Assembly (NCBI GenBank): GCA_000237975.1
Contig: CP003179.1
Span: forward strand, 868,001 to 932,000
Reading direction: 5' to 3'
Length of the DNA stretch: 64,000 nucleotides
Origin: Sulfobacillus acidophilus DSM 10332
GTDB lineage: Bacteria; Bacillota; Sulfobacillia; Sulfobacillales; Sulfobacillaceae
The notes below the pieces were generated by a model, which saw nothing but the letters and a program-made list of their open reading frames with translations, searched no databases and was not told where the DNA came from. The position numbers were made by a program, and so were the translations under genes. Of the stretch, positions 1-64,000 are shown one piece after another; position 1 is the stretch's first letter; each line of letters starts with the position of its first letter.

Positions 1-42
1 CAAAACGGCCATGCGCGAGGATGAGGATCCGCGTGTATCCAT
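1..42 (-). CDS. 5' end of an unknown gene, truncated by window edge
   Basis: An ATG on the minus strand at 42 is preceded by a purine-rich GAAAGGCGG about six bases upstream, and the frame stays open for the 14 codons to the window edge (begins MDTRGSSSSRMAVL). That is too little to assign a family. The gene would be divergent from the small gene at 218, with about 175 bases between them. The call rests only on the start/ribosome-site pair and may be chance. Confidence 0.3.
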   Translation of the reverse strand, partial: MDTRGSSSSRMAVL

Positions 43-217
43 GAAATTCCGCCTTTCGCTTCCTTTAGTCAGTATCATATCGTCTTTGCTGTATTTATCC
101 ATAAACGACAAAAACTAACAGATCCTGAGCGGGATTTCCGGCACAATAGCGATCGCGACGACGACGATATGCGTATAAGGCTATGAAGTGATTAATATCG
201 GGCAAAGAAGGGACTCT

Positions 218-427
218 ATGTATCGTATTGATATCGCATTTCCGGTCCGTGTCACGCTCACTATTTATACGGAAGCGCCGCCGAACGTAAGCGCGTTAGC
301 GGAGTGGCTCCATACCCATCCGCCTTCCATTCTGGTGTCGTGGGTGGAAGATGCCGGCCAAGGGGCGCCGGGCGTATTGGAGCATCCGAATTTGGCCGAG
401 TGGCTGCGAGATTGGGAACGCGGGTAG
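218..427 (+). CDS. small hypothetical protein (69 aa)
   Basis: I do not recognise this protein. The ATG at 218 is chosen over the upstream GTG at 188 because AAGAAGGGA at 205-213 gives it a ribosome site at normal spacing. The product is short, acidic and soluble, rich in Trp/Glu/Pro near the C-terminus (WLHTHPPSILVSWVEDAG, then two WL motifs), with no signal or membrane segment. It ends 46 bases before the convergent acetyltransferase gene. The upstream 1-217 region is AT-richer but shows no promoter I can define. Confidence 0.5.
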   Translation: MYRIDIAFPVRVTLTIYTEAPPNVSALAEWLHTHPPSILVSWVEDAGQGAPGVLEHPNLAEWLRDWERG

Positions 428-473
428 AAGACAACTGGTCGGCCTGGCGGAACCTGGCTTTTCAGACATTGCG

Positions 474-1337
474 TTATCCGAAGACTTGAGCGGCCAACGC
501 GTAGAGACCGCGGCGGGGCGGCAAAAGAGCCCCTTGATAGGTCATCAGGGGAGGCTGTGCCACCTTTTTAAAGCCGAGCGGAGGCAGTGTCTTTATCGCC
601 CATTCGGCGTGCTCGTCCGGTACGTCGATTCGCATCGGATTCGAGGTCATAACGGCCACTTTGGCAACCAATTGCGTTGCCGCGGCATCGGTTGGGGCGA
701 CGACGGGACCGAGGATCCAATTCGCCGGCCCTTCAATCCCGAATGCATATCCTCTGACGTATATCCCATCGGTCAAAATCCAGGCGGTAGCGGACTGAAG
801 CCACCGGTGGCGCAAAAACTCTTGCCGTCTTACCCCAAAAGCGGCTGCATCGAGGGCCGTGATAGCCGGAAGATCGTGCTCTTCCATTCTTTTGAGCCCG
901 AGCGGGCTCTCCGGCGGTCTTATCGTCAAATCATCGTGAACCTTGGATGACGACCGCACATACTTGTGAACCGTGGATATTTGTTGAAAGCCGATTTTTT
1001 GATAGAGGCCCTGTCCGCTCGGGGTGGAGACGAGAGCAACCGGATGACCTGGCGGCTGAACCGCCAATGCCGCTTGAGTCACCATGGTGCCTAGGCCCCG
1101 TTGTCGGTGGTCCGGGTGCACCATGACCATGCCCAAAAACGCGAATGCATGCGAATAGGGGACAATCGCGGCACTCGACACCAAATGTCGATCCCGGGTT
1201 TTGTGACCGAAAAGACGGCCGACGGCCTCGAGTGTCCCGATTTCTCTTGCATCATAATCCCAACCGATGGCGGCCGAGAGGTCTACTAACGCCGGTATGT
1301 CCTCGGGCCCGAGTGCTTCAAGCGTGTAGGTGTTCAT
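474..1337 (-). CDS. GNAT-family N-acetyltransferase (YitH-like, 287 aa)
   Basis: Predicted cytosolic acetyl-CoA-dependent N-acetyltransferase; substrate unknown. The N-terminal GNAT fold carries the acetyl-CoA pyrophosphate-binding signature: a hydrophobic strand MVMVHPDHR followed by QRGLGTMV (Q/R-x-x-G-x-G/A), then the closing GLYQKIGFQ segment. The C-terminal half (from about residue 140) resembles the second domain of two-domain GNAT proteins of the YitH type. The frame is open from 1361, but the ATG at 1337 has GAGGAAGG just upstream, so I place the start there. It lies 157 bases downstream of, and on the same strand as, the aromatic operon, so co-transcription is possible but not shown. 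Confidence 0.75.
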   Translation of the reverse strand: MNTYTLEALGPEDIPALVDLSAAIGWDYDAREIGTLEAVGRLFGHKTRDRHLVSSAAIVPYSHAFAFLGMVMVHPDHRQRGLGTMVTQAALAVQPPGHPVALVSTPSGQGLYQKIGFQQISTVHKYVRSSSKVHDDLTIRPPESPLGLKRMEEHDLPAITALDAAAFGVRRQEFLRHRWLQSATAWILTDGIYVRGYAFGIEGPANWILGPVVAPTDAAATQLVAKVAVMTSNPMRIDVPDEHAEWAIKTLPPLGFKKVAQPPLMTYQGALLPPRRGLYALAAQVFG

Positions 1338-1494
1338 CGGCATCCTTCCTCGCGGGGGCATCTTTTATTCGATGGATCGATTGTATCCGATACGGCCTTC
1401 GCGTGCCAAAGGGGAACAAGACGGGGGCCTTCGCCAAAGGTCGGTGAACGGGTGTCGTCCTCCCCGTTAGCCTTTGATGTTAGCCCCCAACAAA

Positions 1495-1746
1495 CTATTC
1501 TTCCGTGTTCAGGACGGTTTTTAACCAATCGTGATAGGCATGTAACAGGTGGGTACTGACCGCCAGCGCGATATCGGTCACGATGGGGGGGATGGTCTCG
1601 GTTAATTGTTTTTGGACTTCCGGGGGCAGGCCGGATAAGGCCTTCTCCCACGGGTAAAAGGCGGGATCCGTGACGCTTTGCACCAGATTGCCGAGCTTTT
1701 CAGAGGACAATTGGGCATAGAAGGTGTGAAATTCCGGCCACTGCAT
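1495..1746 (-). CDS. small hypothetical protein at end of gentisate operon (83 aa)
   Basis: Unrecognised small soluble protein, mostly helical in character, with many aromatic residues at the N-terminus (MQWPEFHTFYAQL). A strong ribosome site (AAGGAGGAA) precedes the ATG. It starts only 23 bases after the hydroxylase stop, so it is probably the last gene of the IclR-dioxygenase-hydroxylase operon. Its size and position would fit an accessory or stabilising factor, but nothing in the sequence shows a function. Confidence 0.6.
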   Translation of the reverse strand: MQWPEFHTFYAQLSSEKLGNLVQSVTDPAFYPWEKALSGLPPEVQKQLTETIPPIVTDIALAVSTHLLHAYHDWLKTVLNTEE

Positions 1747-1769
1747 AAGGGTTCCTCCTTAAGAAAGAA

Positions 1770-2987
1770 TCAGTACTTGGTGGAAACGCCGGGAGGTCCG
1801 GACCGTGGACCATAGGGCCCTTCATCCAGCCAACGGCCAAATTCCGGCCAAACCGGGGATAAGAGGGCTCCTACGGCCCGTTTGGTTCGCATGCCGACGG
1901 ATTCCCCCTGAATGTGTTCCAATGCGATACCGGCCGCGTCCCGATTATATTGGGCCGCTCGGTGACGTTCTTCGGCAAAACTGTGGATAGCCGCCACGCG
2001 CTCGTCCTCCGTCGCGGAAGAGAGGGCCGCCGCCACTGCCCGTGCGGCTAATACCGCGTCCGGCACTCCGGAATTAAATCCGCGGGCACCAAACGGGGCA
2101 AACAGATGAGCCGCTTCTCCGACGAGCAGAATCCGGTGGCTTCGATCGGTAAAAGATTCGGCCACGACTTGCAAGAACTGGTAGGTGGAGACCCAGGTAA
2201 TGCGTTCGGCATATTTGGCGGGCATCACGCGCGGTAACCATTGTCGGACACCCGACAACCCGGCGAATGTCTCGACGTCGTCGGCCGTATATAGTTGCAG
2301 GTCAATTCGCCAACCGCCGGCAAAGGGGACGAACAATACGTTGCGTCCCTCCATCGCGGGATGCTCGTAATGAAACACCCGTTCCAACGGTAAGGGATTA
2401 TCGGGATCTTCGGTGACATCCACGACAATGAACGTATTGGCGGACCGGGATCCTTCCATACCAATTTGCGCCTGATGGCGAACCTCCGAGTGGGCGCCGT
2501 CGGCCCCGATAACATACGATGCACGCCAATGGTCGCCGGTAGCCGTGGTTAACTCGATGGCCTCCGCACCGATGTCGAGGGCTTTGACGTTTTGCTCCCA
2601 ATATACCGGAATCTCGGCGGCATGGACGGCGTCCCACAAATAGCGTTCAATTTCCACCTGCGGAAGACTCGTAAAGGGGGGCAGGCGGTCTGGGGGCGGT
2701 GTGGGATAGTGACGGACATAGACTTGTCGACCGCGAAACCAGGTTCGTTTCACGGGCCAGATGATCCCGTGCCGAGCCATGGTGAATCCGAGTCCAGGAG
2801 AAATCGTTTCCAACAACTCCAGGGTTTTATTGTGTAAATAGATGGCGCGGCTGCCGGGGCGCTGGCGACCTTCCGATGCGGCTTCCAGAATGGCCACCGG
2901 AATCCCCAAGTGGTGTAAAGCCAAGGCTGCGGTCAGTCCGACGGGACCGGCGCCGACGACAAGTGCCGCGTGAGGGGGGTGAGTCAT
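1770..2987 (-). CDS. FAD-dependent aromatic monooxygenase/hydroxylase (405 aa)
   Basis: Class A flavoprotein monooxygenase expected to hydroxylate an aromatic ring with NAD(P)H and O2. Visible motifs are the N-terminal dinucleotide fold GAGPVG (residues 12-17), the second FAD/NAD(P)H motif VIGADGAHSEVR near residue 160, and the flavin-ribityl motif with GEAAHLFAPFGARGFNSG near residue 290. Length is normal for the family. A strong ribosome site (AAGGAGGTACGG) precedes ATG 2987. It follows the gentisate dioxygenase gene by 55 bases, so a reasonable inference is that it produces gentisate or a related dihydroxybenzoate (for example a 3-hydroxybenzoate or salicylate hydroxylase role). The exact substrate cannot be read from sequence. 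Confidence 0.82.
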   Translation of the reverse strand: MTHPPHAALVVGAGPVGLTAALALHHLGIPVAILEAASEGRQRPGSRAIYLHNKTLELLETISPGLGFTMARHGIIWPVKRTWFRGRQVYVRHYPTPPPDRLPPFTSLPQVEIERYLWDAVHAAEIPVYWEQNVKALDIGAEAIELTTATGDHWRASYVIGADGAHSEVRHQAQIGMEGSRSANTFIVVDVTEDPDNPLPLERVFHYEHPAMEGRNVLFVPFAGGWRIDLQLYTADDVETFAGLSGVRQWLPRVMPAKYAERITWVSTYQFLQVVAESFTDRSHRILLVGEAAHLFAPFGARGFNSGVPDAVLAARAVAAALSSATEDERVAAIHSFAEERHRAAQYNRDAAGIALEHIQGESVGMRTKRAVGALLSPVWPEFGRWLDEGPYGPRSGPPGVSTKY

Positions 2988-3042
2988 CGCCGTACCTCCT
3001 TAAAATTGTTGCTCATTTCAAAGCCTTTAGGGGCACCGAAGC

Positions 3043-4131
3043 CTATCCCGGGTACTCGCCGGTAACGGGTTGATAGCCGTCAGGGTACGACTCTTCGCGT
3101 TCTAGACCCAATCGTTCCATCACCGGGGCGTCATGGGTGGAAAATACGTAGGCGTCTTCGGTCCCGGTATTGTGGTGTTCATGCCAGACCCAGTTGGGGA
3201 CCACAAACGTATCGCCGGTATGCCAGGCAAACCGGACACCGTTAATCACGGAATATCCGCTGCCCCGAAACACGTGATAAATGGTGGAATGCACGTGGCG
3301 ATGGGCTTGGGTGTGGTGACCCGGGGGCAGGAGTTGCATGGCGGCACCGATCGTGATGCCGGCCGCTTCGCCGGTGGCCGGATTAACGTATTCGACACCG
3401 TAACCGTCATAAGGGTCGGGTTCTAGTTCGGCTAGACGCCTTAACGCGTCTTGGGTCGAACGCCACTTAAAGACGGCTTGGGGCGCATAGACGGTCCGAT
3501 GGTCTTGAATGGGGCGAAGACCGGAAGTTTGATAGCGCTTTTCGGTGTAACCGGAGGGTTTGGTTATCGGCTGATTGTAATCCGGGTAATTCTCAAAAAA
3601 CATCACACCCAGTTGGTAAAGCAGCGGAATATCCAGACAATCAAACCACAACATCGGTTCGGTTCCCGCATGCACGTGATCGTGCCATAGCCCGGCCGGC
3701 GTAATCAAAAAGTCACCCGGCTCCATGTCAATCCGTTCGCCTTCCACAATCGTGTAGGCCCCTCGGCCTTCGAGAACAAATCGGATGGCATTTTGGTTAT
3801 GGCGGTGAGACGGGGCTTTTTCGCCGGGTAACAATAACTGCACACCGGCGTATAACGTATTGGTCATCGCCCCCCACCCCCAGGGTTCGAGCTCTTGAAA
3901 CCCGGGATTGGCAAAGAAAATCACGCGCCGTTCTCCGCCTCGGTCAGGCACGACGAGTGTGCCGGATTCCATGACATAGCGGCGGACGTCGGACCATCGC
4001 CACAAGTGGGCCTCGGCACGCGGCCGAGGTTCGTGCGTCATGAGCCGACCAATGGAATTCCATAACGGGCCGAGATGATGTTGACGGAGCTCTGCGTAAT
4101 AGGTATCCAATCGGGGATTGTCATTGTCCAT
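3043..4131 (-). CDS. gentisate 1,2-dioxygenase (362 aa)
   Basis: Bicupin ring-cleavage dioxygenase that opens gentisate (2,5-dihydroxybenzoate) to maleylpyruvate using Fe(II) and O2. The first cupin has the metal triad H109, H111 (SHRHNQ) and H150 (LWHDH), with the same spacing as in characterised gentisate dioxygenases. A second cupin occupies about residues 255-350 (HRHVHSTIYHVF, WVWHEHHN). The ribosome site lies inside the last codons of the upstream regulator gene, whose stop is five bases before this ATG, implying translational coupling. Maleylpyruvate isomerase and fumarylpyruvate hydrolase are not in the window. Related 1-hydroxy-2-naphthoate or salicylate dioxygenases are the main alternative. 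Confidence 0.88.
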   Translation of the reverse strand: MDNDNPRLDTYYAELRQHHLGPLWNSIGRLMTHEPRPRAEAHLWRWSDVRRYVMESGTLVVPDRGGERRVIFFANPGFQELEPWGWGAMTNTLYAGVQLLLPGEKAPSHRHNQNAIRFVLEGRGAYTIVEGERIDMEPGDFLITPAGLWHDHVHAGTEPMLWFDCLDIPLLYQLGVMFFENYPDYNQPITKPSGYTEKRYQTSGLRPIQDHRTVYAPQAVFKWRSTQDALRRLAELEPDPYDGYGVEYVNPATGEAAGITIGAAMQLLPPGHHTQAHRHVHSTIYHVFRGSGYSVINGVRFAWHTGDTFVVPNWVWHEHHNTGTEDAYVFSTHDAPVMERLGLEREESYPDGYQPVTGEYPG

Positions 4132-4136
4132 GATCC

Positions 4137-5594
4137 TTATAAAACCTCCTCTCGGGTTGCCTCATCAGGATTTAGGCTTACCATATCGTGAAGCCGGGCC
4201 GTTCGGCTAGCCTCCGTTCCGCTATCGGAAACAAAATCTGACATGGCCCGGTCGATTAAATAGCGGGCATGAGCCGCGTCATGCACCCTGGCCGCCGGCA
4301 TGGCGACGATGCAAGGATACTCACTACCCAGCCATTGTCCGGAAATCGCCCGTTCGTGACCGGAATCGGGGAAGGTAACCCAGTAGCCCGGACGATACGG
4401 TAAAGCCTTCTCACTGGCGAGACATAAGGCTCCGGAGGGAGATCCCCAAAAAACCGCGGCCGGTTCGGCCAGCCATTCTTGAATGCGGTTAACGAGTTGA
4501 CGCGCCTTTTTCAGGGTTGGATGATAAGCGTCCACCACCAGTCCGAGCTCTAAAAGGCCGGATCCCACCCGATACCGTCGGTAACGGTCACGGTCTAAGG
4601 CCCCCGTTTGTTCTAAGGTGACCAACATCCGCGATACCATGCTTTTGGCCAAGCCCAAGCGGCTATGGATTTCGGAAAAGCTGAGAAAGGGTTGCTCCGG
4701 CGTAAAGAGTGTCAGAATAGTCAACGCATTGGCGGCCGACCGTAAAATGAGGTCTTCACGGGAGGGGGGGTGTGGCCGCAGCCAATGGGAAACGGCCGCC
4801 CGATTCGGGGGCGGCAGGGGATCCCCGATAGGGTCCTGCCATCGGCGGGATAGCAGGCGGGCAGATTTTTGGGCCATTTTAGCGATTTCGACCACATCGC
4901 GAAACCGGAAAGAATTTGTCGGACCGGTTATACTCAAACTGGCGATCGGCCTGTCGTACTCATCGAACACCGGAACGGCGACCGCCGCAATGCCCGGGTC
5001 GATTTGGTCCGCCTGATAGGCGTATCCTCGGCGGCGGGTTTCTTCCAATGCCTGCAATAACTGAGGAAACGTCTTCGGGGAAGCGGGCGTCGATCGGCGC
5101 CAATCTCGTTGGAGATCCAGTACCAGGCTGTCCGGGTCAAGAAAGGCTAAAATCGCTTGGCCGGCGGCGGCGACACTGGCGGGGGCACGCCGACCGACAC
5201 GCGAATGCAGAGAATAACCAGATCGGGCGTCCATTGTAACCAGCCAGATAATTTCCCCGGCGTCATAAACGGCCAAGTGGACCGTGTGACCGGGGGTCAG
5301 GGCCAACTGTCGAACAATCGGCATACCGATTCGGACTAGGTCAAAATGTTGAACCATCGAGGGACCAAACGTTAAGGTACCGAGGGCCGGACGATAACGG
5401 GAGGTTTGGGGAACCCGCTCCACAAAGCCTGCCGCCTGAAGGGTGGTGAGAGCCTTCAGAATGGTCGATTTGGGACGACCGAGCCGCCGTGAGAGATCGG
5501 CTAATGCCCATTCCGGTCGGTCCCATCGAAAAGATCGGAGGACTTGTATGGTAGACTGCACCGACGACAGCAATCCGTCCACCCCTCGGAGCAC
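4137..5594 (-). CDS. double-headed IclR-family regulator (485 aa)
   Basis: Probable ligand-responsive regulator of the downstream aromatic operon. Residues 8-65 form an IclR winged helix (LADLSRRLGRPKSTILKALTTL), and about 75-255 a complete IclR effector domain (ending with the conserved GIAAVAVPVFDE and ASLSITGP segments). After a Pro-rich linker a second IclR-type HTH appears at about 285-350 (FSEIHSRLGLAKSMVSRMLVTLEQTG), followed by a shortened effector-like domain to 485. Usual IclR proteins are about 250 residues with one HTH, so this is a tandem fusion. The start is uncertain: GTG 5594 is the longest option, and a TTG seven codons in has a better GAGGGG site. The last codons serve as ribosome site for the dioxygenase gene. 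Confidence 0.82.
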   Translation of the reverse strand: MLRGVDGLLSSVQSTIQVLRSFRWDRPEWALADLSRRLGRPKSTILKALTTLQAAGFVERVPQTSRYRPALGTLTFGPSMVQHFDLVRIGMPIVRQLALTPGHTVHLAVYDAGEIIWLVTMDARSGYSLHSRVGRRAPASVAAAGQAILAFLDPDSLVLDLQRDWRRSTPASPKTFPQLLQALEETRRRGYAYQADQIDPGIAAVAVPVFDEYDRPIASLSITGPTNSFRFRDVVEIAKMAQKSARLLSRRWQDPIGDPLPPPNRAAVSHWLRPHPPSREDLILRSAANALTILTLFTPEQPFLSFSEIHSRLGLAKSMVSRMLVTLEQTGALDRDRYRRYRVGSGLLELGLVVDAYHPTLKKARQLVNRIQEWLAEPAAVFWGSPSGALCLASEKALPYRPGYWVTFPDSGHERAISGQWLGSEYPCIVAMPAARVHDAAHARYLIDRAMSDFVSDSGTEASRTARLHDMVSLNPDEATREEVL

Positions 5595-5601
5595 GTTTTA
5601 A

Positions 5602-5617
5602 ATATTATATATAATAT
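5602..5617. promoter_or_regulatory. 16-bp AT palindrome between iclR-type gene and udg
   Basis: A perfect 16-bp palindrome (ATATTATATATAATAT) lies eight bases upstream of the IclR-type start and 30 bases upstream of the divergent glycosylase start. It contains -10-like hexamers on both strands (TATAAT forward; the same on the minus strand), so it may be overlapping promoter elements, an operator for the double IclR protein, or both. Confidence 0.45.
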
Positions 5618-5646
5618 CACAACCGATAGGCAGGAGGCCATCAAGG

Positions 5647-6351
5647 ATGGATTTTGAAGCCAGGGATTTAGAAATGATTAATGAAGCCATCGTCCATTGC
5701 CGACGTTGTCCCCGGTTGGTCGAATGGCGGGAAAAGGTCGCCCAAACGAAAGTCCGTCGATTTCGGGATGAGCCGTATTGGGGGAAACCGCTACCCGGTT
5801 TTGGCGATCCGCACGCGCGGCTTTTGATTGTCGGACTGGCACCGGCGGCCCACGGCGGGAATCGTACGGGCCGGATGTTTACCGGGGATGATTCGGGGGA
5901 TTGGTTAATCGACGCGCTCTATCAAAACGGGCTGGCCAACCAGCCCGTCAGCCGGAGCATCGATGACGGATTGGTACTCCATGAGACCTATCTGACCGCT
6001 GCCGTGCGCTGTGCCCCGCCCGACAACCGTCCGACGCCGGCGGAAGCCCGCGCCTGCGCCCCCTATTTACAGGCCGAGTGGCAATGGTTCAACCCGCGCG
6101 TGGTGGTGGCGCTCGGCCGGTTTGCCCTGGAGGCGGTTCGGCGGTTGGCCGAGACCCTCGGCGAAGAGACGGGACCCCTGACGTTTCGCCATGGGGCGGA
6201 GTTTGATTGGACTCGGCCTACACATCGGACGTTATTGGTATCCTATCACCCGAGTCGACAAAACACGCAAACCGGGCGATTGACCCGTGACATGCTGTTG
6301 ACGGTCATGGCACGGGCGCGGGCTATTCTTGAGGATTCGGGTGCGCCTTGA
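5647..6351 (+). CDS. family 5 uracil-DNA glycosylase (UDGb type, 234 aa)
   Basis: Base-excision repair enzyme removing uracil and some other deaminated bases from DNA. Motif 1 GLAPAAHGGNRTGRMF (residues 63-78) is the hallmark of family 5, which lacks the polar catalytic residue seen in family 1. Motif 3 is HPSRQNTQTGR (from H201). Cysteines C18, C21, C122 and C137 fit the [4Fe-4S] cluster of this family. Family 5 enzymes are typical of thermophiles and other extremophiles. The start has AGGCAGGAGG upstream. The 3' end overlaps the convergent membrane-protein gene by 29 bases. Confidence 0.9.
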   Translation: MDFEARDLEMINEAIVHCRRCPRLVEWREKVAQTKVRRFRDEPYWGKPLPGFGDPHARLLIVGLAPAAHGGNRTGRMFTGDDSGDWLIDALYQNGLANQPVSRSIDDGLVLHETYLTAAVRCAPPDNRPTPAEARACAPYLQAEWQWFNPRVVVALGRFALEAVRRLAETLGEETGPLTFRHGAEFDWTRPTHRTLLVSYHPSRQNTQTGRLTRDMLLTVMARARAILEDSGAP

Positions 6352-6673
6352 CGCGGGTTATGAACCAGACAAAACCGCCATAGGTGAGAATACCCAAAAA
6401 GATGAGCCAGGGCCATCCCAGTCCCGCTTTTAATCCGGCCCAAACACTCAAGACGCTTAAAAGGCTGCCCAGCATTCCCCAGACGGCGGTTGAGGAAAAA
6501 TGGACCGCGGCCGATTTCCCGTGCGAGATGCCGATAATCACTAGGGATGTAAAGAAGATGGCCGGGAAACCGGCTAAAATACCGGACACGGCGGGAGCCA
6601 GACGCGCCAACAGGCTGACGACGGTCACGACCAGGCCGCCGAGTCCAAACCGAATCACCATCATCCAATTCAT
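6323..6673 (-). CDS. small integral membrane protein, DUF3147-like (116 aa)
   Basis: Four predicted membrane segments with a conserved-looking GFPAIFFTSLVI core. It is a paralogue of the gene just upstream (6698-7042), which has GFPAVFLTALAM at the same place, so the pair probably forms a heteromeric membrane complex. The resemblance is to the DUF3147 type of small membrane protein, whose function is unknown. ATG 6673 has GAGGAGGGA upstream. The stop lies 29 bases inside the convergent glycosylase gene. Confidence 0.65.
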   Translation of the reverse strand: MNWMMVIRFGLGGLVVTVVSLLARLAPAVSGILAGFPAIFFTSLVIIGISHGKSAAVHFSSTAVWGMLGSLLSVLSVWAGLKAGLGWPWLIFLGILTYGGFVWFITRVKAHPNPQE

Positions 6674-6697
6674 GGGCTTGTCGTCCCTCCTCGAGGA

Positions 6698-7042
6698 TTA
6701 CCGGGCATTGAGCCAAAGGCTTGTGCCGGCCAAAGTGGCCCATAGCGTAAAAAGGGTGGTGAGACCAATGGCGAGCGACCAGCGGCCAATGATACGCGGC
6801 GCAACCCAAGCGATCACCAGATCGGCCGCCAACGCGCCGAGGCTGGCGACAACCATCGTGTCTAGGATATGACGTGCCGTCAACGCTGAACGCCCCCAAG
6901 CCGTCATAGCCAAGGCGGTCAAAAAAACGGCGGGAAAGCCTGCCAAATAACCCCCAACCCGTCCGCCCCAGCGTTGGGCCAACCAGGTAATACCGGTTAC
7001 GGCACTCCCTCCGGCGATAAACTTTAGTAATAATGGCCACAT
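6698..7042 (-). CDS. small integral membrane protein, DUF3147-like paralogue (114 aa)
   Basis: Four hydrophobic segments; first gene of a two-gene unit with 6323-6673, separated by 24 bases. The shared pattern (FxxGGxxVT near the N-terminus, GGYLAGFPAVFLTAL in the second segment) shows that the two arose by duplication. It is divergent from a LysR regulator across 117 bases, a common arrangement for a regulator and its target. Transport is a guess from topology only. Confidence 0.65.
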   Translation of the reverse strand: MWPLLLKFIAGGSAVTGITWLAQRWGGRVGGYLAGFPAVFLTALAMTAWGRSALTARHILDTMVVASLGALAADLVIAWVAPRIIGRWSLAIGLTTLFTLWATLAGTSLWLNAR

Positions 7043-7110
7043 CGCGATCGCCCCCTGAAAATATTGTGAAGGGACGGATGCGTGGCGGTCAAACAGAAAA
7101 AACGAATGAT

Positions 7111-7133
7111 ATATTATAATCGAAAGTTATAAT
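7111..7133. promoter_or_regulatory. duplicated TTATAAT boxes in LysR divergent region
   Basis: The intergenic stretch 7043-7159 carries TTATAAT at 7114-7120 and again at 7127-7133, 13 bases apart and separated by CGAAAG. Each contains a consensus -10 hexamer on the plus strand, and TTATAA is self-complementary, so both strands could be served. This is a candidate promoter/operator for the LysR gene and the divergent membrane pair. Confidence 0.4.
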
Positions 7134-7159
7134 GGCGAAATCGCTTAGGAAGGTGCGCT

Positions 7160-8071
7160 ATGGACATTCGAAGCCTCCGATATTTTGTGGCCGTGACAGA
7201 TTTTCACAATGTGTCTCGGGCGGCGGAACACCTGCACATCAGTCAGCCTGCCTTGAGCCAGGCGATGAAAGGATTGGAACAGGAAATCGGGCAGCCGATT
7301 TTTCGGCGGGTGATGGGCGGAGTCGAACTGACGGACGTGGGCAAACGCTTACGATACCACGCTTTGCGGATTTTGCACGCCGTCGATGATGCGGAGGAGG
7401 AATTGGGCACCCGAACCCGGCTTGATACCGAGCTCAATATCGGGGTGCTGCCGACTTTGGCGGAAGATTATGTTCCGGTGATATTGCGCGCTTTTCAAGA
7501 GACAACGGCGGATGCGCCGATGGTCGGATTACGGGAAGCCCACACCGAAGGGTTGGTCAAAGAAGTCTTGTCCGGAGCATTGCATTTGGCGGTGCTGGAT
7601 TTGCCGGTCAGTGAGCCGCAACTGGCGGTGGAGAAATTATGGCAAGAACGGTTGGTGATCGTTTCGCCGCCGTCGTCTGATTTAAGGGGACGGGTGCCTT
7701 GGACGGCGTTGCAAAAGGTGCCCTGGATTACGCTTGAACCGGGCTACGGCCTGCGCGACGTCTTATTCCGGATGAGTTTGGCCCATGGATTTCAACCCCA
7801 AATCGTGTTTGAATTGACCAGTGCCCATGCCTTGTTAGGTATGGTCCGGGCCGGATTCGGTTCGGCATTGGTCCCCTATCGCTGGATTCAATTAGAAATT
7901 TTACATGGCCGCCTACGGATGGCGATACCGGATCCGTTGCCCACACGAGACATCGGGGTGGTGTGGCGTCGTCAGCGTCGTCTTTCGGTTTGGGCTCGTG
8001 CCTTTCGAGACTTTCTCCTGACGGCGGGTCCGTCGATCGTCGAACAGGCGGAACCGGTGACGTCCGATTAA
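7160..8071 (+). CDS. LysR-family transcriptional regulator (303 aa)
   Basis: Typical LysR layout: N-terminal winged helix at residues 1-60 (LRYFVAVTDFHNVSRAAEHLHISQ, then PALSQAMKGLEQEIG) followed by a periplasmic-binding-like effector domain from about 90 to 290. The start has TTAGGAAGG upstream. It is divergent from the DUF3147-like pair, which is the most probable target. The inducer is unknown; the N-terminus resembles the CynR/CbbR branch, but this is a weak hint. Confidence 0.85.
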   Translation: MDIRSLRYFVAVTDFHNVSRAAEHLHISQPALSQAMKGLEQEIGQPIFRRVMGGVELTDVGKRLRYHALRILHAVDDAEEELGTRTRLDTELNIGVLPTLAEDYVPVILRAFQETTADAPMVGLREAHTEGLVKEVLSGALHLAVLDLPVSEPQLAVEKLWQERLVIVSPPSSDLRGRVPWTALQKVPWITLEPGYGLRDVLFRMSLAHGFQPQIVFELTSAHALLGMVRAGFGSALVPYRWIQLEILHGRLRMAIPDPLPTRDIGVVWRRQRRLSVWARAFRDFLLTAGPSIVEQAEPVTSD

Positions 8072-8215
8072 ACCCGGTGGGCGAGCGAAACGATCGAGAG
8101 GTGGTGTCGGATGAAGCCGTTTAACGGCTATTTTGGGGTTGTTCGGCCATTCGAGACCTCATATCCTAGAATACCGCGGATATGCATAGGATGCAGCAAG
8201 CGGCCAACCCATACG

Positions 8216-8244
8216 TTGTCCTGAACTGGACAATCCGGTATAAT
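8216..8244 (+). promoter_or_regulatory. sigma-A type promoter with inverted repeat over the -35
   Basis: TTGTCC at 8216-8221 and TATAAT at 8239-8244 are separated by exactly 17 bases. The -35 is the left arm of a perfect inverted repeat TTGTCC-N6-GGACAA (8216-8233), a candidate repressor site. Transcription would begin near 8251, about 15 bases before the riboswitch aptamer. Confidence 0.65.
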
Positions 8245-8264
8245 TACCAATAATTACAAATTAC

Positions 8265-8356
8265 ATGTCGTTCAAGGCACAACATCCGAAAGGGTGTGTC
8301 GCAAAGCCAGAGGGTCTAAGCCCTGAAGGGGGTATGACAGCCGTGCTGCCGACGAA
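8265..8356 (+). promoter_or_regulatory. c-di-GMP-I (GEMM-I) riboswitch
   Basis: The RNA fits the GEMM-I aptamer. AAGGCACAAC leads into a stem capped by a GAAA tetraloop (8288-8291). The returning strand contains GTCGCAAAGCC, matching the invariant GCAAAGCC. The tetraloop receptor is TCTAAG (8315-8320) opposite TATGA (8333-8337), a U-A change of the usual CCUAAG/UAUGG pair that keeps the pairing. The closing segment CAGCCGTGCTGCC and a 4-bp P1 (GTCG 8267-8270 with CGAC 8350-8353) complete it. A promoter sits just upstream. There is no T-run after it, so control is probably translational or the platform is unusual. Confidence 0.88.
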
Positions 8357-8369
8357 GTCGTCCACATCC

Positions 8370-9035
8370 GTGTCTTTGCACGCAGTAGAAACGGTTTATC
8401 GCCGTGGAATCTACTTACGTGCGGTGACCGGATTGTTTGTCCTGTGGGTATGGCATACCTTCCCCCGACTCGGATGGCGGGATGCCTGGTTGGTGGGGGT
8501 GGGTATCCTCGGGACCGATATGATGGCGTGGGGGGTCCGACGGTGGGTACCTTTTGCCTGGCTATTATGGGGTACGGTGCTGGCGGATGCCATAATGGGG
8601 TTTGGGGCGGTCTGGGCCTTTAGCGCGAGTCCGACCACCAATGCCCCCGCCCTTCTGACATTAGTGCCGTTAGAAATCCTGGCGTACCGGCGACAATGGC
8701 GTCATATGCTGGGCGCTTGGGGGTATCTTTTGATGGCCGGTATCGGATTTTTTTTGTTACCGGCCCCAACTGGCCGCGGAGCCATATTGCCCTTAACCCG
8801 TGTGGTGTTTTGGGTGGTGGCGGACGGCCTTTTACTGGGCGGAGTGACCGTTCTATTGGGAATATCCTACCCGGGACGCCCATCAGGCGGATCCCGGCTG
8901 ACTCCCCGAGAGCAAGAAGTTTTTCGACTTGCCCGAACCGGGCTGACGGCCAACGAAATCGCGGAAAAGCTCCATATCGAAGTGAGTACGGTGAAAACCC
9001 ATTTACATCATATCCATCAAAAATTAGGCCATTGA
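8370..9035 (+). CDS. membrane-bound LuxR-type HTH protein under c-di-GMP riboswitch (221 aa)
   Basis: About five hydrophobic segments (residues 15-150) precede a C-terminal LuxR-type HTH (LTPREQEVFRLARTGLTANEIA, then EVSTVKTHLHHIHQKLG). The protein stops right at the end of the recognition helix. It probably acts as a membrane-tethered transcription factor. The reading frame is open from 8265, but 8265-8356 is a riboswitch aptamer, so those codons should not be coding. The first in-frame start beyond it is GTG 8370, although its ribosome site is weak. ATG 8334, inside the aptamer, is the alternative. The gene is probably regulated by c-di-GMP. Confidence 0.72.
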   Translation: MSLHAVETVYRRGIYLRAVTGLFVLWVWHTFPRLGWRDAWLVGVGILGTDMMAWGVRRWVPFAWLLWGTVLADAIMGFGAVWAFSASPTTNAPALLTLVPLEILAYRRQWRHMLGAWGYLLMAGIGFFLLPAPTGRGAILPLTRVVFWVVADGLLLGGVTVLLGISYPGRPSGGSRLTPREQEVFRLARTGLTANEIAEKLHIEVSTVKTHLHHIHQKLGH

Positions 9036-9153
9036 TTTTTGGTTTTACATCGGATGGAGAGGCAAAGTTGCGAAAAATCCACCTTCCTCAACCATAAGAC
9101 CCGGCCATTTAATGGAGAAAAGCCGTTGATGCGGGCAACGGGGAGGAATGGGG

Positions 9154-9513
9154 ATGCTGTGGCATGATCTGGACACCCTGAGCGGGTTAGTGGCCGTCAC
9201 CACCGCCTTACGCCGTGAATTGCAACGCTATTGTCCCGGCATCCGCGGACGTTGGGGGACGATCGCGGTGGCGGAGGCCGTCGTCGTGGGAACTCGGCTG
9301 GTTGGGGGGAGTACGGCGCCCTTGGTTTCACTCGGTCTTTTTGGGCTTTTTGTCGCCTGGCTCGTCCGAGAAGCAACCCCCGAGAATCCGTCATGCGATC
9401 ACGGCCCTGGGGTCACAGAGGAGATGGGCCATTTGGGGGCTAATAACCCCTGGTGGAGCGATGGGCCGCTGTCATATACGGACGGGGATCAATCGTCAGA
9501 CCGGAAATTTTAG
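9154..9513 (+). CDS. small hypothetical protein with one membrane segment (119 aa)
   Basis: Unrecognised. A hydrophobic stretch at about residues 48-70 (APLVSLGLFGLFVAWLV) is the only clear feature; the tail is hydrophilic and acidic. ATG 9154 has GGGGAGG seven bases upstream and is preferred over ATG 9148. It follows the LuxR-type gene by 118 bases on the same strand and may be a target or partner of that protein. Confidence 0.5.
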   Translation: MLWHDLDTLSGLVAVTTALRRELQRYCPGIRGRWGTIAVAEAVVVGTRLVGGSTAPLVSLGLFGLFVAWLVREATPENPSCDHGPGVTEEMGHLGANNPWWSDGPLSYTDGDQSSDRKF

Positions 9514-9577
9514 GATATACTAGCGGAGGCGATAAACCAATTGTATGAACTTAATGCATAACTGAGAGGATTATACA

Positions 9578-11338
9578 ATGCGAGTATTCGCGGATCTCGG
9601 CTGGTTTTTTCGTGCCCATTGGGTTCGCTATGCGGTTGGTATTATCTTATTGTTTTTGGTCGAAGTGCTGCAGCTGATTCCGCCCTGGCTCATTGGGCAA
9701 GTGGTCAACCGGTTTGTCACCCGCCATTACACGGCGACGTACCTTTGGCGGGTATTGGCGGTGATTTTGCTCGCCCAATTGCTGTCGTACGGTTTACGAT
9801 ACGGGTGGCGACTGATGTTGTACGGCGGGTCGCTGGAGCTGGCCAGCGAGCTCCGTCGCCGTCTTTATCGTCACTTTACGGAACTCTCGCCGGTGTTCTA
9901 TCAACAACATCGGATCGGGGATTTGATGGCCCATAGCACCAACGACGTCCAAGCCGTGCAAGAAACGGCGGGGGACGGTGTCTTGACCCTCGCGGACTCG
10001 GTCTTAACCGCCGCTGTCGTAGTGGCCACCATGGCCACCCGCATCAACGGATTTTTAACCCTGGTCGCGCTGTTGCCGCTGCCGGTTATGGCCTACGTGG
10101 TCACGCGGTACGGGCATTGGCTTCATGATCGGTTTATGAAAGCGCAAGCGGCTTTTTCTGATTTAAACGACCGGGTCCAAGAAATCATTTCGGGGATCCG
10201 GGTGGTGCGGGCGTTTGGCCAAGAAACGTGGGAAAAACAAGAATTTCGGGATCTCTCCGAACAGGTGATGGTCAAAAATATTGCCGTGTCCCAGATTGAC
10301 GCGCTTTTCGATCCCACGGTTTCCGTGATTGTCGGCTTGTCTTACTTCTTAGCGTTGGCGATCGGCGGGTGGATGGTGATTCATCGGACGCTCAATATCG
10401 GGCAACTGACGACATTTACCCTCTACTTGGGAGAATTAATCTGGCCCATGATGGCTTTTGGCTTTTTATTCAATATCGTGGAACGGGGACGGGCCTCTTA
10501 TGAAAGAATCCAACGCTTGTTAACGGAAAAGCCTGCGATTCATGATCGGCCGGGTGCCGTGGATACTCTTTCTCCCGGTCCGATTCACTATGGGATTCCG
10601 ACCTTCTCCTATCCCGGGGCGGATCATCCGGTGCTGCAAGATGTCATCTTAGATATTCCTGCCGGGGCTTTTGTGGGCATTTTAGGCCGCACGGGTTCCG
10701 GAAAATCGACGCTCCTCCGCCTTTTGTTGCGGGAATTTGACTTGACCGCAGGCGATATCACCATTGCCGGGACCTCAATCTATCAGGTGACTCTGCGTGC
10801 CCTGCGTGCCCAGTTGGCCTACGTGCCGCAAGATCACGTAATCTTTTCCGCTACCGTACGGGAAAATATCGCTTTTGGCCATCCTCAGGCGTCGTTTGAC
10901 GAGATTGTCCGGGTGAGCCGACTGGCGGAAATCGATGAGGATATCCGGCGATTTCCGGAAGGGTATGACACGCTGGTGGGTGAACGGGGGGTGACGTTAT
11001 CGGGGGGGCAACAACAGCGCCTGTCGATTGCCCGAGCCTTGCTGCGTCCAGCCGCCATTTTGGTGTTAGACGACGCCTTGTCGGCCGTCGATGTCCAAAC
11101 GGAGGCGCGGATATTGGAGAACCTTCGGCACGCGACCCAAGATCGCACCCTCCTTTTGGCGACGCACCGCGTAAAAGCGGTTGAAAACGCCGATTTGGTG
11201 ATTGTGTTAGACGACGGGCGGGTGGTCGAAACCGGCTCGCCGTCGACGCTCTTGGCGCGCGCAAGCTTATTTTCGAAGATGTGGCAGCGGCAACAACTGG
11301 TGGGGGTTACGAAAGGGGAGGATGCCCCGTGGCGTTAG
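9578..11338 (+). CDS. ABC exporter half-transporter with degenerate catalytic site (YheI/BmrC-like, 586 aa)
   Basis: Six-helix type IV exporter domain (residues 1-320) fused to a nucleotide-binding domain. Walker A is GRTGSGKSTLL near 370, signature LSGGQQQR near 474, Walker B ILVLDDALSAVD near 494, and the switch histidine is in ATHR. The residue after Walker B is Asp instead of the catalytic Glu, as in the BmrC/TM287 half of heterodimeric multidrug exporters. It overlaps the next gene by ten bases, and that gene supplies the partner half. The substrate is unknown; drugs, lipids or peptides are all possible. Confidence 0.9.
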   Translation: MRVFADLGWFFRAHWVRYAVGIILLFLVEVLQLIPPWLIGQVVNRFVTRHYTATYLWRVLAVILLAQLLSYGLRYGWRLMLYGGSLELASELRRRLYRHFTELSPVFYQQHRIGDLMAHSTNDVQAVQETAGDGVLTLADSVLTAAVVVATMATRINGFLTLVALLPLPVMAYVVTRYGHWLHDRFMKAQAAFSDLNDRVQEIISGIRVVRAFGQETWEKQEFRDLSEQVMVKNIAVSQIDALFDPTVSVIVGLSYFLALAIGGWMVIHRTLNIGQLTTFTLYLGELIWPMMAFGFLFNIVERGRASYERIQRLLTEKPAIHDRPGAVDTLSPGPIHYGIPTFSYPGADHPVLQDVILDIPAGAFVGILGRTGSGKSTLLRLLLREFDLTAGDITIAGTSIYQVTLRALRAQLAYVPQDHVIFSATVRENIAFGHPQASFDEIVRVSRLAEIDEDIRRFPEGYDTLVGERGVTLSGGQQQRLSIARALLRPAAILVLDDALSAVDVQTEARILENLRHATQDRTLLLATHRVKAVENADLVIVLDDGRVVETGSPSTLLARASLFSKMWQRQQLVGVTKGEDAPWR

Positions 11339-13098
11339 GGGTCTTGAGCACCTCGGCCGCCCCGTCTCAGCCGGTATTACGCCGGTTGTTACGGTATTTA
11401 CGGCCGTTTCGGCGGACTTTGGCGATCGCCCTCGGGTTATTGCTGCTGGCGACCTTGACCGATGTCGCCCAGCCCTTTGTGATCAAAACTTTTATTAATC
11501 GCGACTTAATCCCGCGTCACTTTGCTTTCGCCGACCTTTGGCTTTTGGGTGTCGGCTATTTAGGCCTCATTATCGCCTCGGCCGGGCTGAATGTGGGCCA
11601 ACTCTTTTTGTTTCAGCAAGTCGCTTTGGCCATTGTCAGACAACTGAGGGAAGACGTATTTCAGCACGTCCTGGATTTATCCATGCCGGTATTAGACCGT
11701 ACGCCGGTCGGGGTCTTGGTGTCTCGCATCACCAACGATACCGAAGCGATTTTGCAAATGTTCATGACGGTGCTGTCCACAGTGGTCCAAAACGTGACGG
11801 TACTCCTCGGCATACTGGCGGCGATGCTCTGGCTGGATCGCCGTCTGGGGCTGGAGTTTATCCTCGTGTTACCGATCGTGGGCGCGATTATTGCGGTCTA
11901 TCGGCGGGTCAGCGGACCGGTATTCCATCAAGCCCGCGAATATTTAGCACGCCTAAATGCTCTTTTAAACGAGTCGTTAGCCGGCATGGCATTGATCCAA
12001 GCGATGGGTCAGGAAGGGCGGATGCGGGATTCCTTTCACGCGATTAATGAGGCTTACCGTCGGGCCCGTTTAAAAAACACCCGAATCAACGCGCTACTGT
12101 TACGGCCATTAATGGAGGTCATTTACACCCTTGCGATTATTTGGCTTTTAGCCAGTTTCGGCGTGCGAGGGCCCGGCGCAATCAATATTGGCATTCTCTA
12201 CGCGTTTTTGACCTATCTTGGACGGGTGTTCGAACCGATTAACGGTTTGATGCAGCGGCTGAACTTTTTTCAACAGGCCATGGTGTCGGCCGAGCGGGTG
12301 TTTGAATTGATGGATGAACCCGATACCCGCCCGCAAGCGATCGACGGGGATGGGCAGATCACCGCCGGCCATATCGAACTGGAACATATATGGTTTCGCT
12401 ACGGTGAGGGGCCTTTTATTTTGAAGGATATTTCCATGAACATACCGCCTGGCGCGACCGCCGCTATCGTCGGGCCTACCGGCAGCGGCAAATCGTCGTT
12501 GATGAATCTTTTGATGCGATTTTATCTGCCGACCGAGGGGGTCATCCGGATTGACGGCCAGCCTCTCGAACGATTTTCGGACCGTGAACTCCGGTCCAAG
12601 ATGACCTGGGTATTGCAAGACCCTTTTATCTTTGTCGGCGATATTTTGTTTAACATTCGCCTCGGTGACGATATCGGGGAGGCGGAAGCGGTCCAAGCGG
12701 CCCGGCTGGTTCAAGCCGATTCCTTCATTCGAGCCTTGCCGGAAGGCTATCATACGCCGTTAGGCGAACGCGGCGCCACCCTTTCGGCCGGGCAACGCCA
12801 GCTCCTGTCGTTCGCGCGGGCTATGGCACGCCAACCGGTGATTCTGATTTTGGATGAAGCCACCGCACACGTGGACAGCGAGACGGAATCGGCGATTCAA
12901 CAGGCGCTTAGGACCATGCGAAAGGGGCGTACGACCGTCATGATTGCCCATCGCCTATCGACCGTCGTCGATGCCGACATTATTTACGTTCTCCATCAGG
13001 GCGCGATCGTCGAACAAGGAACCCATGAATCCCTTATGGCACGTCAAGGTCGATATTATGCGATGTTTCAGAGTCAGGACAGCGGATTGCCGGATTAA
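11329..13098 (+). CDS. ABC exporter half-transporter, catalytic partner (YheH/BmrD-like, 589 aa)
   Basis: Exporter membrane domain plus nucleotide-binding domain: Walker A GPTGSGKSSLM near 382, signature LSAGQRQLL near 485 (Gly replaced by Ala), Walker B VILILDEATAHVD near 506 with the catalytic Glu present, and IAHRLST as switch. The asymmetry complements the upstream partner: LSGGQ plus Asp there, LSAGQ plus Glu here, as in BmrCD-type heterodimers. The frame is open from 11281, but GTG 11329 with GGGGAGG upstream is the likely start, overlapping the first gene by ten bases for translational coupling. Confidence 0.9.
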   Translation: MALGVLSTSAAPSQPVLRRLLRYLRPFRRTLAIALGLLLLATLTDVAQPFVIKTFINRDLIPRHFAFADLWLLGVGYLGLIIASAGLNVGQLFLFQQVALAIVRQLREDVFQHVLDLSMPVLDRTPVGVLVSRITNDTEAILQMFMTVLSTVVQNVTVLLGILAAMLWLDRRLGLEFILVLPIVGAIIAVYRRVSGPVFHQAREYLARLNALLNESLAGMALIQAMGQEGRMRDSFHAINEAYRRARLKNTRINALLLRPLMEVIYTLAIIWLLASFGVRGPGAINIGILYAFLTYLGRVFEPINGLMQRLNFFQQAMVSAERVFELMDEPDTRPQAIDGDGQITAGHIELEHIWFRYGEGPFILKDISMNIPPGATAAIVGPTGSGKSSLMNLLMRFYLPTEGVIRIDGQPLERFSDRELRSKMTWVLQDPFIFVGDILFNIRLGDDIGEAEAVQAARLVQADSFIRALPEGYHTPLGERGATLSAGQRQLLSFARAMARQPVILILDEATAHVDSETESAIQQALRTMRKGRTTVMIAHRLSTVVDADIIYVLHQGAIVEQGTHESLMARQGRYYAMFQSQDSGLPD

Positions 13099-13259
13099 CC
13101 CCGGCCTTCCTCCATCCCCATTCGGTAATCGACGGGGGACATCCCGGCATTGTCCCAGACAGGCAAGCTTATTGGGCAATGGATGTTTTCATGACGAAGA
13201 GACAACCGGTAGACGTCAAACTTCTCGTCCTTGCCCGAAAGGAGAAGATTAGGACATCT

Positions 13260-13928
13260 ATGAACGCGTCCTGGTTAACGCCGTGCGACGTTAAAGATAT
13301 TATGGCACCGGTTCGCGCCCACCCGATTCCTCAAAATGCTCGGGTCAATCGCGTCTACCGGGTGGACAATCCCGATTGCTCGGCACCTTTTAATGCCGTC
13401 GAAGAATATTGCATTGGCGCAATGCTTCATTGTGCTCCATGGACTCCGCAGTTTTTTAATGATTTTCGAGACCCGTCGGTTACGGAACAACTCACGCGTC
13501 TTTATGAGCTCACGAGCGAGGGGCGCGTGTGGTGGAAAGAGGACCTCATCATTGGCCTCGAAATTCATCGCTTTTCCGGGCAAGTGAATCAGACATTTTT
13601 GTCGTCGCTGATGCAGCACCAGGTGTCACCCGTGGTCGAGGAGTTGGTCTCCCCGCTATCGGCCTGGTTTCCCCCGCCATATAACGCCTATAAGGTGTCC
13701 GATCAGATTCCGTCTCGATTAATGTCTCACGACCTCCGGTCTATCTGTGATTTTTTGGAAAAAACCCAAGACGGGGCGGTCACTCTGCGTGTGGGACGGT
13801 GGGATTTACTTCATACCGACGCTCCCCCCCAAACTCTTCAGATGCTTCGCTCACGGTATCGAACGGTGGGCCTTTTAACGCATCCTTCGAGTGGCATTCC
13901 GATCGCGGTGAACGCCTTCAACGATTAG
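13260..13928 (+). CDS. hypothetical soluble protein (222 aa)
   Basis: I do not recognise a family. The protein is soluble, Pro- and aromatic-rich, with an Asn/Arg-rich N-terminus (NARVNRVYRVDNPDCSAPFNAVEEYCIGAML) and no obvious catalytic motif. Starts at 13179 and 13191 are possible; ATG 13260 has AGGA six bases upstream after an AAAGGAGAAG, so it is preferred. It stands alone between the ABC exporter and the oxidase cluster. Bases 13929-14179 behind it hold no gene; they contain only a 12-bp direct repeat (GACTCCGGGCCG at 13928 and 13971). Confidence 0.55.
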   Translation: MNASWLTPCDVKDIMAPVRAHPIPQNARVNRVYRVDNPDCSAPFNAVEEYCIGAMLHCAPWTPQFFNDFRDPSVTEQLTRLYELTSEGRVWWKEDLIIGLEIHRFSGQVNQTFLSSLMQHQVSPVVEELVSPLSAWFPPPYNAYKVSDQIPSRLMSHDLRSICDFLEKTQDGAVTLRVGRWDLLHTDAPPQTLQMLRSRYRTVGLLTHPSSGIPIAVNAFND

Positions 13929-14179
13929 ACTCCGGGCCGATTGCGTGCGGATTTCCCGTGGCTTTCATGGGACTCCGGGCCGCGAACCGGTGAGTCGGCG
14001 TCGCCTTTCGTCTCTCTTTGATCGCTCTTCAGACGACCGGCCCCTCCTGATTGTGAGGGCTGTCCGGGAGGATTTCGATTGACTAATGTGCGGGCCGAAA
14101 AGACTTGGGTGAATAGTCCTAGCCAACTTGGTAGATACCAAAAGCAACACCGACTGGCGATTAAGGAGGGAATCACCCA

Positions 14180-14509
14180 GTGGCTCGACGATACCTATTC
14201 ATGGGGCTAGCGGTTCTCACGGGGACTTTCTTTACCCTACCCGTGAGTGCTTTTGGTCCCGGCAGTCGCAGTCTGAGCGAGGCGGTTTTATGGGCGGATG
14301 AGGCGGCGCTTCACGCGGTCGGCGGCGGCCGGGTGACTACGCTCACGGTCGATGGACAAGGAGCGAAGGCCGTTTGGCAAGTGGGAGTCTCTCGGCAGGG
14401 AATGACCTATCACGTGCTGGTAAGCCGCCAAACGAATCAGGTATTGGCCGTTAAACCGGTCTTGCCATCACGAACGTCTCAATTCGTGGGAGGGCTCACG
14501 CGTGAGTGA
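14180..14509 (+). CDS. exported PepSY-like protein of the oxidase operon (109 aa)
   Basis: A signal peptide (MARRYLFMGLAVLTGTFFTLPVSA) is followed by a short domain resembling PepSY: an acidic helix, then GRVTTLTVDGQGAKAVWQVGVSRQGMTYHVLVSRQTNQVLAV, the beta-hairpin pattern of that family. The start is GTG with AAGGAGGG upstream. It overlaps the following cupredoxin gene by eight bases, so it is the first gene of the oxidase operon. A role in maturation of, or binding to, the exported copper protein is a guess from position. Confidence 0.65.
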   Translation: MARRYLFMGLAVLTGTFFTLPVSAFGPGSRSLSEAVLWADEAALHAVGGGRVTTLTVDGQGAKAVWQVGVSRQGMTYHVLVSRQTNQVLAVKPVLPSRTSQFVGGLTRE

Positions 14510-15140
14510 CGATGTCAAGCGCATTGATTCGGAAGCGGTCGAGCCTACTTGGAGCCGACGCCAATTGTTGTGGGGAGGCGGCGGTTTGTTGGTGGCCGGA
14601 GCGCTTAGCCTATTTGGTAAACCCCTGGTGGCCAATGCGGTCCGCGATATTTTCGGGTCTCCGGTTTTATCGGGGAAAATCCACCTGATGCAGTTTGATT
14701 ATTACTTTGTGCCCAACTATATGACTTGGCGGGTGGGGGATCACCTGGAGGTGATCTTGGAAAATCGCAGCACCACCCATTGGCATGAGTGGACGATGGG
14801 ACGCCAAGTGGATGAAGAAAATTTTCAAGCGTTTGGCTCGTTGCCGGCGGATGCCTGGCGCATTGATTTTTGGGATGGGGTAAAAGTCACCCTGAGCGAT
14901 CCGGTAAAAATTGACAACTTCGTGCCCAACAAGGCGATTGTGACCTATGTCGGGCCTAAAGCACCTTATCAAATCACCACCGGCGGGGATTTTAGTCCGA
15001 CCTTGCAGCCGGGAGGAAGTCTCCATTTGTCGTTTACCGTGCCCAATAAGCCGGGCATTTGGTATTACGGCTGCTTTGTGCAGGAATTCATTCACTACCG
15101 GACCGGGATGAGCGGCGTGGTAAATATTTTACCGGCTTAA
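14502..15140 (+). CDS. Tat-exported cupredoxin with CuA-like loop (212 aa)
   Basis: Likely extracytoplasmic copper electron carrier linked to the terminal oxidase. The N-terminus has a twin-arginine-like segment SRRQLLWGGGGLLVAG (from residue 18). The cupredoxin fold offers H93/H95 (THWHEW) and a C-terminal ligand loop with C191, E195, H198 and M203. This loop looks like the CuA loop of subunit II (C-x3-C-x3-H-x2-M) with the second Cys replaced by Glu and altered spacing, so it probably holds one copper, not two. Sulfocyanin-like or nitrosocyanin-like behaviour are alternatives. GTG 14502 has GGGAGG upstream. The subunit II gene follows after 17 bases. Confidence 0.72.
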   Translation: MSDDVKRIDSEAVEPTWSRRQLLWGGGGLLVAGALSLFGKPLVANAVRDIFGSPVLSGKIHLMQFDYYFVPNYMTWRVGDHLEVILENRSTTHWHEWTMGRQVDEENFQAFGSLPADAWRIDFWDGVKVTLSDPVKIDNFVPNKAIVTYVGPKAPYQITTGGDFSPTLQPGGSLHLSFTVPNKPGIWYYGCFVQEFIHYRTGMSGVVNILPA

Positions 15141-15157
15141 GGCAGAGGGGGGAGCCT

Positions 15158-15964
15158 ATGGAAGCGTTGGTCTTTGGAGCCATATGGATCATCGTCGTGA
15201 TCCTCGCCGAGATGGGATTTGATCAGATCAAAGCTCATTCGTTCTATTTTATTGTCACCCGGCAAGGCATGGAAACCCAAGGGGCGTTCAACTTTTTGTC
15301 CCAATTTCTCCTGGCCGTGTTTCTCTTCGTCGTGTTGTTTCTCATTTATACGCTCATCCGGTTTCGAGCACCGGATTTGGAACCGGTTAAAAGTCGCTAC
15401 CACCCGGTGTTTAACAAAGGGTTCATTGCATTTTGGGTCGGTCTCAGTTTTCTCCTGAACATCATGTTTTGGTTGCATCCCACCGCCTCGGATCTTGAGG
15501 TGATGTTTTCCCGGGATTTTCCGCAAAAAAACCGCCACGATTTAGTCGTGGATGTGACGGCGCGGCAATGGGAATGGATTTTCAGCTTGCCGCAATACGG
15601 GATTAAGCAAGCCGTCAATGCCCAAGGGCAGGACATGTTAGAACTGCCCGTCGGCCGCCGGGTGGAATTTCGGTTACGCTCATACGATCCTTTTCACGCC
15701 TACGACGTGGAGGCCGGTGTCATCCACGGATTTTGGGTACCGGCCTTTGGCATTAAAGAAGACGTGATTCCCGGCGAGACGCGGTACGAATATGTCACTC
15801 CGACCAGAATCGCCTCCTATCAAACCAATCCGATGGTGCGGGTGCAATGTTCCGAAGTCTGCGGTCCCGGGCACCCGTGGATGGAGGCGCCCCTGGCCAT
15901 TGTATCTCCCAAAGCTTTTCAACAGTGGGTCAAATACGAGCAAAAATTGCAGTTAGGCAGCTAG
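15158..15964 (+). CDS. coxB: cytochrome c oxidase subunit II (268 aa)
   Basis: Membrane-anchored electron-entry subunit of a haem-copper oxidase. Two or three N-terminal hydrophobic segments (up to residue 105) are followed by a cupredoxin domain holding the binuclear CuA site: H190 (VIHGFWVP), C231, E233, C235, H239 and M242 (CSEVCGPGHPWM). All ligands are intact. The aromatic electron-entry stretch is WEWIF. The frame is open from 15059, but the ATG at 15158 with GGGGGGAG upstream gives the normal N-terminus. No cytochrome c domain is fused at the C-terminus, unlike classical caa3 subunit II. Confidence 0.93.
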   Translation: MEALVFGAIWIIVVILAEMGFDQIKAHSFYFIVTRQGMETQGAFNFLSQFLLAVFLFVVLFLIYTLIRFRAPDLEPVKSRYHPVFNKGFIAFWVGLSFLLNIMFWLHPTASDLEVMFSRDFPQKNRHDLVVDVTARQWEWIFSLPQYGIKQAVNAQGQDMLELPVGRRVEFRLRSYDPFHAYDVEAGVIHGFWVPAFGIKEDVIPGETRYEYVTPTRIASYQTNPMVRVQCSEVCGPGHPWMEAPLAIVSPKAFQQWVKYEQKLQLGS

Positions 15965-15978
15965 GAGGATGACCCTTC

Positions 15979-17835
15979 GTGGACAACAAAATGCTGGTTG
16001 AAACCCCGCGCATACGTCTTCAGCCGATGATGCCCCCGCTATTACGGGGTGTATTGTGGGCTGCGATAGGCTTTTTCGTGTTGGATTTGGCGGTAGCCGC
16101 CATGGATCCGCTGCCCGGACATCCGCTGGTCAGCGAAGTGGCGGCCGTTTTCGGTTGGGCCGGGGGATTGGTGGGTTGGCTTTTAGGGGTCGGCGGTTGG
16201 GAAGAGGTGGTTTTACCGTTATTCGGCTCCCGCAGCCCCTGGGTCGAGCCCCAAAATTGGCGGCGCTATTTTCAGGTTTCCACGGATCATAAGGTGGTCG
16301 GCATTCAATATCTGGTGTCGTCGGCGGCGACCTTTTTTATTGCCGGCGGCATTGCCATGACCATGCGGTACACCCTCATGTGGCCCTCCTTACACCTATA
16401 CACCTATCCCGATCAATATCTCAGTGCCGTCGGTATTCATGGCATTTTAATGTTAACCGCCGTGACGACCGTGGGGTTGATCGGGGGGCTCGGAAATTAC
16501 GTGATTCCTTTAATGATTGGGGCGCGTACGACCGTATTTCCCCGCCTGTCGGGCATTGGCCATTGGCTGGTGCCGTTCGGGGTGCTCACCATTTGTTTCA
16601 GTCCCTTGCTCGGATATTGGACGACCGGATGGCGGGGTTATGAACCGTTGGCCAGTCAGGATCCCGGAGGCATCGTCTTTTATTATCTCGGGACCTTTGC
16701 GTTAACCTTGTCTACCCTTTTTGTGTCGCTCAATTTAGTTGCGACGATGATTTTTGGGCGGGCCAAGGGGCTCACTTGGGCGCATCTGCCGATTTATTGT
16801 TGGGGATTAATGGCGGTGTCGCTCTTAAACCTGGTGTGGCTACCGGAAATTCAGATGACGTTCATTATGGGATTGGCCGACCGTTTGGTCCCCTTCAACT
16901 TGTTTAACGGGATTGGGATCCCGTTATCGTACCTCAGTATGTTTTGGTTATTTGGACACCCCGAAGTCTATATTATTGTGATTCCGGCGTTTGCCATCTG
17001 GAACGAAATTATACCGGTGATGGCGCAGAAAACCTTGTTTGCCCGGTCAATGGCCGTGGCCGGTTTGTTATTCGTGATGATGTTGAGTGGGTTGGTCTGG
17101 GCTCACCATATGTTTACCAACATGCGCTTTAGTGAAATGTATCCCTTCTCGTTTTTCACGGAGATGATCTCCATTCCTACCGGTTTTTCGTTTATGGTGG
17201 CCCTGGGAACTTTATGGCGATCGCGCCTTCGACTGACGACGCCCGCCTTATTGGTCCTGATGAGTCTCTTTAATTTCTTGATCGGTGGACTGACGGGAGT
17301 CTATTTGGCCGACGTGCCGGTCAATCTGCAACTTCACGATACCTTTTTTGTTGTCGCCCACTTTCATTACACCATCATTGGGGGCATGGTGTTTACCTGG
17401 TTGGCGGCCGTGTATTATTGGTTGCCGAAAATGTCGGGCCGTCTCTATAACGAGGTGGCCGGGAAAATCGGTGCGATATGGATTTTTATCGCCTTTAACG
17501 GGACCTTTAGCCTCATGTTTCTGTTGGGTCTCCAGGGCATGAATCGCTGGGTTCCGGCTTACCCGCCGTATTTACAACCGTTAAACGACGTCGTCTCGAT
17601 CTTTGCCTTTTTCTTGGGAGCCGGGTTTTTATTCCATCTGATCCACATTATTTGGGCGTGGCGAAACGGGCGACCGGCGGGCCCTAATCCTTGGAACGGC
17701 CGGACCTTGGAGTGGCTGACTTCGTCGCCGCCGCCGCCGCTTGATTTTGACGGCGAACCCGAGGTGCTGCACGGCTTTTATTTCTACGGGATGGACGAAC
17801 CGGCGGCCGTTCTTCATCCTTCTTCCGAGATTTAA
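15979..17835 (+). CDS. coxA: cytochrome c oxidase subunit I, A-type (618 aa)
   Basis: Catalytic proton-pumping subunit, with at least twelve membrane helices and an extra hydrophobic N-terminal region (residues 20-75). Ligands: H154 and H463 for low-spin haem, H461 for high-spin haem, H327, H376 and H377 for CuB, with Y331 available for the His-Tyr cross-link (GHPEVY). The Glu in GHPEVY marks the A1 subfamily D-channel. The GTG start has CTAGGAGGATGA upstream, 14 bases after subunit II. Because haem O synthase but no haem A synthase is visible here, the haem type is not settled. Confidence 0.94.
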   Translation: MDNKMLVETPRIRLQPMMPPLLRGVLWAAIGFFVLDLAVAAMDPLPGHPLVSEVAAVFGWAGGLVGWLLGVGGWEEVVLPLFGSRSPWVEPQNWRRYFQVSTDHKVVGIQYLVSSAATFFIAGGIAMTMRYTLMWPSLHLYTYPDQYLSAVGIHGILMLTAVTTVGLIGGLGNYVIPLMIGARTTVFPRLSGIGHWLVPFGVLTICFSPLLGYWTTGWRGYEPLASQDPGGIVFYYLGTFALTLSTLFVSLNLVATMIFGRAKGLTWAHLPIYCWGLMAVSLLNLVWLPEIQMTFIMGLADRLVPFNLFNGIGIPLSYLSMFWLFGHPEVYIIVIPAFAIWNEIIPVMAQKTLFARSMAVAGLLFVMMLSGLVWAHHMFTNMRFSEMYPFSFFTEMISIPTGFSFMVALGTLWRSRLRLTTPALLVLMSLFNFLIGGLTGVYLADVPVNLQLHDTFFVVAHFHYTIIGGMVFTWLAAVYYWLPKMSGRLYNEVAGKIGAIWIFIAFNGTFSLMFLLGLQGMNRWVPAYPPYLQPLNDVVSIFAFFLGAGFLFHLIHIIWAWRNGRPAGPNPWNGRTLEWLTSSPPPPLDFDGEPEVLHGFYFYGMDEPAAVLHPSSEI

Positions 17836-17858
17836 CAGGTTTTCTGGGAGGTGTTCTT

Positions 17859-18395
17859 GTGGATGCAGCGATTCGATTGAAGGCGCTTCGTTTTGGGTTT
17901 GTCGTGTTGTTGCTGAGTCAGGCGGTGCCCTTTATTTTGCTCTATGCCACCGCGTACTTGTTTCTCGAATTCTATGTGAGCCCGACCTTGAATCAGTGGC
18001 TGGGGGCTTTGGAAGCGCTTCTTCTGGTCCTCAGCCTGCTTTTTAGTTGGCGGGGCGTGCGCCGGATTCGGCAGCATGGCGACCTGTCGGGGCTGGTCGG
18101 CAGCTTTCGCCTGGCGATGGTCCTGGGCATCGCGAGTTTAGCGGTGACGGGCTATCAATGGAGCACCCGGTTTGTCTCCGCCGGGTCTCGATTCGGAGAA
18201 ATTTATTACATGCTGACGGGGGTTGCCGGATTTTACACCTTGGTAGGTCTCTTTATTTTGTTGGCCATCAGTATTCGCGCGCTTCGGATCCCGTTAAGCC
18301 GGGACAATTACTGGGATGCGGAAGCGGCCAATTACTTCTGGACGTTTCAGGCATTGGGTGCCTTAGTGGCCTATGCCCTACTCTATTGGCGATAA
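17859..18395 (+). CDS. coxC: cytochrome c oxidase subunit III-like protein (178 aa)
   Basis: Five predicted membrane helices and the C-terminal pattern of subunit III (NYWDAEAANYFWTFQALGALVAYALLYWR, equivalent to the usual tryptophan-rich last helices). Length fits short five-helix bacterial forms. The GTG start has CTGGGAGGTG upstream. It lies 23 bases after subunit I in the same operon. The N-terminal half is weakly conserved, so this assignment rests partly on position. Confidence 0.78.
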   Translation: MDAAIRLKALRFGFVVLLLSQAVPFILLYATAYLFLEFYVSPTLNQWLGALEALLLVLSLLFSWRGVRRIRQHGDLSGLVGSFRLAMVLGIASLAVTGYQWSTRFVSAGSRFGEIYYMLTGVAGFYTLVGLFILLAISIRALRIPLSRDNYWDAEAANYFWTFQALGALVAYALLYWR

Positions 18396-18419
18396 CCGAA
18401 CCGACGGGAGGAGATTCAT

Positions 18420-18620
18420 ATGCCGTTTTTGCCGCATTTACCGATTCGCATTCCCAATAGCCCGGGATTACCCATCTGGTGGGATTTGATGTGGTGGCTA
18501 TTTCAAATACTCGTCATGACGTCGTTGCTCTTTTATTTTAACCGGATTGCCGGTCATCTCGACGGCGAGGATATACGGACTCAGGAGCAAAAAGTCATCG
18601 AGTCGAAAAAGCGCCCGTAA
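18420..18620 (+). CDS. small single-span oxidase-associated protein (66 aa)
   Basis: One membrane helix (WWDLMWWLFQILVMTSLLFYF) followed by a charged C-terminal tail. A strong ribosome site (GGGAGGAG) and a position 24 bases behind subunit III suggest a small extra subunit or assembly factor of the oxidase (subunit IV/CbaD/CcoQ-like in size). No family-specific motif is visible. Bases 18621-18741 behind it contain no gene. Confidence 0.65.
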   Translation: MPFLPHLPIRIPNSPGLPIWWDLMWWLFQILVMTSLLFYFNRIAGHLDGEDIRTQEQKVIESKKRP

Positions 18621-18741
18621 TCGGGCCGTGAGCCCTGGAGGAAAGTCCATGCTATGGGGCGCCACCCCTCAATTGGCATCGAATGCATAACGGGTGTCGG
18701 GGAGAGAAAGGCTACATCTCATGACAGAGGAGGCGTAGCCC

Positions 18742-19626
18742 ATGCAAGTCATCGTGACGGAGTCTCGTCGTGGTCAAGTCGTGCTGGACTTCGTGCGTCT
18801 CACCAAGCCGCGCATTGTCGGATTATTGGTCTGGACGGCTTTTGTCAGTATGACGTTGGCCGCTCGAGGGTGGCCCTCGGCGGGGGCGGCAATGGGCGGG
18901 CTCATCGGGTTGGCGCTTTCCGTCGGCGGCGCTCATAGCATCAATATGGCTTTCGATCGGGATATTGACGCCACGATGCGGCGGACGTGTCGCCGCCCGG
19001 TTCCCACGGGACGTATCACCGTCGGCCAAGCCTACGCCTGGGGTCTATTCTTGGAAGTGCTGTCCCTTGGGGTACTGCTCACTTGGACCAATCCCCTTAC
19101 GGCCGCCTTAAGTCTGGCAGGATTTCTCTATTACGCGGTGCTCTATACGATGGTGTTGAAACGGCGGACTTCGCAAAATATTGTCATTGGGGGAGCCGCG
19201 GGGGCTTTTCCGCCGCTGATTGGCTGGGCGGCCGTTACCGGGCATCTCTCTTGCTTGGCGCTAGGACTTTTTGGCGTCGTCTTTTTATGGACTCCACCCC
19301 ATTTCTGGGCCCTTGCGCTCGCCCGCCAAGACGAATACCGAGAGGCCGCGGTTCCCATGTTGCCGGTGACCCACGGCTGGCGGACGACCATTCGCCAGAT
19401 GGTGTTCTATACGCTCCTTTTATGGCCGCTGGGGTGGGCAATCGAGGCGGGGTCATCGTTTGGCCGACCTTTGACCCTCTTGCTGGTCGTCCTTAACGGG
19501 GGATTTACCGCTTCCGTGTTGGGGCTTGGACTTCGTCGGGTTCGGGCCATGACGGTTTTTCGGATTTCCTTGGTTTACCTCGCGTTGTTGTTCGGCGGAC
19601 TCTTATGGCTGGCCCTTCGCCCTTAA
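18742..19626 (+). CDS. ctaB: protohaem IX farnesyltransferase (haem O synthase, 294 aa)
   Basis: UbiA-family polytopic enzyme that adds farnesyl to haem B to give haem O for the oxidase. The prenyl-diphosphate/Mg-binding motif NMAFDRDIDATMRRTCRRP is at about residues 68-86, and the second conserved loop contains HFWALALARQDEYREAAVPMLP. Nine hydrophobic segments are expected. The start has GAGGAGGCG upstream. Its stop overlaps the stop of the convergent cytochrome gene through a shared TTAA. Confidence 0.93.
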   Translation: MQVIVTESRRGQVVLDFVRLTKPRIVGLLVWTAFVSMTLAARGWPSAGAAMGGLIGLALSVGGAHSINMAFDRDIDATMRRTCRRPVPTGRITVGQAYAWGLFLEVLSLGVLLTWTNPLTAALSLAGFLYYAVLYTMVLKRRTSQNIVIGGAAGAFPPLIGWAAVTGHLSCLALGLFGVVFLWTPPHFWALALARQDEYREAAVPMLPVTHGWRTTIRQMVFYTLLLWPLGWAIEAGSSFGRPLTLLLVVLNGGFTASVLGLGLRRVRAMTVFRISLVYLALLFGGLLWLALRP

Positions 19627-20090
19627 CGGGCTTGGGCCAGGTTCCATAAATAGTCGGCCAACAGCCGGGCTTGGGCTTTGGTCAGGCTGCCGGGATGATC
19701 GGCCGGCATATGACGGTCAATATAGTCGGCCAGTTTTTCCGGGCTATGATAGGTAAGGACAAGATGCGAGGGGGCCGCCAGCCGCGGGGCATTGTTAGAA
19801 CCCACCCCGCCGGGACCATGACAACTTTGACACTTTTGTTGAAAGAGCTGTTGTCCGGCAGTAAGCCGTGTCGCCGGCAGCGGATGGTTCACACTGGCCA
19901 CTTTTTTGAACTTGGACCGGTTCGGATGGGCGCTTAAGGCCTCGTTTTGGGCGGTTTGGCGGTCTTCTTTGGGTCCGCTTCGAGGGGTGTGAAACGAGAT
20001 ATGGGGTCGGGAGGATTCCTTCGCCGTTGCCGACCCGCAACCACTGGCCAAAACGGCGAATCCGCCGAGCCATATCCACCATTGCTTCAT
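19623..20090 (-). CDS. mono-haem c-type cytochrome, probable lipoprotein (155 aa)
   Basis: Exported electron carrier or donor to the oxidase. A signal segment ends in LASGC (C18), a lipobox-like site. A Ser/Pro/Lys-rich linker (residues 20-75) leads to a class I cytochrome domain with haem motif C87-Q-S-C90-H91 and probable axial M128 (HMPADHPGSLT). It is encoded convergently to haem O synthase with a four-base overlap. Subunit II here lacks a fused cytochrome domain, so this separate protein could fill that role. Confidence 0.85.
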   Translation of the reverse strand: MKQWWIWLGGFAVLASGCGSATAKESSRPHISFHTPRSGPKEDRQTAQNEALSAHPNRSKFKKVASVNHPLPATRLTAGQQLFQQKCQSCHGPGGVGSNNAPRLAAPSHLVLTYHSPEKLADYIDRHMPADHPGSLTKAQARLLADYLWNLAQAR

Positions 20091-20227
20091 TGGGCATCGT
20101 TCCTCTCAGGTTTTATGGTTAGCATGGCTTATCCGGGCCGCACTATGCGTGAATTTTTACCCGCGGGGTATAAAAGACCGGATCATGGGGAAAATACCCA
20201 CACGATTCAGCAGGTGGAGGGATTGCC

Positions 20228-20593
20228 ATGAAGTGGGCAGGGGTTTTGGAGCGGGGGCTTATCGTGTTGGTGGCGTTATCGGCGTGGCCACGCATTTTGA
20301 CGCGGTTTCCGGATATGAGCTGGGCGTGGCGGATTGGGTTGGCGCTGGTGATTGGCGGCATCGGGTTTATGGCCGATTCGATGTTTGACGGCGCATTGTC
20401 TCCCTATGGGCGGGCATTAGTGGGATTCGTGGTGACCTTTGGTCTGTTGTCGATTGCCTTTTCTCATTTGGTATACCCTCATGCCTTTTTAACCCGTTAC
20501 GCCGAAGCGGCGGTTTTGACGGGGGCCTTGGTGGCGTTGGGAGATGTGTTGATCGGCCGGATCGAGCGGCAAAAATCGATGAAGGCGTCGTAG
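20228..20593 (+). CDS. small membrane protein upstream of ctaG (121 aa)
   Basis: Four hydrophobic segments with short loops and a basic C-terminal tail (RIERQKSMKAS). No family recognised. A good ribosome site (AGGTGGAGGG) precedes the ATG, and the stop is 13 bases before ctaG, so the two are co-transcribed. A role in oxidase assembly is inferred from position only. Confidence 0.6.
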   Translation: MKWAGVLERGLIVLVALSAWPRILTRFPDMSWAWRIGLALVIGGIGFMADSMFDGALSPYGRALVGFVVTFGLLSIAFSHLVYPHAFLTRYAEAAVLTGALVALGDVLIGRIERQKSMKAS

Positions 20594-20606
20594 GAGGAGG
20601 CCAGGC

Positions 20607-21413
20607 ATGAACTGGTGGGGACGCATGCCCGCTCATCAAGACTGGTCCATCACGGTGATGGTCACGGCCATCGGGCTAGCCGCGGGCTGGGTCTGGGTGA
20701 CCGCCAATCCCCGCGTTCGGCGGCGGCTCGGGGGGACGCGGCCGGTCACCCTCTCCCGGCATGCGGCTTTTGCCGCGATGCTGGTGCTCTACCTGATAGC
20801 TTTCGGCAGCCCGATGAACGTCTGGGCGGACCGGTTCTCGTTTGCGATTCACATGACCCAGCACATGCTGGAAGTGATGGGGATGGTGCCGTTCGGGTTG
20901 TTGGCGATGCCGGATTGGTTGGTCAGACCGCTCTTAAAAGTGCCCGGTTTCCAATACTTCACCCGGCGCTTTGTGGGGCTCTTGTTTTTCGGGGTGGTGC
21001 TGAACGGATTTCATTGGCCCTGGCTCTATGACTGGACGTTACGGTCGGCCTGGGTTCATGGGCTGGAACACGGGCTCTTTTTTGTCGGCGCCCTCTTCTT
21101 TTGGTGGCCTCTTTTGAGCCCGTTGCCGGAAATTCCGCCTTTTAGTCCCGGGTGGCAAATTGTGTATGCCATGTCGGGAATGAACATCATGATGCCTATT
21201 TCGGTCTATCTCTTAATCTCACGGGTGCCGTGGTATGCTTATCCGTATGGGCATGATGCGGGACTCCGAGCCCTTGGGTTAACCCCACTGGCCGATCAGC
21301 AATGGGGGGGCCTGATTATGCTGTTAGCCGGCGGGACCGCGTTGGGCGCCTCGTTGGTGCGGGCGTTCTGGCGGTACCAAGAACCCAGCCCGGAACTTTT
21401 GGCGTCGGACTAG
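20607..21413 (+). CDS. ctaG: cytochrome c oxidase assembly factor CtaG, caa3 type (268 aa)
   Basis: Polytopic protein of the Bacillus-type CtaG family, needed for assembly of caa3-type oxidases, probably in CuB delivery. The characteristic FSFAIHMTQHMLEVM segment (histidines in helix 3), FHWPWLYD, VHGLEHGLFF and the Met-rich MSGMNIMMPISVYLL are all present. AGGAGGAGG lies just upstream. It is unrelated to the mitochondrial-type CtaG/Cox11. The stop overlaps the convergent aldo/keto reductase stop by four bases. Confidence 0.88.
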   Translation: MNWWGRMPAHQDWSITVMVTAIGLAAGWVWVTANPRVRRRLGGTRPVTLSRHAAFAAMLVLYLIAFGSPMNVWADRFSFAIHMTQHMLEVMGMVPFGLLAMPDWLVRPLLKVPGFQYFTRRFVGLLFFGVVLNGFHWPWLYDWTLRSAWVHGLEHGLFFVGALFFWWPLLSPLPEIPPFSPGWQIVYAMSGMNIMMPISVYLLISRVPWYAYPYGHDAGLRALGLTPLADQQWGGLIMLLAGGTALGASLVRAFWRYQEPSPELLASD

Positions 21414-22372
21414 CCGGTTCGAGATAACTGACGACTGAGAGTCGACAAGGCTTCCCGTTCGTCCGGGGCGAGTCGAAAATGCATCGCTTCCGCGGCTTTT
21501 GCCGCTTGGTCAGGTCTGGTTGCGCCGGGAATGGCCACCACCTGCGATGAGGCACCAAGAATCCAATTTAACGCGACTTGGCTCGGCGATTTTTGATAAC
21601 GGGCACCGATTTCCGTCAACAGATGGATAAGGGGCCGGGTTTTTTCCACCAAGGCGGACGTCATTTGCCACCGGCGAAGACCTTCTGGACGCATCGCTCC
21701 CGGTTGATGAAATTTGCCGGAGAGAAGCCCTTGGTGTAACGGGGAATAGGCAATGATGGTGATGCCGAGCTCTTCGGCCGCCGACAAGATCCCGTTTCTT
21801 TCGATCGCCCGGTCCCACAGGTTATAGCGGACCTGGTTGGCGGCCAAGGGATATCCCGCGTCGTTTAATCGGTGCGCCATTTCGGTCATGGCGGCGGCCG
21901 AAAAATTACTGACGCCGGCGGCCGCGATTTTTTGGGCCTTTAACAACCGGATCAGTCCATCGGCCAAGGCTTTTCGGGAGCTCAGGGACCACGGCTGATG
22001 AATTTGATATAACGTGACGGGATAGCCGTCGAGCGCTTGTTGGCGCTCCTCGAGGCGAGCGACAAGGGAGCGGGCGGTTCGGCCGAGGGGCCACCACTTC
22101 GTCGCAATCCGTACCTGGGCGGGGTCAATCGCGAGTCGGTGTAAAGCCCTGGCTAACGCTCTCTCGGAGGCGCCGCCGCCGTATATTTCTGCCGTATCAA
22201 ACCAATTCATGCCGCCTTCCCAAGCGGCTTTGACAATCTCCGTGATAAGGGAGTCCTCTAACCGGGGCCAAAAGCTTCCCACTAAACCGTGTCCTTGGCT
22301 AAATTGCCAGGTGCCAAGACCCAGCGGGCTAATTGTGACCGTGGTCTGACCTAACCGACGCGATTCGTTCAC
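21410..22372 (-). CDS. aldo/keto reductase (320 aa)
   Basis: NADPH-dependent TIM-barrel oxidoreductase with the complete catalytic tetrad D59, Y64 (NWFDTAEIYGGGASE), K92 (IATKWW) and H125 (LYQIHQP). It also has the typical IAYSPLHQGLLSGKF and SPSQVALNW segments of the AKR11/AKR13-like class. The frame is open to 22465, but GTG 22372 has GAGGAGGAT upstream and starts at the normal family N-terminus (RRLGQTTVTISPLGLGTW). The physiological substrate is not evident. It is divergent from the APH-like kinase. Confidence 0.88.
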   Translation of the reverse strand: MNESRRLGQTTVTISPLGLGTWQFSQGHGLVGSFWPRLEDSLITEIVKAAWEGGMNWFDTAEIYGGGASERALARALHRLAIDPAQVRIATKWWPLGRTARSLVARLEERQQALDGYPVTLYQIHQPWSLSSRKALADGLIRLLKAQKIAAAGVSNFSAAAMTEMAHRLNDAGYPLAANQVRYNLWDRAIERNGILSAAEELGITIIAYSPLHQGLLSGKFHQPGAMRPEGLRRWQMTSALVEKTRPLIHLLTEIGARYQKSPSQVALNWILGASSQVVAIPGATRPDQAAKAAEAMHFRLAPDEREALSTLSRQLSRTG

Positions 22373-22443
22373 GGCGATCCTCCTCTTGTGCCATACTCCG
22401 GCAATGGTTATGGTAGCGGATGGGAAGAGAGGGGGAAAGCCTG

Positions 22444-23421
22444 ATGGAGAAAGTTTTGCACTCATTAATCGCTCCCGATGCCTTGATCGAGATAATTCGC
22501 CGGGGCTGGGGAATCCCTCTTTCTGAAGGGCGTCTTCTGTGGCGCGGTCTCAATGACACCTATCTGGTCACCGGTCATCACGAAACGGTCGTGGCCCGTC
22601 TCTATCGGGCAGGGTGGCGCTCCCGGCAACAGGTTCTCGACGAACATCGGCTCTTGTTCTATTTAGCCCGGGAAGGTATGGCGGTGAGCGAGCCACGGTT
22701 ACGGGCCAACGGGTCGACCGTGGCTTGGGTGGAGGCTCCTGAAGGCGTGCGCATCCTTTCCCTGTTTTCTTATGCAGCTGGTGAACCCCCGATCCTGACG
22801 CCGGAGACCGGGTGGCGGATGGGGCAATCGCTTGCGGGTCTGCATCGCACGTTAACCTCTCAAACCGCCGGTCGTCGTCCCTATTTCCAGCGTCTAGATG
22901 GCGTGGTGCATTCCCTTTGGCGCATGTTGAGGCTTTGCGGATGGACTGCCGAAGAACGGCAGCGCATTGAACGGGTTCTCGAAGATTTGGCGTCCCGGTT
23001 ATCAAGTAAGCCTCTGACCGGGAGCGTGATTCACGGGGACTTTCAACCGCAAAATGTACATCAGGCACAAGATCGCCTGATCCTATTAGATTTTGATTGG
23101 ATTTCCGAGGGCCCTTGGATTTGGGATGTGGCGAGCTTTGCCGAAGCGGTCATCACGGAATGCGGGCCGGATTGGCCGGGTATCGTGGGACCGTTTATCC
23201 ACGCCTACCAAATGGGGTGGCCGCGACCTCGGCAGGAATGGCACCTTCTGCCGGCCGTTCGGCGTCTTCGCCAGTTGTGGCTTTGGGCGCTTTATTTACG
23301 GTATCCCGAGGTGTTTGGCGGGTTTTGGTGTCGCGAACGGACACGTCGGGCCTGGCTTGACCGGCTGGTCGCACCCGAGTTGGATTATGGCCTGATGGAT
23401 CTTTGTCGAGATTTCGGGTGA
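22444..23421 (+). CDS. APH-like phosphotransferase (325 aa)
   Basis: Small-molecule or protein kinase of the aminoglycoside phosphotransferase fold. The catalytic loop is H197-G-D199-F-Q-P-Q-N204 and the metal-binding motif D216-F-D218. The N-lobe is short. The architecture resembles the CotS/homoserine kinase-like branch, so antibiotic resistance is not implied. ATG 22444, with AGAGGGGGA upstream, is chosen over ATG 22420. The 3' end overlaps the convergent MFS gene by 37 bases. Confidence 0.78.
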   Translation: MEKVLHSLIAPDALIEIIRRGWGIPLSEGRLLWRGLNDTYLVTGHHETVVARLYRAGWRSRQQVLDEHRLLFYLAREGMAVSEPRLRANGSTVAWVEAPEGVRILSLFSYAAGEPPILTPETGWRMGQSLAGLHRTLTSQTAGRRPYFQRLDGVVHSLWRMLRLCGWTAEERQRIERVLEDLASRLSSKPLTGSVIHGDFQPQNVHQAQDRLILLDFDWISEGPWIWDVASFAEAVITECGPDWPGIVGPFIHAYQMGWPRPRQEWHLLPAVRRLRQLWLWALYLRYPEVFGGFWCRERTRRAWLDRLVAPELDYGLMDLCRDFG

Positions 23422-24605
23422 ATTCGGGTCAATCCGAAGGCGGCGACGAGGATGGTTGCTAACCAAATCCATCCGGCGGTGAGATGATGGGTCGTGTCGG
23501 CTAACCAACCAAAGAGCGGAGGATGGATCACCGCGCCGACGAAAATAATGGAGGCCGTGGTACTCATCGCCAATCCGGAATGGGAAGCCGGGACGGTTTC
23601 GCCCGCCCAGGTCAGAGCCAGTGCGTTCCAGCCGACCGCGCCGATGCCGAGGATTAGCCAAAGCGGCAAAAGAACCTCAAGCGGCGGACGGGAGGGCAGA
23701 ACAATCACCCCTAAAACGGCGATAAGCGCGACCAGACTTGCACCGCTGAGAACGGTACGGACCGGGATTCCGCGATCGGTGAGGGCTCCAAATAAAATCC
23801 GGCCGATGCCGCCTCCGACTTGGCCGACGGCCAAGACAAGACCGGCCTCGTCAACGGAAACCCGATGGAGGCGGACCAAATCGGGCAGGCTGAACGCCAG
23901 CACGTCGTATTGAGCGCCGACCAACAATAAGGCAATCGCCGCCGGAAGCCAAATCGCCTGCAAGAGGTGACGGATCGGCAATCCGGCGGATGCCGTCAAT
24001 TGCGGGGGAATCGGGGGAATAGCCCAAGCAAATGCGCCGTTCGCTAAAAGAAGTGCAAGGCTCATGACGGCAAAAAGCGGGCGGATGCCAAAGCTTCCAA
24101 CCAAAGGCGGGAGCACCAGTGCCGCCAAGGACGCTCCGAGAGGGACGCCGGTCTGTCGAATTCCCATCGGCAACCCCCGGTTGCGGTGAGAAAAGGCGTA
24201 AAATACCGCCTTGGTGCCGACGGCGGGAACGACGGCAAAGGTCAGACCCATGAGAAACAGGATGCCCGCCAGCGGCGCCAGTCCCCGGATGAAGCCCGCA
24301 CTCGCCACCAATAGGGCCATTGGTCCGGTGATGATCATGAGCAGGCGGCGCGGACCTAAACGGTCCACGAGCCAACCGGCGGCGCTAAAGCTGATCATCA
24401 TCCCTAAGGCCGGAGTGGACACTAAAAGGCCCAGCCCGGCGAACGATAAATGAAAGCGATGGGCGAAATATAGGCCAAGAACCGCAATACCTTGTTGGAC
24501 AAAGGACATGCTGGTCTGGGACAATACGCTTAAAATTAAAAAAGCCAGAGGACTCTGGGCACCGGGAAAATCCGGGTCATGAAGCCATAAGGATGCCGTA
24601 TTCAT
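23385..24605 (-). CDS. MFS transporter, OFA/NarK-like topology (406 aa)
   Basis: Twelve predicted membrane segments. The MFS signature appears after helix 2 (GWLVDRLGPRRLLM) and again, degenerate, in the second half (GALTDRGIPVRTVL). The substrate is unknown. No ribosome site is visible before ATG 24605; instead TACAAT lies eight bases upstream, compatible with a nearly leaderless transcript, though no good -35 is present. Downstream in-frame starts would remove part of helix 1. Confidence 0.8.
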   Translation of the reverse strand: MNTASLWLHDPDFPGAQSPLAFLILSVLSQTSMSFVQQGIAVLGLYFAHRFHLSFAGLGLLVSTPALGMMISFSAAGWLVDRLGPRRLLMIITGPMALLVASAGFIRGLAPLAGILFLMGLTFAVVPAVGTKAVFYAFSHRNRGLPMGIRQTGVPLGASLAALVLPPLVGSFGIRPLFAVMSLALLLANGAFAWAIPPIPPQLTASAGLPIRHLLQAIWLPAAIALLLVGAQYDVLAFSLPDLVRLHRVSVDEAGLVLAVGQVGGGIGRILFGALTDRGIPVRTVLSGASLVALIAVLGVIVLPSRPPLEVLLPLWLILGIGAVGWNALALTWAGETVPASHSGLAMSTTASIIFVGAVIHPPLFGWLADTTHHLTAGWIWLATILVAAFGLTRIHPKSRQRSIRP

Positions 24606-24679
24606 GATCGTATTGTACTAAAAATCCCTCGACGGCGCGGTGATTCGGAAGGAGCCTTCCCGGCAACAGGAGGAGACGC

Positions 24680-26242
24680 ATGATGGACGAAAGATGGCTT
24701 CAAGACATTCATCGGTTAAAAACCCGGTATCAAACGGATCCGGTGAATGCGGCCTGGTATTTGGTCGGAAACAAAGATCCGCACAAGCCGGCGCTCTACT
24801 ACCATCGGCCGGATCAGTCGGCGGTGACCTTTACGTATGACGAGCTGAGGCGGGAGTCGGCGAAATGGGCGGCACGGTTGGCCGCGCAGGGGGTCCGTTC
24901 GAAAGACCGCGTCGCCGGTCTTTTGCCGAAACGGCCGGAGTTGGCCGCCATGATATTAGGCGCCTGGCGCTTGGGTGCGGTCTATGTTCCGCTTTTTACC
25001 GCCTTCGGTTCGGACGCGGTCCGGTATCGCATCGAGCAAAGCCGGGCGAAAGTCGTCGTAACGGACGATACCCATCGGGAAAAAGTGGCGGGGATGCGGG
25101 ACGTGGTCGTATTCAATGTCGATCACCCGGATCAAGATCCCGAAAGCCTTGACGTATGGCAGGCCCTCTCGGAGAACGATCTCTTGGTCTTGCTCTTTAC
25201 CTCGGGGACCACGGGGCATCCCAAGGGGGTACCGGTGCCCATACGAGCCCTGCCGGCATTTGAAGCGTATATGCGGTGGGGATTGGATGTGCGGCCGAGT
25301 GACCGGTTTTGGAATCTGGCGGATCCCGGCTGGGCCTATGGCCTCTATTATGGCTTGATTGGGCCCTGGCTGGTTGACCAGGCGATCTTTTGGTACGGCG
25401 GATCGTTTGACCCGGACCGGGTTATGGCTCTCATAAAGGAGGCGGGGATTACCAATTTTGCCGCGGCGCCGACCGCCTATCGGGCCATGCGGGCTCAAGG
25501 GGCGGTGCTTCCCGACACTTTGCGGGCGATTTCCAGTGCCGGTGAACCGTTAAATCCGGAAGTCATCCGCTGGGCCGAAACCGCCCTCGGCCTTCCGATT
25601 TTGGATCATTACGGACAAACCGAGCTGGGTATGGTGATTAATAACCACCAAGTTCCAGAGCTTCAACGCCCTCTCAAATGGGGGTCCATGGGGCACCCCA
25701 TGCCCGGGTTTCGCGCGGTGGTCCTTGACGACGACGGGCATGAAGTGCCGCCGAAAACCGAAGGGCATATCGCGCTCGATATCGGGCAATCGCCCTTGTT
25801 TTGGTTTCCCGGGTATGAAGGGTCCGATTCGGCGACCCAGTCCCGTTTGACCGCGGATGGCCGCTATTATCTCACCGGAGATGACGGGAGTGTTGACGAA
25901 GAAGGCTATTTCTTTTTCACCGGGCGTTCCGACGATGTGATTTTAAGCGCAGGGTATCGGATTGGCCCTTTTGAGGTGGAAAGCACCTTAATGGCGCATC
26001 CGGCCGTCGCCGAATGCGCGGTGGTGGGGGTGCCCGATGCATTACGGGGGGAGGCCATTCGCGCCTACGTGGTACTGAGGCCGGGTTTCGTGACGAATGC
26101 ACAATTGGAAGACGAATTAAAAGATTGGGTTCGTCAACGGCTCGCCAAGACTCATTATCCCCGTGAAATTCGGCTGGTGGATACCTTGCCTAAAACCCCC
26201 AGCGGGAAAATTCAACGATTTATCTTGCGTCAAAGCGAATAA
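24680..26242 (+). CDS. AMP-forming acyl-CoA synthetase, acetyl-/medium-chain type (520 aa)
   Basis: Adenylate-forming ligase that activates a carboxylate to its acyl-CoA. The P-loop motif LLFTSGTTGHPKGVP is at about residue 170, the adenine motif DHYGQTE near 310, the hinge segment GRSDDVILSAGYRIGPFEVE near 420, and the catalytic lysine is in PKTPSGKIQR near the C-terminus. The pattern is closer to acetyl-/butyryl-type synthetases than to long-chain ligases. AGGAGGAGACG precedes ATG. The stop is 13 bases from the convergent dabB stop, with no clear terminator between. Confidence 0.88.
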   Translation: MMDERWLQDIHRLKTRYQTDPVNAAWYLVGNKDPHKPALYYHRPDQSAVTFTYDELRRESAKWAARLAAQGVRSKDRVAGLLPKRPELAAMILGAWRLGAVYVPLFTAFGSDAVRYRIEQSRAKVVVTDDTHREKVAGMRDVVVFNVDHPDQDPESLDVWQALSENDLLVLLFTSGTTGHPKGVPVPIRALPAFEAYMRWGLDVRPSDRFWNLADPGWAYGLYYGLIGPWLVDQAIFWYGGSFDPDRVMALIKEAGITNFAAAPTAYRAMRAQGAVLPDTLRAISSAGEPLNPEVIRWAETALGLPILDHYGQTELGMVINNHQVPELQRPLKWGSMGHPMPGFRAVVLDDDGHEVPPKTEGHIALDIGQSPLFWFPGYEGSDSATQSRLTADGRYYLTGDDGSVDEEGYFFFTGRSDDVILSAGYRIGPFEVESTLMAHPAVAECAVVGVPDALRGEAIRAYVVLRPGFVTNAQLEDELKDWVRQRLAKTHYPREIRLVDTLPKTPSGKIQRFILRQSE

Positions 26243-26255
26243 CCGTGTTCGTTTT

Positions 26256-27818
26256 TTAGCTCAGGGGACCGGGAGGCTTGACGCGGGGCCAAATCAGCGA
26301 CTCGATCCAGTCGCCCAGATAGCCTTCATGCAAAAGCCAGCTATAGATCGTCAGGCGATAGAAGTAGCGCCAATCCTTCCGGTGACTCTCGTGAGCGAGA
26401 ACGGCCGTCAAAAGGCTGAATCCCGCCACGAGGCCAAAGAAAATCCAGTCGATAGGTTCTCCCGGAATGTGTGGCAGGACGGTGATGGTGCCGGCCAAAA
26501 AGTGCGTGAACCATTCGATTTCCTTCAAGTAGGCCACCAAGATCCCGACAAATCCGAGACCGACCGCCAATTTGGCCAGAGGCGAGATGGCCGGCTTGAG
26601 GGTCACCAGAGCCGCTTGAGCCAGCGTGGCGGTGACGAACACGACGAGAATCGCGGGTTCCACCCGAGGCCAAAGCGGGCGGCTCAGGAGAAAAATGAGC
26701 GCGGTGAGGCCTAATCCCCCCAAGAAGACCCGACGGTCTCGGGAGGAAGGAGCCGTGGCCGGCAAACCCGGTTCGCCGACGTTTCCCGATCGGAGAAATA
26801 GCGTCGCTTTAAATAAGCCGTGCGACATGATATGAAAGACCGCGGTAGAAAATGCTCCGAGACCGGCCTCCATGACCATGAACCCCATTTGTCCCACGGT
26901 CGAATACACTAAAGAACGCTTGACATCGCTTTGGGTCAGCATGACGCCGTTGCCAAAAAAGGCGGTAACGAGGCCTACGACAAAAATGACCGGTAACGCG
27001 GCCGGTACCGCGGTCCATAAAGGGCTAAAGCGGGCCAACAAAAAGCCGCCGATATTCACGACGCCGGCGTGCATAAAGGCGGATAGCGGTGTGGGGGCGT
27101 CAACCGTGTTGGTCAGCCAAAAATAGAGGGGAAATTGTGCCGAGCGGGCCATAATGGCGAGGAATAGCGATAAGGCAAGAACGAGTGCGGCGACCGGATG
27201 GCTCGGGAGACGTTGAAAAAGTGCGGCATCATACACCGTACCAAACACGAAGCGAGCCAAGATGACGGTTATGGCTAAACCGAGGTCTCCGACGACGAAC
27301 GTCAAAAGGGCCCGACGGGTGGTCGGACAGGTCCAGGGACTCGCACACGAATAGGCCATCAGCCACAATATGGTGATCCCGGTCAGTACCCAAAAGAGCC
27401 ATAACATGACCAAATTATTGGCGAGCACGACGAACACCACACTCAAGGTAGCTAACGACAGACGACCGATAAAACGCGGTGCCCCCGGTTCCCCGCGCAT
27501 ATATCGGAGCGCATAAAGATGGATTAAACCGCTCACACTGGTAACGTAGAGGACCATCAGTCCGGTTAGCCGATTGGCGGTGAATCCCCAAGGAATCGGC
27601 CAGCCCGTGGCCACCCAATGCCAGGCGCCCTGGCCCAAAATCTCCAGGAAAGTTATCCAGGAGACGACCCAAGCCGATAAAATGCCGACCATGGCGACGC
27701 GGCCGAACGGAAAATGCGGACGCTCTCCCCACAGTTCCAGTGAGATAAACCCGAACCCGAGCGGGAGAAAAATCCCCAGTACGGTGATAATTCCGCGGTG
27801 GGCTTCGATCAACGCCAC
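26256..27818 (-). CDS. dabB: DabB-like proton-channel subunit of inorganic-carbon pump (NuoL family, 520 aa)
   Basis: Polytopic member of the complex I antiporter family (Proton_antipo_M core: ILWLMAYSCASPWTC, SAQFPLYFWLTNTVDAPTPLSAFMHAGVVNIGGFLLAR, and VYSTVGQMGFMVMEAG). Placed beside dabA, it is best read as DabB, the cation-coupling partner of the DAB dissolved-inorganic-carbon accumulator. The GTG start has GGAAAGGA upstream. Most known dab loci are same-strand operons; here dabB is divergent from dabA across 102 bases. A stand-alone NuoL-like antiporter is the alternative, but adjacency to dabA argues against it. Confidence 0.86.
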   Translation of the reverse strand: MALIEAHRGIITVLGIFLPLGFGFISLELWGERPHFPFGRVAMVGILSAWVVSWITFLEILGQGAWHWVATGWPIPWGFTANRLTGLMVLYVTSVSGLIHLYALRYMRGEPGAPRFIGRLSLATLSVVFVVLANNLVMLWLFWVLTGITILWLMAYSCASPWTCPTTRRALLTFVVGDLGLAITVILARFVFGTVYDAALFQRLPSHPVAALVLALSLFLAIMARSAQFPLYFWLTNTVDAPTPLSAFMHAGVVNIGGFLLARFSPLWTAVPAALPVIFVVGLVTAFFGNGVMLTQSDVKRSLVYSTVGQMGFMVMEAGLGAFSTAVFHIMSHGLFKATLFLRSGNVGEPGLPATAPSSRDRRVFLGGLGLTALIFLLSRPLWPRVEPAILVVFVTATLAQAALVTLKPAISPLAKLAVGLGFVGILVAYLKEIEWFTHFLAGTITVLPHIPGEPIDWIFFGLVAGFSLLTAVLAHESHRKDWRYFYRLTIYSWLLHEGYLGDWIESLIWPRVKPPGPLS

Positions 27819-27835
27819 AACTTTTCGTCCTTTCC

Positions 27836-27893
27836 TTGCCCTTTCGGGTGATGACGGCTATAATACTCACGAAGCATTATTCACGAAAATAAT
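27836..27893 (+). promoter_or_regulatory. dabA promoter and operator-like inverted repeat
   Basis: TTGCCC (27836-27841) and TATAAT (27859-27864) with a 17-base spacer form a good sigma-A promoter for dabA. Just downstream, at 27876-27893, lies a perfect inverted repeat ATTATT-CACGAA-AATAAT, and CACGAA also occurs at 27868-27873. The minus-strand reading of the -10 (TATTAT) could serve dabB, so one factor could control both genes. Confidence 0.65.
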
Positions 27894-27920
27894 GTCGTTT
27901 GTCAACCGGGAGGTTACGCG

Positions 27921-30734
27921 ATGCTCGAGACCAACACGGCTTATAAGACGGATCCTTTGCTAGCGGAGGCCATAGAGAGGGCCAGTCATTGGATTGCGCC
28001 CGTCTGGCCGATTCGGGCGTTTGTGGCCCGAAACCCCTTGGCCGGTTTGGAGACGCTACCTTTTCCGGATGCCGTGAGGGAAGGCCGACGGTTGTTTGGG
28101 GGCGACGGTTATCTGCCGGAATCGACGTCTCGGTCCTGGTATCGGGCCGGGCGGATTTCCGACCGTGACCTCATCCAGGCCATTCGTCGACTGAAGGTGC
28201 CGGCACTGCCGTCCTCGCTTAGCCCGTATGGGGACGCGAACGATGTGATTCGTCGCCTGTTGGTGGCCGAACCGAGACCTTTGACCGACGAATGGATCGG
28301 GATATTGGAGGATAAATTACGGGATCCTTTCGCTAAAGGACACCTCACGGACATCGGCTCTTTAGCTCGCACGCGCCTGGAGGCCGACATACGGCAATTG
28401 ACGACCGTGGCGGCATGGCTGGGCCCCCTCGTCGGACGCGATCTGGTGAAGGCGCTTAATGAAGCCGTGATTCCCTACGTGGAGGCCTTTTTGGACGACG
28501 GGCAAGCTGCTTGGACCATGCCGGGACGAGAGCAAGGATTTTACCGGGCGTGGCGGGATCTGGCCCTCGTCGATCGGTCACAGGCCTGGCTGGGTGTGCA
28601 GCAAGCGGCTCGTCGGTTACCCGAGGAGGCAGCCGACGCGCTTTTAGACCACTTGACCCAGCTCGGGATCACGGAGCGGGCTTATGCGGACTATCTTAAA
28701 TACCATCTGGCCCAGTTGCCCGGTTGGGCCGGCTATATCAAATGGCGGGTTCTTCACCCGGACGACGATTGGCAACACGTCTTCCCCATTGATCTGGTAC
28801 AGTATCTGGCGGTTCGTCTCTTTTATGAAGTGCGTCTGGTCGAGCAAATAAGCCGAGACGTCTTTCATGTGCCCGGTCGTGTCGATGCCTTACATCATTA
28901 CTTTTCCCGTCATCCGGAGGAATATTATGGCTGGCGGTTCAACGGAGGCCATGGCAATTGCCGCCGGGGAGACGACCGCTGTTGGGAGCATGAGGCCCGC
29001 CGCCTCTTTGAGCGGGAGCAGCAGCGTGAGCTGCGGACCCGGGTCCAGGCGGTCTTCGACGTGATAACGGCGCTCGAAATCTCGGAAGATACCGTCCGGG
29101 GACTTGGCGGGGAAGTTTTGGGGCACTGGGCAGACTGGGCAAGTTGGCTTTCCGCCGATCGTCGCCGCCATCTCTGGCTGGAAGCTTTAGAAGAGCACTA
29201 TCAGGACGTGTTGGCCCATCGGTTGGCAAATCCCCGAGATGCTTCGACGTCCGAAACCGGTCCGGCTCCGACGCAGGTAGCTTTTTGCATGGATGTGCGG
29301 TCCGAAGGGATTCGGCGACACTTGGAGGCGCAGGGCGCCTATGAAACGATTGGAGCGGCCGGGTTTTTCGGGATTCCAATGACCTATCAAGAATGGATGG
29401 GGCATCGGCCAACCCATCGGTACCCCGCCATCCTGACCCCCCAAATGGCGGTGCGGGAGGAGGTGGCCGAGGCGTTGGATCACCAAGAAGCTTCGCGGGT
29501 CCGGCAGTGGTGGGAAGTCAAGGCGTGGCTTCATCATCTTTATCGTCGGCTCAAGCAACATGTGGTGACGCCGTTCGCGATGGTCGAAAGTACCGGATGG
29601 ACCTGGGGAGTCGGCCTCTTGGCCCGCACGGTCGAGCCGGGCCGGGTGTTTCGTTGGTTGAAAAAGCTTGGCCTCCACGTCCGGCCGACGGTTCCGACGG
29701 AGCTGGCGACCGACACCGTGATGGAGGAAACAGCCGATTTGGTAGCCGCGGCCCTCACCGGGCTTGGGATCGCCCGTCGACAAGGCCGATTGGTGGTGTT
29801 ATTGGGTCATCGCGGTCATTCGGATAATAATCCGTGGGCCAGCGCTTTACAGTGCGGGGCGGCCGGCGGTCATCCCGGTGGGGCCAATGCCCGGGCCTTG
29901 GCTTGGTTGGCGAACCAGACGGCGATTCGTCACCGTTTGACAGCACGGGGGATTGAGCTATCCCCGGACACCTGGTTTCTCGCCGGGGAGCATAATACGA
30001 CGACCGATGAGGTCACGCTGTTTGATCGACACCGGGTACCGGCGAGTCTTCGCTCCGAGGTTGAGCAACTTCAGCGGGATCTGGCCGAAGCCGGTCGGCT
30101 CAATGCGGTCGAACGTTCGCTTGACTTACCGGGAGCTCCGGCAAAACCTTCGATCGAGGCGGCTATCCGACACGCCTATCAACGAAGCGTCGACTGGGCG
30201 GAAACGCGTCCCGAGTGGGGATTGGCTTCCCATTTCGCCATAGTGATTGGTCGTCGGCAGTTGACGGCTGGCCATTCTTGGGGAAATCGGGTATTTTTAC
30301 ATTCGTACGACTACCGGGAGGATACGTCGGGGCGTTGGCTCATGAATATCGTTAATGGGCCATTAATCGTTGCGCATTGGATTAACATGGAATATTACTT
30401 TTCTACGGTGGATAATGCGGTCTATGGGAGCGGCAGCAAAGTCACGGCCAATGTGGTCGGCGGTTTGGGCGTGATGCAAGGCAGCCACAGTGACTTGAAG
30501 CCGGGGCTGCCCTGGCAGTCGGTGAGGGACACGGACGGTGCCCCCTATCATGAGCCGATGAGACTCTTGGTGGTCATCGAAGCGCCCCGAGAACGCATTC
30601 AGGGGGTGCTGGACGCGTTGCCTCTCTTCCGCCAATTGGTTCACAACGCATGGATTCACCTGTTGATGTACGATCCGGTGACAGAAGAGCTGGTTCGCTA
30701 CCAACCGGAGGTGGCGACGGTGGCAAGCATTTGA
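27921..30734 (+). CDS. dabA: DabA-like inorganic-carbon transporter subunit (DUF2309, 937 aa)
   Basis: Large beta-carbonic-anhydrase-like protein that, with DabB, is thought to drive one-way CO2 hydration to accumulate bicarbonate. The zinc-site residues align with those known in Halothiobacillus DabA: C456 and D458 (FCMDVRSEG), and H630 and C645 with the same 15-residue spacing. H633 also lies in the loop GHRGHSDNNPW. Other DUF2309 blocks are present (YYGWRFNGGHGNC, FFGIPMTYQEWMGHRPTHRYP, MNIVNGPLIVAHWINMEYYFSTVDN). Length is near the upper end for the family. The start has CGGGAGGTTA upstream. Confidence 0.92.
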   Translation: MLETNTAYKTDPLLAEAIERASHWIAPVWPIRAFVARNPLAGLETLPFPDAVREGRRLFGGDGYLPESTSRSWYRAGRISDRDLIQAIRRLKVPALPSSLSPYGDANDVIRRLLVAEPRPLTDEWIGILEDKLRDPFAKGHLTDIGSLARTRLEADIRQLTTVAAWLGPLVGRDLVKALNEAVIPYVEAFLDDGQAAWTMPGREQGFYRAWRDLALVDRSQAWLGVQQAARRLPEEAADALLDHLTQLGITERAYADYLKYHLAQLPGWAGYIKWRVLHPDDDWQHVFPIDLVQYLAVRLFYEVRLVEQISRDVFHVPGRVDALHHYFSRHPEEYYGWRFNGGHGNCRRGDDRCWEHEARRLFEREQQRELRTRVQAVFDVITALEISEDTVRGLGGEVLGHWADWASWLSADRRRHLWLEALEEHYQDVLAHRLANPRDASTSETGPAPTQVAFCMDVRSEGIRRHLEAQGAYETIGAAGFFGIPMTYQEWMGHRPTHRYPAILTPQMAVREEVAEALDHQEASRVRQWWEVKAWLHHLYRRLKQHVVTPFAMVESTGWTWGVGLLARTVEPGRVFRWLKKLGLHVRPTVPTELATDTVMEETADLVAAALTGLGIARRQGRLVVLLGHRGHSDNNPWASALQCGAAGGHPGGANARALAWLANQTAIRHRLTARGIELSPDTWFLAGEHNTTTDEVTLFDRHRVPASLRSEVEQLQRDLAEAGRLNAVERSLDLPGAPAKPSIEAAIRHAYQRSVDWAETRPEWGLASHFAIVIGRRQLTAGHSWGNRVFLHSYDYREDTSGRWLMNIVNGPLIVAHWINMEYYFSTVDNAVYGSGSKVTANVVGGLGVMQGSHSDLKPGLPWQSVRDTDGAPYHEPMRLLVVIEAPRERIQGVLDALPLFRQLVHNAWIHLLMYDPVTEELVRYQPEVATVASI

Positions 30735-30814
30735 GTCAATTGTGCGGGGAACCAGAATTTGCTGTATTATAGATCGTGAAATCGATGCCGTCGAAGGGCT
30801 GGGGGGGTGCTCTG

Positions 30815-31099
30815 ATGTCCGATTGGACGTTTCTCACCAATCACGCCCAGGTTTTACTATGCCTCGTGCGAAAGGGCGGTCGAATGACCGCGCGCGAAAT
30901 TGCCGGGACCGTAGGAATCACGGAGCGGGCAGTGCAACGGATTCTCGATGACTTGGAAGAGGGCGGGTACATCACCCGCCATCGCGATGGGCGCCAAAAT
31001 CACTATGAGATTCATCCGGATCTGCCGATGCGCCACCCCGCCCAGCGAGGGCGGGCCATCCGGGATTTGTTGGATCTGTTGGCGATGCCGGATCTTTAA
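30815..31099 (+). CDS. small winged-helix transcriptional regulator (94 aa)
   Basis: A compact winged helix (MTAREIAGTVGITERAVQRILDDLEEGGYITRHRDGRQNHYEIHPDLPM) of ArsR/MarR-like type, with a short helical tail that may dimerise. No metal-binding cysteines are seen. ATG 30815, preceded by a G-rich stretch, is preferred over GTG 30776. It sits 80 bases after dabA with a possible own promoter (TATTAT at 30766-30771), so it is a candidate regulator of the dab locus; this is inference from position. Confidence 0.7.
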   Translation: MSDWTFLTNHAQVLLCLVRKGGRMTAREIAGTVGITERAVQRILDDLEEGGYITRHRDGRQNHYEIHPDLPMRHPAQRGRAIRDLLDLLAMPDL

Positions 31100-31122
31100 G
31101 AATAGAACTGTGAACCGAAAAA

Positions 31123-31151
31123 CCGCCTGCGCTATCCAGGCGGTTTTGTTT
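31123..31151 (+). terminator. intrinsic terminator after winged-helix gene
   Basis: CCGCCTG (31123-31129) pairs perfectly with CAGGCGG (31137-31143) across a seven-base loop and is followed by TTTTGTTT. It closes the dabA/winged-helix transcription unit. Confidence 0.85.
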
Positions 31152-31278
31152 CGTGTCTGGGAGCGGGTAAGAGACCACTTCCGTTTGAACCGGTGACGAA
31201 TTGGCTCGTGACACGCGCGAGATCCCCCGATAGCATAGAAATCAGCCGACAGGCCGGTCTCTGAGAGGGAGGGGTATT

Positions 31279-31898
31279 GTGTATATACCGAAACCATATC
31301 GAATGAAAACGGACGAGGCGGTTCGATTTATGGCTTCTCATCCGTTGGCGCTGTTAATTACGGTCGACGGGACGCGTCCTCTCGCCACGCATATTCCGGT
31401 AGACGTGACGGAAAGAAACGGGAAGCTCTATGCGACGGGCCACATTGCGGCGGCGAACCCGCAAAAACACACATTACGGGACAACCAGGAGGTATGTTGG
31501 TTTTCCAAGGGCCCCATGCCTATATCTCCTCGAGCTGGTATGCCGTCGAAGAAGTGCCGACCTGGGACTATCTGGCCGTCCATGCCTATGGAACGGTTCG
31601 AGTACTGACTTCCGAAGAGTTGAAGACTGTGTTGGAGACTATGCTCATTCGATATGAGTCGCACCGGGAAAACGGTCGGCTATGGTCGACGTTTAACCCC
31701 GCCTTGCACGAACGGGAAATGCGGGCCATTGTGGGTTTTGAAATCGAAGTGACCGAGATTCAGGCGGCGGCAAAGATGAGCCAAAATCGCACTGACGAGG
31801 ATTATCGTGCGATTGTGACGGCGTTGGAAGAAAGTAACGACGCCGAGGCTCGGCGGGTAGCGGAGTGGATGCGGAATCGGCGTCCCCGGTTTTTTTGA
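31279..31898 (+). pseudogene. PaiB-like FMN-binding regulator gene with a -1 frameshift
   Basis: Two frames together make one full-length PaiB-like (FMN-binding split-barrel) protein. Frame 1, from GTG 31279 (MYIPKPYRMKTDEAVRFM..., ATHIPV, HIAAANPQKHTLRDNQEV), runs to about 31494. It continues one base back, from ATG 31494, as MLVFQGPHAYISSSWY through VPTWDYLAVHAYGTVR to the stop at 31898. The sum, about 206 residues, is the usual PaiB length, so nothing else is lost. The upstream frame ends at 31608 with unrelated sequence. AGGAGGT stands immediately before the junction. A recent one-base deletion, a sequencing error or a functional -1 shift are all possible. Confidence 0.8.
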
Positions 31899-32231
31899 GG
31901 GGAGGCGCCGTCCCGGAGAAACGGCCGGCTAATGGGGCCGTGGTCTGATGAAGACGGCCCAACTCCTGGCGAAGGGCCTGTAACCGGCGATTTTGCCCTT
32001 AATGACCATTGCCGAGGTAGGCAATTTTCACCTCTAGGACGTGCTCGGCATGCGCCGATTTTTGCTTCAATGCCGGGGGAATGGCGCCGCGGCATTTGGG
32101 GTTATGACAATTTATGTGCAATGAGAAAAATCCCCGACTAAAGATTTGTGCACGTCGAATCCTCTCGGAATATCGCCCTTTCTATATAATTGTCTATGTT
32201 TTCATCGAATTCTAATCAGGTGGGGTGTGTT
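31899..32231 (+). other. structured non-coding region upstream of the permease, unclassified
   Basis: No gene fits here. The plus strand can form a three-way junction at 31913-31969 (CCGGAG with CTCCTGG, ACGGCC/GGCCGT at 31921-31926/31936-31941, GTCT/AGAC at 31943-31946/31952-31955). Further helices are AAGGGC/GCCCTT just after it and TCGGC-ATGC-GCCGA followed by five T (32045-32063), which could be a short terminator. ATGCCG/CGGCAT follows. A TATAAT at 32185-32190 then lies 42 bases before the permease ATG. I could not match it to a known riboswitch class. Confidence 0.4.
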
Positions 32232-33659
32232 ATGAATCATGGATCCGTCCATGCGTTGGAAAAAAATGTGCTGGGGTTTTTCGAGTCGATTGTCATGGCC
32301 GTAGCCGGCACGGCACCAGCCTATTCGATTGCCGCTACAACTGCGACGTTATATGGGGCGGTGGGTTTTGCCGGACCGGCCGCTCTCTTATATAGTGGGA
32401 TTCCCATGTTTGGGATTGCCTGGGCGTTTAATCATCTTGGCCGTACGGAGGCCAATGCCGGTGCCAGTTATGCTTGGGTGGCGAAGTCGTTGCATCCGGT
32501 GTTAGGTTATCTGGCAGGTTGGGCGTTGGTCGTTTCCGCGTCTTTGTTCATGTTGGCCGGTTCCTTACCTGCCGGATCGGTGACGTTGGCGGTTTTTAAC
32601 CCGCCACTGGCGAATAGCACGCTGTGGGTCACCATTGTGGGAGCTCTCTGGTTTTTGGCGATGGGTATTGTCGTGGTGCGGGGCATCCGGCTCACATCGA
32701 CCGTGCAATGGGTGATGTCGTCAGTGGAAGTGGGTATTTTGCTTTTGGCCGCTGTTTTGGCCATTATTCATGCCGCTCGGCATGCGACCACGCCATTCTC
32801 CTGGCACTGGTATGCGTTTTCGTCGTTTCACGGTATTAATGGATTTGCTGCGGGGGCTCTGGTCGCGGCGTTCTATTATTGGGGGTGGGATGTCAGTGCC
32901 AACCTCAACGAAGAAACGCAAAATGCCACAAAAATTCCGGGACTTGGCGGGCTTTGGGGGGTCCTGATCGTCTTTTTGCTGTTTCAGATTTTTACCGTGG
33001 CTACCAACGTGACGTTGCCGCCGAAAACCATCTCTTCGAGTCCGGACGTATTGACGGTCTTGGGGCAGCAAATCTGGCCGGGAGTGGGCGGCGAATTGCT
33101 GACGCTTGCGGTAATGCTCTCGACCATCGCCACGCTAGAAACCTCTTTATTGCAAGTGACGCGTTCACTCTTTGCCATGGGGCGGGATCAGACGCTCCCC
33201 AGAAAGTTCGCCGAAATTCATCCCGTGTGGAAAACCCCTTGGTTAGCCAGTTTAGTCGTGGGCCTGTTCGCCTTGACGTTGTTTGTGTTGTCCAATTTCG
33301 TCGGTTCGGTCAGTAAAGTCATGAGTGATGCCATTAATGCGATCGGTTTGCAAATTACCCTCTATTACGGTTTAGCCGGCCTTTCGGCCGTGGTGGCCTA
33401 CCGACAGGTCTTGGGACGTTCACTGAAGAACTTTCTTTTGATGGGACTATGGCCGTTTATCGGCGCCATCTTTATGTTTTGGGTGATGATCCAATCGTTG
33501 CAATCGTTGGGGTGGACCACGATCGGGGTGGGACTAGGCACCATGGCACTAGGGCTCATTCCCTTGGCGGTGTACTGGGCTAAAGGCTCTCCGTACTTCC
33601 GGATTCGCGGGTTTCAACCGGCCCCGGAGGAGCCCGATCTGTTGGAGGCGTCGTCTTAA
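32232..33659 (+). CDS. APC-superfamily amino acid/polyamine permease (475 aa)
   Basis: Twelve-helix secondary transporter. The conserved APC start is visible (GFFESIVMAVAGTAPAYSIAATTATL), as is the helix 3 region (ANAGASYAWVAKSLHPVLGYLAGW) and the YYWGWDVSANLNEET segment typical of YbeC/PuuP-like permeases. ATG 32232 with CAGGTGGGG upstream is preferred over the TTG at 32190. It stands 14 bases before an aminotransferase gene, heading the probable polyamine or guanidino-compound operon. The exact substrate (putrescine, agmatine, GABA or another amine) is inferred from neighbours. Confidence 0.82.
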   Translation: MNHGSVHALEKNVLGFFESIVMAVAGTAPAYSIAATTATLYGAVGFAGPAALLYSGIPMFGIAWAFNHLGRTEANAGASYAWVAKSLHPVLGYLAGWALVVSASLFMLAGSLPAGSVTLAVFNPPLANSTLWVTIVGALWFLAMGIVVVRGIRLTSTVQWVMSSVEVGILLLAAVLAIIHAARHATTPFSWHWYAFSSFHGINGFAAGALVAAFYYWGWDVSANLNEETQNATKIPGLGGLWGVLIVFLLFQIFTVATNVTLPPKTISSSPDVLTVLGQQIWPGVGGELLTLAVMLSTIATLETSLLQVTRSLFAMGRDQTLPRKFAEIHPVWKTPWLASLVVGLFALTLFVLSNFVGSVSKVMSDAINAIGLQITLYYGLAGLSAVVAYRQVLGRSLKNFLLMGLWPFIGAIFMFWVMIQSLQSLGWTTIGVGLGTMALGLIPLAVYWAKGSPYFRIRGFQPAPEEPDLLEASS

Positions 33660-33673
33660 TCGGGAGGAAATTT

Positions 33674-35023
33674 ATGATGAAATCTCGGGATGCCGTCGCC
33701 ATTTTATTACAACAAGAACTCGAGCGATTTCAAGAGACGCATCCGCGATCTTACGCGCTTTTCCAAAAGGCCCGGGAAAGCTTGCTGGATGGGGTGCCCA
33801 TGAACTGGATGGTCAAATGGGCCGGCGGTTTTCCGGTGTTTGTGGAGGAAGGCCACGGCGCTCACTTTCGGGATGTCGACGGGCACACCTATATTGATTT
33901 TTGTCTAGGCGATACCGGAAGTATGACCGGGCATGCGCCGGCGGCTCTGGTGGACGCGGTATCGAAACGCTTGTCGCAAGGAACGACGTTTATGTTACCG
34001 ACGGCGGATGCGATTTGGGTGGGGGAGGAACTTCAACGCCGCTTTGGCTTACGGTACTGGCAAATGGCCTTGACCGCGACCGACGCTAACCGATTTGCTA
34101 TCCGATTAGCCCGGCAGATCACCGGCCGGTCAAAAATTTTGGTCTTTAACTGGTGTTATCACGGCACGGTGGACGAAACCTTTATTACCCTGACGCCGGA
34201 GGGACCCCGACCCCGGCGGGGCAATTTAGGTCCGCCGGTCGATCCCGCCGTCACGACAAAAGTGGTGGAGTTTAATGATGTAGAGGCCCTGCGGGCTGCG
34301 CTGGAGCCGGGTGATGTGGCTTGTGTGTTGGCCGAGCCGGTCATGACCAATATCGGCATTGTTCACCCCGCACCGGGATTTCACGCGGCTCTTCGCGCCA
34401 TCACACGGGAGACGGGAACCCTTCTGATCATTGACGAAACGCATACTCTCTGTGCCGGGCCCGGTGGTTATACGGGGGAGGCGCATTTAGAACCGGACTT
34501 TCTGACCGTAGGGAAGGCGATTGCGGGCGGGATTCCGGGAGCGGTTTACGGATTTTCCCAATCGGTCGGTGAACGCATTCGGGAACACAGTTCGCTGGCG
34601 GATGCCGATACGGGCGGTATCGGCGGGACATTGGCCGGTAATGCCCTATCGTTGGCCGCGATGCGGGTTACCTTGGAACAGGTACTAACCTCGGACGCTT
34701 ACCGTCACACCCGGGAATTGGCTGAACGTTTCTTGTCCGGCGTCCAGACGGTCATTCACGATTACCGGTTGCCCTGGAACGTGACGCGTCTCGGATCGCG
34801 AGTGGAGTATTGGTTTCGACCGGATCCGGCTCGAAACGGGCAGGAAGCGGCCGAACATGTCGATCCCTTGCTTGACCGCTATATGCATCTCTATGCTTTG
34901 AATCGCGGTATTTTAATGACGCCGTTTCATAATATGGCCTTGATGGCGCCTACGACAACCGCCGGGGATGTGGACAGGCATACGGAGGTTTTTTCGGCGG
35001 CGGTTGCGAGCCTCATGAACTGA
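33674..35023 (+). CDS. class III aminotransferase, glutamate-1-semialdehyde-mutase-like (449 aa)
   Basis: PLP enzyme of fold type I with the internal-aldimine lysine at K281 (FLTVGKAIAGGIPGAVYG) and the cofactor Asp in LLIIDETHTLC. The N-terminal part (MNWMVKWAGGFPVFVEEGHGAHFRDVDGHTYIDF...) resembles GSAM-like aminotransferases that are not involved in haem synthesis. Two start codons ATGATG follow GGGAGGAAA. It lies between the permease and a ureohydrolase, so it probably acts on an amine or amino acid of that pathway. A true haem-pathway GSAM is less likely given the context. Confidence 0.78.
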   Translation: MMKSRDAVAILLQQELERFQETHPRSYALFQKARESLLDGVPMNWMVKWAGGFPVFVEEGHGAHFRDVDGHTYIDFCLGDTGSMTGHAPAALVDAVSKRLSQGTTFMLPTADAIWVGEELQRRFGLRYWQMALTATDANRFAIRLARQITGRSKILVFNWCYHGTVDETFITLTPEGPRPRRGNLGPPVDPAVTTKVVEFNDVEALRAALEPGDVACVLAEPVMTNIGIVHPAPGFHAALRAITRETGTLLIIDETHTLCAGPGGYTGEAHLEPDFLTVGKAIAGGIPGAVYGFSQSVGERIREHSSLADADTGGIGGTLAGNALSLAAMRVTLEQVLTSDAYRHTRELAERFLSGVQTVIHDYRLPWNVTRLGSRVEYWFRPDPARNGQEAAEHVDPLLDRYMHLYALNRGILMTPFHNMALMAPTTTAGDVDRHTEVFSAAVASLMN

Positions 35024-35125
35024 ATTGGCAATTTGTTAAATTGTAAGTCGGATTACTGTGCCGAATGCCCAGAGGAACGTCTGCCCTCATGGCGAAAATC
35101 TCATCTATCGGCCAGAGAGGAGGGG

Positions 35126-36064
35126 TTGAAGATCGAGTACCCGGGGATCGTTCCGGAGGAGCAGATGCCGCGGTTTAGCGGCCGCCCGTCGTTTATGAAA
35201 TTGCCGTGGTGGGGCAAGGACATGGATGTATCGGTGGCCGTAATCGGGGTGCCGTTTGACGGAGGCACGACCTTTCAATCCGGGGCGCGTATGGGGCCTT
35301 GGGCAATCCGCCAAGCGTCTTGGGGCCTCTATCCTTATAGTCGTGTGCACCGGATTAGCCTGGCGGATGCCCGCTTGGCCGATGCCGGAGATTTGCGGGT
35401 GGTTCCCATGTCGGTACCGGATACGCTGATGCTCGTCGAGCACCAACTCGGGGCGTTTCCCGGCGGCACCCGCTTTCTGGCCTTGGGTGGCGACCATTCC
35501 GTCACCCTCGGGCTTTTGCGGGATGTGGTCCGGCGACGGGGGCCGGTCGGTCTGATCCATTTTGATGCCCACAGTGATTTGTGGGATGAGTTATGGGGTC
35601 AGCGGTATAACCATGCGACGGTATTTCGGCGCGCCTGGGAAGAGGGGCTCATTCTTCCCGATCGGACAATTCAAGTCGGCATTCGTGGAAGTCTTGACCA
35701 CCCGGATGAAGACGGGGAAGCCGACCGGCTAGGGATTTTACAAGTGAGTACGGACACGTGGCTTTCGCAAGGGACCCGCACGACCATCCATCAGATTAGG
35801 AATCGGGTAGGCCGGGGACCGGTTTACCTGTCGGTCGACCTGGATGTGGTTGATCCGGCGTACGCGCCCGGCACCGGAACGCCGGAGGCGGGCGGCCCCT
35901 CAAGTCACATGCTCTTGTCGGTATTACGGGGACTGGCGGGGTTGTCTTTCGTGGGCGCGGATGTGGTGGAACTGGCGCCCCCGCTCGATCCCACGATCGC
36001 ATCCGGCTTGGTGGCGGCGACGGTTGCTCAAGAAGCGTTGTTTTTGTTGACGTTGGCACCATAA
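35126..36064 (+). CDS. agmatinase/guanidinobutyrase-family ureohydrolase (312 aa)
   Basis: Mn-dependent hydrolase that releases urea from a guanidino compound. Metal-binding motifs are complete: GGDHS, FDAHSD and SVDLDVVDPAYAPGTGTPE. The block LWDELWGQRYNHATVFRRAWEEG is closer to guanidinobutyrase-like enzymes than to classical arginase. The frame is open from 35033. TTG 35126 follows AGAGAGGAGGGG and gives a family-like N-terminus; ATG 35165 with GGAGGAGC is the alternative. It would feed putrescine or 4-aminobutyrate to the aminotransferases around it. Confidence 0.82.
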   Translation: MKIEYPGIVPEEQMPRFSGRPSFMKLPWWGKDMDVSVAVIGVPFDGGTTFQSGARMGPWAIRQASWGLYPYSRVHRISLADARLADAGDLRVVPMSVPDTLMLVEHQLGAFPGGTRFLALGGDHSVTLGLLRDVVRRRGPVGLIHFDAHSDLWDELWGQRYNHATVFRRAWEEGLILPDRTIQVGIRGSLDHPDEDGEADRLGILQVSTDTWLSQGTRTTIHQIRNRVGRGPVYLSVDLDVVDPAYAPGTGTPEAGGPSSHMLLSVLRGLAGLSFVGADVVELAPPLDPTIASGLVAATVAQEALFLLTLAP

Positions 36065-36076
36065 GGGAGGGATATC

Positions 36077-37420
36077 GTGCGGTATGCAAACCAGGACGTG
36101 GCCCAAGAAGCCCAACGGATTTTGGGATATATCGAAAAAGAGGTATTGTCGGACGCGGATAAACAACAAATTTTAGCCGATTCCCTAGAGAATTTTCCAC
36201 GGTATGTCACGCGCGCCATTCTGGAAAGTCGAAAATCCTATGCCGACGACTACGCGGTTGCCGAATGGACGGACGGCGGCGCGGTATTAAAAGATTTATA
36301 CGGACGGGAATATATTGATTGCCTCGGCGGCTATGGCGTCTATTTATTCGGTCATCGGCATCCGCGGATACTTCAGGCCGTGCGGCATCAGTTGGAACAT
36401 CAAGCGCTTCATAGCCAAGAACTGATTGATCCTCTACGCGGCTATTTGTCCAAATTGGTTGCCATGATAACGCCCGGCGATTTGCAACATTCGTATTTGG
36501 TCAATGCGGGCACCGAAGCCAATGAAATGGCATTAAAACTGGCCCGGCTGGCTACCGGTAAGAAATGGTTCATTTCCACGGAAAAAGGGTTTCACGGGAA
36601 AACGATGGGGTCGCTATCCGCCACGGGCAAAGGGCTATTTCGCCAACCTTATTTGCCCTTGGTGCCCGGGTTTCAACACGTGCCCTATGGGAACGCGGAG
36701 GCGGTCGAGACCGCCATTCGGCAATTGATTTTAACAGGGGAAACGGTGGCCGGGGTCATCGTGGAACCGATTCAAGGAGAAGGTGGGGTCAACATTCCAC
36801 CGGATGACTATTTACCGCGCTTACGAGACATCTGTGACCGTTATGAGTGCCTGTTAATTGTCGATGAGGTGCAAACGGGCATGGGACGGACCGGGAAACC
36901 CTTTGGCGTTGACCATAGCGGGACCGTACCCGACATCATGACGCTCGGGAAGGCCTTTGGCGGTGGAGTAGCCCCGATTGCCGCCATGGTGACTCAAGAC
37001 CGCTGGTGGGGAAGGATGGAGGACAATCCCTTTATTTTGGGATCGTCGACGTTTGGAGGAAATCCCCTTTCGGCTGCGGCGGCCATTTCCGCCATTCATG
37101 TGATGGTGACAGAGGATGTACCCGGTATTGTGGCCAAGAAAGGGGCTTATCTGTTGAGCCGACTGCAAGCGGTTCGGCAGCGCCATCCCCAGTGGCTTAA
37201 GGACGTCCGGGGCCGCGGGTTTTTGATCGGGTTGGAATTTCCCGACGATGCCACCGGTTACCAAGTGGCGAAAGGGTTGTTCCGCCGGCAGATCTTAGTC
37301 GGGGGCACGCTCAATAACTCGCGGGTGATCCGGATCGAGCCGCCTTATTCGATATCCGAGGCCCAAATGGATACCGTGGTGGGGGCGCTGGAGGAGGTGT
37401 TGGCCGCCTTTTCCGACTAA
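36077..37420 (+). CDS. putrescine aminotransferase-like class III enzyme (PatA/YgjG type, 447 aa)
   Basis: PLP-dependent transaminase, Schiff-base lysine K292 (IMTLGKAFGGGVAP), cofactor Asp in LIVDEVQTGMGRTG, GTEANEMALKLAR for phosphate binding, and HGKTMGSLSATGK. The long N-terminal helix region (residues 1-55, QEAQRILGYIEKEVLSDADKQQI) is the feature that separates YgjG/PatA putrescine aminotransferases from ornithine aminotransferases. The GTG start has AAGGGAGGGA upstream, 12 bases after the ureohydrolase. It would convert putrescine to 4-aminobutanal. The stop overlaps the convergent PucR-type gene by four bases. Confidence 0.85.
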   Translation: MRYANQDVAQEAQRILGYIEKEVLSDADKQQILADSLENFPRYVTRAILESRKSYADDYAVAEWTDGGAVLKDLYGREYIDCLGGYGVYLFGHRHPRILQAVRHQLEHQALHSQELIDPLRGYLSKLVAMITPGDLQHSYLVNAGTEANEMALKLARLATGKKWFISTEKGFHGKTMGSLSATGKGLFRQPYLPLVPGFQHVPYGNAEAVETAIRQLILTGETVAGVIVEPIQGEGGVNIPPDDYLPRLRDICDRYECLLIVDEVQTGMGRTGKPFGVDHSGTVPDIMTLGKAFGGGVAPIAAMVTQDRWWGRMEDNPFILGSSTFGGNPLSAAAAISAIHVMVTEDVPGIVAKKGAYLLSRLQAVRQRHPQWLKDVRGRGFLIGLEFPDDATGYQVAKGLFRRQILVGGTLNNSRVIRIEPPYSISEAQMDTVVGALEEVLAAFSD

Positions 37421-38856
37421 GGTCCGTGAGCGGGTGTCGATCGGGTTCGGAGCCACTGAAAAGCCAGATCGAGTTGCCCCAGAAAACTCGTGTCTAACGG
37501 ACGCCCCAACAGGGCCTCAATTTGTTCAATGCGGTTGGTGATGGTGTTGCGGTGGACGCCCAGCGCGGCAGCGGCTTCGCTGCGGTGGCCGCCCACCCGA
37601 ATTAACGCCAAAAGGGTGTCCCGCAATACCGGGTCGGCTAATCGATCCCACGTCGCGGCGACCAAGGCTTGCATGAGCTCGGAGGGCAAGCTGATGACGA
37701 TGGCAGGCAACAGGGCGTCGGACATGTCGTGCAACTGTCCTCCGGCCATGAGAGGGGCCATTTGGATCATGGTTCGCTGGACGGGCGCCATTTCGGTGAG
37801 TCGGCCGGGGGCGCTTAAAATGCCGACACTTAAGGGAAATCGGTGAAAAAAACGGGAAAAGAGGGATTGCCAATGGTCTCGCGGTAAGTCTCGCAACAGG
37901 GCGGTCATCCCCAACGAGTGGGTGGTCATCAGTAATAACCGGTCCCCCAACGATTGGGTGACGATATCCCGCGCCGTATCAAAAATTTGGGTGTGCATGC
38001 CGCTTTGGGGGGCGAGCGGGTCAGGCAACGTGAGGAGAAGTAAACGATACCGCCGTTCCGGATTGACGCCCAAGAGCCGCAGGCGATCGCGGGCCAGCGA
38101 CGTATCGTCCCACTGTCCGGATAGCAAGCGATCCAAAACGGTGGCTTGCACTTCAAATTCGGTTTGCTTCGCCAGCTTTTGCTGTAATAGCCACACGGCC
38201 AGGACGCCGGCCATTTGCCGGGCCACAATCGACTGGGGCTCGTCAAGATCCGCCGCTTGGACCAATAGAGTCCATTTTTGCAGGGTGGGAGCCGGTAGGG
38301 GGAAGCGGCGAACGGGGGTATCCGGTTCGTCTCGTCCCGGCTCGCTGAGACTGATGGGATGTCCGAGCAAGCGAGAAAAAATGGCTAGCAGATCATCTAA
38401 AGTATGGGCATGGACCGCCGCTTCGGCGACTTGGACTTCGAGCTCGGCGACCCGCGTCCAGCTGATTGCGTGGTCGGCGATAATTTGTCGGTGAATCGCA
38501 TCGGTGACGCGAACAAAGGGCAGTGTCCAGGGCAACGCAATCACCGGCAGATCCAATTCGTCGGCCACCTTCAACGCAGATGGGGGAATTTCCGGTAAAT
38601 AGCGTCCCAAGGCAATCATGAGGGCAGCCACTTGCTGCTCGGCCAAATCCCGGAATAATTGACCCCAAAAAGCCTCTTCTGCCGGGTGGTTATGGGCGGT
38701 GGTTAACACGACCACCTCGGGAGCAACCCAACGGCTAATATCCGGCTCGTCCACCACGTGGGCCAGCCGGACCGTGCGGGTAAGTCCTCCTTCTCCGGCC
38801 AACAGCTGGGATTCACTAAGCTCCGGCAAAGCCAAGCAATCATGGACCGTCATCAT
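37417..38856 (-). CDS. PucR-family transcriptional regulator (479 aa)
   Basis: N-terminal PucR domain (residues 5-125: VHDCLALPELSESQLLAGEGG through VVDEPDISRWVAPEVVVLTT), a central GGDEF-like/CdaR region, and a C-terminal PucR HTH_30 (VGGHRSEAAAALGVHRNTITNRIEQIEALLGRPL). Regulators of this family respond to nitrogen-rich metabolites and commonly sit beside purine or amino acid catabolic genes. The start has CGGAGGACG upstream. It is divergent from the aminotransferase/aldehyde dehydrogenase pair across an AT-rich 141-base region and convergent with the ureohydrolase unit, so it probably controls the whole cluster. Confidence 0.86.
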   Translation of the reverse strand: MMTVHDCLALPELSESQLLAGEGGLTRTVRLAHVVDEPDISRWVAPEVVVLTTAHNHPAEEAFWGQLFRDLAEQQVAALMIALGRYLPEIPPSALKVADELDLPVIALPWTLPFVRVTDAIHRQIIADHAISWTRVAELEVQVAEAAVHAHTLDDLLAIFSRLLGHPISLSEPGRDEPDTPVRRFPLPAPTLQKWTLLVQAADLDEPQSIVARQMAGVLAVWLLQQKLAKQTEFEVQATVLDRLLSGQWDDTSLARDRLRLLGVNPERRYRLLLLTLPDPLAPQSGMHTQIFDTARDIVTQSLGDRLLLMTTHSLGMTALLRDLPRDHWQSLFSRFFHRFPLSVGILSAPGRLTEMAPVQRTMIQMAPLMAGGQLHDMSDALLPAIVISLPSELMQALVAATWDRLADPVLRDTLLALIRVGGHRSEAAAALGVHRNTITNRIEQIEALLGRPLDTSFLGQLDLAFQWLRTRSTPAHGP

Positions 38857-38997
38857 AATCGTCCTCCGATGGGTAAGGCACTATGCCCAAATGCATCACT
38901 AATTTTTGTGCTTGTTTACCGATGACGATGACAAAATCTTATGAAAAAATGAAGGAAAAGGCAATAACTTCAACAAAAATAAAGGAAGTGTCGGGGA

Positions 38998-40317
38998 TTG
39001 GCCAGGCGATGGGGTCCTTATACGAACATGAAAAGCGTGTTAGCCCAAGAGCCCTTTGTGATTGACCATGCCGAGGGGGTCTATGTTTATGACGAAAAAG
39101 GGCATCGCTATTTGGATGCGCACGCGGGCTTGTGGTTGGTGAACGTGGGGTATGGACGACAGGAAATCATTGAGGCGATGCATACTCAAGCCCAAAAGCT
39201 GGCCTGGTTTTCGTCTTTTGGCGGGATTGCCAACCGCCCCTCCTTAGACTTGGCCGAATACCTGGTGGAACGTCTGTCGCCGGACGGTATGGTGGCCGTG
39301 TTTTTTAGCAACGACGGGTCGGAAGCGGTGGAAACCGCCCTGAAACTGAGCCGACAATATTGGAAAATTCGTGGCCGCGGCACCAAAACGAAATTTATCG
39401 GCCGTGAAAAGAGCTATCACGGTGTTACCCTGGGGGCTTTGTCGGTGGCCGGCATCTCGGCTAACCGGACGGCGTTCGAGCCGTTGTTGGCCGATGTGCG
39501 TCATACGGCGGCCCCGGACGTATTTCATTGCCCTCACCACCCCGGGGATTCTTTTTGTACCGGTGGCTGCATAAGGGAGCTCGAACGGTTAATAGGGTTT
39601 GAAAATCCCGATACCATTGCGGCCATGATTCTCGAACCGATTCAAGCGGCCGGGGGAGTCATTATTCCACCCCCAGACTATGTACGGCAAGTGGCTGACC
39701 TTTGTCGGCGGCACGATATTTTGTTGATCGCCGACGAGGTGGTTACGGGCTTTGGGCGATTGGGAGATTGGACGGGGTCGCGTCACTATGGCATCCGCCC
39801 CGACATGATGACCTTTGCCAAGGGCATTACGTCAGGTTATATGCCGCTGGGGGCGACGGCAGTGACCCGGGAAATTTGGGAGACTTTCCGACAAGTACCG
39901 GGTGACGGGCCGGAATTTCGCCACGGGAATACCTATAGCGGCCATCCGGTCGCCTGTGCGGCGGCCCTGGCCAATTTGGCGATTATCGAACGGGAACAAT
40001 TATGGCTTCAAGCGCGAGAGATCGGACCGTATTTGCGAAAAAAATTGCAGGAAGCCGAAAATACCTGGCCGCAATATCTGTCGGAAGCGGGCGCGGAAGG
40101 GTTATTAGGGCGTATACGCATTCAAGGCGGGACCGACGCGGTGGAACCGGGGTATTGGGGGCTTCAGGTTCAGGCCGAAATGCGTCGCCGTGGCGTCATC
40201 GTCCGGGTAGCCGGGGATGTGGTGACGTTTTCCCCGCCTTTAATCGTGACGGCGGACCACATTGATGTCATCATCAGTACATTAGTGGACAGTGTGGCCG
40301 CGATTTTTGCCCCGTAA
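38998..40317 (+). CDS. class III omega-aminotransferase (putrescine/beta-alanine-pyruvate type, 439 aa)
   Basis: PLP enzyme with Schiff-base K275 ([17 protein letters not shown]), [13 protein letters not shown] and [18 protein letters not shown]. The N-terminus ([48 protein letters not shown]) is characteristic of the SpuC-like omega-amino acid:pyruvate group. TTG 38998 is the only workable upstream start: an in-frame stop lies at 38980, AAAGGAAG gives a ribosome site, and the next ATG (39028) would cut the conserved N-terminus. It is followed after 24 bases by an aldehyde dehydrogenase gene that would oxidise its aldehyde product. Confidence 0.83.
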
Positions 40318-40341
40318 ATTTACATTCAGGAGGGTTGTTCC

Positions 40342-41835
40342 ATGCAGTTACGCTGGCCGTTATGGATTAATGGACAATGGGTGAATCCCGACCACTTTTT
40401 TTCGGTGATCAATCCGGCCACGGAAGAACCGGCATTTGAGGTGGCGGAAGCTGGCTTGGCCGAAGTGGAACAGGCCGTATCAGCCGCCTTGACGGCATTT
40501 CGCGACGGTCGCTGGGCGAAGTTGCCGCCTGCCGAGCGTCAAGCGCGGCTCAATCGATTTGCGGATCTGTTGGAAGCGCAGCAGGAGGACTTGGTTACTG
40601 CTGAAGTGCGGCAATCGGGCAAACCCCGAAAATTGGTTCATTACTCGGATTTTCTCTTTTCCGTGGATAATGTCCGCTATTTTGCCGGCATTTCCCGGCA
40701 TTTGGAAGGGCGCGCATCGGCTGAATATAACGGGATTCATAATTCTTCTATTCGTCGGGAACCCGTCGGCGTCGTGGCCGGGATTGCTCCGTGGAACTAT
40801 CCCTTGATGATGGCCGTCTGGAAGCTGGCCCCGGCTCTGGCCGCGGGAAATTCCGTCATCCTTAAGCCCGCCAGTTTGACTCCGGTTACTGCGCTTATGT
40901 TAGGCCCCTTGGCGCAAGAAGCGGGAATTCCCGACGGCGTGTTCAATGTGCTGAGCGGGCCCGGCCGGCTGATTGGACAACGGTTGGTGGCGCATCCCGA
41001 TGTCGCCATGATTTCCCTAACCGGAGACACCGGTACGGGGCGCCAAATCATGAATCAAGCGGCCGGTCGCGTGAAACGGCTGCACTTGGAGTTAGGGGGG
41101 AAGGCGCCCGCGGTGGTATTTGCCGATGCCGATTTTGAGGCGGCGGTACAAGGTATAACGGTGGGGGCCTTAGTCAATAGCGGACAAGATTGCACCGCCG
41201 CGACCCGGGCGTATGTCCAGCGACCGCTCTATACCCCATTTGTGGAGGCGTTAGCGGAGAAATTTCAAACGGTCCGGCTGGGTGATCCCGAGGCTTGGAC
41301 AACCGACCTCGGGCCCTTGATTTCTCAAGCCCAATGGGACAAGGTTCACCAATATGTGACCGATACCCGTCGGCGAGGCGGGACAATTGTCCTGGGTGGA
41401 CAAAAACCGGCCGATATGGGCCCGGGGTATTTTTACGCGCCGACGTTGGTGACCGGAGTGGAACAGGATTGGCCGGTGGTTCAGGAAGAAATTTTTGGCC
41501 CCGTCTTGGTGGTGATGCCGTTTGACAGTGATGACGAAGCCGTTCGACTGGCGAACCAGGTGGATTACGGCTTGGCCTCATCGGTCTGGACGCGGGACGT
41601 CTATCGCGCACAGCGCCTAAGCCGTGAACTGGAATTCGGGGAAGTGTGGATCAACGATCACTTGCCGTTGACGTCCGAGATGCCGCACGGGGGCTTAAAA
41701 CAAAGTGGATTTGGACACGACCTGTCGTACTATGCGCTGGAGGAATATACCGTGGTGAAACACGTGATGTCTGATATCGAGGGGGCAACGGTTAAACCGT
41801 GGCACTTTACGGTGTTGGGGGATGTTCCGGAATAA
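40342..41835 (+). CDS. NAD(P)-dependent aldehyde dehydrogenase, aminobutyraldehyde/betaine-aldehyde type (497 aa)
   Basis: Aldehyde dehydrogenase with catalytic C284 (NSGQDCTAATR), general base E250 (LELGGKAP), the oxyanion segment PWNYPLMMAVWKLAPALAAGN, and SLTGDTGTGRQIM for NAD binding. It resembles YdcW/PuuC-like gamma-aminobutyraldehyde dehydrogenases (HGGLKQSGFGHDLSYYALEEYT at the C-terminus). It would oxidise 4-aminobutanal formed by the aminotransferases to GABA. The start has CAGGAGGGTTG upstream. An intrinsic terminator follows the stop. Confidence 0.88.
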   Translation: MQLRWPLWINGQWVNPDHFFSVINPATEEPAFEVAEAGLAEVEQAVSAALTAFRDGRWAKLPPAERQARLNRFADLLEAQQEDLVTAEVRQSGKPRKLVHYSDFLFSVDNVRYFAGISRHLEGRASAEYNGIHNSSIRREPVGVVAGIAPWNYPLMMAVWKLAPALAAGNSVILKPASLTPVTALMLGPLAQEAGIPDGVFNVLSGPGRLIGQRLVAHPDVAMISLTGDTGTGRQIMNQAAGRVKRLHLELGGKAPAVVFADADFEAAVQGITVGALVNSGQDCTAATRAYVQRPLYTPFVEALAEKFQTVRLGDPEAWTTDLGPLISQAQWDKVHQYVTDTRRRGGTIVLGGQKPADMGPGYFYAPTLVTGVEQDWPVVQEEIFGPVLVVMPFDSDDEAVRLANQVDYGLASSVWTRDVYRAQRLSRELEFGEVWINDHLPLTSEMPHGGLKQSGFGHDLSYYALEEYTVVKHVMSDIEGATVKPWHFTVLGDVPE

Positions 41836-41842
41836 CCCGAAC

Positions 41843-41864
41843 AGGGGGGTGTTCCCCCTTTTTT
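41843..41864 (+). terminator. intrinsic terminator after aldehyde dehydrogenase
   Basis: GGGGG (41844-41848) and CCCCC (41854-41858) form a hairpin with a five-base loop, followed by six T. It ends the aminotransferase/aldehyde dehydrogenase unit. The stretch 41865-42059 behind it shows no gene. Confidence 0.85.
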
Positions 41865-42059
41865 GCATTAAAAGAACAGAAGATTCTTTCGATTGTTGGC
41901 GATTCCCGTCACGCTTGGGGGCTGCACTTCTTCGGCCTATCGGCCACGGTACACGGTTCGGCTACCCTTAGGAAATCTTTGGGGCGACTCGCGGAACGAT
42001 CACGGGGCGGATAGGCCTTTTCGGGATTTTGTAGAATATGATACGATGGTTTTCGAAAT

Positions 42060-42079
42060 GGCCGCTTCCGGAAGCGGCC
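42060..42079 (+). repeat. 20-bp perfect palindrome abutting the SAM riboswitch
   Basis: The bases GGCCGCTTCC followed by GGAAGCGGCC are a perfect 20-bp palindrome that ends exactly where the SAM-I P1 helix begins. In RNA it gives a very stable hairpin. It is not part of the S-box consensus. Confidence 0.8.
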
Positions 42080-42182
42080 CTCTTATCCAGAGCGGTGGAG
42101 GGACTGGCCCGATGAAACCCGGCAACCCGTTTATATAGGCGGGTGCCAATTCCGGAAAGACTGAGGTCTTTCAAGATGAGAG
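42080..42182 (+). promoter_or_regulatory. SAM-I (S-box) riboswitch
   Basis: The S-box core is present: P1 left arm CTCTTATC with CAGAG, then GCGGTGGAGGGACTGGCC, then GATGAAACCCGGCAACC, the variable stem CCCG...CGGG, GGTGCCAATTCC, and P1 right arm GATGAGAG (42175-42182, one G-U pair with 42080-42087). It precedes a trans-sulfuration enzyme gene, as expected for methionine/cysteine control. No hairpin with a T-run follows before the gene; GAGAGG (42178-42183) can instead pair with CCTCTC at about 42209, so the platform is unclear. Confidence 0.95.
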
Positions 42183-42246
42183 GCATGGGAGAACTTCGTT
42201 CGACACCCCTCTCTTCTTCCCTCAAATAGGAAGGAGACATTTTTTT

Positions 42247-43437
42247 ATGGCCAACAATTGGTCAGAGGATACGCTATACGTCCATGCCGGGCAAATGCGC
42301 GACTGGCCGCAAGAAGTTCCGACCGCCCCCAGCATTATTCCCAGCACCAGTTATCGGAGCGCGGATCCGGCCGTTATGGATGCGATTTTAGGGGGAGACG
42401 CTCCGGGCTTCACCTATGCTCGGCACGGGAGCCCTACAGTGGCGGCGTTTACCGAGGCCGTTCGGTTATTGGAGAAGGGCGCCATGGCGCACGCCTACGC
42501 GTCGGGGATGGCCGCTTTGGATGCCGCTCTCTATGCGATTCGGCTTCAAGCCGGGGATCATTTGCTGGTGAGCCAAGATCTCTATGGGGCGACGCTGAAT
42601 TTAGCTGAACAGCTATGGGGGTCGGCAGGGGTTATCATGCATGCGTTAGACGTGACGGATGAAGAGGCGCTCCAAGAGGCGCTCGACCGTTGGCATCCTC
42701 GCGGGGTATTGCTGGAATCGATTTCCAACCCGCTTTTGAAGATTCCGGATTTACCGCGACTGGTTGAGGCGGCTCATCAGGCCGGCGCCCAGGTAATTGT
42801 GGATAATACGTTTGCGACGCCGGCCCTCTTGAATCCGTTAACCTGGGGAGCCGATCTGGTGGTCCACAGCGCGACGAAATATTTGGGCGGCCATGGAGAT
42901 GCCATGGGAGGCGTGGTGGTCGGTCGGGCCGAATACTTTGATCGACTCCACCAATATGCCAAGTTAAGGGGCAGCGTCTTAAGCCCATTTGACGCGTGGC
43001 TTCTCCATCGGGGGATTAAAACGCTGGGATTAAGACTGGCGCGTCAATCGGCTAATGCCGCCCAATTGGCGGCGGTGCTGGCGGACCGGCCGGAATTTCA
43101 ACAGGTATATTACCCCGGGTTGCCGAACCATCCAAGCCATGCTATCGCCAAAGCGTTAATGGGCGCCAAAGGTTATGGAGCCGTGGTGACCGTGGAGTTA
43201 CCCGGCGGCCGCCCCCAGGTCTTTTCCTTTTTATCCCGGTTACGCCTAATCGGCTCGGCCACGACAGTGGGTGATGTGTACACCCTCTGCCTATATCCGC
43301 GGATAGCTTCCCACCGCAATCAAAGTCCGGAAATGCTGCGGCAAATGGGCATTACGGACGGAACGGTTCGCATTGCGGTAGGGATTGAGGCCGTGGACGA
43401 TTTAGTGCAAGACATTCTATCTGCGCTACAACCCTAG
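42247..43437 (+). CDS. Cys/Met-metabolism PLP enzyme (cystathionine gamma-synthase/lyase family, 396 aa)
   Basis: Trans-sulfuration enzyme with cofactor lysine K211 (VVHSATKYLGGHGDAMGG), YARHGSPTVAAFTEAVRLLEKG near the N-terminus and VDNTFATPALLNPLTWGADL. The family includes cystathionine gamma-synthase, cystathionine and methionine gamma-lyases and O-acetylhomoserine sulfhydrylase; sequence alone does not separate them. A SAM-I riboswitch in front argues for a methionine-biosynthetic role (MetB/MetI/MetY-like). The ribosome site is AAGGAG, ten bases before ATG. An intrinsic terminator follows at once. Confidence 0.87.
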   Translation: MANNWSEDTLYVHAGQMRDWPQEVPTAPSIIPSTSYRSADPAVMDAILGGDAPGFTYARHGSPTVAAFTEAVRLLEKGAMAHAYASGMAALDAALYAIRLQAGDHLLVSQDLYGATLNLAEQLWGSAGVIMHALDVTDEEALQEALDRWHPRGVLLESISNPLLKIPDLPRLVEAAHQAGAQVIVDNTFATPALLNPLTWGADLVVHSATKYLGGHGDAMGGVVVGRAEYFDRLHQYAKLRGSVLSPFDAWLLHRGIKTLGLRLARQSANAAQLAAVLADRPEFQQVYYPGLPNHPSHAIAKALMGAKGYGAVVTVELPGGRPQVFSFLSRLRLIGSATTVGDVYTLCLYPRIASHRNQSPEMLRQMGITDGTVRIAVGIEAVDDLVQDILSALQP

Positions 43438-43470
43438 GGGGGCAGGTTGCCTGCCCCCTTACTTTTTTCG
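43438..43470 (+). terminator. intrinsic terminator after trans-sulfuration gene
   Basis: GGGGGCAGG (43438-43446) and CCTGCCCCC (43450-43458) pair with a three-base loop, followed by TTACTTTTTT. The T-run overlaps the last codons of the convergent minus-strand gene. The minus-strand side lacks a T-run. Confidence 0.88.
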
Positions 43471-43992
43471 TTTCGATCGGTTTTTTAACGGGATTACCGC
43501 CTCGTCGGTTTCGGCCGTTTGAATTTCGTCGAAAAAGGCGGCGACCGGATCCGTGTCCATTTCGGTCAGAACCATGGAGGAAATGATGGCGAGGGACGCG
43601 GCCACATCATTTCCCCGGGGACCGCGTAACATGTCTTTGAACGCCTCGATAAGGGCCGGCGCGTGTTTCCAATGGACGGCGGCGATACGGGAAAATTGTC
43701 GTTCCCACTGAGTCTTCATCAACTCGACGCCATGTACGGGTTCGATGGCGTTCAGTCGTTCGCCGATGATGTTCATCGATTCCCCGAAAGCGACCGCCAA
43801 AAGAGCCAAGGCTTGACCCCACCAATTGAGCCGGGTGGGATGGGGAAGTTGATCCAAAGCCCCTGGAATGATATCCCATAGGACGGAGAGAACAATCGCC
43901 AACTCGGGAACATCCCCGCTTTCCAACCGTACGAACATGAGTGCGGCGGATTCGGTTAAATCGGCCGGCAGCTCCGGCGGGGTATCTTTCAT
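43459..43992 (-). CDS. hypothetical alpha-helical protein (177 aa)
   Basis: Unrecognised. A soluble, helix-rich protein with an acidic N-terminus and a very basic C-terminal tail (PLKNRSKRKK). It is the last gene of a three-gene minus-strand unit (45113 to 43459), starting ten bases after the stop of the 245-residue protein. The spacing suggests stoichiometric partners. No domain or catalytic motif is visible. Confidence 0.6.
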   Translation of the reverse strand: MKDTPPELPADLTESAALMFVRLESGDVPELAIVLSVLWDIIPGALDQLPHPTRLNWWGQALALLAVAFGESMNIIGERLNAIEPVHGVELMKTQWERQFSRIAAVHWKHAPALIEAFKDMLRGPRGNDVAASLAIISSMVLTEMDTDPVAAFFDEIQTAETDEAVIPLKNRSKRKK

Positions 43993-44002
43993 ATCGTCTT
44001 GG

Positions 44003-44740
44003 TCAAATCGTAAAATCGCCGCGGCGATGTGATGGGGGGGGGATCTGCCGAAGTCCCTGGTCGATTAATTGCCGCGCTTCTTGGGTATATCCGCCCCGCT
44101 TATATCCCTTGACGGCGCGCACCAGGTAAAGAATATACGGGTCACTGCCTTTTTCTTGACGGGCAAGGTGCGCCGCGGCTTCGACGGCTTCCCAGACCGG
44201 ATGGCTAAGGACCCCGTCGAGCCGAATGAGGTTCGGGTCTTGAACGCTTGGCCACTCGGGGAAGCGTTCGGCAATGTAATGTTGTACGATGGCCGGCATT
44301 TCATGTCGGCGGGATTCGAAAAGAGGATACTCTTCCGGCTGCAAACTACCCAGCAGCCGGTCAATCACCGGCGGGACCACATCGCCTTGAATCCAGCAGT
44401 CCCACGTCAGCGTGAGCCAATGGGACCGCGGTCGACCGGGCGATTCGCCGGCTTCTGTCAAAAGTTGCCGAAGATCTTCCATATGAGCCGACGGATGTTG
44501 GGCCCAGAACTCGAGAGCAGCTTTTTGGGAGGATTCGGGCGATGCGGCGAGCGCCTTTAGACTAAGCCAGCGCACCATCGGGCGATTGTCCACCGCCCAT
44601 TCGGCCAGTTGTCGGGCGGTAAAGGGACTGTCGAGATCGAGGACTTCACGCTCGAACGGATCAAATAGCGGCGGCGTTTCGAGCGATAAATCGCCGTCAT
44701 AGAGTTCCATCAGCGGGGCCGGCACGTCCAAGAGTCGCAT
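44003..44740 (-). CDS. hypothetical protein, possibly alpha-solenoid (245 aa)
   Basis: No family recognised. The middle has helix pairs reminiscent of HEAT-like repeats (FTARQLAEWAVDNRPMVRWLSLKALAASP; then AALEFWAQHPSAHMEDLRQLLTEAG; later WEAVEAAAHLARQEKG), suggesting a scaffold rather than an enzyme. ATG 44740 has TAAGGAGGAC upstream and is preferred over the start at 44761. It is the second gene of the three-gene unit. Confidence 0.6.
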   Translation of the reverse strand: MRLLDVPAPLMELYDGDLSLETPPLFDPFEREVLDLDSPFTARQLAEWAVDNRPMVRWLSLKALAASPESSQKAALEFWAQHPSAHMEDLRQLLTEAGESPGRPRSHWLTLTWDCWIQGDVVPPVIDRLLGSLQPEEYPLFESRRHEMPAIVQHYIAERFPEWPSVQDPNLIRLDGVLSHPVWEAVEAAAHLARQEKGSDPYILYLVRAVKGYKRGGYTQEARQLIDQGLRQIPPPSHRRGDFTI

Positions 44741-44783
44741 GGAGTCCTCCTTATTTGTCACCCAATGACATTTCGTTCAGCGG

Positions 44784-45113
44784 CTAACGCGTGACGGTTA
44801 ATTGATAGTGTTGGCCGTTGAACCACACGTCATATGTTCCGAAAATCTGTTCCGGTTCACTGATGGGCCGTTCCGTGCCGGCCACCAGGTGCCACGTGAC
44901 GGGGTTGAATAGGTGCAGCTGACTGACAACCCCTTCAAACAAGTCATGTTTAATGATCCATTCGAATTGGAGCGTATCGTCCAGGGCAATGATGTGACGG
45001 CTAAAGACATCTTGTTGACGCGAATCAGGCGCGGTAATAAAGGTGTTCAGCCGTTCCAAAAAATCGGCGGAGACAGAGTATGTCTCGCGTCGTACATCGG
45101 ACGTTTCGGGCAT
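44784..45113 (-). CDS. hypothetical small protein (109 aa)
   Basis: Unrecognised. The longer open frame to 45587 is a shadow of the regulator gene; ATG 45113 has AGGAGGAAGAGG upstream and is the sensible start. The protein is soluble, with a C-terminal half rich in aromatic beta-strand-like sequence (WHLVAGTERPISEPEQIFGTYDVWFNGQHYQLTV). It is the first gene of the three-gene unit; a TATAAT on the minus strand near 45163-45168 may be its promoter. Confidence 0.6.
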   Translation of the reverse strand: MPETSDVRRETYSVSADFLERLNTFITAPDSRQQDVFSRHIIALDDTLQFEWIIKHDLFEGVVSQLHLFNPVTWHLVAGTERPISEPEQIFGTYDVWFNGQHYQLTVTR

Positions 45114-45193
45114 AACGGCCTCTTCCTCCTGACACCCCTGGCAGGATCGGGTTATCCCGTTTATTATAGCAAGAAAATGAATGGTCGCGGAGG

Positions 45194-46198
45194 TTATTGG
45201 GCTACCGACCCGAGCTCGGGATCTAGCTGCCGCATGAGGTGATCCAAACTCATCTTGAGGGCGCGGGCGATTTGGGAGGCGACGTTCAAAGGAATGGCGC
45301 AGTGATCGGATTCGTAGGCTTGAATCGCTTGTAACGGAACGCCGGCTAGTTTGGCTAAGCGTTCTTGACTTATCTGTTGATGCTCCCGCAAGGCCCGTAA
45401 TCGGGCTCCGTACCCGGTATGCCGATGGGTTCGAACACTGCCTAACGCTTCTTGAAAGCGGCTGAGACTGCCCCATTCGCGCAAAATGGCGGCCTTCAGC
45501 CGGGGATGGCGGCGAAACGCTTGCTCGAGCGGAAAGCCTGCGGCCACATATTCGATAACCACCGCCATCATGCTGTCCTTGGTCCAAGGTCGGTTGCCCA
45601 CCACATCTTCATAGGAAATGCCGGCCTGGGTGACGGCAACGGCCCAGGATCCAAAGTAGGTTTGGGCCGCACCATATAGTGCGCGGTGGTGGCGGCGGGC
45701 GACCGAGTCGCGAAGTTGGGACCGATCCGATGCGGCAATGGACTGGATGGCTTCGATAATTTGCTCGGCACTCCGCGGGGTGGTCCGGCGAATTTGCTGT
45801 GGATCTAATCCGGCCGCCTCGAGGGCTTCGGCCCAGGAACCAAAATGGTACGTCGCGGCCGCCAATAAGGCATTGTCGGTTTGTTGCATGTGATGGGCAT
45901 GGAGCGGGTGATCTTGTTCCGCATAATATCGAATCGACGCCACGATGCGTTCACGGGTCCAATAGCCCGGAGGACGGCGGACGCGTCGAGGGCGGCAACT
46001 GGCCGGGTCGATACCCGAAGCCTCGAGACAACGGTTCCAATGGCCAAAATACCGCCGGGCGGCCGCTAACAACGCCGAGTCGTCTCGGGCTACCGCTTGG
46101 GCGTTTAGCGGACGGCCCGTTTGATGGCGCCAACGAACCTTTTCGATAATTTCTTGGCAAGACCATTGGTGACGTGAGTGAGCCGGGCCGGATGACAC
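45194..46198 (-). CDS. XRE-family regulator with homing-endonuclease-associated repeats (334 aa)
   Basis: Residues 10-250 contain four copies of a roughly 60-residue unit. Each has a helix, an x-DxALLxAAxxYFGSW-like core (RYFGHWNRCLEASGI, YHFGSWAEALEAAGL, TYFGSWAVAVTQAGI, the fourth degenerate) and a short link. This matches the homing-endonuclease-associated (HNH_repeat) type thought to contact DNA. Residues 262-320 are a standard XRE helix-turn-helix (LRALREHQQISQERLAKLAGVPLQAIQAYESD). There is no nuclease domain. The start is GTG 46198 with a G-rich stretch upstream. It precedes three unknown genes on the same strand by 80 bases. Confidence 0.75.
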   Translation of the reverse strand: MSSGPAHSRHQWSCQEIIEKVRWRHQTGRPLNAQAVARDDSALLAAARRYFGHWNRCLEASGIDPASCRPRRVRRPPGYWTRERIVASIRYYAEQDHPLHAHHMQQTDNALLAAATYHFGSWAEALEAAGLDPQQIRRTTPRSAEQIIEAIQSIAASDRSQLRDSVARRHHRALYGAAQTYFGSWAVAVTQAGISYEDVVGNRPWTKDSMMAVVIEYVAAGFPLEQAFRRHPRLKAAILREWGSLSRFQEALGSVRTHRHTGYGARLRALREHQQISQERLAKLAGVPLQAIQAYESDHCAIPLNVASQIARALKMSLDHLMRQLDPELGSVAQ

Positions 46199-46349
46199 GA
46201 TGGATTCCCCCGATCGTCAGACGTTCTATTAGCAAATACGAAACCCATTCGGCCCTTGGATCACCTCCGAGAAAAAATTCCTTTCGATGAGGGAATTTTC
46301 GTGATACGTGGAATTAGGAATTATTAGATATAATGAAACCGGGAGGGGG

Positions 46350-46931
46350 TTGTCTGTCACGTTTCGGGCCAAGCGGCCAAGCCGCGAAGACGCCAACCAA
46401 TTGATTAAACGCGTGGCATATGGGGATATGGATGCCTTGCGGGCTATTTACGACGCCTACAGTCCCGGTGTCTACAGTCTCGCCTTTCGACGACTGGGAG
46501 ACGCCGGAACGGCTGAAGAAGTGGTGCAAGACGTCTTTCTCCGTGTATGGCATGCGGCCCCTCAGTGGAATGATTCGCGTGGACCGTTTGAGTCGTGGTT
46601 GTTTGTGGTGGCCCGTAATCTGATTTACGATCGGTTGCGAGAAAAACAACGGCATGGGCATATGGTCACGGATACGACCTGGGATGTCATGGGTGATGTC
46701 CCGATACCGGATCTCGTATCGGACACCATTATCGACACCGATACGACAGCGCACCTGCTGGAAGGGTTGTCCCGCGAACAACGGGAAATTGTCACCATGA
46801 TTTATGTGGACGGGTTCACGACCGCGGAAGTCGCCCAGATGAAATCCATTCCCCAAGGTACGGTCAAAAGCCGGCTTCGGTTAGCGTTAGATCATTTACG
46901 GCGCCATCTCACGGCGAAGGAGGTGGAATAA
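46350..46931 (+). CDS. ECF-type RNA polymerase sigma factor (193 aa)
   Basis: Region 2 at about residues 20-90 (YDAYSPGVYSLAFRRLGDAGTAEEVVQDVFLRVW and FESWLFVVARNLIYDRLRE) and region 4 at about 130-190 (LSREQREIVTMIYVDGFTTAEVA, then IPQGTVKSRLRLALDHLRRHL). The pattern matches the SigK/RskA-partnered group. GTG 46308 also opens the frame, but a TATAAT at 46329-46334 lies downstream of it and GGGAGGGGG directly precedes TTG 46350, so I prefer the latter. It is followed two bases later by its anti-sigma factor. Confidence 0.88.
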   Translation: MSVTFRAKRPSREDANQLIKRVAYGDMDALRAIYDAYSPGVYSLAFRRLGDAGTAEEVVQDVFLRVWHAAPQWNDSRGPFESWLFVVARNLIYDRLREKQRHGHMVTDTTWDVMGDVPIPDLVSDTIIDTDTTAHLLEGLSREQREIVTMIYVDGFTTAEVAQMKSIPQGTVKSRLRLALDHLRRHLTAKEVE

Positions 46932-46933
46932 CC

Positions 46934-47599
46934 GTGGCTCTTTGTGAAGCGGAATATTTGGCCTTGCGCTATCTGGCCGGTGATTTGGATACGCAGGAAC
47001 AAGAACGGTACCGTAAGCATGTGGCGAGTTGTTCGGCCTGTCAAATGGCCTATCGGGATGCTTTAAGTTGGACCGACGGGGTGGTGTGGCGACATGGTCA
47101 AAAAACCCCGCCCGGGCGGGTATGGCGGGCCATTCGCCGCCGGATCGGTGCCCCGGTTTGGCGCGTGTGGGTGTCCAGTGCCGCCGTAACGGTGGTGGCG
47201 CTGGTGATGGGATTAGCCTTGGGGCACTGGGTGGGCTATCGCCAAGGGGCGCATGTGGCTACCACTCATCCCGCTTATTTGGCCGCCACGTTAAAGCCGC
47301 CGACGCCCGATGCGGGTCTGGACGGACATGTCCTGATTGTGCCGCAAGCCAATCGCATGGTGATGATGATTGTGGGCATTAACGCGCCGGCTCCCGGTCA
47401 GGTCTATGAAGCGTGGACGTTAGGGGATCAAGGCGCAGTTCCGATTGGCACCCTGAAATGGAAAGACCATGTTGCCTGGTATATCGGTAAAGCGCAAGTC
47501 AGCCCGGGCGACCAAGTGGTGGTCTGCCAAGAGTATGTATCGTGGGTTGGAGAATGGATGGGTCCGGAAGTCGTCGGGGCCACTTTGCCTTCGACCTAA
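46934..47599 (+). CDS. membrane anti-sigma factor, RskA-like (221 aa)
   Basis: An N-terminal zinc-associated anti-sigma motif H29-x3-C33-x2-C36 binds the sigma factor in the cytosol. A single membrane helix (about residues 77-98) and an external anti-sigma-K domain (PQANRMVMMIVGINAPAPGQVYEAWTLG) follow. The GTG start is two bases after the sigma stop with AAGGAGGTGG inside the sigma gene, giving coupled synthesis. Release of the sigma factor by proteolysis is the known mechanism of the family; the signal here is unknown. Confidence 0.86.
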   Translation: MALCEAEYLALRYLAGDLDTQEQERYRKHVASCSACQMAYRDALSWTDGVVWRHGQKTPPGRVWRAIRRRIGAPVWRVWVSSAAVTVVALVMGLALGHWVGYRQGAHVATTHPAYLAATLKPPTPDAGLDGHVLIVPQANRMVMMIVGINAPAPGQVYEAWTLGDQGAVPIGTLKWKDHVAWYIGKAQVSPGDQVVVCQEYVSWVGEWMGPEVVGATLPST

Positions 47600-47745
47600 A
47601 TCCCCCTTGCCTCTGAGGAAGCGCGATCCCTCTGAAGATTTTCCCCCTTTCGGTTATGACATAATATCCAGGAGTCGGCCAACCGGATCAGAGGTTCGAC
47701 GAGACACCAATACCAGAAGCGTTTCATCGGAAAAGGGGCGACAAG

Positions 47746-48648
47746 ATGCAGGTAGCCGTGATAGGACTGGGACTAATGGGGCAGGCGATGGCTCGCCGCC
47801 TGACGGAACAGGGATTTTCGGTCGTGGTCTATAATCGGACCCTCGAAAAAGCAAAATCCTTTCAGCGTCAATTTCCCCACATGACGGTTGCGTCGACGGC
47901 GGCCGAGGCTGTGCAAACCGCCGAGACGGTTATTACCATGCTGGCCGATGACCAAGCCGTCACACAGGTGGCCAACGGTCCCCGGGGCATTTTGGCCGGC
48001 CTGAAACCAGAGCAGGTGTGGATTGATTGCAGCACGATTTCTCCCGAATTAAGCCAAACGTTGTCGCGGGACGCGGCCCAGGTTGGCGCGGTGCGACTGG
48101 AGGCACCGGTGGGCGGCAGTGTGAATGCAGCCGAAAGCGGCACTTTGGTGGTGTGGCTCGGCGGGGACGTAGAGGCGGTGTCACGGATAGAACCGGTCTT
48201 ACAGGTGCTGGCCGCACGGCATGAATATGTCGGTCCGGTGGGACAGGCTTTGGGGCTCAAGTTGGCGATTAATCTCAATTTAGGGATTCAAGTGGCGGCA
48301 TTGGCCGAAGGTCTTCTGTTGGCGCATCGGAGCGGGATCGCGTTAGACCGTGCGTTAGAACTGATGTTGAATTCCGCCATTGCGTCGCCGGCCATGAAAT
48401 ACCGGGGGCCGTGGATGCTCGAGTTACCCGATATGCCGTGGTTTAAATTGGATTTGATGAAAAAAGACCTCGAACTGGCGTTGGCCGAGGTGTCCCATCC
48501 TGAGGCATTGCCTTTAAGCCAAACCACGGACCAGCTATTGCAGGAGGCCTCGCAAGCGGGATGGGGGAATCAGGAACTCGCGGCGGTGTTTCGGGCATTA
48601 TACCAAAGATGGGTTCACCTGGGCGAACTGCCGAAATCCTCAACCTAG
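47746..48648 (+). CDS. beta-hydroxyacid dehydrogenase (3-hydroxyisobutyrate/GlyR-type, 300 aa)
   Basis: NAD(P)-dependent oxidoreductase: Rossmann motif VIGLGLMGQAMARRL at residues 4-18, substrate-binding DCSTISPELS, the GGSVNAAESGTLVVWLGG segment, and the catalytic lysine in GLKLAINLNLGIQ (about K171). Tartronate semialdehyde reductase, 3-hydroxyisobutyrate dehydrogenase and glyoxylate reductase share this pattern, so the substrate is open. ATG has AAAAGGGGCGAC upstream. It stands alone behind the sigma/anti-sigma pair. Confidence 0.88.
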   Translation: MQVAVIGLGLMGQAMARRLTEQGFSVVVYNRTLEKAKSFQRQFPHMTVASTAAEAVQTAETVITMLADDQAVTQVANGPRGILAGLKPEQVWIDCSTISPELSQTLSRDAAQVGAVRLEAPVGGSVNAAESGTLVVWLGGDVEAVSRIEPVLQVLAARHEYVGPVGQALGLKLAINLNLGIQVAALAEGLLLAHRSGIALDRALELMLNSAIASPAMKYRGPWMLELPDMPWFKLDLMKKDLELALAEVSHPEALPLSQTTDQLLQEASQAGWGNQELAAVFRALYQRWVHLGELPKSST

Positions 48649-48715
48649 GCGACGCTTAATCCGCTGCGGGTTGTACGGTATGATAGGGTGAGTATCCGGC
48701 AAAGGGGTGACAAGC

Positions 48716-49825
48716 ATGAGCGGCATGGATATGAGCAACACCCCATCGCTCGTTATTCTCCGGGAATTTTACAGCATGATCGGTGTCGAAGCGGTCATTG
48801 GCGCGGCCATTGTCTTTTTGTTGTGGCTCGGGCTGCGTTCTGATCAACCGAGGGTCCGACGCCCGGAAATGTCGGCCCGGCGATGGCTCCGTTGGGGATT
48901 TGGTGTGCTATGGATTCTTGACGGGCTTCTACAAATGCAACCGGGGATGAGTACCGGTTTTGTTCCCAATTATTTGGTTCCCCTCATGAACGGTCAGCCC
49001 AGCGGCCTCAATCGGTTAATGGAAGTCGGGATTATTCTTTTTGCTTCACACCCGCTATTCTGGGATACCTTAAGCGGATGGCTGCAAATTACCATCGGGG
49101 GCCTGATGATTGGCGGATATGACACCGTTTGGGAACGCATTGGGCTTTGGATATCTATTTTCTGGAGTATCGTGGTCTGGGTGATGGGCGAAGGATTGGG
49201 TAATTTATTGGTGCCGGGGAATAATACCTGGCTAGCGGGGACACCCGGTTCGGTCGTATTCTATGGGCTCGCGGCGGCTCTCTTGCTTCAGCCGGAGGCG
49301 TTTTGGGAGTCCGGTCGCGTTCGTCTTGTCATGAGCCGTCTAATGGCTGGCTTGTGGTTATTGATGGGGTTGTTGCAGTGGTTGCCGGCTGACGGGTATT
49401 GGCATGGGGCAACCTTAGCCGGTCCGGTGTTGGCCATGGCAGAGATGGCTCAACCCGCGGTATTGTCGCATCCCCTCTATGTGACGGCACGCATCTTGAC
49501 GGCGCATGGTCCGGTAGCGAACGCCCTCATCGGTGGGGTGATGCTGGTGTTGGCTGTCGGCTGGTGGCTTCGGCGCGATTGGGCCGTGTGGTTGACGGTG
49601 GTCTGGGTCTTTTTGACGTGGTGGCTGGCCCAGGATTTCGGGGTATTTGGGGGCACCGCGACGGACCCGAATTCCGGGTTGCCGGTCATGATTTTGGTGC
49701 TGACCGCCGTCTATGGCGTGGCCCGGGCTTTACCCAAAACAACGGATCGTGATTTGGCGCCGGTACGCTATTTCCCGGGGGTGTCGCCGGATACGCAAGA
49801 TCAAAAAGGCCTTAAAGACCGCTAA
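48716..49825 (+). CDS. polytopic membrane protein of unknown function (369 aa)
   Basis: Eight to nine hydrophobic segments, Trp- and Gly-rich, starting with a Met-rich peptide MSGMDMSN. No transporter or enzyme motif is recognised. Conserved-looking pieces are GFGVLWILDGLLQMQPGMSTGF and LWLLMGLLQWLP, which look like an internal duplication of about 190 residues. ATG 48716 with AAAGGGGTGA upstream is preferred over GTG 48707. The convergent TDT gene follows. Confidence 0.7.
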   Translation: MSGMDMSNTPSLVILREFYSMIGVEAVIGAAIVFLLWLGLRSDQPRVRRPEMSARRWLRWGFGVLWILDGLLQMQPGMSTGFVPNYLVPLMNGQPSGLNRLMEVGIILFASHPLFWDTLSGWLQITIGGLMIGGYDTVWERIGLWISIFWSIVVWVMGEGLGNLLVPGNNTWLAGTPGSVVFYGLAAALLLQPEAFWESGRVRLVMSRLMAGLWLLMGLLQWLPADGYWHGATLAGPVLAMAEMAQPAVLSHPLYVTARILTAHGPVANALIGGVMLVLAVGWWLRRDWAVWLTVVWVFLTWWLAQDFGVFGGTATDPNSGLPVMILVLTAVYGVARALPKTTDRDLAPVRYFPGVSPDTQDQKGLKDR

Positions 49826-49828
49826 CGA

Positions 49829-49864
49829 AAAAAGAGGGTGCGCCTTTTCCCAAACGGCGCACCC
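49829..49864 (-). terminator. intrinsic terminator for the TDT-family gene
   Basis: GGGTGCGCC (49836-49844) and GGCGCACCC (49856-49864) form a nine-pair stem. Read on the minus strand it is followed by TCTTTTTTCG, so it stops transcription from the TDT gene. It may also help the converging plus-strand unit. Confidence 0.8.
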
Positions 49865-49885
49865 AGCCAGTCGTAGCCTTCGAGG

Positions 49886-50980
49886 CTAGCTGACCGCTTC
49901 TTCATCCGGTTCGGATGTTTCCCGTGTCGATAATGTCCGAACCGCTGACCGAATCAGTCCGTTCAGGGTTCTACCGGCCACCAGTAGCCAAAAGATGGTC
50001 AGTAACCCGAAGAAACCGATACTCAGTGTGCGGAAAACCGGGATGTTAAAGGCATGGTACAACAAGTCGGTACCGCCGGTAAAAACGCCCAAGGGGAAGG
50101 TCAAGCCCCACCAACCCAAATTAAACGGGATGGGTTCTCGCCACCGGTAATAGAGCGTAATCAAGAGACTTTGAACAAACCACCAGATGCCAAATCCCCA
50201 GAGGACCAAAGCCGTCAGCCAAGCCGCCCCCATTAACGTGGTGCCCCATCCGGGGAAGAGCATGCGGCTGTCCGTTCCCAGTCCCACCATGCCCATGACC
50301 CCGGTACCCAAGGTGCCGAGACTAATCCACGTTGAGATGGCCATTTCGCGGGGCGGGAGTTTGTGTAACGTCAGACGCAGAAACAAAATGCCTAACAACA
50401 AGAAGGCCAGCGGCACACTAAACGCCCATAACGTGACGGTGCCAATAAACAAGAGGTGCTGGGTGGATTTGGCCAGATGCGGCAATAGACTGCCGGCCGA
50501 GGCGGCCACCACCTCCGCCGGCACGATCGGCATCAGCCAGACGGCGGTCATGGTGTCCAAACGGTGTTGGTGACGGGTAAACATATAAAACGGCACCAAT
50601 ATAACGGAGGCGAAGGCGACCAGCGTGTTGACCACCCATAAGTCCCGGGCCCAAATAAGCGACTGGGCGCCTAAGAGGGCGGGGCCCATGTTAATAAAGC
50701 CGTTAACCAGCGTGGTCAAGGCCATCGGAATGGCACCAAAAAACATCGATTGGACAGGATGGTGCATGACCGCTTGAAATCCCGCGCGGTCAAACAGGGC
50801 GCGGCCTAACAGCAGCACACTGAAGATACCTACCAACACGATGTTGAACAGCCATAAGTCGGTGCCGAACGATTTCAGCCATAGCGGCCCGTTGGGCAGG
50901 AGAAAAGCATCAAGCGCCACAATCCCTGTCCCCATGCCGACGGTAAACCAATTGGGGGTGAATTCCCGAAATATGCGCAC
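49886..50980 (-). CDS. TDT-family transporter (TehA/Ssu1/SLAC1 fold, 364 aa)
   Basis: Ten-helix anion channel or transporter of the tellurite-resistance/dicarboxylate family. The start FREFTPNWFTVGMGTGIVAL is the family hallmark (helix 1), and WWGLTFPLGVFTGGTDLLYHAF is the equivalent of the WWSxTFPLG motif. Fungal Ssu1 exports sulfite and Mae1 carries malate, so sulfite export would fit a sulfur-oxidising lifestyle but is inference. GTG 50980 with AAAGGAGGGAAAC upstream replaces the longer ATG 51004. It is divergent from a LysR gene. Confidence 0.85.
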   Translation of the reverse strand: MRIFREFTPNWFTVGMGTGIVALDAFLLPNGPLWLKSFGTDLWLFNIVLVGIFSVLLLGRALFDRAGFQAVMHHPVQSMFFGAIPMALTTLVNGFINMGPALLGAQSLIWARDLWVVNTLVAFASVILVPFYMFTRHQHRLDTMTAVWLMPIVPAEVVAASAGSLLPHLAKSTQHLLFIGTVTLWAFSVPLAFLLLGILFLRLTLHKLPPREMAISTWISLGTLGTGVMGMVGLGTDSRMLFPGWGTTLMGAAWLTALVLWGFGIWWFVQSLLITLYYRWREPIPFNLGWWGLTFPLGVFTGGTDLLYHAFNIPVFRTLSIGFFGLLTIFWLLVAGRTLNGLIRSAVRTLSTRETSEPDEEAVS

Positions 50981-51109
50981 GATGTTTCCCTCCTTTAAAT
51001 GCAAAATCTAAAATCTCTTTATCGCGCCATAGCCCTCGCGTGATACCTTTATGATAGAAGAAGCGGGTGATGGAAGCGCACGGCTTTTGCCAACAAGCAT
51101 TCGGGATTT

Positions 51110-51123
51110 GTGAATGATTTCAC
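51110..51123. promoter_or_regulatory. inverted repeat GTGAA-N4-TTCAC in LysR divergent region
   Basis: GTGAA (51110-51114) and TTCAC (51119-51123) flank TGAT, directly upstream of the LysR ribosome site and 130 bases from the TDT start. It has the T-N-A dyad character of LysR sites and may mediate autoregulation. Confidence 0.4.
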
Positions 51124-51140
51124 GAAAAGGAGGGTGAGGA

Positions 51141-52058
51141 GTGGATCCCCGTCTTACCTTATTTTTGGCGGTGGCCCGGATGGGCCGACTTAACCAGGCG
51201 AGTCGTTTACTCAACATGTCGCCCTCGAGTTTGTCCGCCCAAATCAGTAGTTTAGAGCGAGACTTGGGGCTGACCCTGTTTGAACGGGGGCCGCGGGGCA
51301 TGCGGTTAACGGCGGCCGGCAAACGGTTAGCCGATGCCGCAGCCGAGCTCGAGGGTCAATGGCGTCACGCGTTGACCCAAGCCCGTTTGACAGCGGCGGG
51401 ACAGGATCAGGTTGCCTTGGCCGCCAGTCAGACGGCTACCGAGCTCTTTTTACCGCGACCGCTCGGGATATTTCGCCAACGTTATCCGCAAATTCGTTTG
51501 ACCGTAACGATGGATAACACCGAAGGGGTTCTTCGACGGGTGGCCGAGGGTAGCGTATCGCTCGGGATTATCGAAGGAGGACCCATTCACGGGGCCTATA
51601 GCGTCACGAATTTATGGCAAGATGAACTTGGGGTGATTGTATCCCGTCAACATCCCTTGGCTGTCCGGAAAACGTTAACCGTGGACGAAGTGGTCGGACT
51701 GGAATTGATATTACGGGAGGCGGGATCCGGCACGCGGACAATCTTTGAGCGGGCGTTGCACCAGGCGGGTTGGTCGTCTCAAGCGTTAAATGTCATTATG
51801 GAATTTTCCTCCCTGCGGGCGATTTTGGCCATGGTGACCCATAATGTGGGCGGCAGCATCGTTTCTCGGGCGGTCGTGGAGTCTCCCGACATTCACATTC
51901 CCGATGTCGTCTTTATACCGGTGAGTGACCTGGTACTGACACGCAATATTCAGGCCGTAACCCGCCGTCATGGACCGTCCGCGCCCGCTCGCGACACGTT
52001 GTTGCAGTTTTTGAAACAAGATGCCCGTGGACGACGCGTGATGATGGAGGATGAATAA
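51141..52058 (+). CDS. LysR-family transcriptional regulator (305 aa)
   Basis: N-terminal winged helix (FLAVARMGRLNQASRLLNMSPSSLS, then AQISSLERDLGLTLFERGPRGMRLTAAG) and a C-terminal effector domain from about residue 90 (VALAASQTATELFLPRPLGIFRQRYPQI). The arrangement and the DELGVIVSRQHPLA segment are typical of the CysB/CbbR-like branch. The GTG start has AAAGGAGGGTGAGG upstream. Being divergent from the TDT gene it probably controls that gene. Its stop overlaps the nucleoside hydrolase start (TAATG). Confidence 0.86.
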   Translation: MDPRLTLFLAVARMGRLNQASRLLNMSPSSLSAQISSLERDLGLTLFERGPRGMRLTAAGKRLADAAAELEGQWRHALTQARLTAAGQDQVALAASQTATELFLPRPLGIFRQRYPQIRLTVTMDNTEGVLRRVAEGSVSLGIIEGGPIHGAYSVTNLWQDELGVIVSRQHPLAVRKTLTVDEVVGLELILREAGSGTRTIFERALHQAGWSSQALNVIMEFSSLRAILAMVTHNVGGSIVSRAVVESPDIHIPDVVFIPVSDLVLTRNIQAVTRRHGPSAPARDTLLQFLKQDARGRRVMMEDE

Positions 52059-52975
52059 TGGTCTATTTGGACATGGATCCCGGTCATGACGACGCCCTCG
52101 CGTTGTTGGTGGCTCTGAAGACATTTCCGGTGGCGGCGGTGACGACCGTTGCGGGTAATCAAACCGTGGATAAGACCTTTTTAAACGCCCGGCGGATTCT
52201 TCACTTGGCCGGGCGACAAGAGATTCCCGTCTATCGGGGAGCGGACGCGCCGCTTTTCTATCCGTTAGTGGTAGCGGATAACGTTCATGGTGACAGCGGA
52301 TTGGACGGCTATACGTTTCCGCCGTTGCCGGAGGCGGACACTGCCGGTATCTCCGCGATTAGTTGGCTTGGTCGGACTTTGACGGAGGCTGAAGAACCGA
52401 TCGATTGGATCGCGACCGGTCCCTTAACCAACGTTGCTCGTGTCCTCTTGGGACATCCGGAAGCGCGACGCGCCATTCGGAGTCTGACGGTCATGGGGGG
52501 ATCGTTGGGTACGGGCAATATTACGCCGGAAGCGGAATTTAATTTTTACGTGGATCCCGATGCGGCCCAATGGGTATTGGCTGCCGGCCTTCCTCTCACC
52601 ATGGTGGGATTGGATGTGACTCGAAAAGCCCGTCTGACTCGTGAGGATGTCGGGCGCTTCATCAGCTGGGGGAGTCCGGTGGGAGATGCGCTCTATCACT
52701 TGTTAACCTTTTACGGGCGCCACGAACCGCAAGCGTCGGATGTCGGCATGCCGATTCATGATGTGTTGGCGGTGGCGGCACTGGCCATCCCGGAGGTTTT
52801 CCGCTGGGAGTGGCTTTCTCTTCGCGTGTTCCGGGAAGATTCTCCGCTCCGGGGGGCGTCGCGACCTTCTTCGGACGGGAAAGGACCTGTCGTACGGGTG
52901 GCGATTGACATCGATACCCCCCGGTTTTTCGAGTGGTTTTGGGCTCAATTACAAGACTATCGGACCATCGGGTAA
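52058..52975 (+). CDS. inosine/uridine-preferring nucleoside hydrolase (305 aa)
   Basis: Ca-dependent N-ribohydrolase that splits nucleosides into base and ribose. The N-terminal DMDPGHDDALAL gives the metal-binding aspartates, with VHGDSGLDG, GPLTNVARVL, MGGSLGTGNITPEAEFNFYVDPDAA and the C-terminal IHDVLAVAALA catalytic His-Asp pair all as in the family. ATG overlaps the LysR stop by one base, so translation is coupled. It may mean the LysR operon has a salvage role. Confidence 0.9.
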   Translation: MVYLDMDPGHDDALALLVALKTFPVAAVTTVAGNQTVDKTFLNARRILHLAGRQEIPVYRGADAPLFYPLVVADNVHGDSGLDGYTFPPLPEADTAGISAISWLGRTLTEAEEPIDWIATGPLTNVARVLLGHPEARRAIRSLTVMGGSLGTGNITPEAEFNFYVDPDAAQWVLAAGLPLTMVGLDVTRKARLTREDVGRFISWGSPVGDALYHLLTFYGRHEPQASDVGMPIHDVLAVAALAIPEVFRWEWLSLRVFREDSPLRGASRPSSDGKGPVVRVAIDIDTPRFFEWFWAQLQDYRTIG

Positions 52976-53062
52976 GAAGGCTTTACCGCCGGGAGCGGAA
53001 CCAGTATCCTGAAACTGTTTGAGTGTGCATTAATCCATTAATAGACGAGGTGACTTTGGACG

Positions 53063-53653
53063 ATGTTGCAGACGGAACGGATGCCGATTACGGCGGCATT
53101 ATGGCCCCTGAAAAAAAATATCGCCGGGCAAGTGGCGCTCGTGGTGGCCGGGAGTTTGTTGGTAGCGTTACTGGCCCAAGTCAGTATCCCGCTGCCGTTT
53201 ACCCCGGTGCCGGTTACCGGACAAACGCTCGGCGTGTTATTGGTCGGCGGGGCCCTCGGTAGCCGCTTAGGCGCTGCGAGCCTTGCCCTCTATTTAGGGG
53301 AAGGTGCCATTGGTCTACCCGTGTTTGCCGGTGGTGTCGGCGGGCTGCCGGTCGGCCCCACGGGAGGGTACCTGGTCGGCTTTGTGCTGATGGCCTATGT
53401 GGTAGGGTATCTTGCCGAACGAGGATGGGATCGCAGTTGGGGCCGTTCTTTTTTGGCGATGGTGCTAGGCGAAATCGTCCTGTATGCGGTGGCATTGCCC
53501 TGGTTGGGCCTTTTTGTCGGCATGCACCGGGTGCTGGCGCTCGGCTTTTTACCCTTTATTTCCGGGGATGCGCTGAAAATGATGATTGCCGGCGGCTTAT
53601 TTCCGGCCGCCTGGAAACTGGTCGGCAGTCGTCCGAGCCAACCCGACGCGTAA
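53063..53653 (+). CDS. bioY: BioY-like biotin transporter substrate-binding subunit (196 aa)
   Basis: ECF-transporter S component for biotin, with six membrane helices. Conserved BioY pieces are IPLPFTPVPVTGQTLGVLLVGGALGSRLGAASLALYLGEGAIGLPVFAGG and GPTGGYLVGFVLMAYVVGYLAE. No ATPase or EcfT gene is adjacent, which is common when ECF modules are shared or BioY acts alone. The ribosome site is GAGGTGA, about ten bases upstream. A strong bidirectional-looking hairpin follows. Confidence 0.92.
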   Translation: MLQTERMPITAALWPLKKNIAGQVALVVAGSLLVALLAQVSIPLPFTPVPVTGQTLGVLLVGGALGSRLGAASLALYLGEGAIGLPVFAGGVGGLPVGPTGGYLVGFVLMAYVVGYLAERGWDRSWGRSFLAMVLGEIVLYAVALPWLGLFVGMHRVLALGFLPFISGDALKMMIAGGLFPAAWKLVGSRPSQPDA

Positions 53654-53684
53654 TCGTGACACCCAAGACAGAATAAAACCAAAG

Positions 53685-53709
53685 GGCTGACCGACCGGTC
53701 AGCCTTTTT
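53685..53709 (+). terminator. intrinsic terminator after bioY
   Basis: GGCTGACC (53685-53692) pairs with GGTCAGCC (53697-53704) around a four-base loop, followed by five T. On the minus strand it is followed by a weaker T-rich stretch, so it may also serve the convergent protease gene. Confidence 0.88.
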
Positions 53710-53722
53710 CAATTCGCGTGAA

Positions 53723-54697
53723 TTACCAGCCCCAGCTCCAACCCCAGCCGTGATGATAGTTTCCCCAGCCCCATCCGCCTGACCAACCCGGAATGGTGAC
53801 TTGAATGGTCCATCCGTTGGAATTGCTATAGCCGTTGACGATGGGATTGGACGGATAGGAGACCGGAATGGACTGGCCATAGGCGGTATCCACCGTAATC
53901 TGGTTTGTCGAACCGCCATCGGACGCCACTTGAGCCATCACTTGACCGTCCGACCCTTGAAGATTGATGGCTTCCAACGAATTCGGATTCATTTGCGAGA
54001 GCGGAATCCCGTTCGCTTCAACGTTTGTCATGGTCGTACTGGCGACAGGCGCCAATGGCAAAACGCTACCGTTGGCAGCGGTTGGCGCCTCCGTGATCCA
54101 ATCGGCCGACGTTTCGATTCCGGCCGCCTGCGAGGGGGTTAAATGGACCACTTGATTCACGATGGGCTGGTTATAGCCCTGGCCGGTCAAGAGGAGTCGC
54201 CAACTATCGTTGCCTAGCGGGATAATCGCGGCCGTGACCCGGGTGCCGGTAGGAATGACGACGGTTTGGTGGGCTGCGGCGGGCAGCACTTCCCAAAACG
54301 CGGTCGTTACCGGATTTCCGTTATTATCCGGTGCGGTCATCGTTCCCACCTGAATCAACGAAGGCGAGTTTAATCCGCCTAATCCGACCCATTCGGCGAT
54401 TGCGCTATTCGGATTGGCCGTCGTCCCTGCGGCCCATCCGGGTGTTATCCAGGCGGCCGATACCCGCGTTTCTTGATTTCCGGTTTGAACCACTCCCGCC
54501 CAGTTGAGCGAGGGTGCACTAGCCACGGTACTGATATTGGTTGCGACCGGCACGGTTTTTGCCGGTTGTATCCAGTGGATCGGTTGAATGGCAATGGGAT
54601 GGGTGACGTCAGACACCGTCGGCTGCCCCAGGTGAAATACCCAGACGCCGAGCGATGCGATTCCTAAAAGCCCGATGGTTTTTCCCAACATGGACAT
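53723..54697 (-). CDS. secreted eqolisin-type (G1) glutamic acid protease (324 aa)
   Basis: Probable acid-active extracellular endopeptidase. A signal anchor (residues 1-28, LGKTIGLLGIASLGVWVF) precedes a beta-sandwich domain. NWAGVV and AAWITPG are followed by AEWVGLGG, then SLIQVGT with Q116 and ADWITEAPT with E203. These match the catalytic Gln/Glu dyad of scytalido- and aspergilloglutamic peptidases. An extra C-terminal region (210-324) ends in a Gly/Trp-rich tail. ATG 54697 with AAAGGATGTG is preferred over the longer frame from 54829. A low-pH protease fits an acidophile. Confidence 0.78.
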   Translation of the reverse strand: MSMLGKTIGLLGIASLGVWVFHLGQPTVSDVTHPIAIQPIHWIQPAKTVPVATNISTVASAPSLNWAGVVQTGNQETRVSAAWITPGWAAGTTANPNSAIAEWVGLGGLNSPSLIQVGTMTAPDNNGNPVTTAFWEVLPAAAHQTVVIPTGTRVTAAIIPLGNDSWRLLLTGQGYNQPIVNQVVHLTPSQAAGIETSADWITEAPTAANGSVLPLAPVASTTMTNVEANGIPLSQMNPNSLEAINLQGSDGQVMAQVASDGGSTNQITVDTAYGQSIPVSYPSNPIVNGYSNSNGWTIQVTIPGWSGGWGWGNYHHGWGWSWGW

Positions 54698-55060
54698 TAT
54701 CCCACATCCTTTATTCCCGTATCCTGTCTTACTCTCATTAAAACGCCAAATTGTTACGAGAACGTTACGGCGCCAAAAAATTTTATTGGACCCGTTGGAG
54801 GTCCCTGGCAACTCCGTTATTGACGACAAATAGTGACAATCTTTGGTGGAAAATCACGGTAATTTGAACGTGATGGGCGAGAACAGGGACAACAGCGACA
54901 ATTGTCGGACCGCCACCACTTTTTGTTGGAACGTAGAACCCTTCGGCGAACGCCGATTTTGACAGGATGAGACGAATGTGAGATTTACAATCAAATGGGT
55001 GACAAAATCCGGTGGTGCTACCGAGCGTTCGCGCTCAAGTCCGAGATGAGGAGTAACAGC
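54698..55060. promoter_or_regulatory. divergent intergenic region rich in inverted repeats
   Basis: This 363-base gap between the protease and the histidine kinase holds no gene. It contains a 12-bp palindrome CGACAATTGTCG (54896-54907), an inverted repeat ATCACG-N10-CGTGAT (54853-54858/54869-54874), and a GGACC-N7-GGTCC hairpin (54788-54804). These are candidate operator sites for either gene. Confidence 0.4.
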
Positions 55061-55918
55061 ATGACGCAAATGTATAGCCCAGTACCCATCAACCCCGAAC
55101 GCCTCATCCGACAAATCCGCGAAAGTCTAGAACGAGCGGGTCTGTCGGTACTTGAGGTGTCTTGGCATGATACACGGCCCGATGCCACCGGGGACGTCAT
55201 TTTTTTGGGCAGTGGATGGGTCATACTTACGTGGGGAGGCGAGCGGGCATCGCCCGGGATCGTACGTGAACTGGTGCAAAACCAATACCTGTACTATCAA
55301 CAGCAATTTTTTCAGCAAATGTTGATTCATGAATTAAGAAATCCGCTCGCCGTGTTGTCAGGACAAATGGAATTATTACAGCGGGAGGTGACATTGCCCA
55401 TCCTGCGCCGTGAGGCCATCGGGGCAGCCATTGAGCGTATGGTGGCTTTGTTGGATCAAAGTTTGCCGGCGGGTCTTTCGCTATCTCGTCATCGGGTGGC
55501 GTTTTATCGGCTTTGGTTAGAAGAACAGGCCCTTCTAACATATATTACGGACCCTCAAAACATTCGGCTGATCTATGCCGGAGAGCAGCTCGAGGTATTC
55601 ACTGATCTACCTAAGCTCCAGCAAATTTACCATAATCTCCTCCGCAACGCGATTGAAGCGGCCTTACCGGGAGATCAAATCGTCACCCGGGTGGTCAGCC
55701 AGCCGGAGGGGGTCATGCTTTTGGTGCAAAATCCGCGACTGGTTGGGACAGAAGTGGATGTAGCGGCCTTTCAACCGTTTGTCAGCAGTAAAGGAGAGGG
55801 CCATCAAGGGATGGGGCTGGCGGTATGCCGCCATCTCGCGGCGCTCTTGGGTGCCGAAATCGGTTATCACCCGGATTCAGGGTTTTGGGTGCGATTGCCG
55901 GGTTCGCCCTCGGATTAG
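55061..55918 (+). CDS. soluble orphan histidine kinase (285 aa)
   Basis: The C-terminal half is a sensor kinase core: H-box MLIHELRNPLAVLSG with H90, N-box IYHNLLRNAIEA with N196, and G-box SSKGEGHQGMGLAVCRHLAALLGAEI. Residues 1-75 form a small unrecognised N-terminal domain (VIFLGSGWVILTWGGERASPG) without membrane segments, so the protein should be cytosolic. No response regulator is adjacent. ATG 55061 with GAGGAGTAAC is preferred over ATG 54995. The layout resembles Spo0B/KinB-like or PAS-less kinases of Bacillota; function unknown. Confidence 0.8.
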   Translation: MTQMYSPVPINPERLIRQIRESLERAGLSVLEVSWHDTRPDATGDVIFLGSGWVILTWGGERASPGIVRELVQNQYLYYQQQFFQQMLIHELRNPLAVLSGQMELLQREVTLPILRREAIGAAIERMVALLDQSLPAGLSLSRHRVAFYRLWLEEQALLTYITDPQNIRLIYAGEQLEVFTDLPKLQQIYHNLLRNAIEAALPGDQIVTRVVSQPEGVMLLVQNPRLVGTEVDVAAFQPFVSSKGEGHQGMGLAVCRHLAALLGAEIGYHPDSGFWVRLPGSPSD

Positions 55919-55988
55919 CAATTGGAAAAGCCGGTCCTATCGCGTATCATGAGCTGGAAGAATTACTAATTCCTAGGAGGGTGGATTC

Positions 55989-56513
55989 ATGTCCGTGACG
56001 GAACGACCCCAAGCCGTGACATTTAAAGGGAACGGGGTTACGTTATTAGGCCCCGAGATTCAAGTCGGACAAGCGGCTCCCGCCTTTTCGCTGCCCAATA
56101 CCGATTTGGCGCCGGTTTCGCTGGCCGACTTTAAAAACCAGGTGGTGCTGTTGACGTCCGTGCCGTCGTTGGATACGCCGGTATGCGATTTGGAAACCCG
56201 CCGGTTTCATGAAGCGGTCGGCGCCCTGGGGCAAGGCGTCCAATTGGTGACCGTGTCCATGGATTTGCCGTTTGCCCAAAAACGTTGGTGTGGAGCCAAC
56301 GGGATTGACCGTGTGATGACGCTGAGCGATTACCGAGACCATGCCTTCGGTCACGCCTATGGAGTCTATATCAAGGAATTGGGGCTCTTGGCCCGTGCGG
56401 TATTTGTAATCGATGGCGACGGGATGGTCCGCTATGTCGAATATGTACCCGAAGTCACCCATGAACCGCAATATGATGCCGCGTTAAACACGGTCAAAGC
56501 GTTATTAGGCTAA
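55989..56513 (+). CDS. tpx: thiol peroxidase, Tpx type (174 aa)
   Basis: Atypical two-cysteine peroxiredoxin reducing hydrogen and organic peroxides with thioredoxin. The peroxidatic C66 is in the family motif VPSLDTPVCDLETRRF, the resolving cysteine is C101 (KRWCGANG), and LLARAVFVID lies toward the C-terminus. Length is normal. AGGAGGGTGG precedes ATG. It stands alone between two terminator-like elements, consistent with monocistronic expression. Confidence 0.95.
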   Translation: MSVTERPQAVTFKGNGVTLLGPEIQVGQAAPAFSLPNTDLAPVSLADFKNQVVLLTSVPSLDTPVCDLETRRFHEAVGALGQGVQLVTVSMDLPFAQKRWCGANGIDRVMTLSDYRDHAFGHAYGVYIKELGLLARAVFVIDGDGMVRYVEYVPEVTHEPQYDAALNTVKALLG

Positions 56514-56520
56514 CCGCGCG

Positions 56521-56550
56521 AAACGCCCGACCGGTGCGGGCGTTTCAATT
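56521..56550 (+). terminator. intrinsic terminator after tpx
   Basis: AAACGCCCG (56521-56529) pairs with CGGGCGTTT (56537-56545) across a seven-base loop; the run continues as CAATTT. It separates tpx from the convergent hydrolase. Confidence 0.75.
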
Positions 56551-56563
56551 TATATTCGGATAC

Positions 56564-57532
56564 TTAAAACCCGACATTAACGGTCGGCGGACGGACATGC
56601 CGGTCTACGGCCTTCAACACTTGATAGATATGGGCCAGGTAAGCCACCGGATCGACTTTAAAGGCCTGCACATGATTGGCGTTTGGGACGAGCCATAGCC
56701 GGGCCGCCGGATCGGTTTGGCGAGCTTTTTGATAGAGGGCTATGGCGTTATGGTCGGGGATATACGTATCGCCGGTACCCGCAATGAGCAACAGGGGGCG
56801 ATGACCCAGGGCGGACACCTCGCCCAAGGGATTTACGGCACCGGGATTGACGTGTGTGATGGGGGGCAATAACCCGAGAATAATGGCATTGAAGGGAAAT
56901 GAGGGTAGATGCGTCCAGACGGACAGATGGTGTTCCAAATAGGTTTTGAGATTGGCGAAGGGGCTGTCGGCTATCACCGCCGACACAAGTCGGGTATGAG
57001 CCGCCGTTAAAATGGCGGTCGAGGCCCCCATCGAATAGCCCATGACCACTACCGGCGTATTGGCCCGTTGGTGGGCGTACCGAACGGCTCCCAACAAATC
57101 CCATTGTTCATAATAGCCAATCGACACGAGCGATCCCGGTGAACGGCCTTCGCCACGAAAATCGAACATCAATACATTGGCTCCCATTTGATCAAGCGCG
57201 TGGGCGATGGCTAAAAGCGGCACGCCGTCTTCTTCCCGGTTCGTGTCATAGCCGTGTGCCAAGACGACCGTAATGCCTGCCGGGTGAGTGGCCGGGATCC
57301 ACCACCCATGAAGACGGAGATTGCCTTGGGCGCTAGGAAATCGGATGGTTTGGTAGGGCATGCCCCAATTGATTGGGGAACTGACGACCGGATCACGGGC
57401 GGGGTGGGTTAACTTCCATCCCACCAATACGCCTAATCCTACGCTAATGACCGCCAGGATGACGACCAGACCGAAGACCCAGCGCACCCAGCGGATACGC
57501 CGGCGGGGTTTTAGGGATGGGAAAATCATCAT
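56564..57532 (-). CDS. membrane-anchored alpha/beta hydrolase (322 aa)
   Basis: One N-terminal membrane helix (residues 17-40) anchors an alpha/beta hydrolase domain facing outward. The nucleophile elbow is GYSMGAS; the acid is probably the Asp in GTGDTYIPD and the base the His in PNANHVQAF. LAHGYDTNREEDG precedes the core, and FDFRGEGRSPG gives the oxyanion region. It resembles BAAT/YqkD-like hydrolases of Bacillota. The substrate is unknown. The start has ATGAGGAGGCC upstream. Confidence 0.85.
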   Translation of the reverse strand: MMIFPSLKPRRRIRWVRWVFGLVVILAVISVGLGVLVGWKLTHPARDPVVSSPINWGMPYQTIRFPSAQGNLRLHGWWIPATHPAGITVVLAHGYDTNREEDGVPLLAIAHALDQMGANVLMFDFRGEGRSPGSLVSIGYYEQWDLLGAVRYAHQRANTPVVVMGYSMGASTAILTAAHTRLVSAVIADSPFANLKTYLEHHLSVWTHLPSFPFNAIILGLLPPITHVNPGAVNPLGEVSALGHRPLLLIAGTGDTYIPDHNAIALYQKARQTDPAARLWLVPNANHVQAFKVDPVAYLAHIYQVLKAVDRHVRPPTVNVGF

Positions 57533-58246
57533 AAGGCCTCCTCATTCCGAGGATTCGCCATTCCAAGAAAAAATTCCTTGTCTTGTTAAACTATTTCAAT
57601 TTGTTCTGTAGCATTCGTGTCATCGTCCGTGAAATGGGCGATGGCCACTGGGGTCTACAGCGCGGATTCGGCTCCCGGCAGTCTAGAAACTCTTTTGGAT
57701 TGTAGGATTTGCCAGAGGCCGAGCGGATTTACCAAGGCTAGCGCCGGGCGGATTCCGGCAAGACTTACCGTTTAAACATCACAAATTGTCGTGGTGCTTG
57801 GTATCGTCTCACATGTTAATACTGCGAGTGCAAGTATTTAGCCCAATAGTTGTGAGGTTAAGGTGTTCCCACGGGTCGTGCGTGGCGGACACCACGGCGA
57901 CACTTCGTCCATTGGTTAGGTGCAGTATGACGGAGTACGGAACATGATTAACGTGCGACCGGTTCGGTATCGGAAGGTGAACCATTAGGGGTACTCCACG
58001 CCCCAGCATCGTGATAATTTGATGGGCTACAACAGGAGTTAGGTGCGGAGGCACGGGCCATGGACGTTGCAGGGGGCGTGATTATTTGCACCTTGCATTC
58101 ACGGTACGTAACTGGCCGATTATCCGGACGCGGGATTTAAGTCGACCGGCAACTACCCTTATCATTTTGCGAATTCCACTAAGGAGCAGGATTTTTTGGT
58201 ATTTCGTGGAATCCTTCCCCAGGTCAGAGGGAAAGGAGCGGTTATC
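57533..58246. other. long intergenic region without a convincing gene
   Basis: About 700 bases between the divergent hydrolase and acyl-CoA ligase genes. It holds no convincing start plus ribosome-site pair other than that of the ligase itself. The best open frame is the doubtful minus-strand one at 57809-58054. Base composition is more AT-rich and codon-like structure is poor, as in decayed sequence. No insertion-sequence ends or RNA motif were found. Confidence 0.5.
57809..58054 (-). CDS. doubtful small ORF (81 aa), perhaps a remnant
   Basis: The frame reads smoothly (LGRGVPLMVHLPIPNRSHVNHV, then GRSVAVVSATHDPW) and looks protein-like. However, GTG 58054 has no ribosome site, and the frame seems to extend upstream without a start until a stop at about 58085. 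It may be the fragment of a decayed gene or chance. Confidence 0.22.
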   Translation of the reverse strand: MPPHLTPVVAHQIITMLGRGVPLMVHLPIPNRSHVNHVPYSVILHLTNGRSVAVVSATHDPWEHLNLTTIGLNTCTRSINM

Positions 58247-59788
58247 ATGAATGAAATCTGGGTTCGACGTAATACGTTGGGAGATTTCTTTCGGCGCAGT
58301 GCCCGGCGAGATCCGTTGCGAGTTGCGGTGATTTATCACAATCAGTCGTTAACCTATAGGGAGTGGAACGCCCTCGTCAATCGTTGGGCTCATGGCTTGG
58401 CGGGCTACGGTATTGGCCCTGGCGATCGGGTGGCGATTGTCGGCGGCAATTCTCTTGCCTTAGCCTCTATGGCGGGGGCTTTGGCGAAAATCGGAGCCGT
58501 GATGGTGCCTATCAATCCTTCCCTGACGGAAGAGGAAATGGCCTACATCCTGCATCACGCAGAAATTTCGGCGGTCGCGGCGGATGAAGGGGTGGTCTCT
58601 CGGGTTGATTACGCGTTGGGTGATTCTCCCGTGAAATGCCGTGTGATTCTTGAAGGATCGGTAAAAGGGGGGTGGGAATCGGTTCAGGCTTTCGACTCGA
58701 TGCCGTCAACCGAGTTTTGGGGATCGGTTGCCGATGACGATATTGCGCAGATTCTTTATACCAGCGGCACCGAATCGAAGCCTAAAGGGGTGATGCTGAC
58801 CCATCGAAACGTCGTGGACCAATGTGTCAGTATCATATTAGCCGGGGAATTTCGCTCCGAGGATACCGTCTTGCATGCTCTGCCGTTTTTCCATAGTGCA
58901 CAGTTAAATGCTTTTTTGTGGCCGTTTATTTATTTGGGGGGAACCCATGTGATATTAAATCGGCCCGATCCGGTACAGGTATTAAATGCGATTGAGACGA
59001 ATCAGGCCCGGGTATTTTTTGCCCCGCCGACCGTTTGGATCGGCATCTTGCGTTCGCCCGCCTTTCACCCTAATCGCTTGCGGTCCTTGCGCACGGCCAT
59101 TTATGGTGCGGCCATCATGCCACTGGAAATTCTGCGGGAGTTACATGAGGGAATGCCTTGGGTGCGGTTTTATAACATGTATGGGATGACTGAGGTGGCG
59201 CCGTTTGCGACAGGCCTTCGACCGGAGGATCAACTCACCCATCGGATTTCGGTGGGAAAGCCGGGGATTAACGTCGAAATGACGATTTTACGAGACGATG
59301 GATCAGAAGCCGAACCGGGTGAAGTCGGAGAAATCGGGTTACGCACCAGTCACGCGTTTTTAGGCTATTTCCGAGATCCTGAGCGGACGAAAGAGGCATT
59401 TCGCGGTGGATGGTATCATACAGGCGATATCGGGGTTATAGACGCCGAAGGCTATCTGACCGTGGTTGACCGCAAAAAAGACATGATCAAAACGGGCGGG
59501 GAAAACGTGTCGAGCCGGGAAGTGGAGGACGTCTTTTATCGTCATCCGGCGATTCAAGAATGTGCCGCAATCGGATTGCCGGACCCCTACTGGATGGAAA
59601 AAGTGGTGTTGGTAGCGGTTTTACGGCCCGGGCTAACGGTTACGGAAGATGAGCTAATTTCTTGGGGTCGCGAGCACTTGGCCGGATTTAAAGCGCCGAA
59701 ACAGATTGTGGTGCGAGACCATTTGCCGAAAAATGCCAGCGGTAAAATTCTTAAGCGAACCATTAAAGCGGAACTGACGGGCGCTTAG
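58247..59788 (+). CDS. AMP-forming long/medium-chain acyl-CoA ligase (513 aa)
   Basis: Adenylate-forming enzyme: P-loop ILYTSGTESKPKGVMLTH near residue 170, YNMYGMTE near 310, GWYHTGDIGVIDAEGYLTVVDRKKDMIKTGGENV near 390-425, and the catalytic lysine in NASGKILKR. It resembles the FadD-type/CaiC-like ligases. ATG 58247 with GGAAAGGAGCG is preferred over the frame start at 58196. It begins an operon with a CoA-transferase and a TetR regulator, suggesting activation or recycling of organic acids. Confidence 0.88.
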   Translation: MNEIWVRRNTLGDFFRRSARRDPLRVAVIYHNQSLTYREWNALVNRWAHGLAGYGIGPGDRVAIVGGNSLALASMAGALAKIGAVMVPINPSLTEEEMAYILHHAEISAVAADEGVVSRVDYALGDSPVKCRVILEGSVKGGWESVQAFDSMPSTEFWGSVADDDIAQILYTSGTESKPKGVMLTHRNVVDQCVSIILAGEFRSEDTVLHALPFFHSAQLNAFLWPFIYLGGTHVILNRPDPVQVLNAIETNQARVFFAPPTVWIGILRSPAFHPNRLRSLRTAIYGAAIMPLEILRELHEGMPWVRFYNMYGMTEVAPFATGLRPEDQLTHRISVGKPGINVEMTILRDDGSEAEPGEVGEIGLRTSHAFLGYFRDPERTKEAFRGGWYHTGDIGVIDAEGYLTVVDRKKDMIKTGGENVSSREVEDVFYRHPAIQECAAIGLPDPYWMEKVVLVAVLRPGLTVTEDELISWGREHLAGFKAPKQIVVRDHLPKNASGKILKRTIKAELTGA

Positions 59789-59838
59789 GAGGATTCGAAG
59801 GGGCCGGGGATTGGCGAAGTGCGCACCGGAGAGTACAC

Positions 59839-61164
59839 TTGAGCACGGAAGCATCATGGGGGAGGCAGAAGAAGGTGCGGATGGTATCGGACATCATGGA
59901 GGCCATGGCGGTCATTCGGTCCGGCGACCAGATTTATTGCCAAGGGATGGCCTCGACGCCGACTCGCCTATTGGCCGCTTTGGCGGAACGGGCCCGGCAG
60001 TTAACGGATGTGCGTCTTTATCATTTACATATGGAAGGACCGATGCCGCAAGTGGCGCCGGAATTGGCCGGCCATCTGAAGGACATATCGTTTTTCGTGG
60101 GAAAAAATCTTCGCCAAGCGGTGAATGAAGGGCGCGCCTATTACCTGCCGTTATTTTTGTCGGATATTCCCTGGTTTCTGACCCGCCCGGATTTTCACCT
60201 AAAAGCTGCCTTGATTCATGTCAGTCCGCCCGATCATCATGGATTCGTCAGCCTGGGACCGACGATCGACGCGACTCTGACTGCTATTCAGCAGGCGGAG
60301 GTGGTCATTGCGCAAATAAATCCCCACGTACCGCGCACGTTAGGGTGGGCGCATTTGCCGGTATCGGCCATCGACTATGCGATAACCGTCGACGATCCGT
60401 TACCGGATATTCGTCCCGAACCGTTGACGGACATCGACCGCCGGATTGGCTTTTATGTGGCCTCGTTAATCGAGGATCGGGCGACCCTGCAATTAGGTAT
60501 CGGGAAAATCCCGGATGCGGTGTTGGCGCAATTAACCCATCACCAGGATCTCGGCATTCATAGCGAAATGATCGCCGACGGTGTGAAAAAGCTGGCGGAA
60601 GCGGGAGTGATTACCGGACGGTACAAGGCTCTCGATGTGGGCCAGATTGTCTCCACGTTTGCGCTCGGTAGTCAGGAGCTTTATGCGTTTTTAGACGACA
60701 ATCCGTCGGTAGCCATGCGCCCGGTGGATTATACCAATAGTACCGCCATTATCCGGCAGCAACCGCGCATGACGTCCATTAACTCGGCCGTGGAAGTCGA
60801 CATCACAGGGCAAGTGGCCGCGGAGTCGGTAGGATCCCGCATTATTTCCGGGGTCGGCGGACAGATGGATTTTGTCCGTGGAGCCAGTTTGGCCCCTCAC
60901 GGCAAATCGATCATTGCCTTGCCGTCTCGAACCGCCCGCGGTGAAGCCCGGATCGTCCCGACCCTCAAGCCGGCCGCCGGCGTGACGACCACCCGTAATC
61001 ACGTGCAGTATGTCGTAACGGAATACGGTATTGCGGGACTTCATGGGAAAACGTTGGACGAACGGGCAGAGGCCCTCATTCGCATTGCGCATCCCGACGA
61101 TCGGGACCGTCTTTGGCAGGCGGCCCGCGACATGATTCCAGGCTTTCGGGGGATGAGCGGGTGA
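59839..61164 (+). CDS. acetyl-CoA hydrolase/4-hydroxybutyrate-CoA transferase family protein (441 aa)
   Basis: Class I CoA-transferase moving CoA between acyl groups (acetate/butyrate/4-hydroxybutyrate) or hydrolysing acetyl-CoA. The catalytic glutamate is in DLGIHSEMIADG (about E242). Other family blocks are QLGIGKIPDAVLAQL, GVGGQMDFVRGASLAPHGKSIIALPS and VVTEYGIAGLHGKTLDERAEALIRIAHPD. TTG 59839 (GGAGAG upstream) and GTG 59875 (GGGGGAGG upstream) are equally possible starts. It lies 50 bases after the ligase and overlaps the TetR gene by four bases. Confidence 0.88.
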   Translation: MSTEASWGRQKKVRMVSDIMEAMAVIRSGDQIYCQGMASTPTRLLAALAERARQLTDVRLYHLHMEGPMPQVAPELAGHLKDISFFVGKNLRQAVNEGRAYYLPLFLSDIPWFLTRPDFHLKAALIHVSPPDHHGFVSLGPTIDATLTAIQQAEVVIAQINPHVPRTLGWAHLPVSAIDYAITVDDPLPDIRPEPLTDIDRRIGFYVASLIEDRATLQLGIGKIPDAVLAQLTHHQDLGIHSEMIADGVKKLAEAGVITGRYKALDVGQIVSTFALGSQELYAFLDDNPSVAMRPVDYTNSTAIIRQQPRMTSINSAVEVDITGQVAAESVGSRIISGVGGQMDFVRGASLAPHGKSIIALPSRTARGEARIVPTLKPAAGVTTTRNHVQYVVTEYGIAGLHGKTLDERAEALIRIAHPDDRDRLWQAARDMIPGFRGMSG

Positions 61165-61697
61165 AAACCGGGGCGGAGAAGACCCGCGACCTCATTTTGG
61201 CCGCGGCGTTAAAAGAATTTGCCGAAAGCGGGTTTGACCGCACGACCATGGACGCCATTGCGGTGCGTGCCGGGGTGGCTAAGGGTTCGATATATTATCA
61301 TTTTCCGTCAAAAGACGAGTTATGGGGGGCGTTATTTCATAGCCGGGCAGGACGCCTGGCGGAACTGACGCGGGCGGTAACGGGGGACGATGGGGCCGAC
61401 TTGGTCGGGGTTTTACGCGCCTGGGTGGATTATTTTTGGGCCGAGCGCGATTTTTTGGAGTTGTTGCTGAGCGAGGCATGGCGCAATCAAGAGCGGGAAG
61501 CCCTGGTCGCCGAACTGCTTTACCGGGTGATTGAGCCGGTGTTACCGTTGCTGGGCGGCGATTCGAAGGGCGAACTGTGGGGCTATGCCCTCTTCGGCGC
61601 CATTGCGGTCCCTGCTTTACATGCAATGAAATCGAACAGCCCGCAAACAATGTTAGACCCCTTGATTGAACGGTTGGCTCCGCTTTTTGCGCGCTAA
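61161..61697 (+). CDS. TetR-family repressor (178 aa)
   Basis: N-terminal TetR helix-turn-helix (LILAAALKEFAESGFDRTTMDAIAVRAGVAKGSIYYHFPSKDELW) and a ligand-binding C-terminal domain. GTG 61161 overlaps the CoA-transferase stop (GTGA), with GGGGGATGAG as ribosome site; the longer frame from 61113 is not needed. A clear TetR-style operator lies 15 bases after its stop, in front of the YhgE-like gene, so it probably represses that gene and perhaps its own operon. Confidence 0.88.
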   Translation: MKTGAEKTRDLILAAALKEFAESGFDRTTMDAIAVRAGVAKGSIYYHFPSKDELWGALFHSRAGRLAELTRAVTGDDGADLVGVLRAWVDYFWAERDFLELLLSEAWRNQEREALVAELLYRVIEPVLPLLGGDSKGELWGYALFGAIAVPALHAMKSNSPQTMLDPLIERLAPLFAR

Positions 61698-61712
61698 TTT
61701 TTGATATGATAT

Positions 61713-61734
61713 TTGCACTGACCAGTCAGTACAA
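61713..61734 (+). promoter_or_regulatory. TetR-type operator upstream of the YhgE-like gene
   Basis: A perfect core ACTGAC-CA-GTCAGT (61717-61730) extends to TTG-c-core-a-CAA over 22 bases. TATGAT at 61705-61710 is a possible -10 just upstream, and the ribosome site AAAGGAGG follows directly, so a bound repressor would block transcription. Confidence 0.7.
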
Positions 61735-61747
61735 AGGAGGCTTCTTG

Positions 61748-63787
61748 ATGAATTCCCGGACACGGTTGGTCATCAGTCTGGGGGCGATAGCGGTCGTCCC
61801 GTTATTGTATAGCAGCACCTATTTAGCGGCGTTTTGGAATCCTTATGGCCAGGTGGACCGGATACCGGTGGCGGTCGTCAACCAAGATCAGGGCTCCTTA
61901 GGACGCCTATTGGTCCGACATCTGCCGAGCGGTTGGCGGATCGAGAAGACGTCCTGGGCGCAGGCGATGACGGCGTTAACCGATGGACATGTGGGGTTAG
62001 TGATGCGGATTGGCCCTCATTTTACCGAAGGGATTGTCCATCGGCAGGATCCTTCCTTGATATTTTTCACCAATCCCCGCACCAATTATTTGACGGCGTT
62101 GGTCATGGAGCGGGAGGCGACCGCGATTGCCGGGGCTTTTCAGCATCAGGTGGCGGTTAACGTGCTGCATTCGATCATGCAAAGCACGGGTCGACTACAA
62201 TCGGCAAGCGAGCAAGCGGCAAAGGGTGCAATGGCGTTAGCGGAGGCGGCGCATGGGATCGCCCGTCGTACCGACCCGTGGGTTTCCGCAAGTCGCGCGT
62301 TGGCGGTTGGCGCTGACGTTCTAGCGAATCAGACGTGTCTCTGGCAAGCCCAAGAACGGTTGTGGGGAACGTCTTTCGGGGATTGGCAGCAAGCGTACCA
62401 GGCATGGACCGGTCAGCTTTTACCGTTGGACGGGGGGGCGGCCAATCTCGTTCATCAACTGGATCAAGTGGCCGAACAAACGGTCCCGTTAGCCACCACG
62501 AGTGATCAATTGGCAGGAACCGCCGGCCAAGCCGCCCAATCGGCATCCCTAGCCCTGTCGCAAACCCAAGCACTGACTCGGATCGTGGCCGAAAATCATC
62601 AGCTCGTCGCCAACCTCACGGCGTCGGTCGGGAGCGGCCAGGTCAATGCTCCGACCGTGGAGGCGCTCTTGGCTCAATTGACCAGCTCCGACCTGGCATT
62701 AGAGACTGCGGTTGGCCAACTCGCGTCAACCCAAAGTCAGTGGGCGACGGCGACGCGTCAGATCGCCACCGATTCCCAGGTGTTGAGACAAAACGGCACC
62801 TCCGTCAGTCAAGGGGTGAGTGCGGTCACGACGGCCCTCAAGACCTGGCAAGGGCAATTGACGGATTGGCAAAGCGGTGGACAAATACTCAGCCGTCAAT
62901 CCGCCCGCCTTTTCAAGGGGAGCGCCGAGTTGTCGGAAGCGGCGGGGGGATTGGCCCGGGGAGCCGATAGCTGGGCTCGACAGGTACGTTCGTGGTCCGT
63001 AGACGGATCTCAATTGATGGCGGGATTGACCCGATGGCAAGGACAGGCTCAACAATGGTCCGGTGCGGTGGCGCACTTTCCCGAGGCGTTGTCGCACCTA
63101 TCCCTCACGTTGCCCCAGTTGACGGGCCCGTTTCGGGTGCGCCTAGTGTCGATCGCGAGCCGGGAAACCTACGGCAGCGGATTGGCCCCTTATTTTATCG
63201 GCCTTTCGCTTTGGGTAGGGGCTGTCGTAGCCACGGTGCTCATTCCCGGCGGATCCAAGGCCAAGGCGGGTTTGGTCCGACGCCTTTATTGGAGTGCGGG
63301 ATTGTCCTTGGCGCAAGCGGCACTCTTGGTTCTGGGGTTGGAGGCATTGTTGCCGTTTCATCCGGTTCATCCCTGGGCCTTTTTGGCCGCGATGGGCGGG
63401 ATTACCTTGGCGTGGTGGATCTTGGTGCGCGGTTTGGTGGAACATTTGGGCGATGCCGGTCGGATTGCCGCAATTGCCCTATTGGTTTTACAGTTGGCCG
63501 CCTCGAGCGGTACGTACCCCGTGCGCCTATCGCCAGGGTTCTTTCAAGTCATTCATCCCTGGTTGCCCATGACCTGGGCCATTCATTGGTTGCGGTATGC
63601 GATTAGCGGAGCCGCCCCGACCACGGTCGGTTCCAATGTTATTCGATTGGCCCTTTTGAGCGGTTTGAGCGGGGCTTTCATCCGATGGCTTCCGTGGCAG
63701 TGGCGGTTTGAAGCGCCGGTTCTGACGGGGTCATCGGCGGCCGCCGGTGAAAAAGGCCTTCCCCCGTCCGAGGTACAAAGTTTGTAA
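61748..63787 (+). CDS. YhgE/Pip-like membrane protein, ABC-2 type (679 aa)
   Basis: One N-terminal membrane helix, a long external region (residues 40-480) and five to six C-terminal helices of ABC-2 permease type. The start (ISLGAIAVVPLLYSSTYLAAFWNPYGQVDRIPVAVVNQDQGS) is the YhgE/phage-infection-protein hallmark. The external part is rich in Gln/Ala/Ser heptads and probably forms long coiled coils. ATG 61748 with AAAGGAGGC is preferred over 61706. Known relatives are linked to export and type VII secretion. It is controlled by the TetR operator just upstream. Confidence 0.85.
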   Translation: MNSRTRLVISLGAIAVVPLLYSSTYLAAFWNPYGQVDRIPVAVVNQDQGSLGRLLVRHLPSGWRIEKTSWAQAMTALTDGHVGLVMRIGPHFTEGIVHRQDPSLIFFTNPRTNYLTALVMEREATAIAGAFQHQVAVNVLHSIMQSTGRLQSASEQAAKGAMALAEAAHGIARRTDPWVSASRALAVGADVLANQTCLWQAQERLWGTSFGDWQQAYQAWTGQLLPLDGGAANLVHQLDQVAEQTVPLATTSDQLAGTAGQAAQSASLALSQTQALTRIVAENHQLVANLTASVGSGQVNAPTVEALLAQLTSSDLALETAVGQLASTQSQWATATRQIATDSQVLRQNGTSVSQGVSAVTTALKTWQGQLTDWQSGGQILSRQSARLFKGSAELSEAAGGLARGADSWARQVRSWSVDGSQLMAGLTRWQGQAQQWSGAVAHFPEALSHLSLTLPQLTGPFRVRLVSIASRETYGSGLAPYFIGLSLWVGAVVATVLIPGGSKAKAGLVRRLYWSAGLSLAQAALLVLGLEALLPFHPVHPWAFLAAMGGITLAWWILVRGLVEHLGDAGRIAAIALLVLQLAASSGTYPVRLSPGFFQVIHPWLPMTWAIHWLRYAISGAAPTTVGSNVIRLALLSGLSGAFIRWLPWQWRFEAPVLTGSSAAAGEKGLPPSEVQSL

Positions 63788-63855
63788 AACCGTGATCCCG
63801 ATCACCATGTTGCCCGGCGGTCCGTGCATACTGAGAGCGAACAGGAGGGATCGTC

Positions 63856-64000
63856 ATGGCGGATCGCCCGGACGTCGGCAACATTTCCTACAAGCCCAGT
63901 GTCAATATTGCTCAAGCACCGAAGATTGTCGGTCCGATGCTGTTTTTTGTCACCGGTTGGGTCATTTTGGCTTGGGAGGCCGGATTGTTGGCGGCTTTAC
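63856..64000 (+). CDS. 5' part of an unknown, probably membrane, protein
   Basis: ATG 63856 follows AACAGGAGGGA and opens a frame of 48 codons to the window edge (starts MADRPDVGNISYKPSVNIAQ). A hydrophobic stretch begins around residue 27 (MLFFVTGWVILAW). No assignment is possible from this fragment. Confidence 0.6.
   Translation, partial: MADRPDVGNISYKPSVNIAQAPKIVGPMLFFVTGWVILAWEAGLLAAL

Follow-up and report, generated by a model that had tools for sequence, protein, structure and literature searches.

An array of homing-endonuclease-associated repeats fused to an XRE domain, encoded opposite an ECF sigma factor gene in Sulfobacillus acidophilus

Regulators with an XRE/HTH_3 domain, among them the controllers C.BclI and C.AhdI as well as P22 c2, SinR and DdrO, resemble the protein considered here in the fold and profile of its C-terminal domain; those that have been characterised carry, to our knowledge, oligomerisation, peptide-binding or protease-like partner domains, and none is known in which four 60-residue modules stand in tandem. 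TAL effectors and TALE-like proteins resemble it in being built of tandem modules that share one scaffold and differ from repeat to repeat at a few positions, but TALE repeats are two-helix units of 33-35 aa, while the modules described below are about 55-68 aa long and have four to five helices. A published screen for TALE-like proteins considered only repeats of 30-43 aa (PMC5472282), and because of this limit would have skipped arrays of HNH_repeats. The latter belong to the Pfam family HNH_repeat (PF18780, homing endonuclease associated repeat), which has apparently gone unstudied, the one mention that we found being in a modelling table that lists repeat families whose structure is not known (PMC8078820). 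Both domains are known, and a literature search that reached a minority of subscription papers found no paper describing HNH_repeats combined with an XRE domain; this agrees with an earlier note on this DNA, which knew of no characterised protein with such a layout.

The gene lies in a window of 64,000 nucleotides of Sulfobacillus acidophilus DSM 10332 (contig CP003179.1, positions 868,001 to 932,000), at 45194..46198 on the minus strand, as do all of its domains. It starts with GTG and encodes 334 aa, which the ORF, Pfam and a structural model resolve into four HNH_repeats and an XRE domain. The protein scores 60.6 bits (E = 1.9e-16) for HNH_repeat and 41.1 bits (E = 1.8e-10) for HTH_3, above the Pfam cut-offs of 26 and 23 bits respectively; a permissive scan delimits three HNH_repeat stretches, two of them individually below 0.01. 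Repeat 1 (residues 8-73; 45980..46177), repeat 2 (residues 74-139; 45782..45979), which is the best-conserved module, and repeat 3 (residues 140-202; 45593..45781) are defined by Pfam, the family alignment and the models; repeat 4 (residues 203-258; 45425..45592) is degenerate, with a weak profile, and is placed by alignment and model; the XRE/HTH_3 domain (residues 259-330; 45209..45424) follows from the Pfam profile and a fold match. Successive repeats are spaced by about 60-68 residues. Pfam detects no HNH or other nuclease domain in the 334 aa, so that the protein shares its tandem modules with the HNH_repeat family but differs from an HNH homing endonuclease in lacking HNH and in carrying an added XRE domain. 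The earlier note had described just this arrangement, four HNH-type repeats of about 60 residues with an XRE domain and no nuclease, and the Pfam scores, alignment and model bear it out; the profile search, which might have led to an unrelated, non-DNA-binding fold, led to HNH_repeat. Since repeats and XRE occur together in homologues at 31-47% identity, the frame is neither a chance ORF nor a frameshift fusion.

The homologue search covered 60 relatives, and the alignment holds 35 members. Pfam finds no HNH match in any of these 35, and the nuclease-free state is the rule in the aligned family, no oddity of this gene. Four repeats followed by XRE are found in the window gene and in L038-L040; four repeats, XRE and a PAS domain with conserved cysteines in the L043-L056 group, from the same family-level group (33-36% identity to the window protein); four repeats alone, with neither XRE nor a sigma neighbour, in L041 and L042. 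The remaining layout consists of three repeats, without repeat 4 and XRE, in proteins of about 205 aa that are present in several copies in some genomes. In the family tree, which has an arbitrary root and long-branched distant rows, the gain of PAS appears as a single event and 20/22 three-repeat proteins fall in one clade. The three-repeat forms are likely to have arisen from a full-length ancestor by losing repeat 4 and XRE, although with such a root and such branches this direction is not proven.

HNH_repeats also occur in other settings. The same family-level group contains a further nuclease-free type (L077:9477-10550, L028, L029, L031), with five HNH_repeats and then a short C-terminal HTH-like segment, and a genome of the same class contains a 670-aa frame with many degenerate HNH_repeats and no other convincing domain (L073:4445-6454). 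Chromosomal genes with three to five HNH_repeats and no nuclease are found in family-level group f118 (L108-L121, L130-L135), where nearly every genome searched yields two to four matches. HNH and repeats coexist in one protein in L079. In the S. acidophilus genome itself (two contigs totalling 3,557,831 bases; C1 has 3,472,898), an HNH_repeat match of 29.7 bits (L002, C1:44571-44705) falls within a helicase-like protein that also has a PLD-like region; this match could be due to chance or to a single embedded repeat.

Opposite the repeat-XRE gene, on the plus strand, lie an ECF sigma factor gene (46308..46931; by inspection its true start is perhaps the TTG at 46350) and a gene for an RskA-type anti-sigma factor with a zf-HC2 domain (46934..47599). 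An ECF sigma gene is divergent from the family gene in eight loci that span two layouts, four repeats with XRE (window, L038, L039, L040) and three repeats (L051, L052, L064, L065), and it is followed by an anti-sigma gene in all of them but L064, where none was recognised. The sigma frame of L065 was dropped by our crude gene caller; the anti-sigma gene was kept there, and L065 and L052 have matching upstream DNA. In L061 a sigma/anti-sigma pair is located directly upstream, in the same direction as the family gene. Sigma linkage is seen in 9/35 aligned loci, some of which are close relatives of one another. Several three-repeat members adjoin two-component genes, encoding a GAF histidine kinase and a GerE-domain response regulator. 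The PAS-bearing members differ from the window gene in adjoining COX1/COX2/COX3 genes rather than a sigma gene. Heme-copper oxidase genes stand next to the repeat-XRE-PAS genes of L043, L044, L046, L047, L049, L050 and L053; reading by eye, we recognised in these loci two further genes whose products have a PAS-like, cysteine-containing region and a LuxR-type HTH; a C...(Y/F)C...CP motif is common to these products and to the PAS domain of the repeat-XRE-PAS proteins. Together these oxidase-linked proteins are possibly a redox or metal sensor set.

The reading towards which we lean, as somewhat better than an even bet, is that the protein is a soluble sequence-specific transcription regulator in which the XRE domain binds an operator and the repeats lengthen the contact, and which is expressed from an ECF sigma promoter as the output of the circuit. 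The RskA-type anti-sigma factor would hold the ECF sigma factor until a signal arrives; once released, the sigma factor would transcribe the regulator gene from a two-box motif, GTGATCC-N18-GTATT. The C-terminal XRE domain would then bind one or more operators, as in phage repressors and restriction-control proteins, with the four N-terminal HNH_repeat modules extending the contact to flanking DNA and helix 3 of each facing it. The repeat-XRE protein would in this way be an output, and perhaps also a feedback regulator, of the sigma circuit. What we observe are the domains, the predicted fold, the conserved divergent arrangement and a conserved two-box motif confined to loci with an adjacent sigma gene; that the motif is a sigma promoter, that the repeats bind DNA, that the protein acts as a repressor or activator, and what its target genes would be, we infer.

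An AlphaFold model of the 334-aa protein (mean pLDDT 88.8) consists of four copies of one helical module and an XRE fold, the relative placement of the modules not being fixed, given the low pTM of 0.49. According to this model and to one of repeat 2 alone (pLDDT 86), the module comprises about 60 aa in four helices and a short fifth; the helices of repeat 4 (207-219, 224-230, 232-242 and 245-254) copy the pattern of repeats 1-3. The XRE domain has the five-helix Cro/C1 fold, and its matches are solved DNA-binding repressors and restriction controllers, with Z up to 12.7 (C.BclI, rmsd of 2.5 over 75 residues). A fold search of the PDB with the model of repeat 2 gave a best Z of only 4.3 and nothing informative, and comparison of the repeat profile to PDB sequences found no solved relative; DNA binding by the repeats rests therefore on the family context. 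It is conceivable, if rather unlikely, that the repeats stay off the DNA and serve as a scaffold for oligomerisation or partner binding, leaving the XRE domain alone to read the operator, as might be suggested by this want of a solved DNA-binding match for a single repeat, by the near-neutral pI of repeats 2 and 3 (7.2 and 6.6, in a repeat region that as a whole is basic, with pI 10.0) and by the position of a sensor domain after XRE in the PAS relatives. A scaffold does not sit well, however, with the fact that most relatives consist of repeats only, have no other DNA-binding domain, and occupy the same divergent spots by sigma or two-component genes, nor with the namesake context of the repeats, which according to the Pfam description, and as in the HNH protein mentioned above, is that of DNA-recognising homing nucleases.

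The conservation of repeat-specific residues in helix 3 also argues against a scaffold. Positions that differ among repeats 1, 2 and 3 and yet are near-constant across the 35 proteins fall mainly in helices 2-3, and include offsets -10, -7, -6, -3 and -2 from the Phe of the FGSW motif; such clustering is what a recognition helix would be expected to show. Within the aligned family the repeats are conserved, not reprogrammed, and since members next to sigma, kinase and oxidase genes all keep the repeat-specific residues, the sites read by the family are probably related. The extended, programmable-looking DNA contact proposed in the earlier note is plausible but unproven.

Returning to expression of the regulator from a sigma promoter, the putative -35 box GTGATCC (46258..46264, minus strand) is followed 18 nt downstream by the putative -10 box GTATT (46235..46239, minus strand). 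GTGATCC is present upstream of the family gene in 8/8 divergent sigma-linked loci and in 0/27 other loci, and in the eight it belongs to GTGATCC-N18-GT[AT][ACT][CT] or a sequence close to it, which in every case points toward the family gene. In a search of 686 kb, 10 matches were obtained with a spacing of 18, as opposed to 0-4 at each of 16 other spacings. Two of these 10 precede a lipoprotein-like gene beside L039/L040, a location that fits a sigma promoter better than a private operator. The whole genome contains four exact copies of GTGATCC-N18-GTAT, of which only that of the window is outside long ORFs; the other three overlap such ORFs and are probably due to chance. In having two boxes exactly 18 nt apart, the downstream one of GTAT type, the motif resembles an ECF promoter. 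Because the motif has this two-box form and spacing, is found only with a sigma gene, and stands also before a different gene, it looks like the promoter of the adjacent ECF sigma factor, and the gene at 45194..46198 is most likely a target of that factor.

Alternatively, GTGATCC-N18-GTATT might be no sigma promoter but the operator of the repeat-XRE protein itself, through which the protein would control both its own gene and the divergent sigma operon. Such an arrangement would account for the presence of the motif in the shared intergenic region only where both genes occur, and for the overlap of 46235-46264 with the place expected for the promoter of the sigma gene. We consider it improbable, in view of the fixed, unidirectional two-box form, of the copies before the lipoprotein-like gene, and of the absence of the motif at sister loci that have the family gene but no sigma gene. 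The term regulator, used in the earlier note, has gained strength from the conserved ECF sigma/anti-sigma linkage, the sigma-type promoter motif, and the PAS relatives beside oxidase genes.

Operators were sought by expectation-maximisation over 23 upstream regions. The motif GGCCCTTTGGCC(C) scores higher for the family than for control regions (56.4 versus 37-49.5), but in the intergenic region of the window it is not significant, ranking 69 of 127,974 in an unbiased motif search, and we therefore claim no operator there. As for AAGGGCCNAAYGGCC, also tried as a window motif, its 3 matches compare with 1.9 expected, and it was rejected. An inverted repeat seen by eye upstream of the -35 box (46271..46300), GAAAAAATTCC...GGAATTTTC, is a possible operator. 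A conserved element of the GGNCCYWWTGGCC type is present upstream of three-repeat kinase-linked and four-repeat genes (L045, L058, L059, L063, and also L041), and would be a candidate operator.

The earlier note had suggested looking for the architecture in other acidophiles. The sister genera do contain the XRE fusion, with full-length conservation, intact frames and 43-47% identity; the suggestion was nevertheless too narrow, the fusion being found also in Brevibacillus and phage contigs, and equally narrow was the view that these repeats are usually attached to HNH nucleases, as nuclease-free arrays occur there and on Bacillus plasmids. Repeats and XRE are present on a Brevibacillus plasmid (L095), with an identical sequence in a prophage contig near endolysin and holin genes (L086), and on L097, a plasmid of Alicyclobacillus; two viral contigs carry them as well, near an integrase-like gene (L087) or terminase-like genes (L088), the neighbours on these two having been identified by eye. 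In the plasmid records such proteins are annotated only as 'helix-turn-helix transcriptional regulator'. The plasmid protein WP_173600033.1 of Brevibacillus sp. HD3.3A, whose sequence is also that of the prophage contig (L086:4566-5945), is 35% identical to ours over 94% of the query; it differs in its phage/plasmid setting and in having an extra region with weak HTH similarity fused to its N-terminus. On phage contig L088 (4537-6068) the repeat-XRE gene comes after a small HTH-like gene. Although the identical layout on plasmids and phage contigs could point to the domesticated remnant of a repressor from a phage or plasmid, one that now does little, the intact, conserved full-length frames of the sister genera and the conservation of promoter and neighbours make this hardly credible.

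Much longer arrays are found on Bacillus plasmids. In P0003, a protein from a B. subtilis plasmid, 15 HNH_repeats closely resemble one another, the exceptions being offsets -13, -7, -6 and -3 and, less markedly, -5, -12 and other positions. A frame of 872 aa with 15 HNH_repeats lies at L096:1483-4101 (B. subtilis plasmid NZ_CP061871.1), and one of 986 aa with 17 at L140:501-3461; like the former, the latter is hypervariable at a few positions of helices 2/3. Matched repeats in another plasmid retain the residues at the variable positions, 3.3% being changed, versus 88% when repeats within one protein are compared. The differences between strains are of whole repeats (15, 17, 14 + 6), somewhat in the manner of TALE arrays. 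In more distant plasmids the variable positions change faster than the rest of the repeat; we make no dN/dS claim for the 15-repeat array, as its synonymous sites are saturated (dS about 3). Overall, this is what one would expect of a modular reader evolving through the gain, loss and retargeting of repeats. Offsets -7, -6 and -3 differ between repeats in the window family and rank among the most variable in the 15-repeat protein, with three of the top four shared out of nine positions; this coincidence of variable helix-3 positions would arise by chance in about 17% of cases, as calculated by hand, and is only suggestive.

A wider proposal, speculative and in our judgement doubtful, is that arrays of HNH_repeats constitute a natural system of modular DNA reading, distinct from TALE repeats and zinc fingers, in which each module of about 55-60 aa would read a short segment through helix-3 offsets -7, -6 and -3 (from the Phe of FGS[WF]). 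Cells, phages and plasmids would employ the arrays in homing by joining them to nucleases, in regulation by joining them to XRE, PAS or other HTH domains, or would use them on their own. If the repeats do read DNA, a nearly unstudied family would turn out to be a new kind of DNA reader built of several modules and already fused in nature to nuclease, XRE, PAS and other HTH domains. A compact test system is at hand in the sigma-linked members, with one promoter, one regulator and one sigma/anti-sigma pair, and the oxidase-linked PAS members suggest a role in respiratory control.
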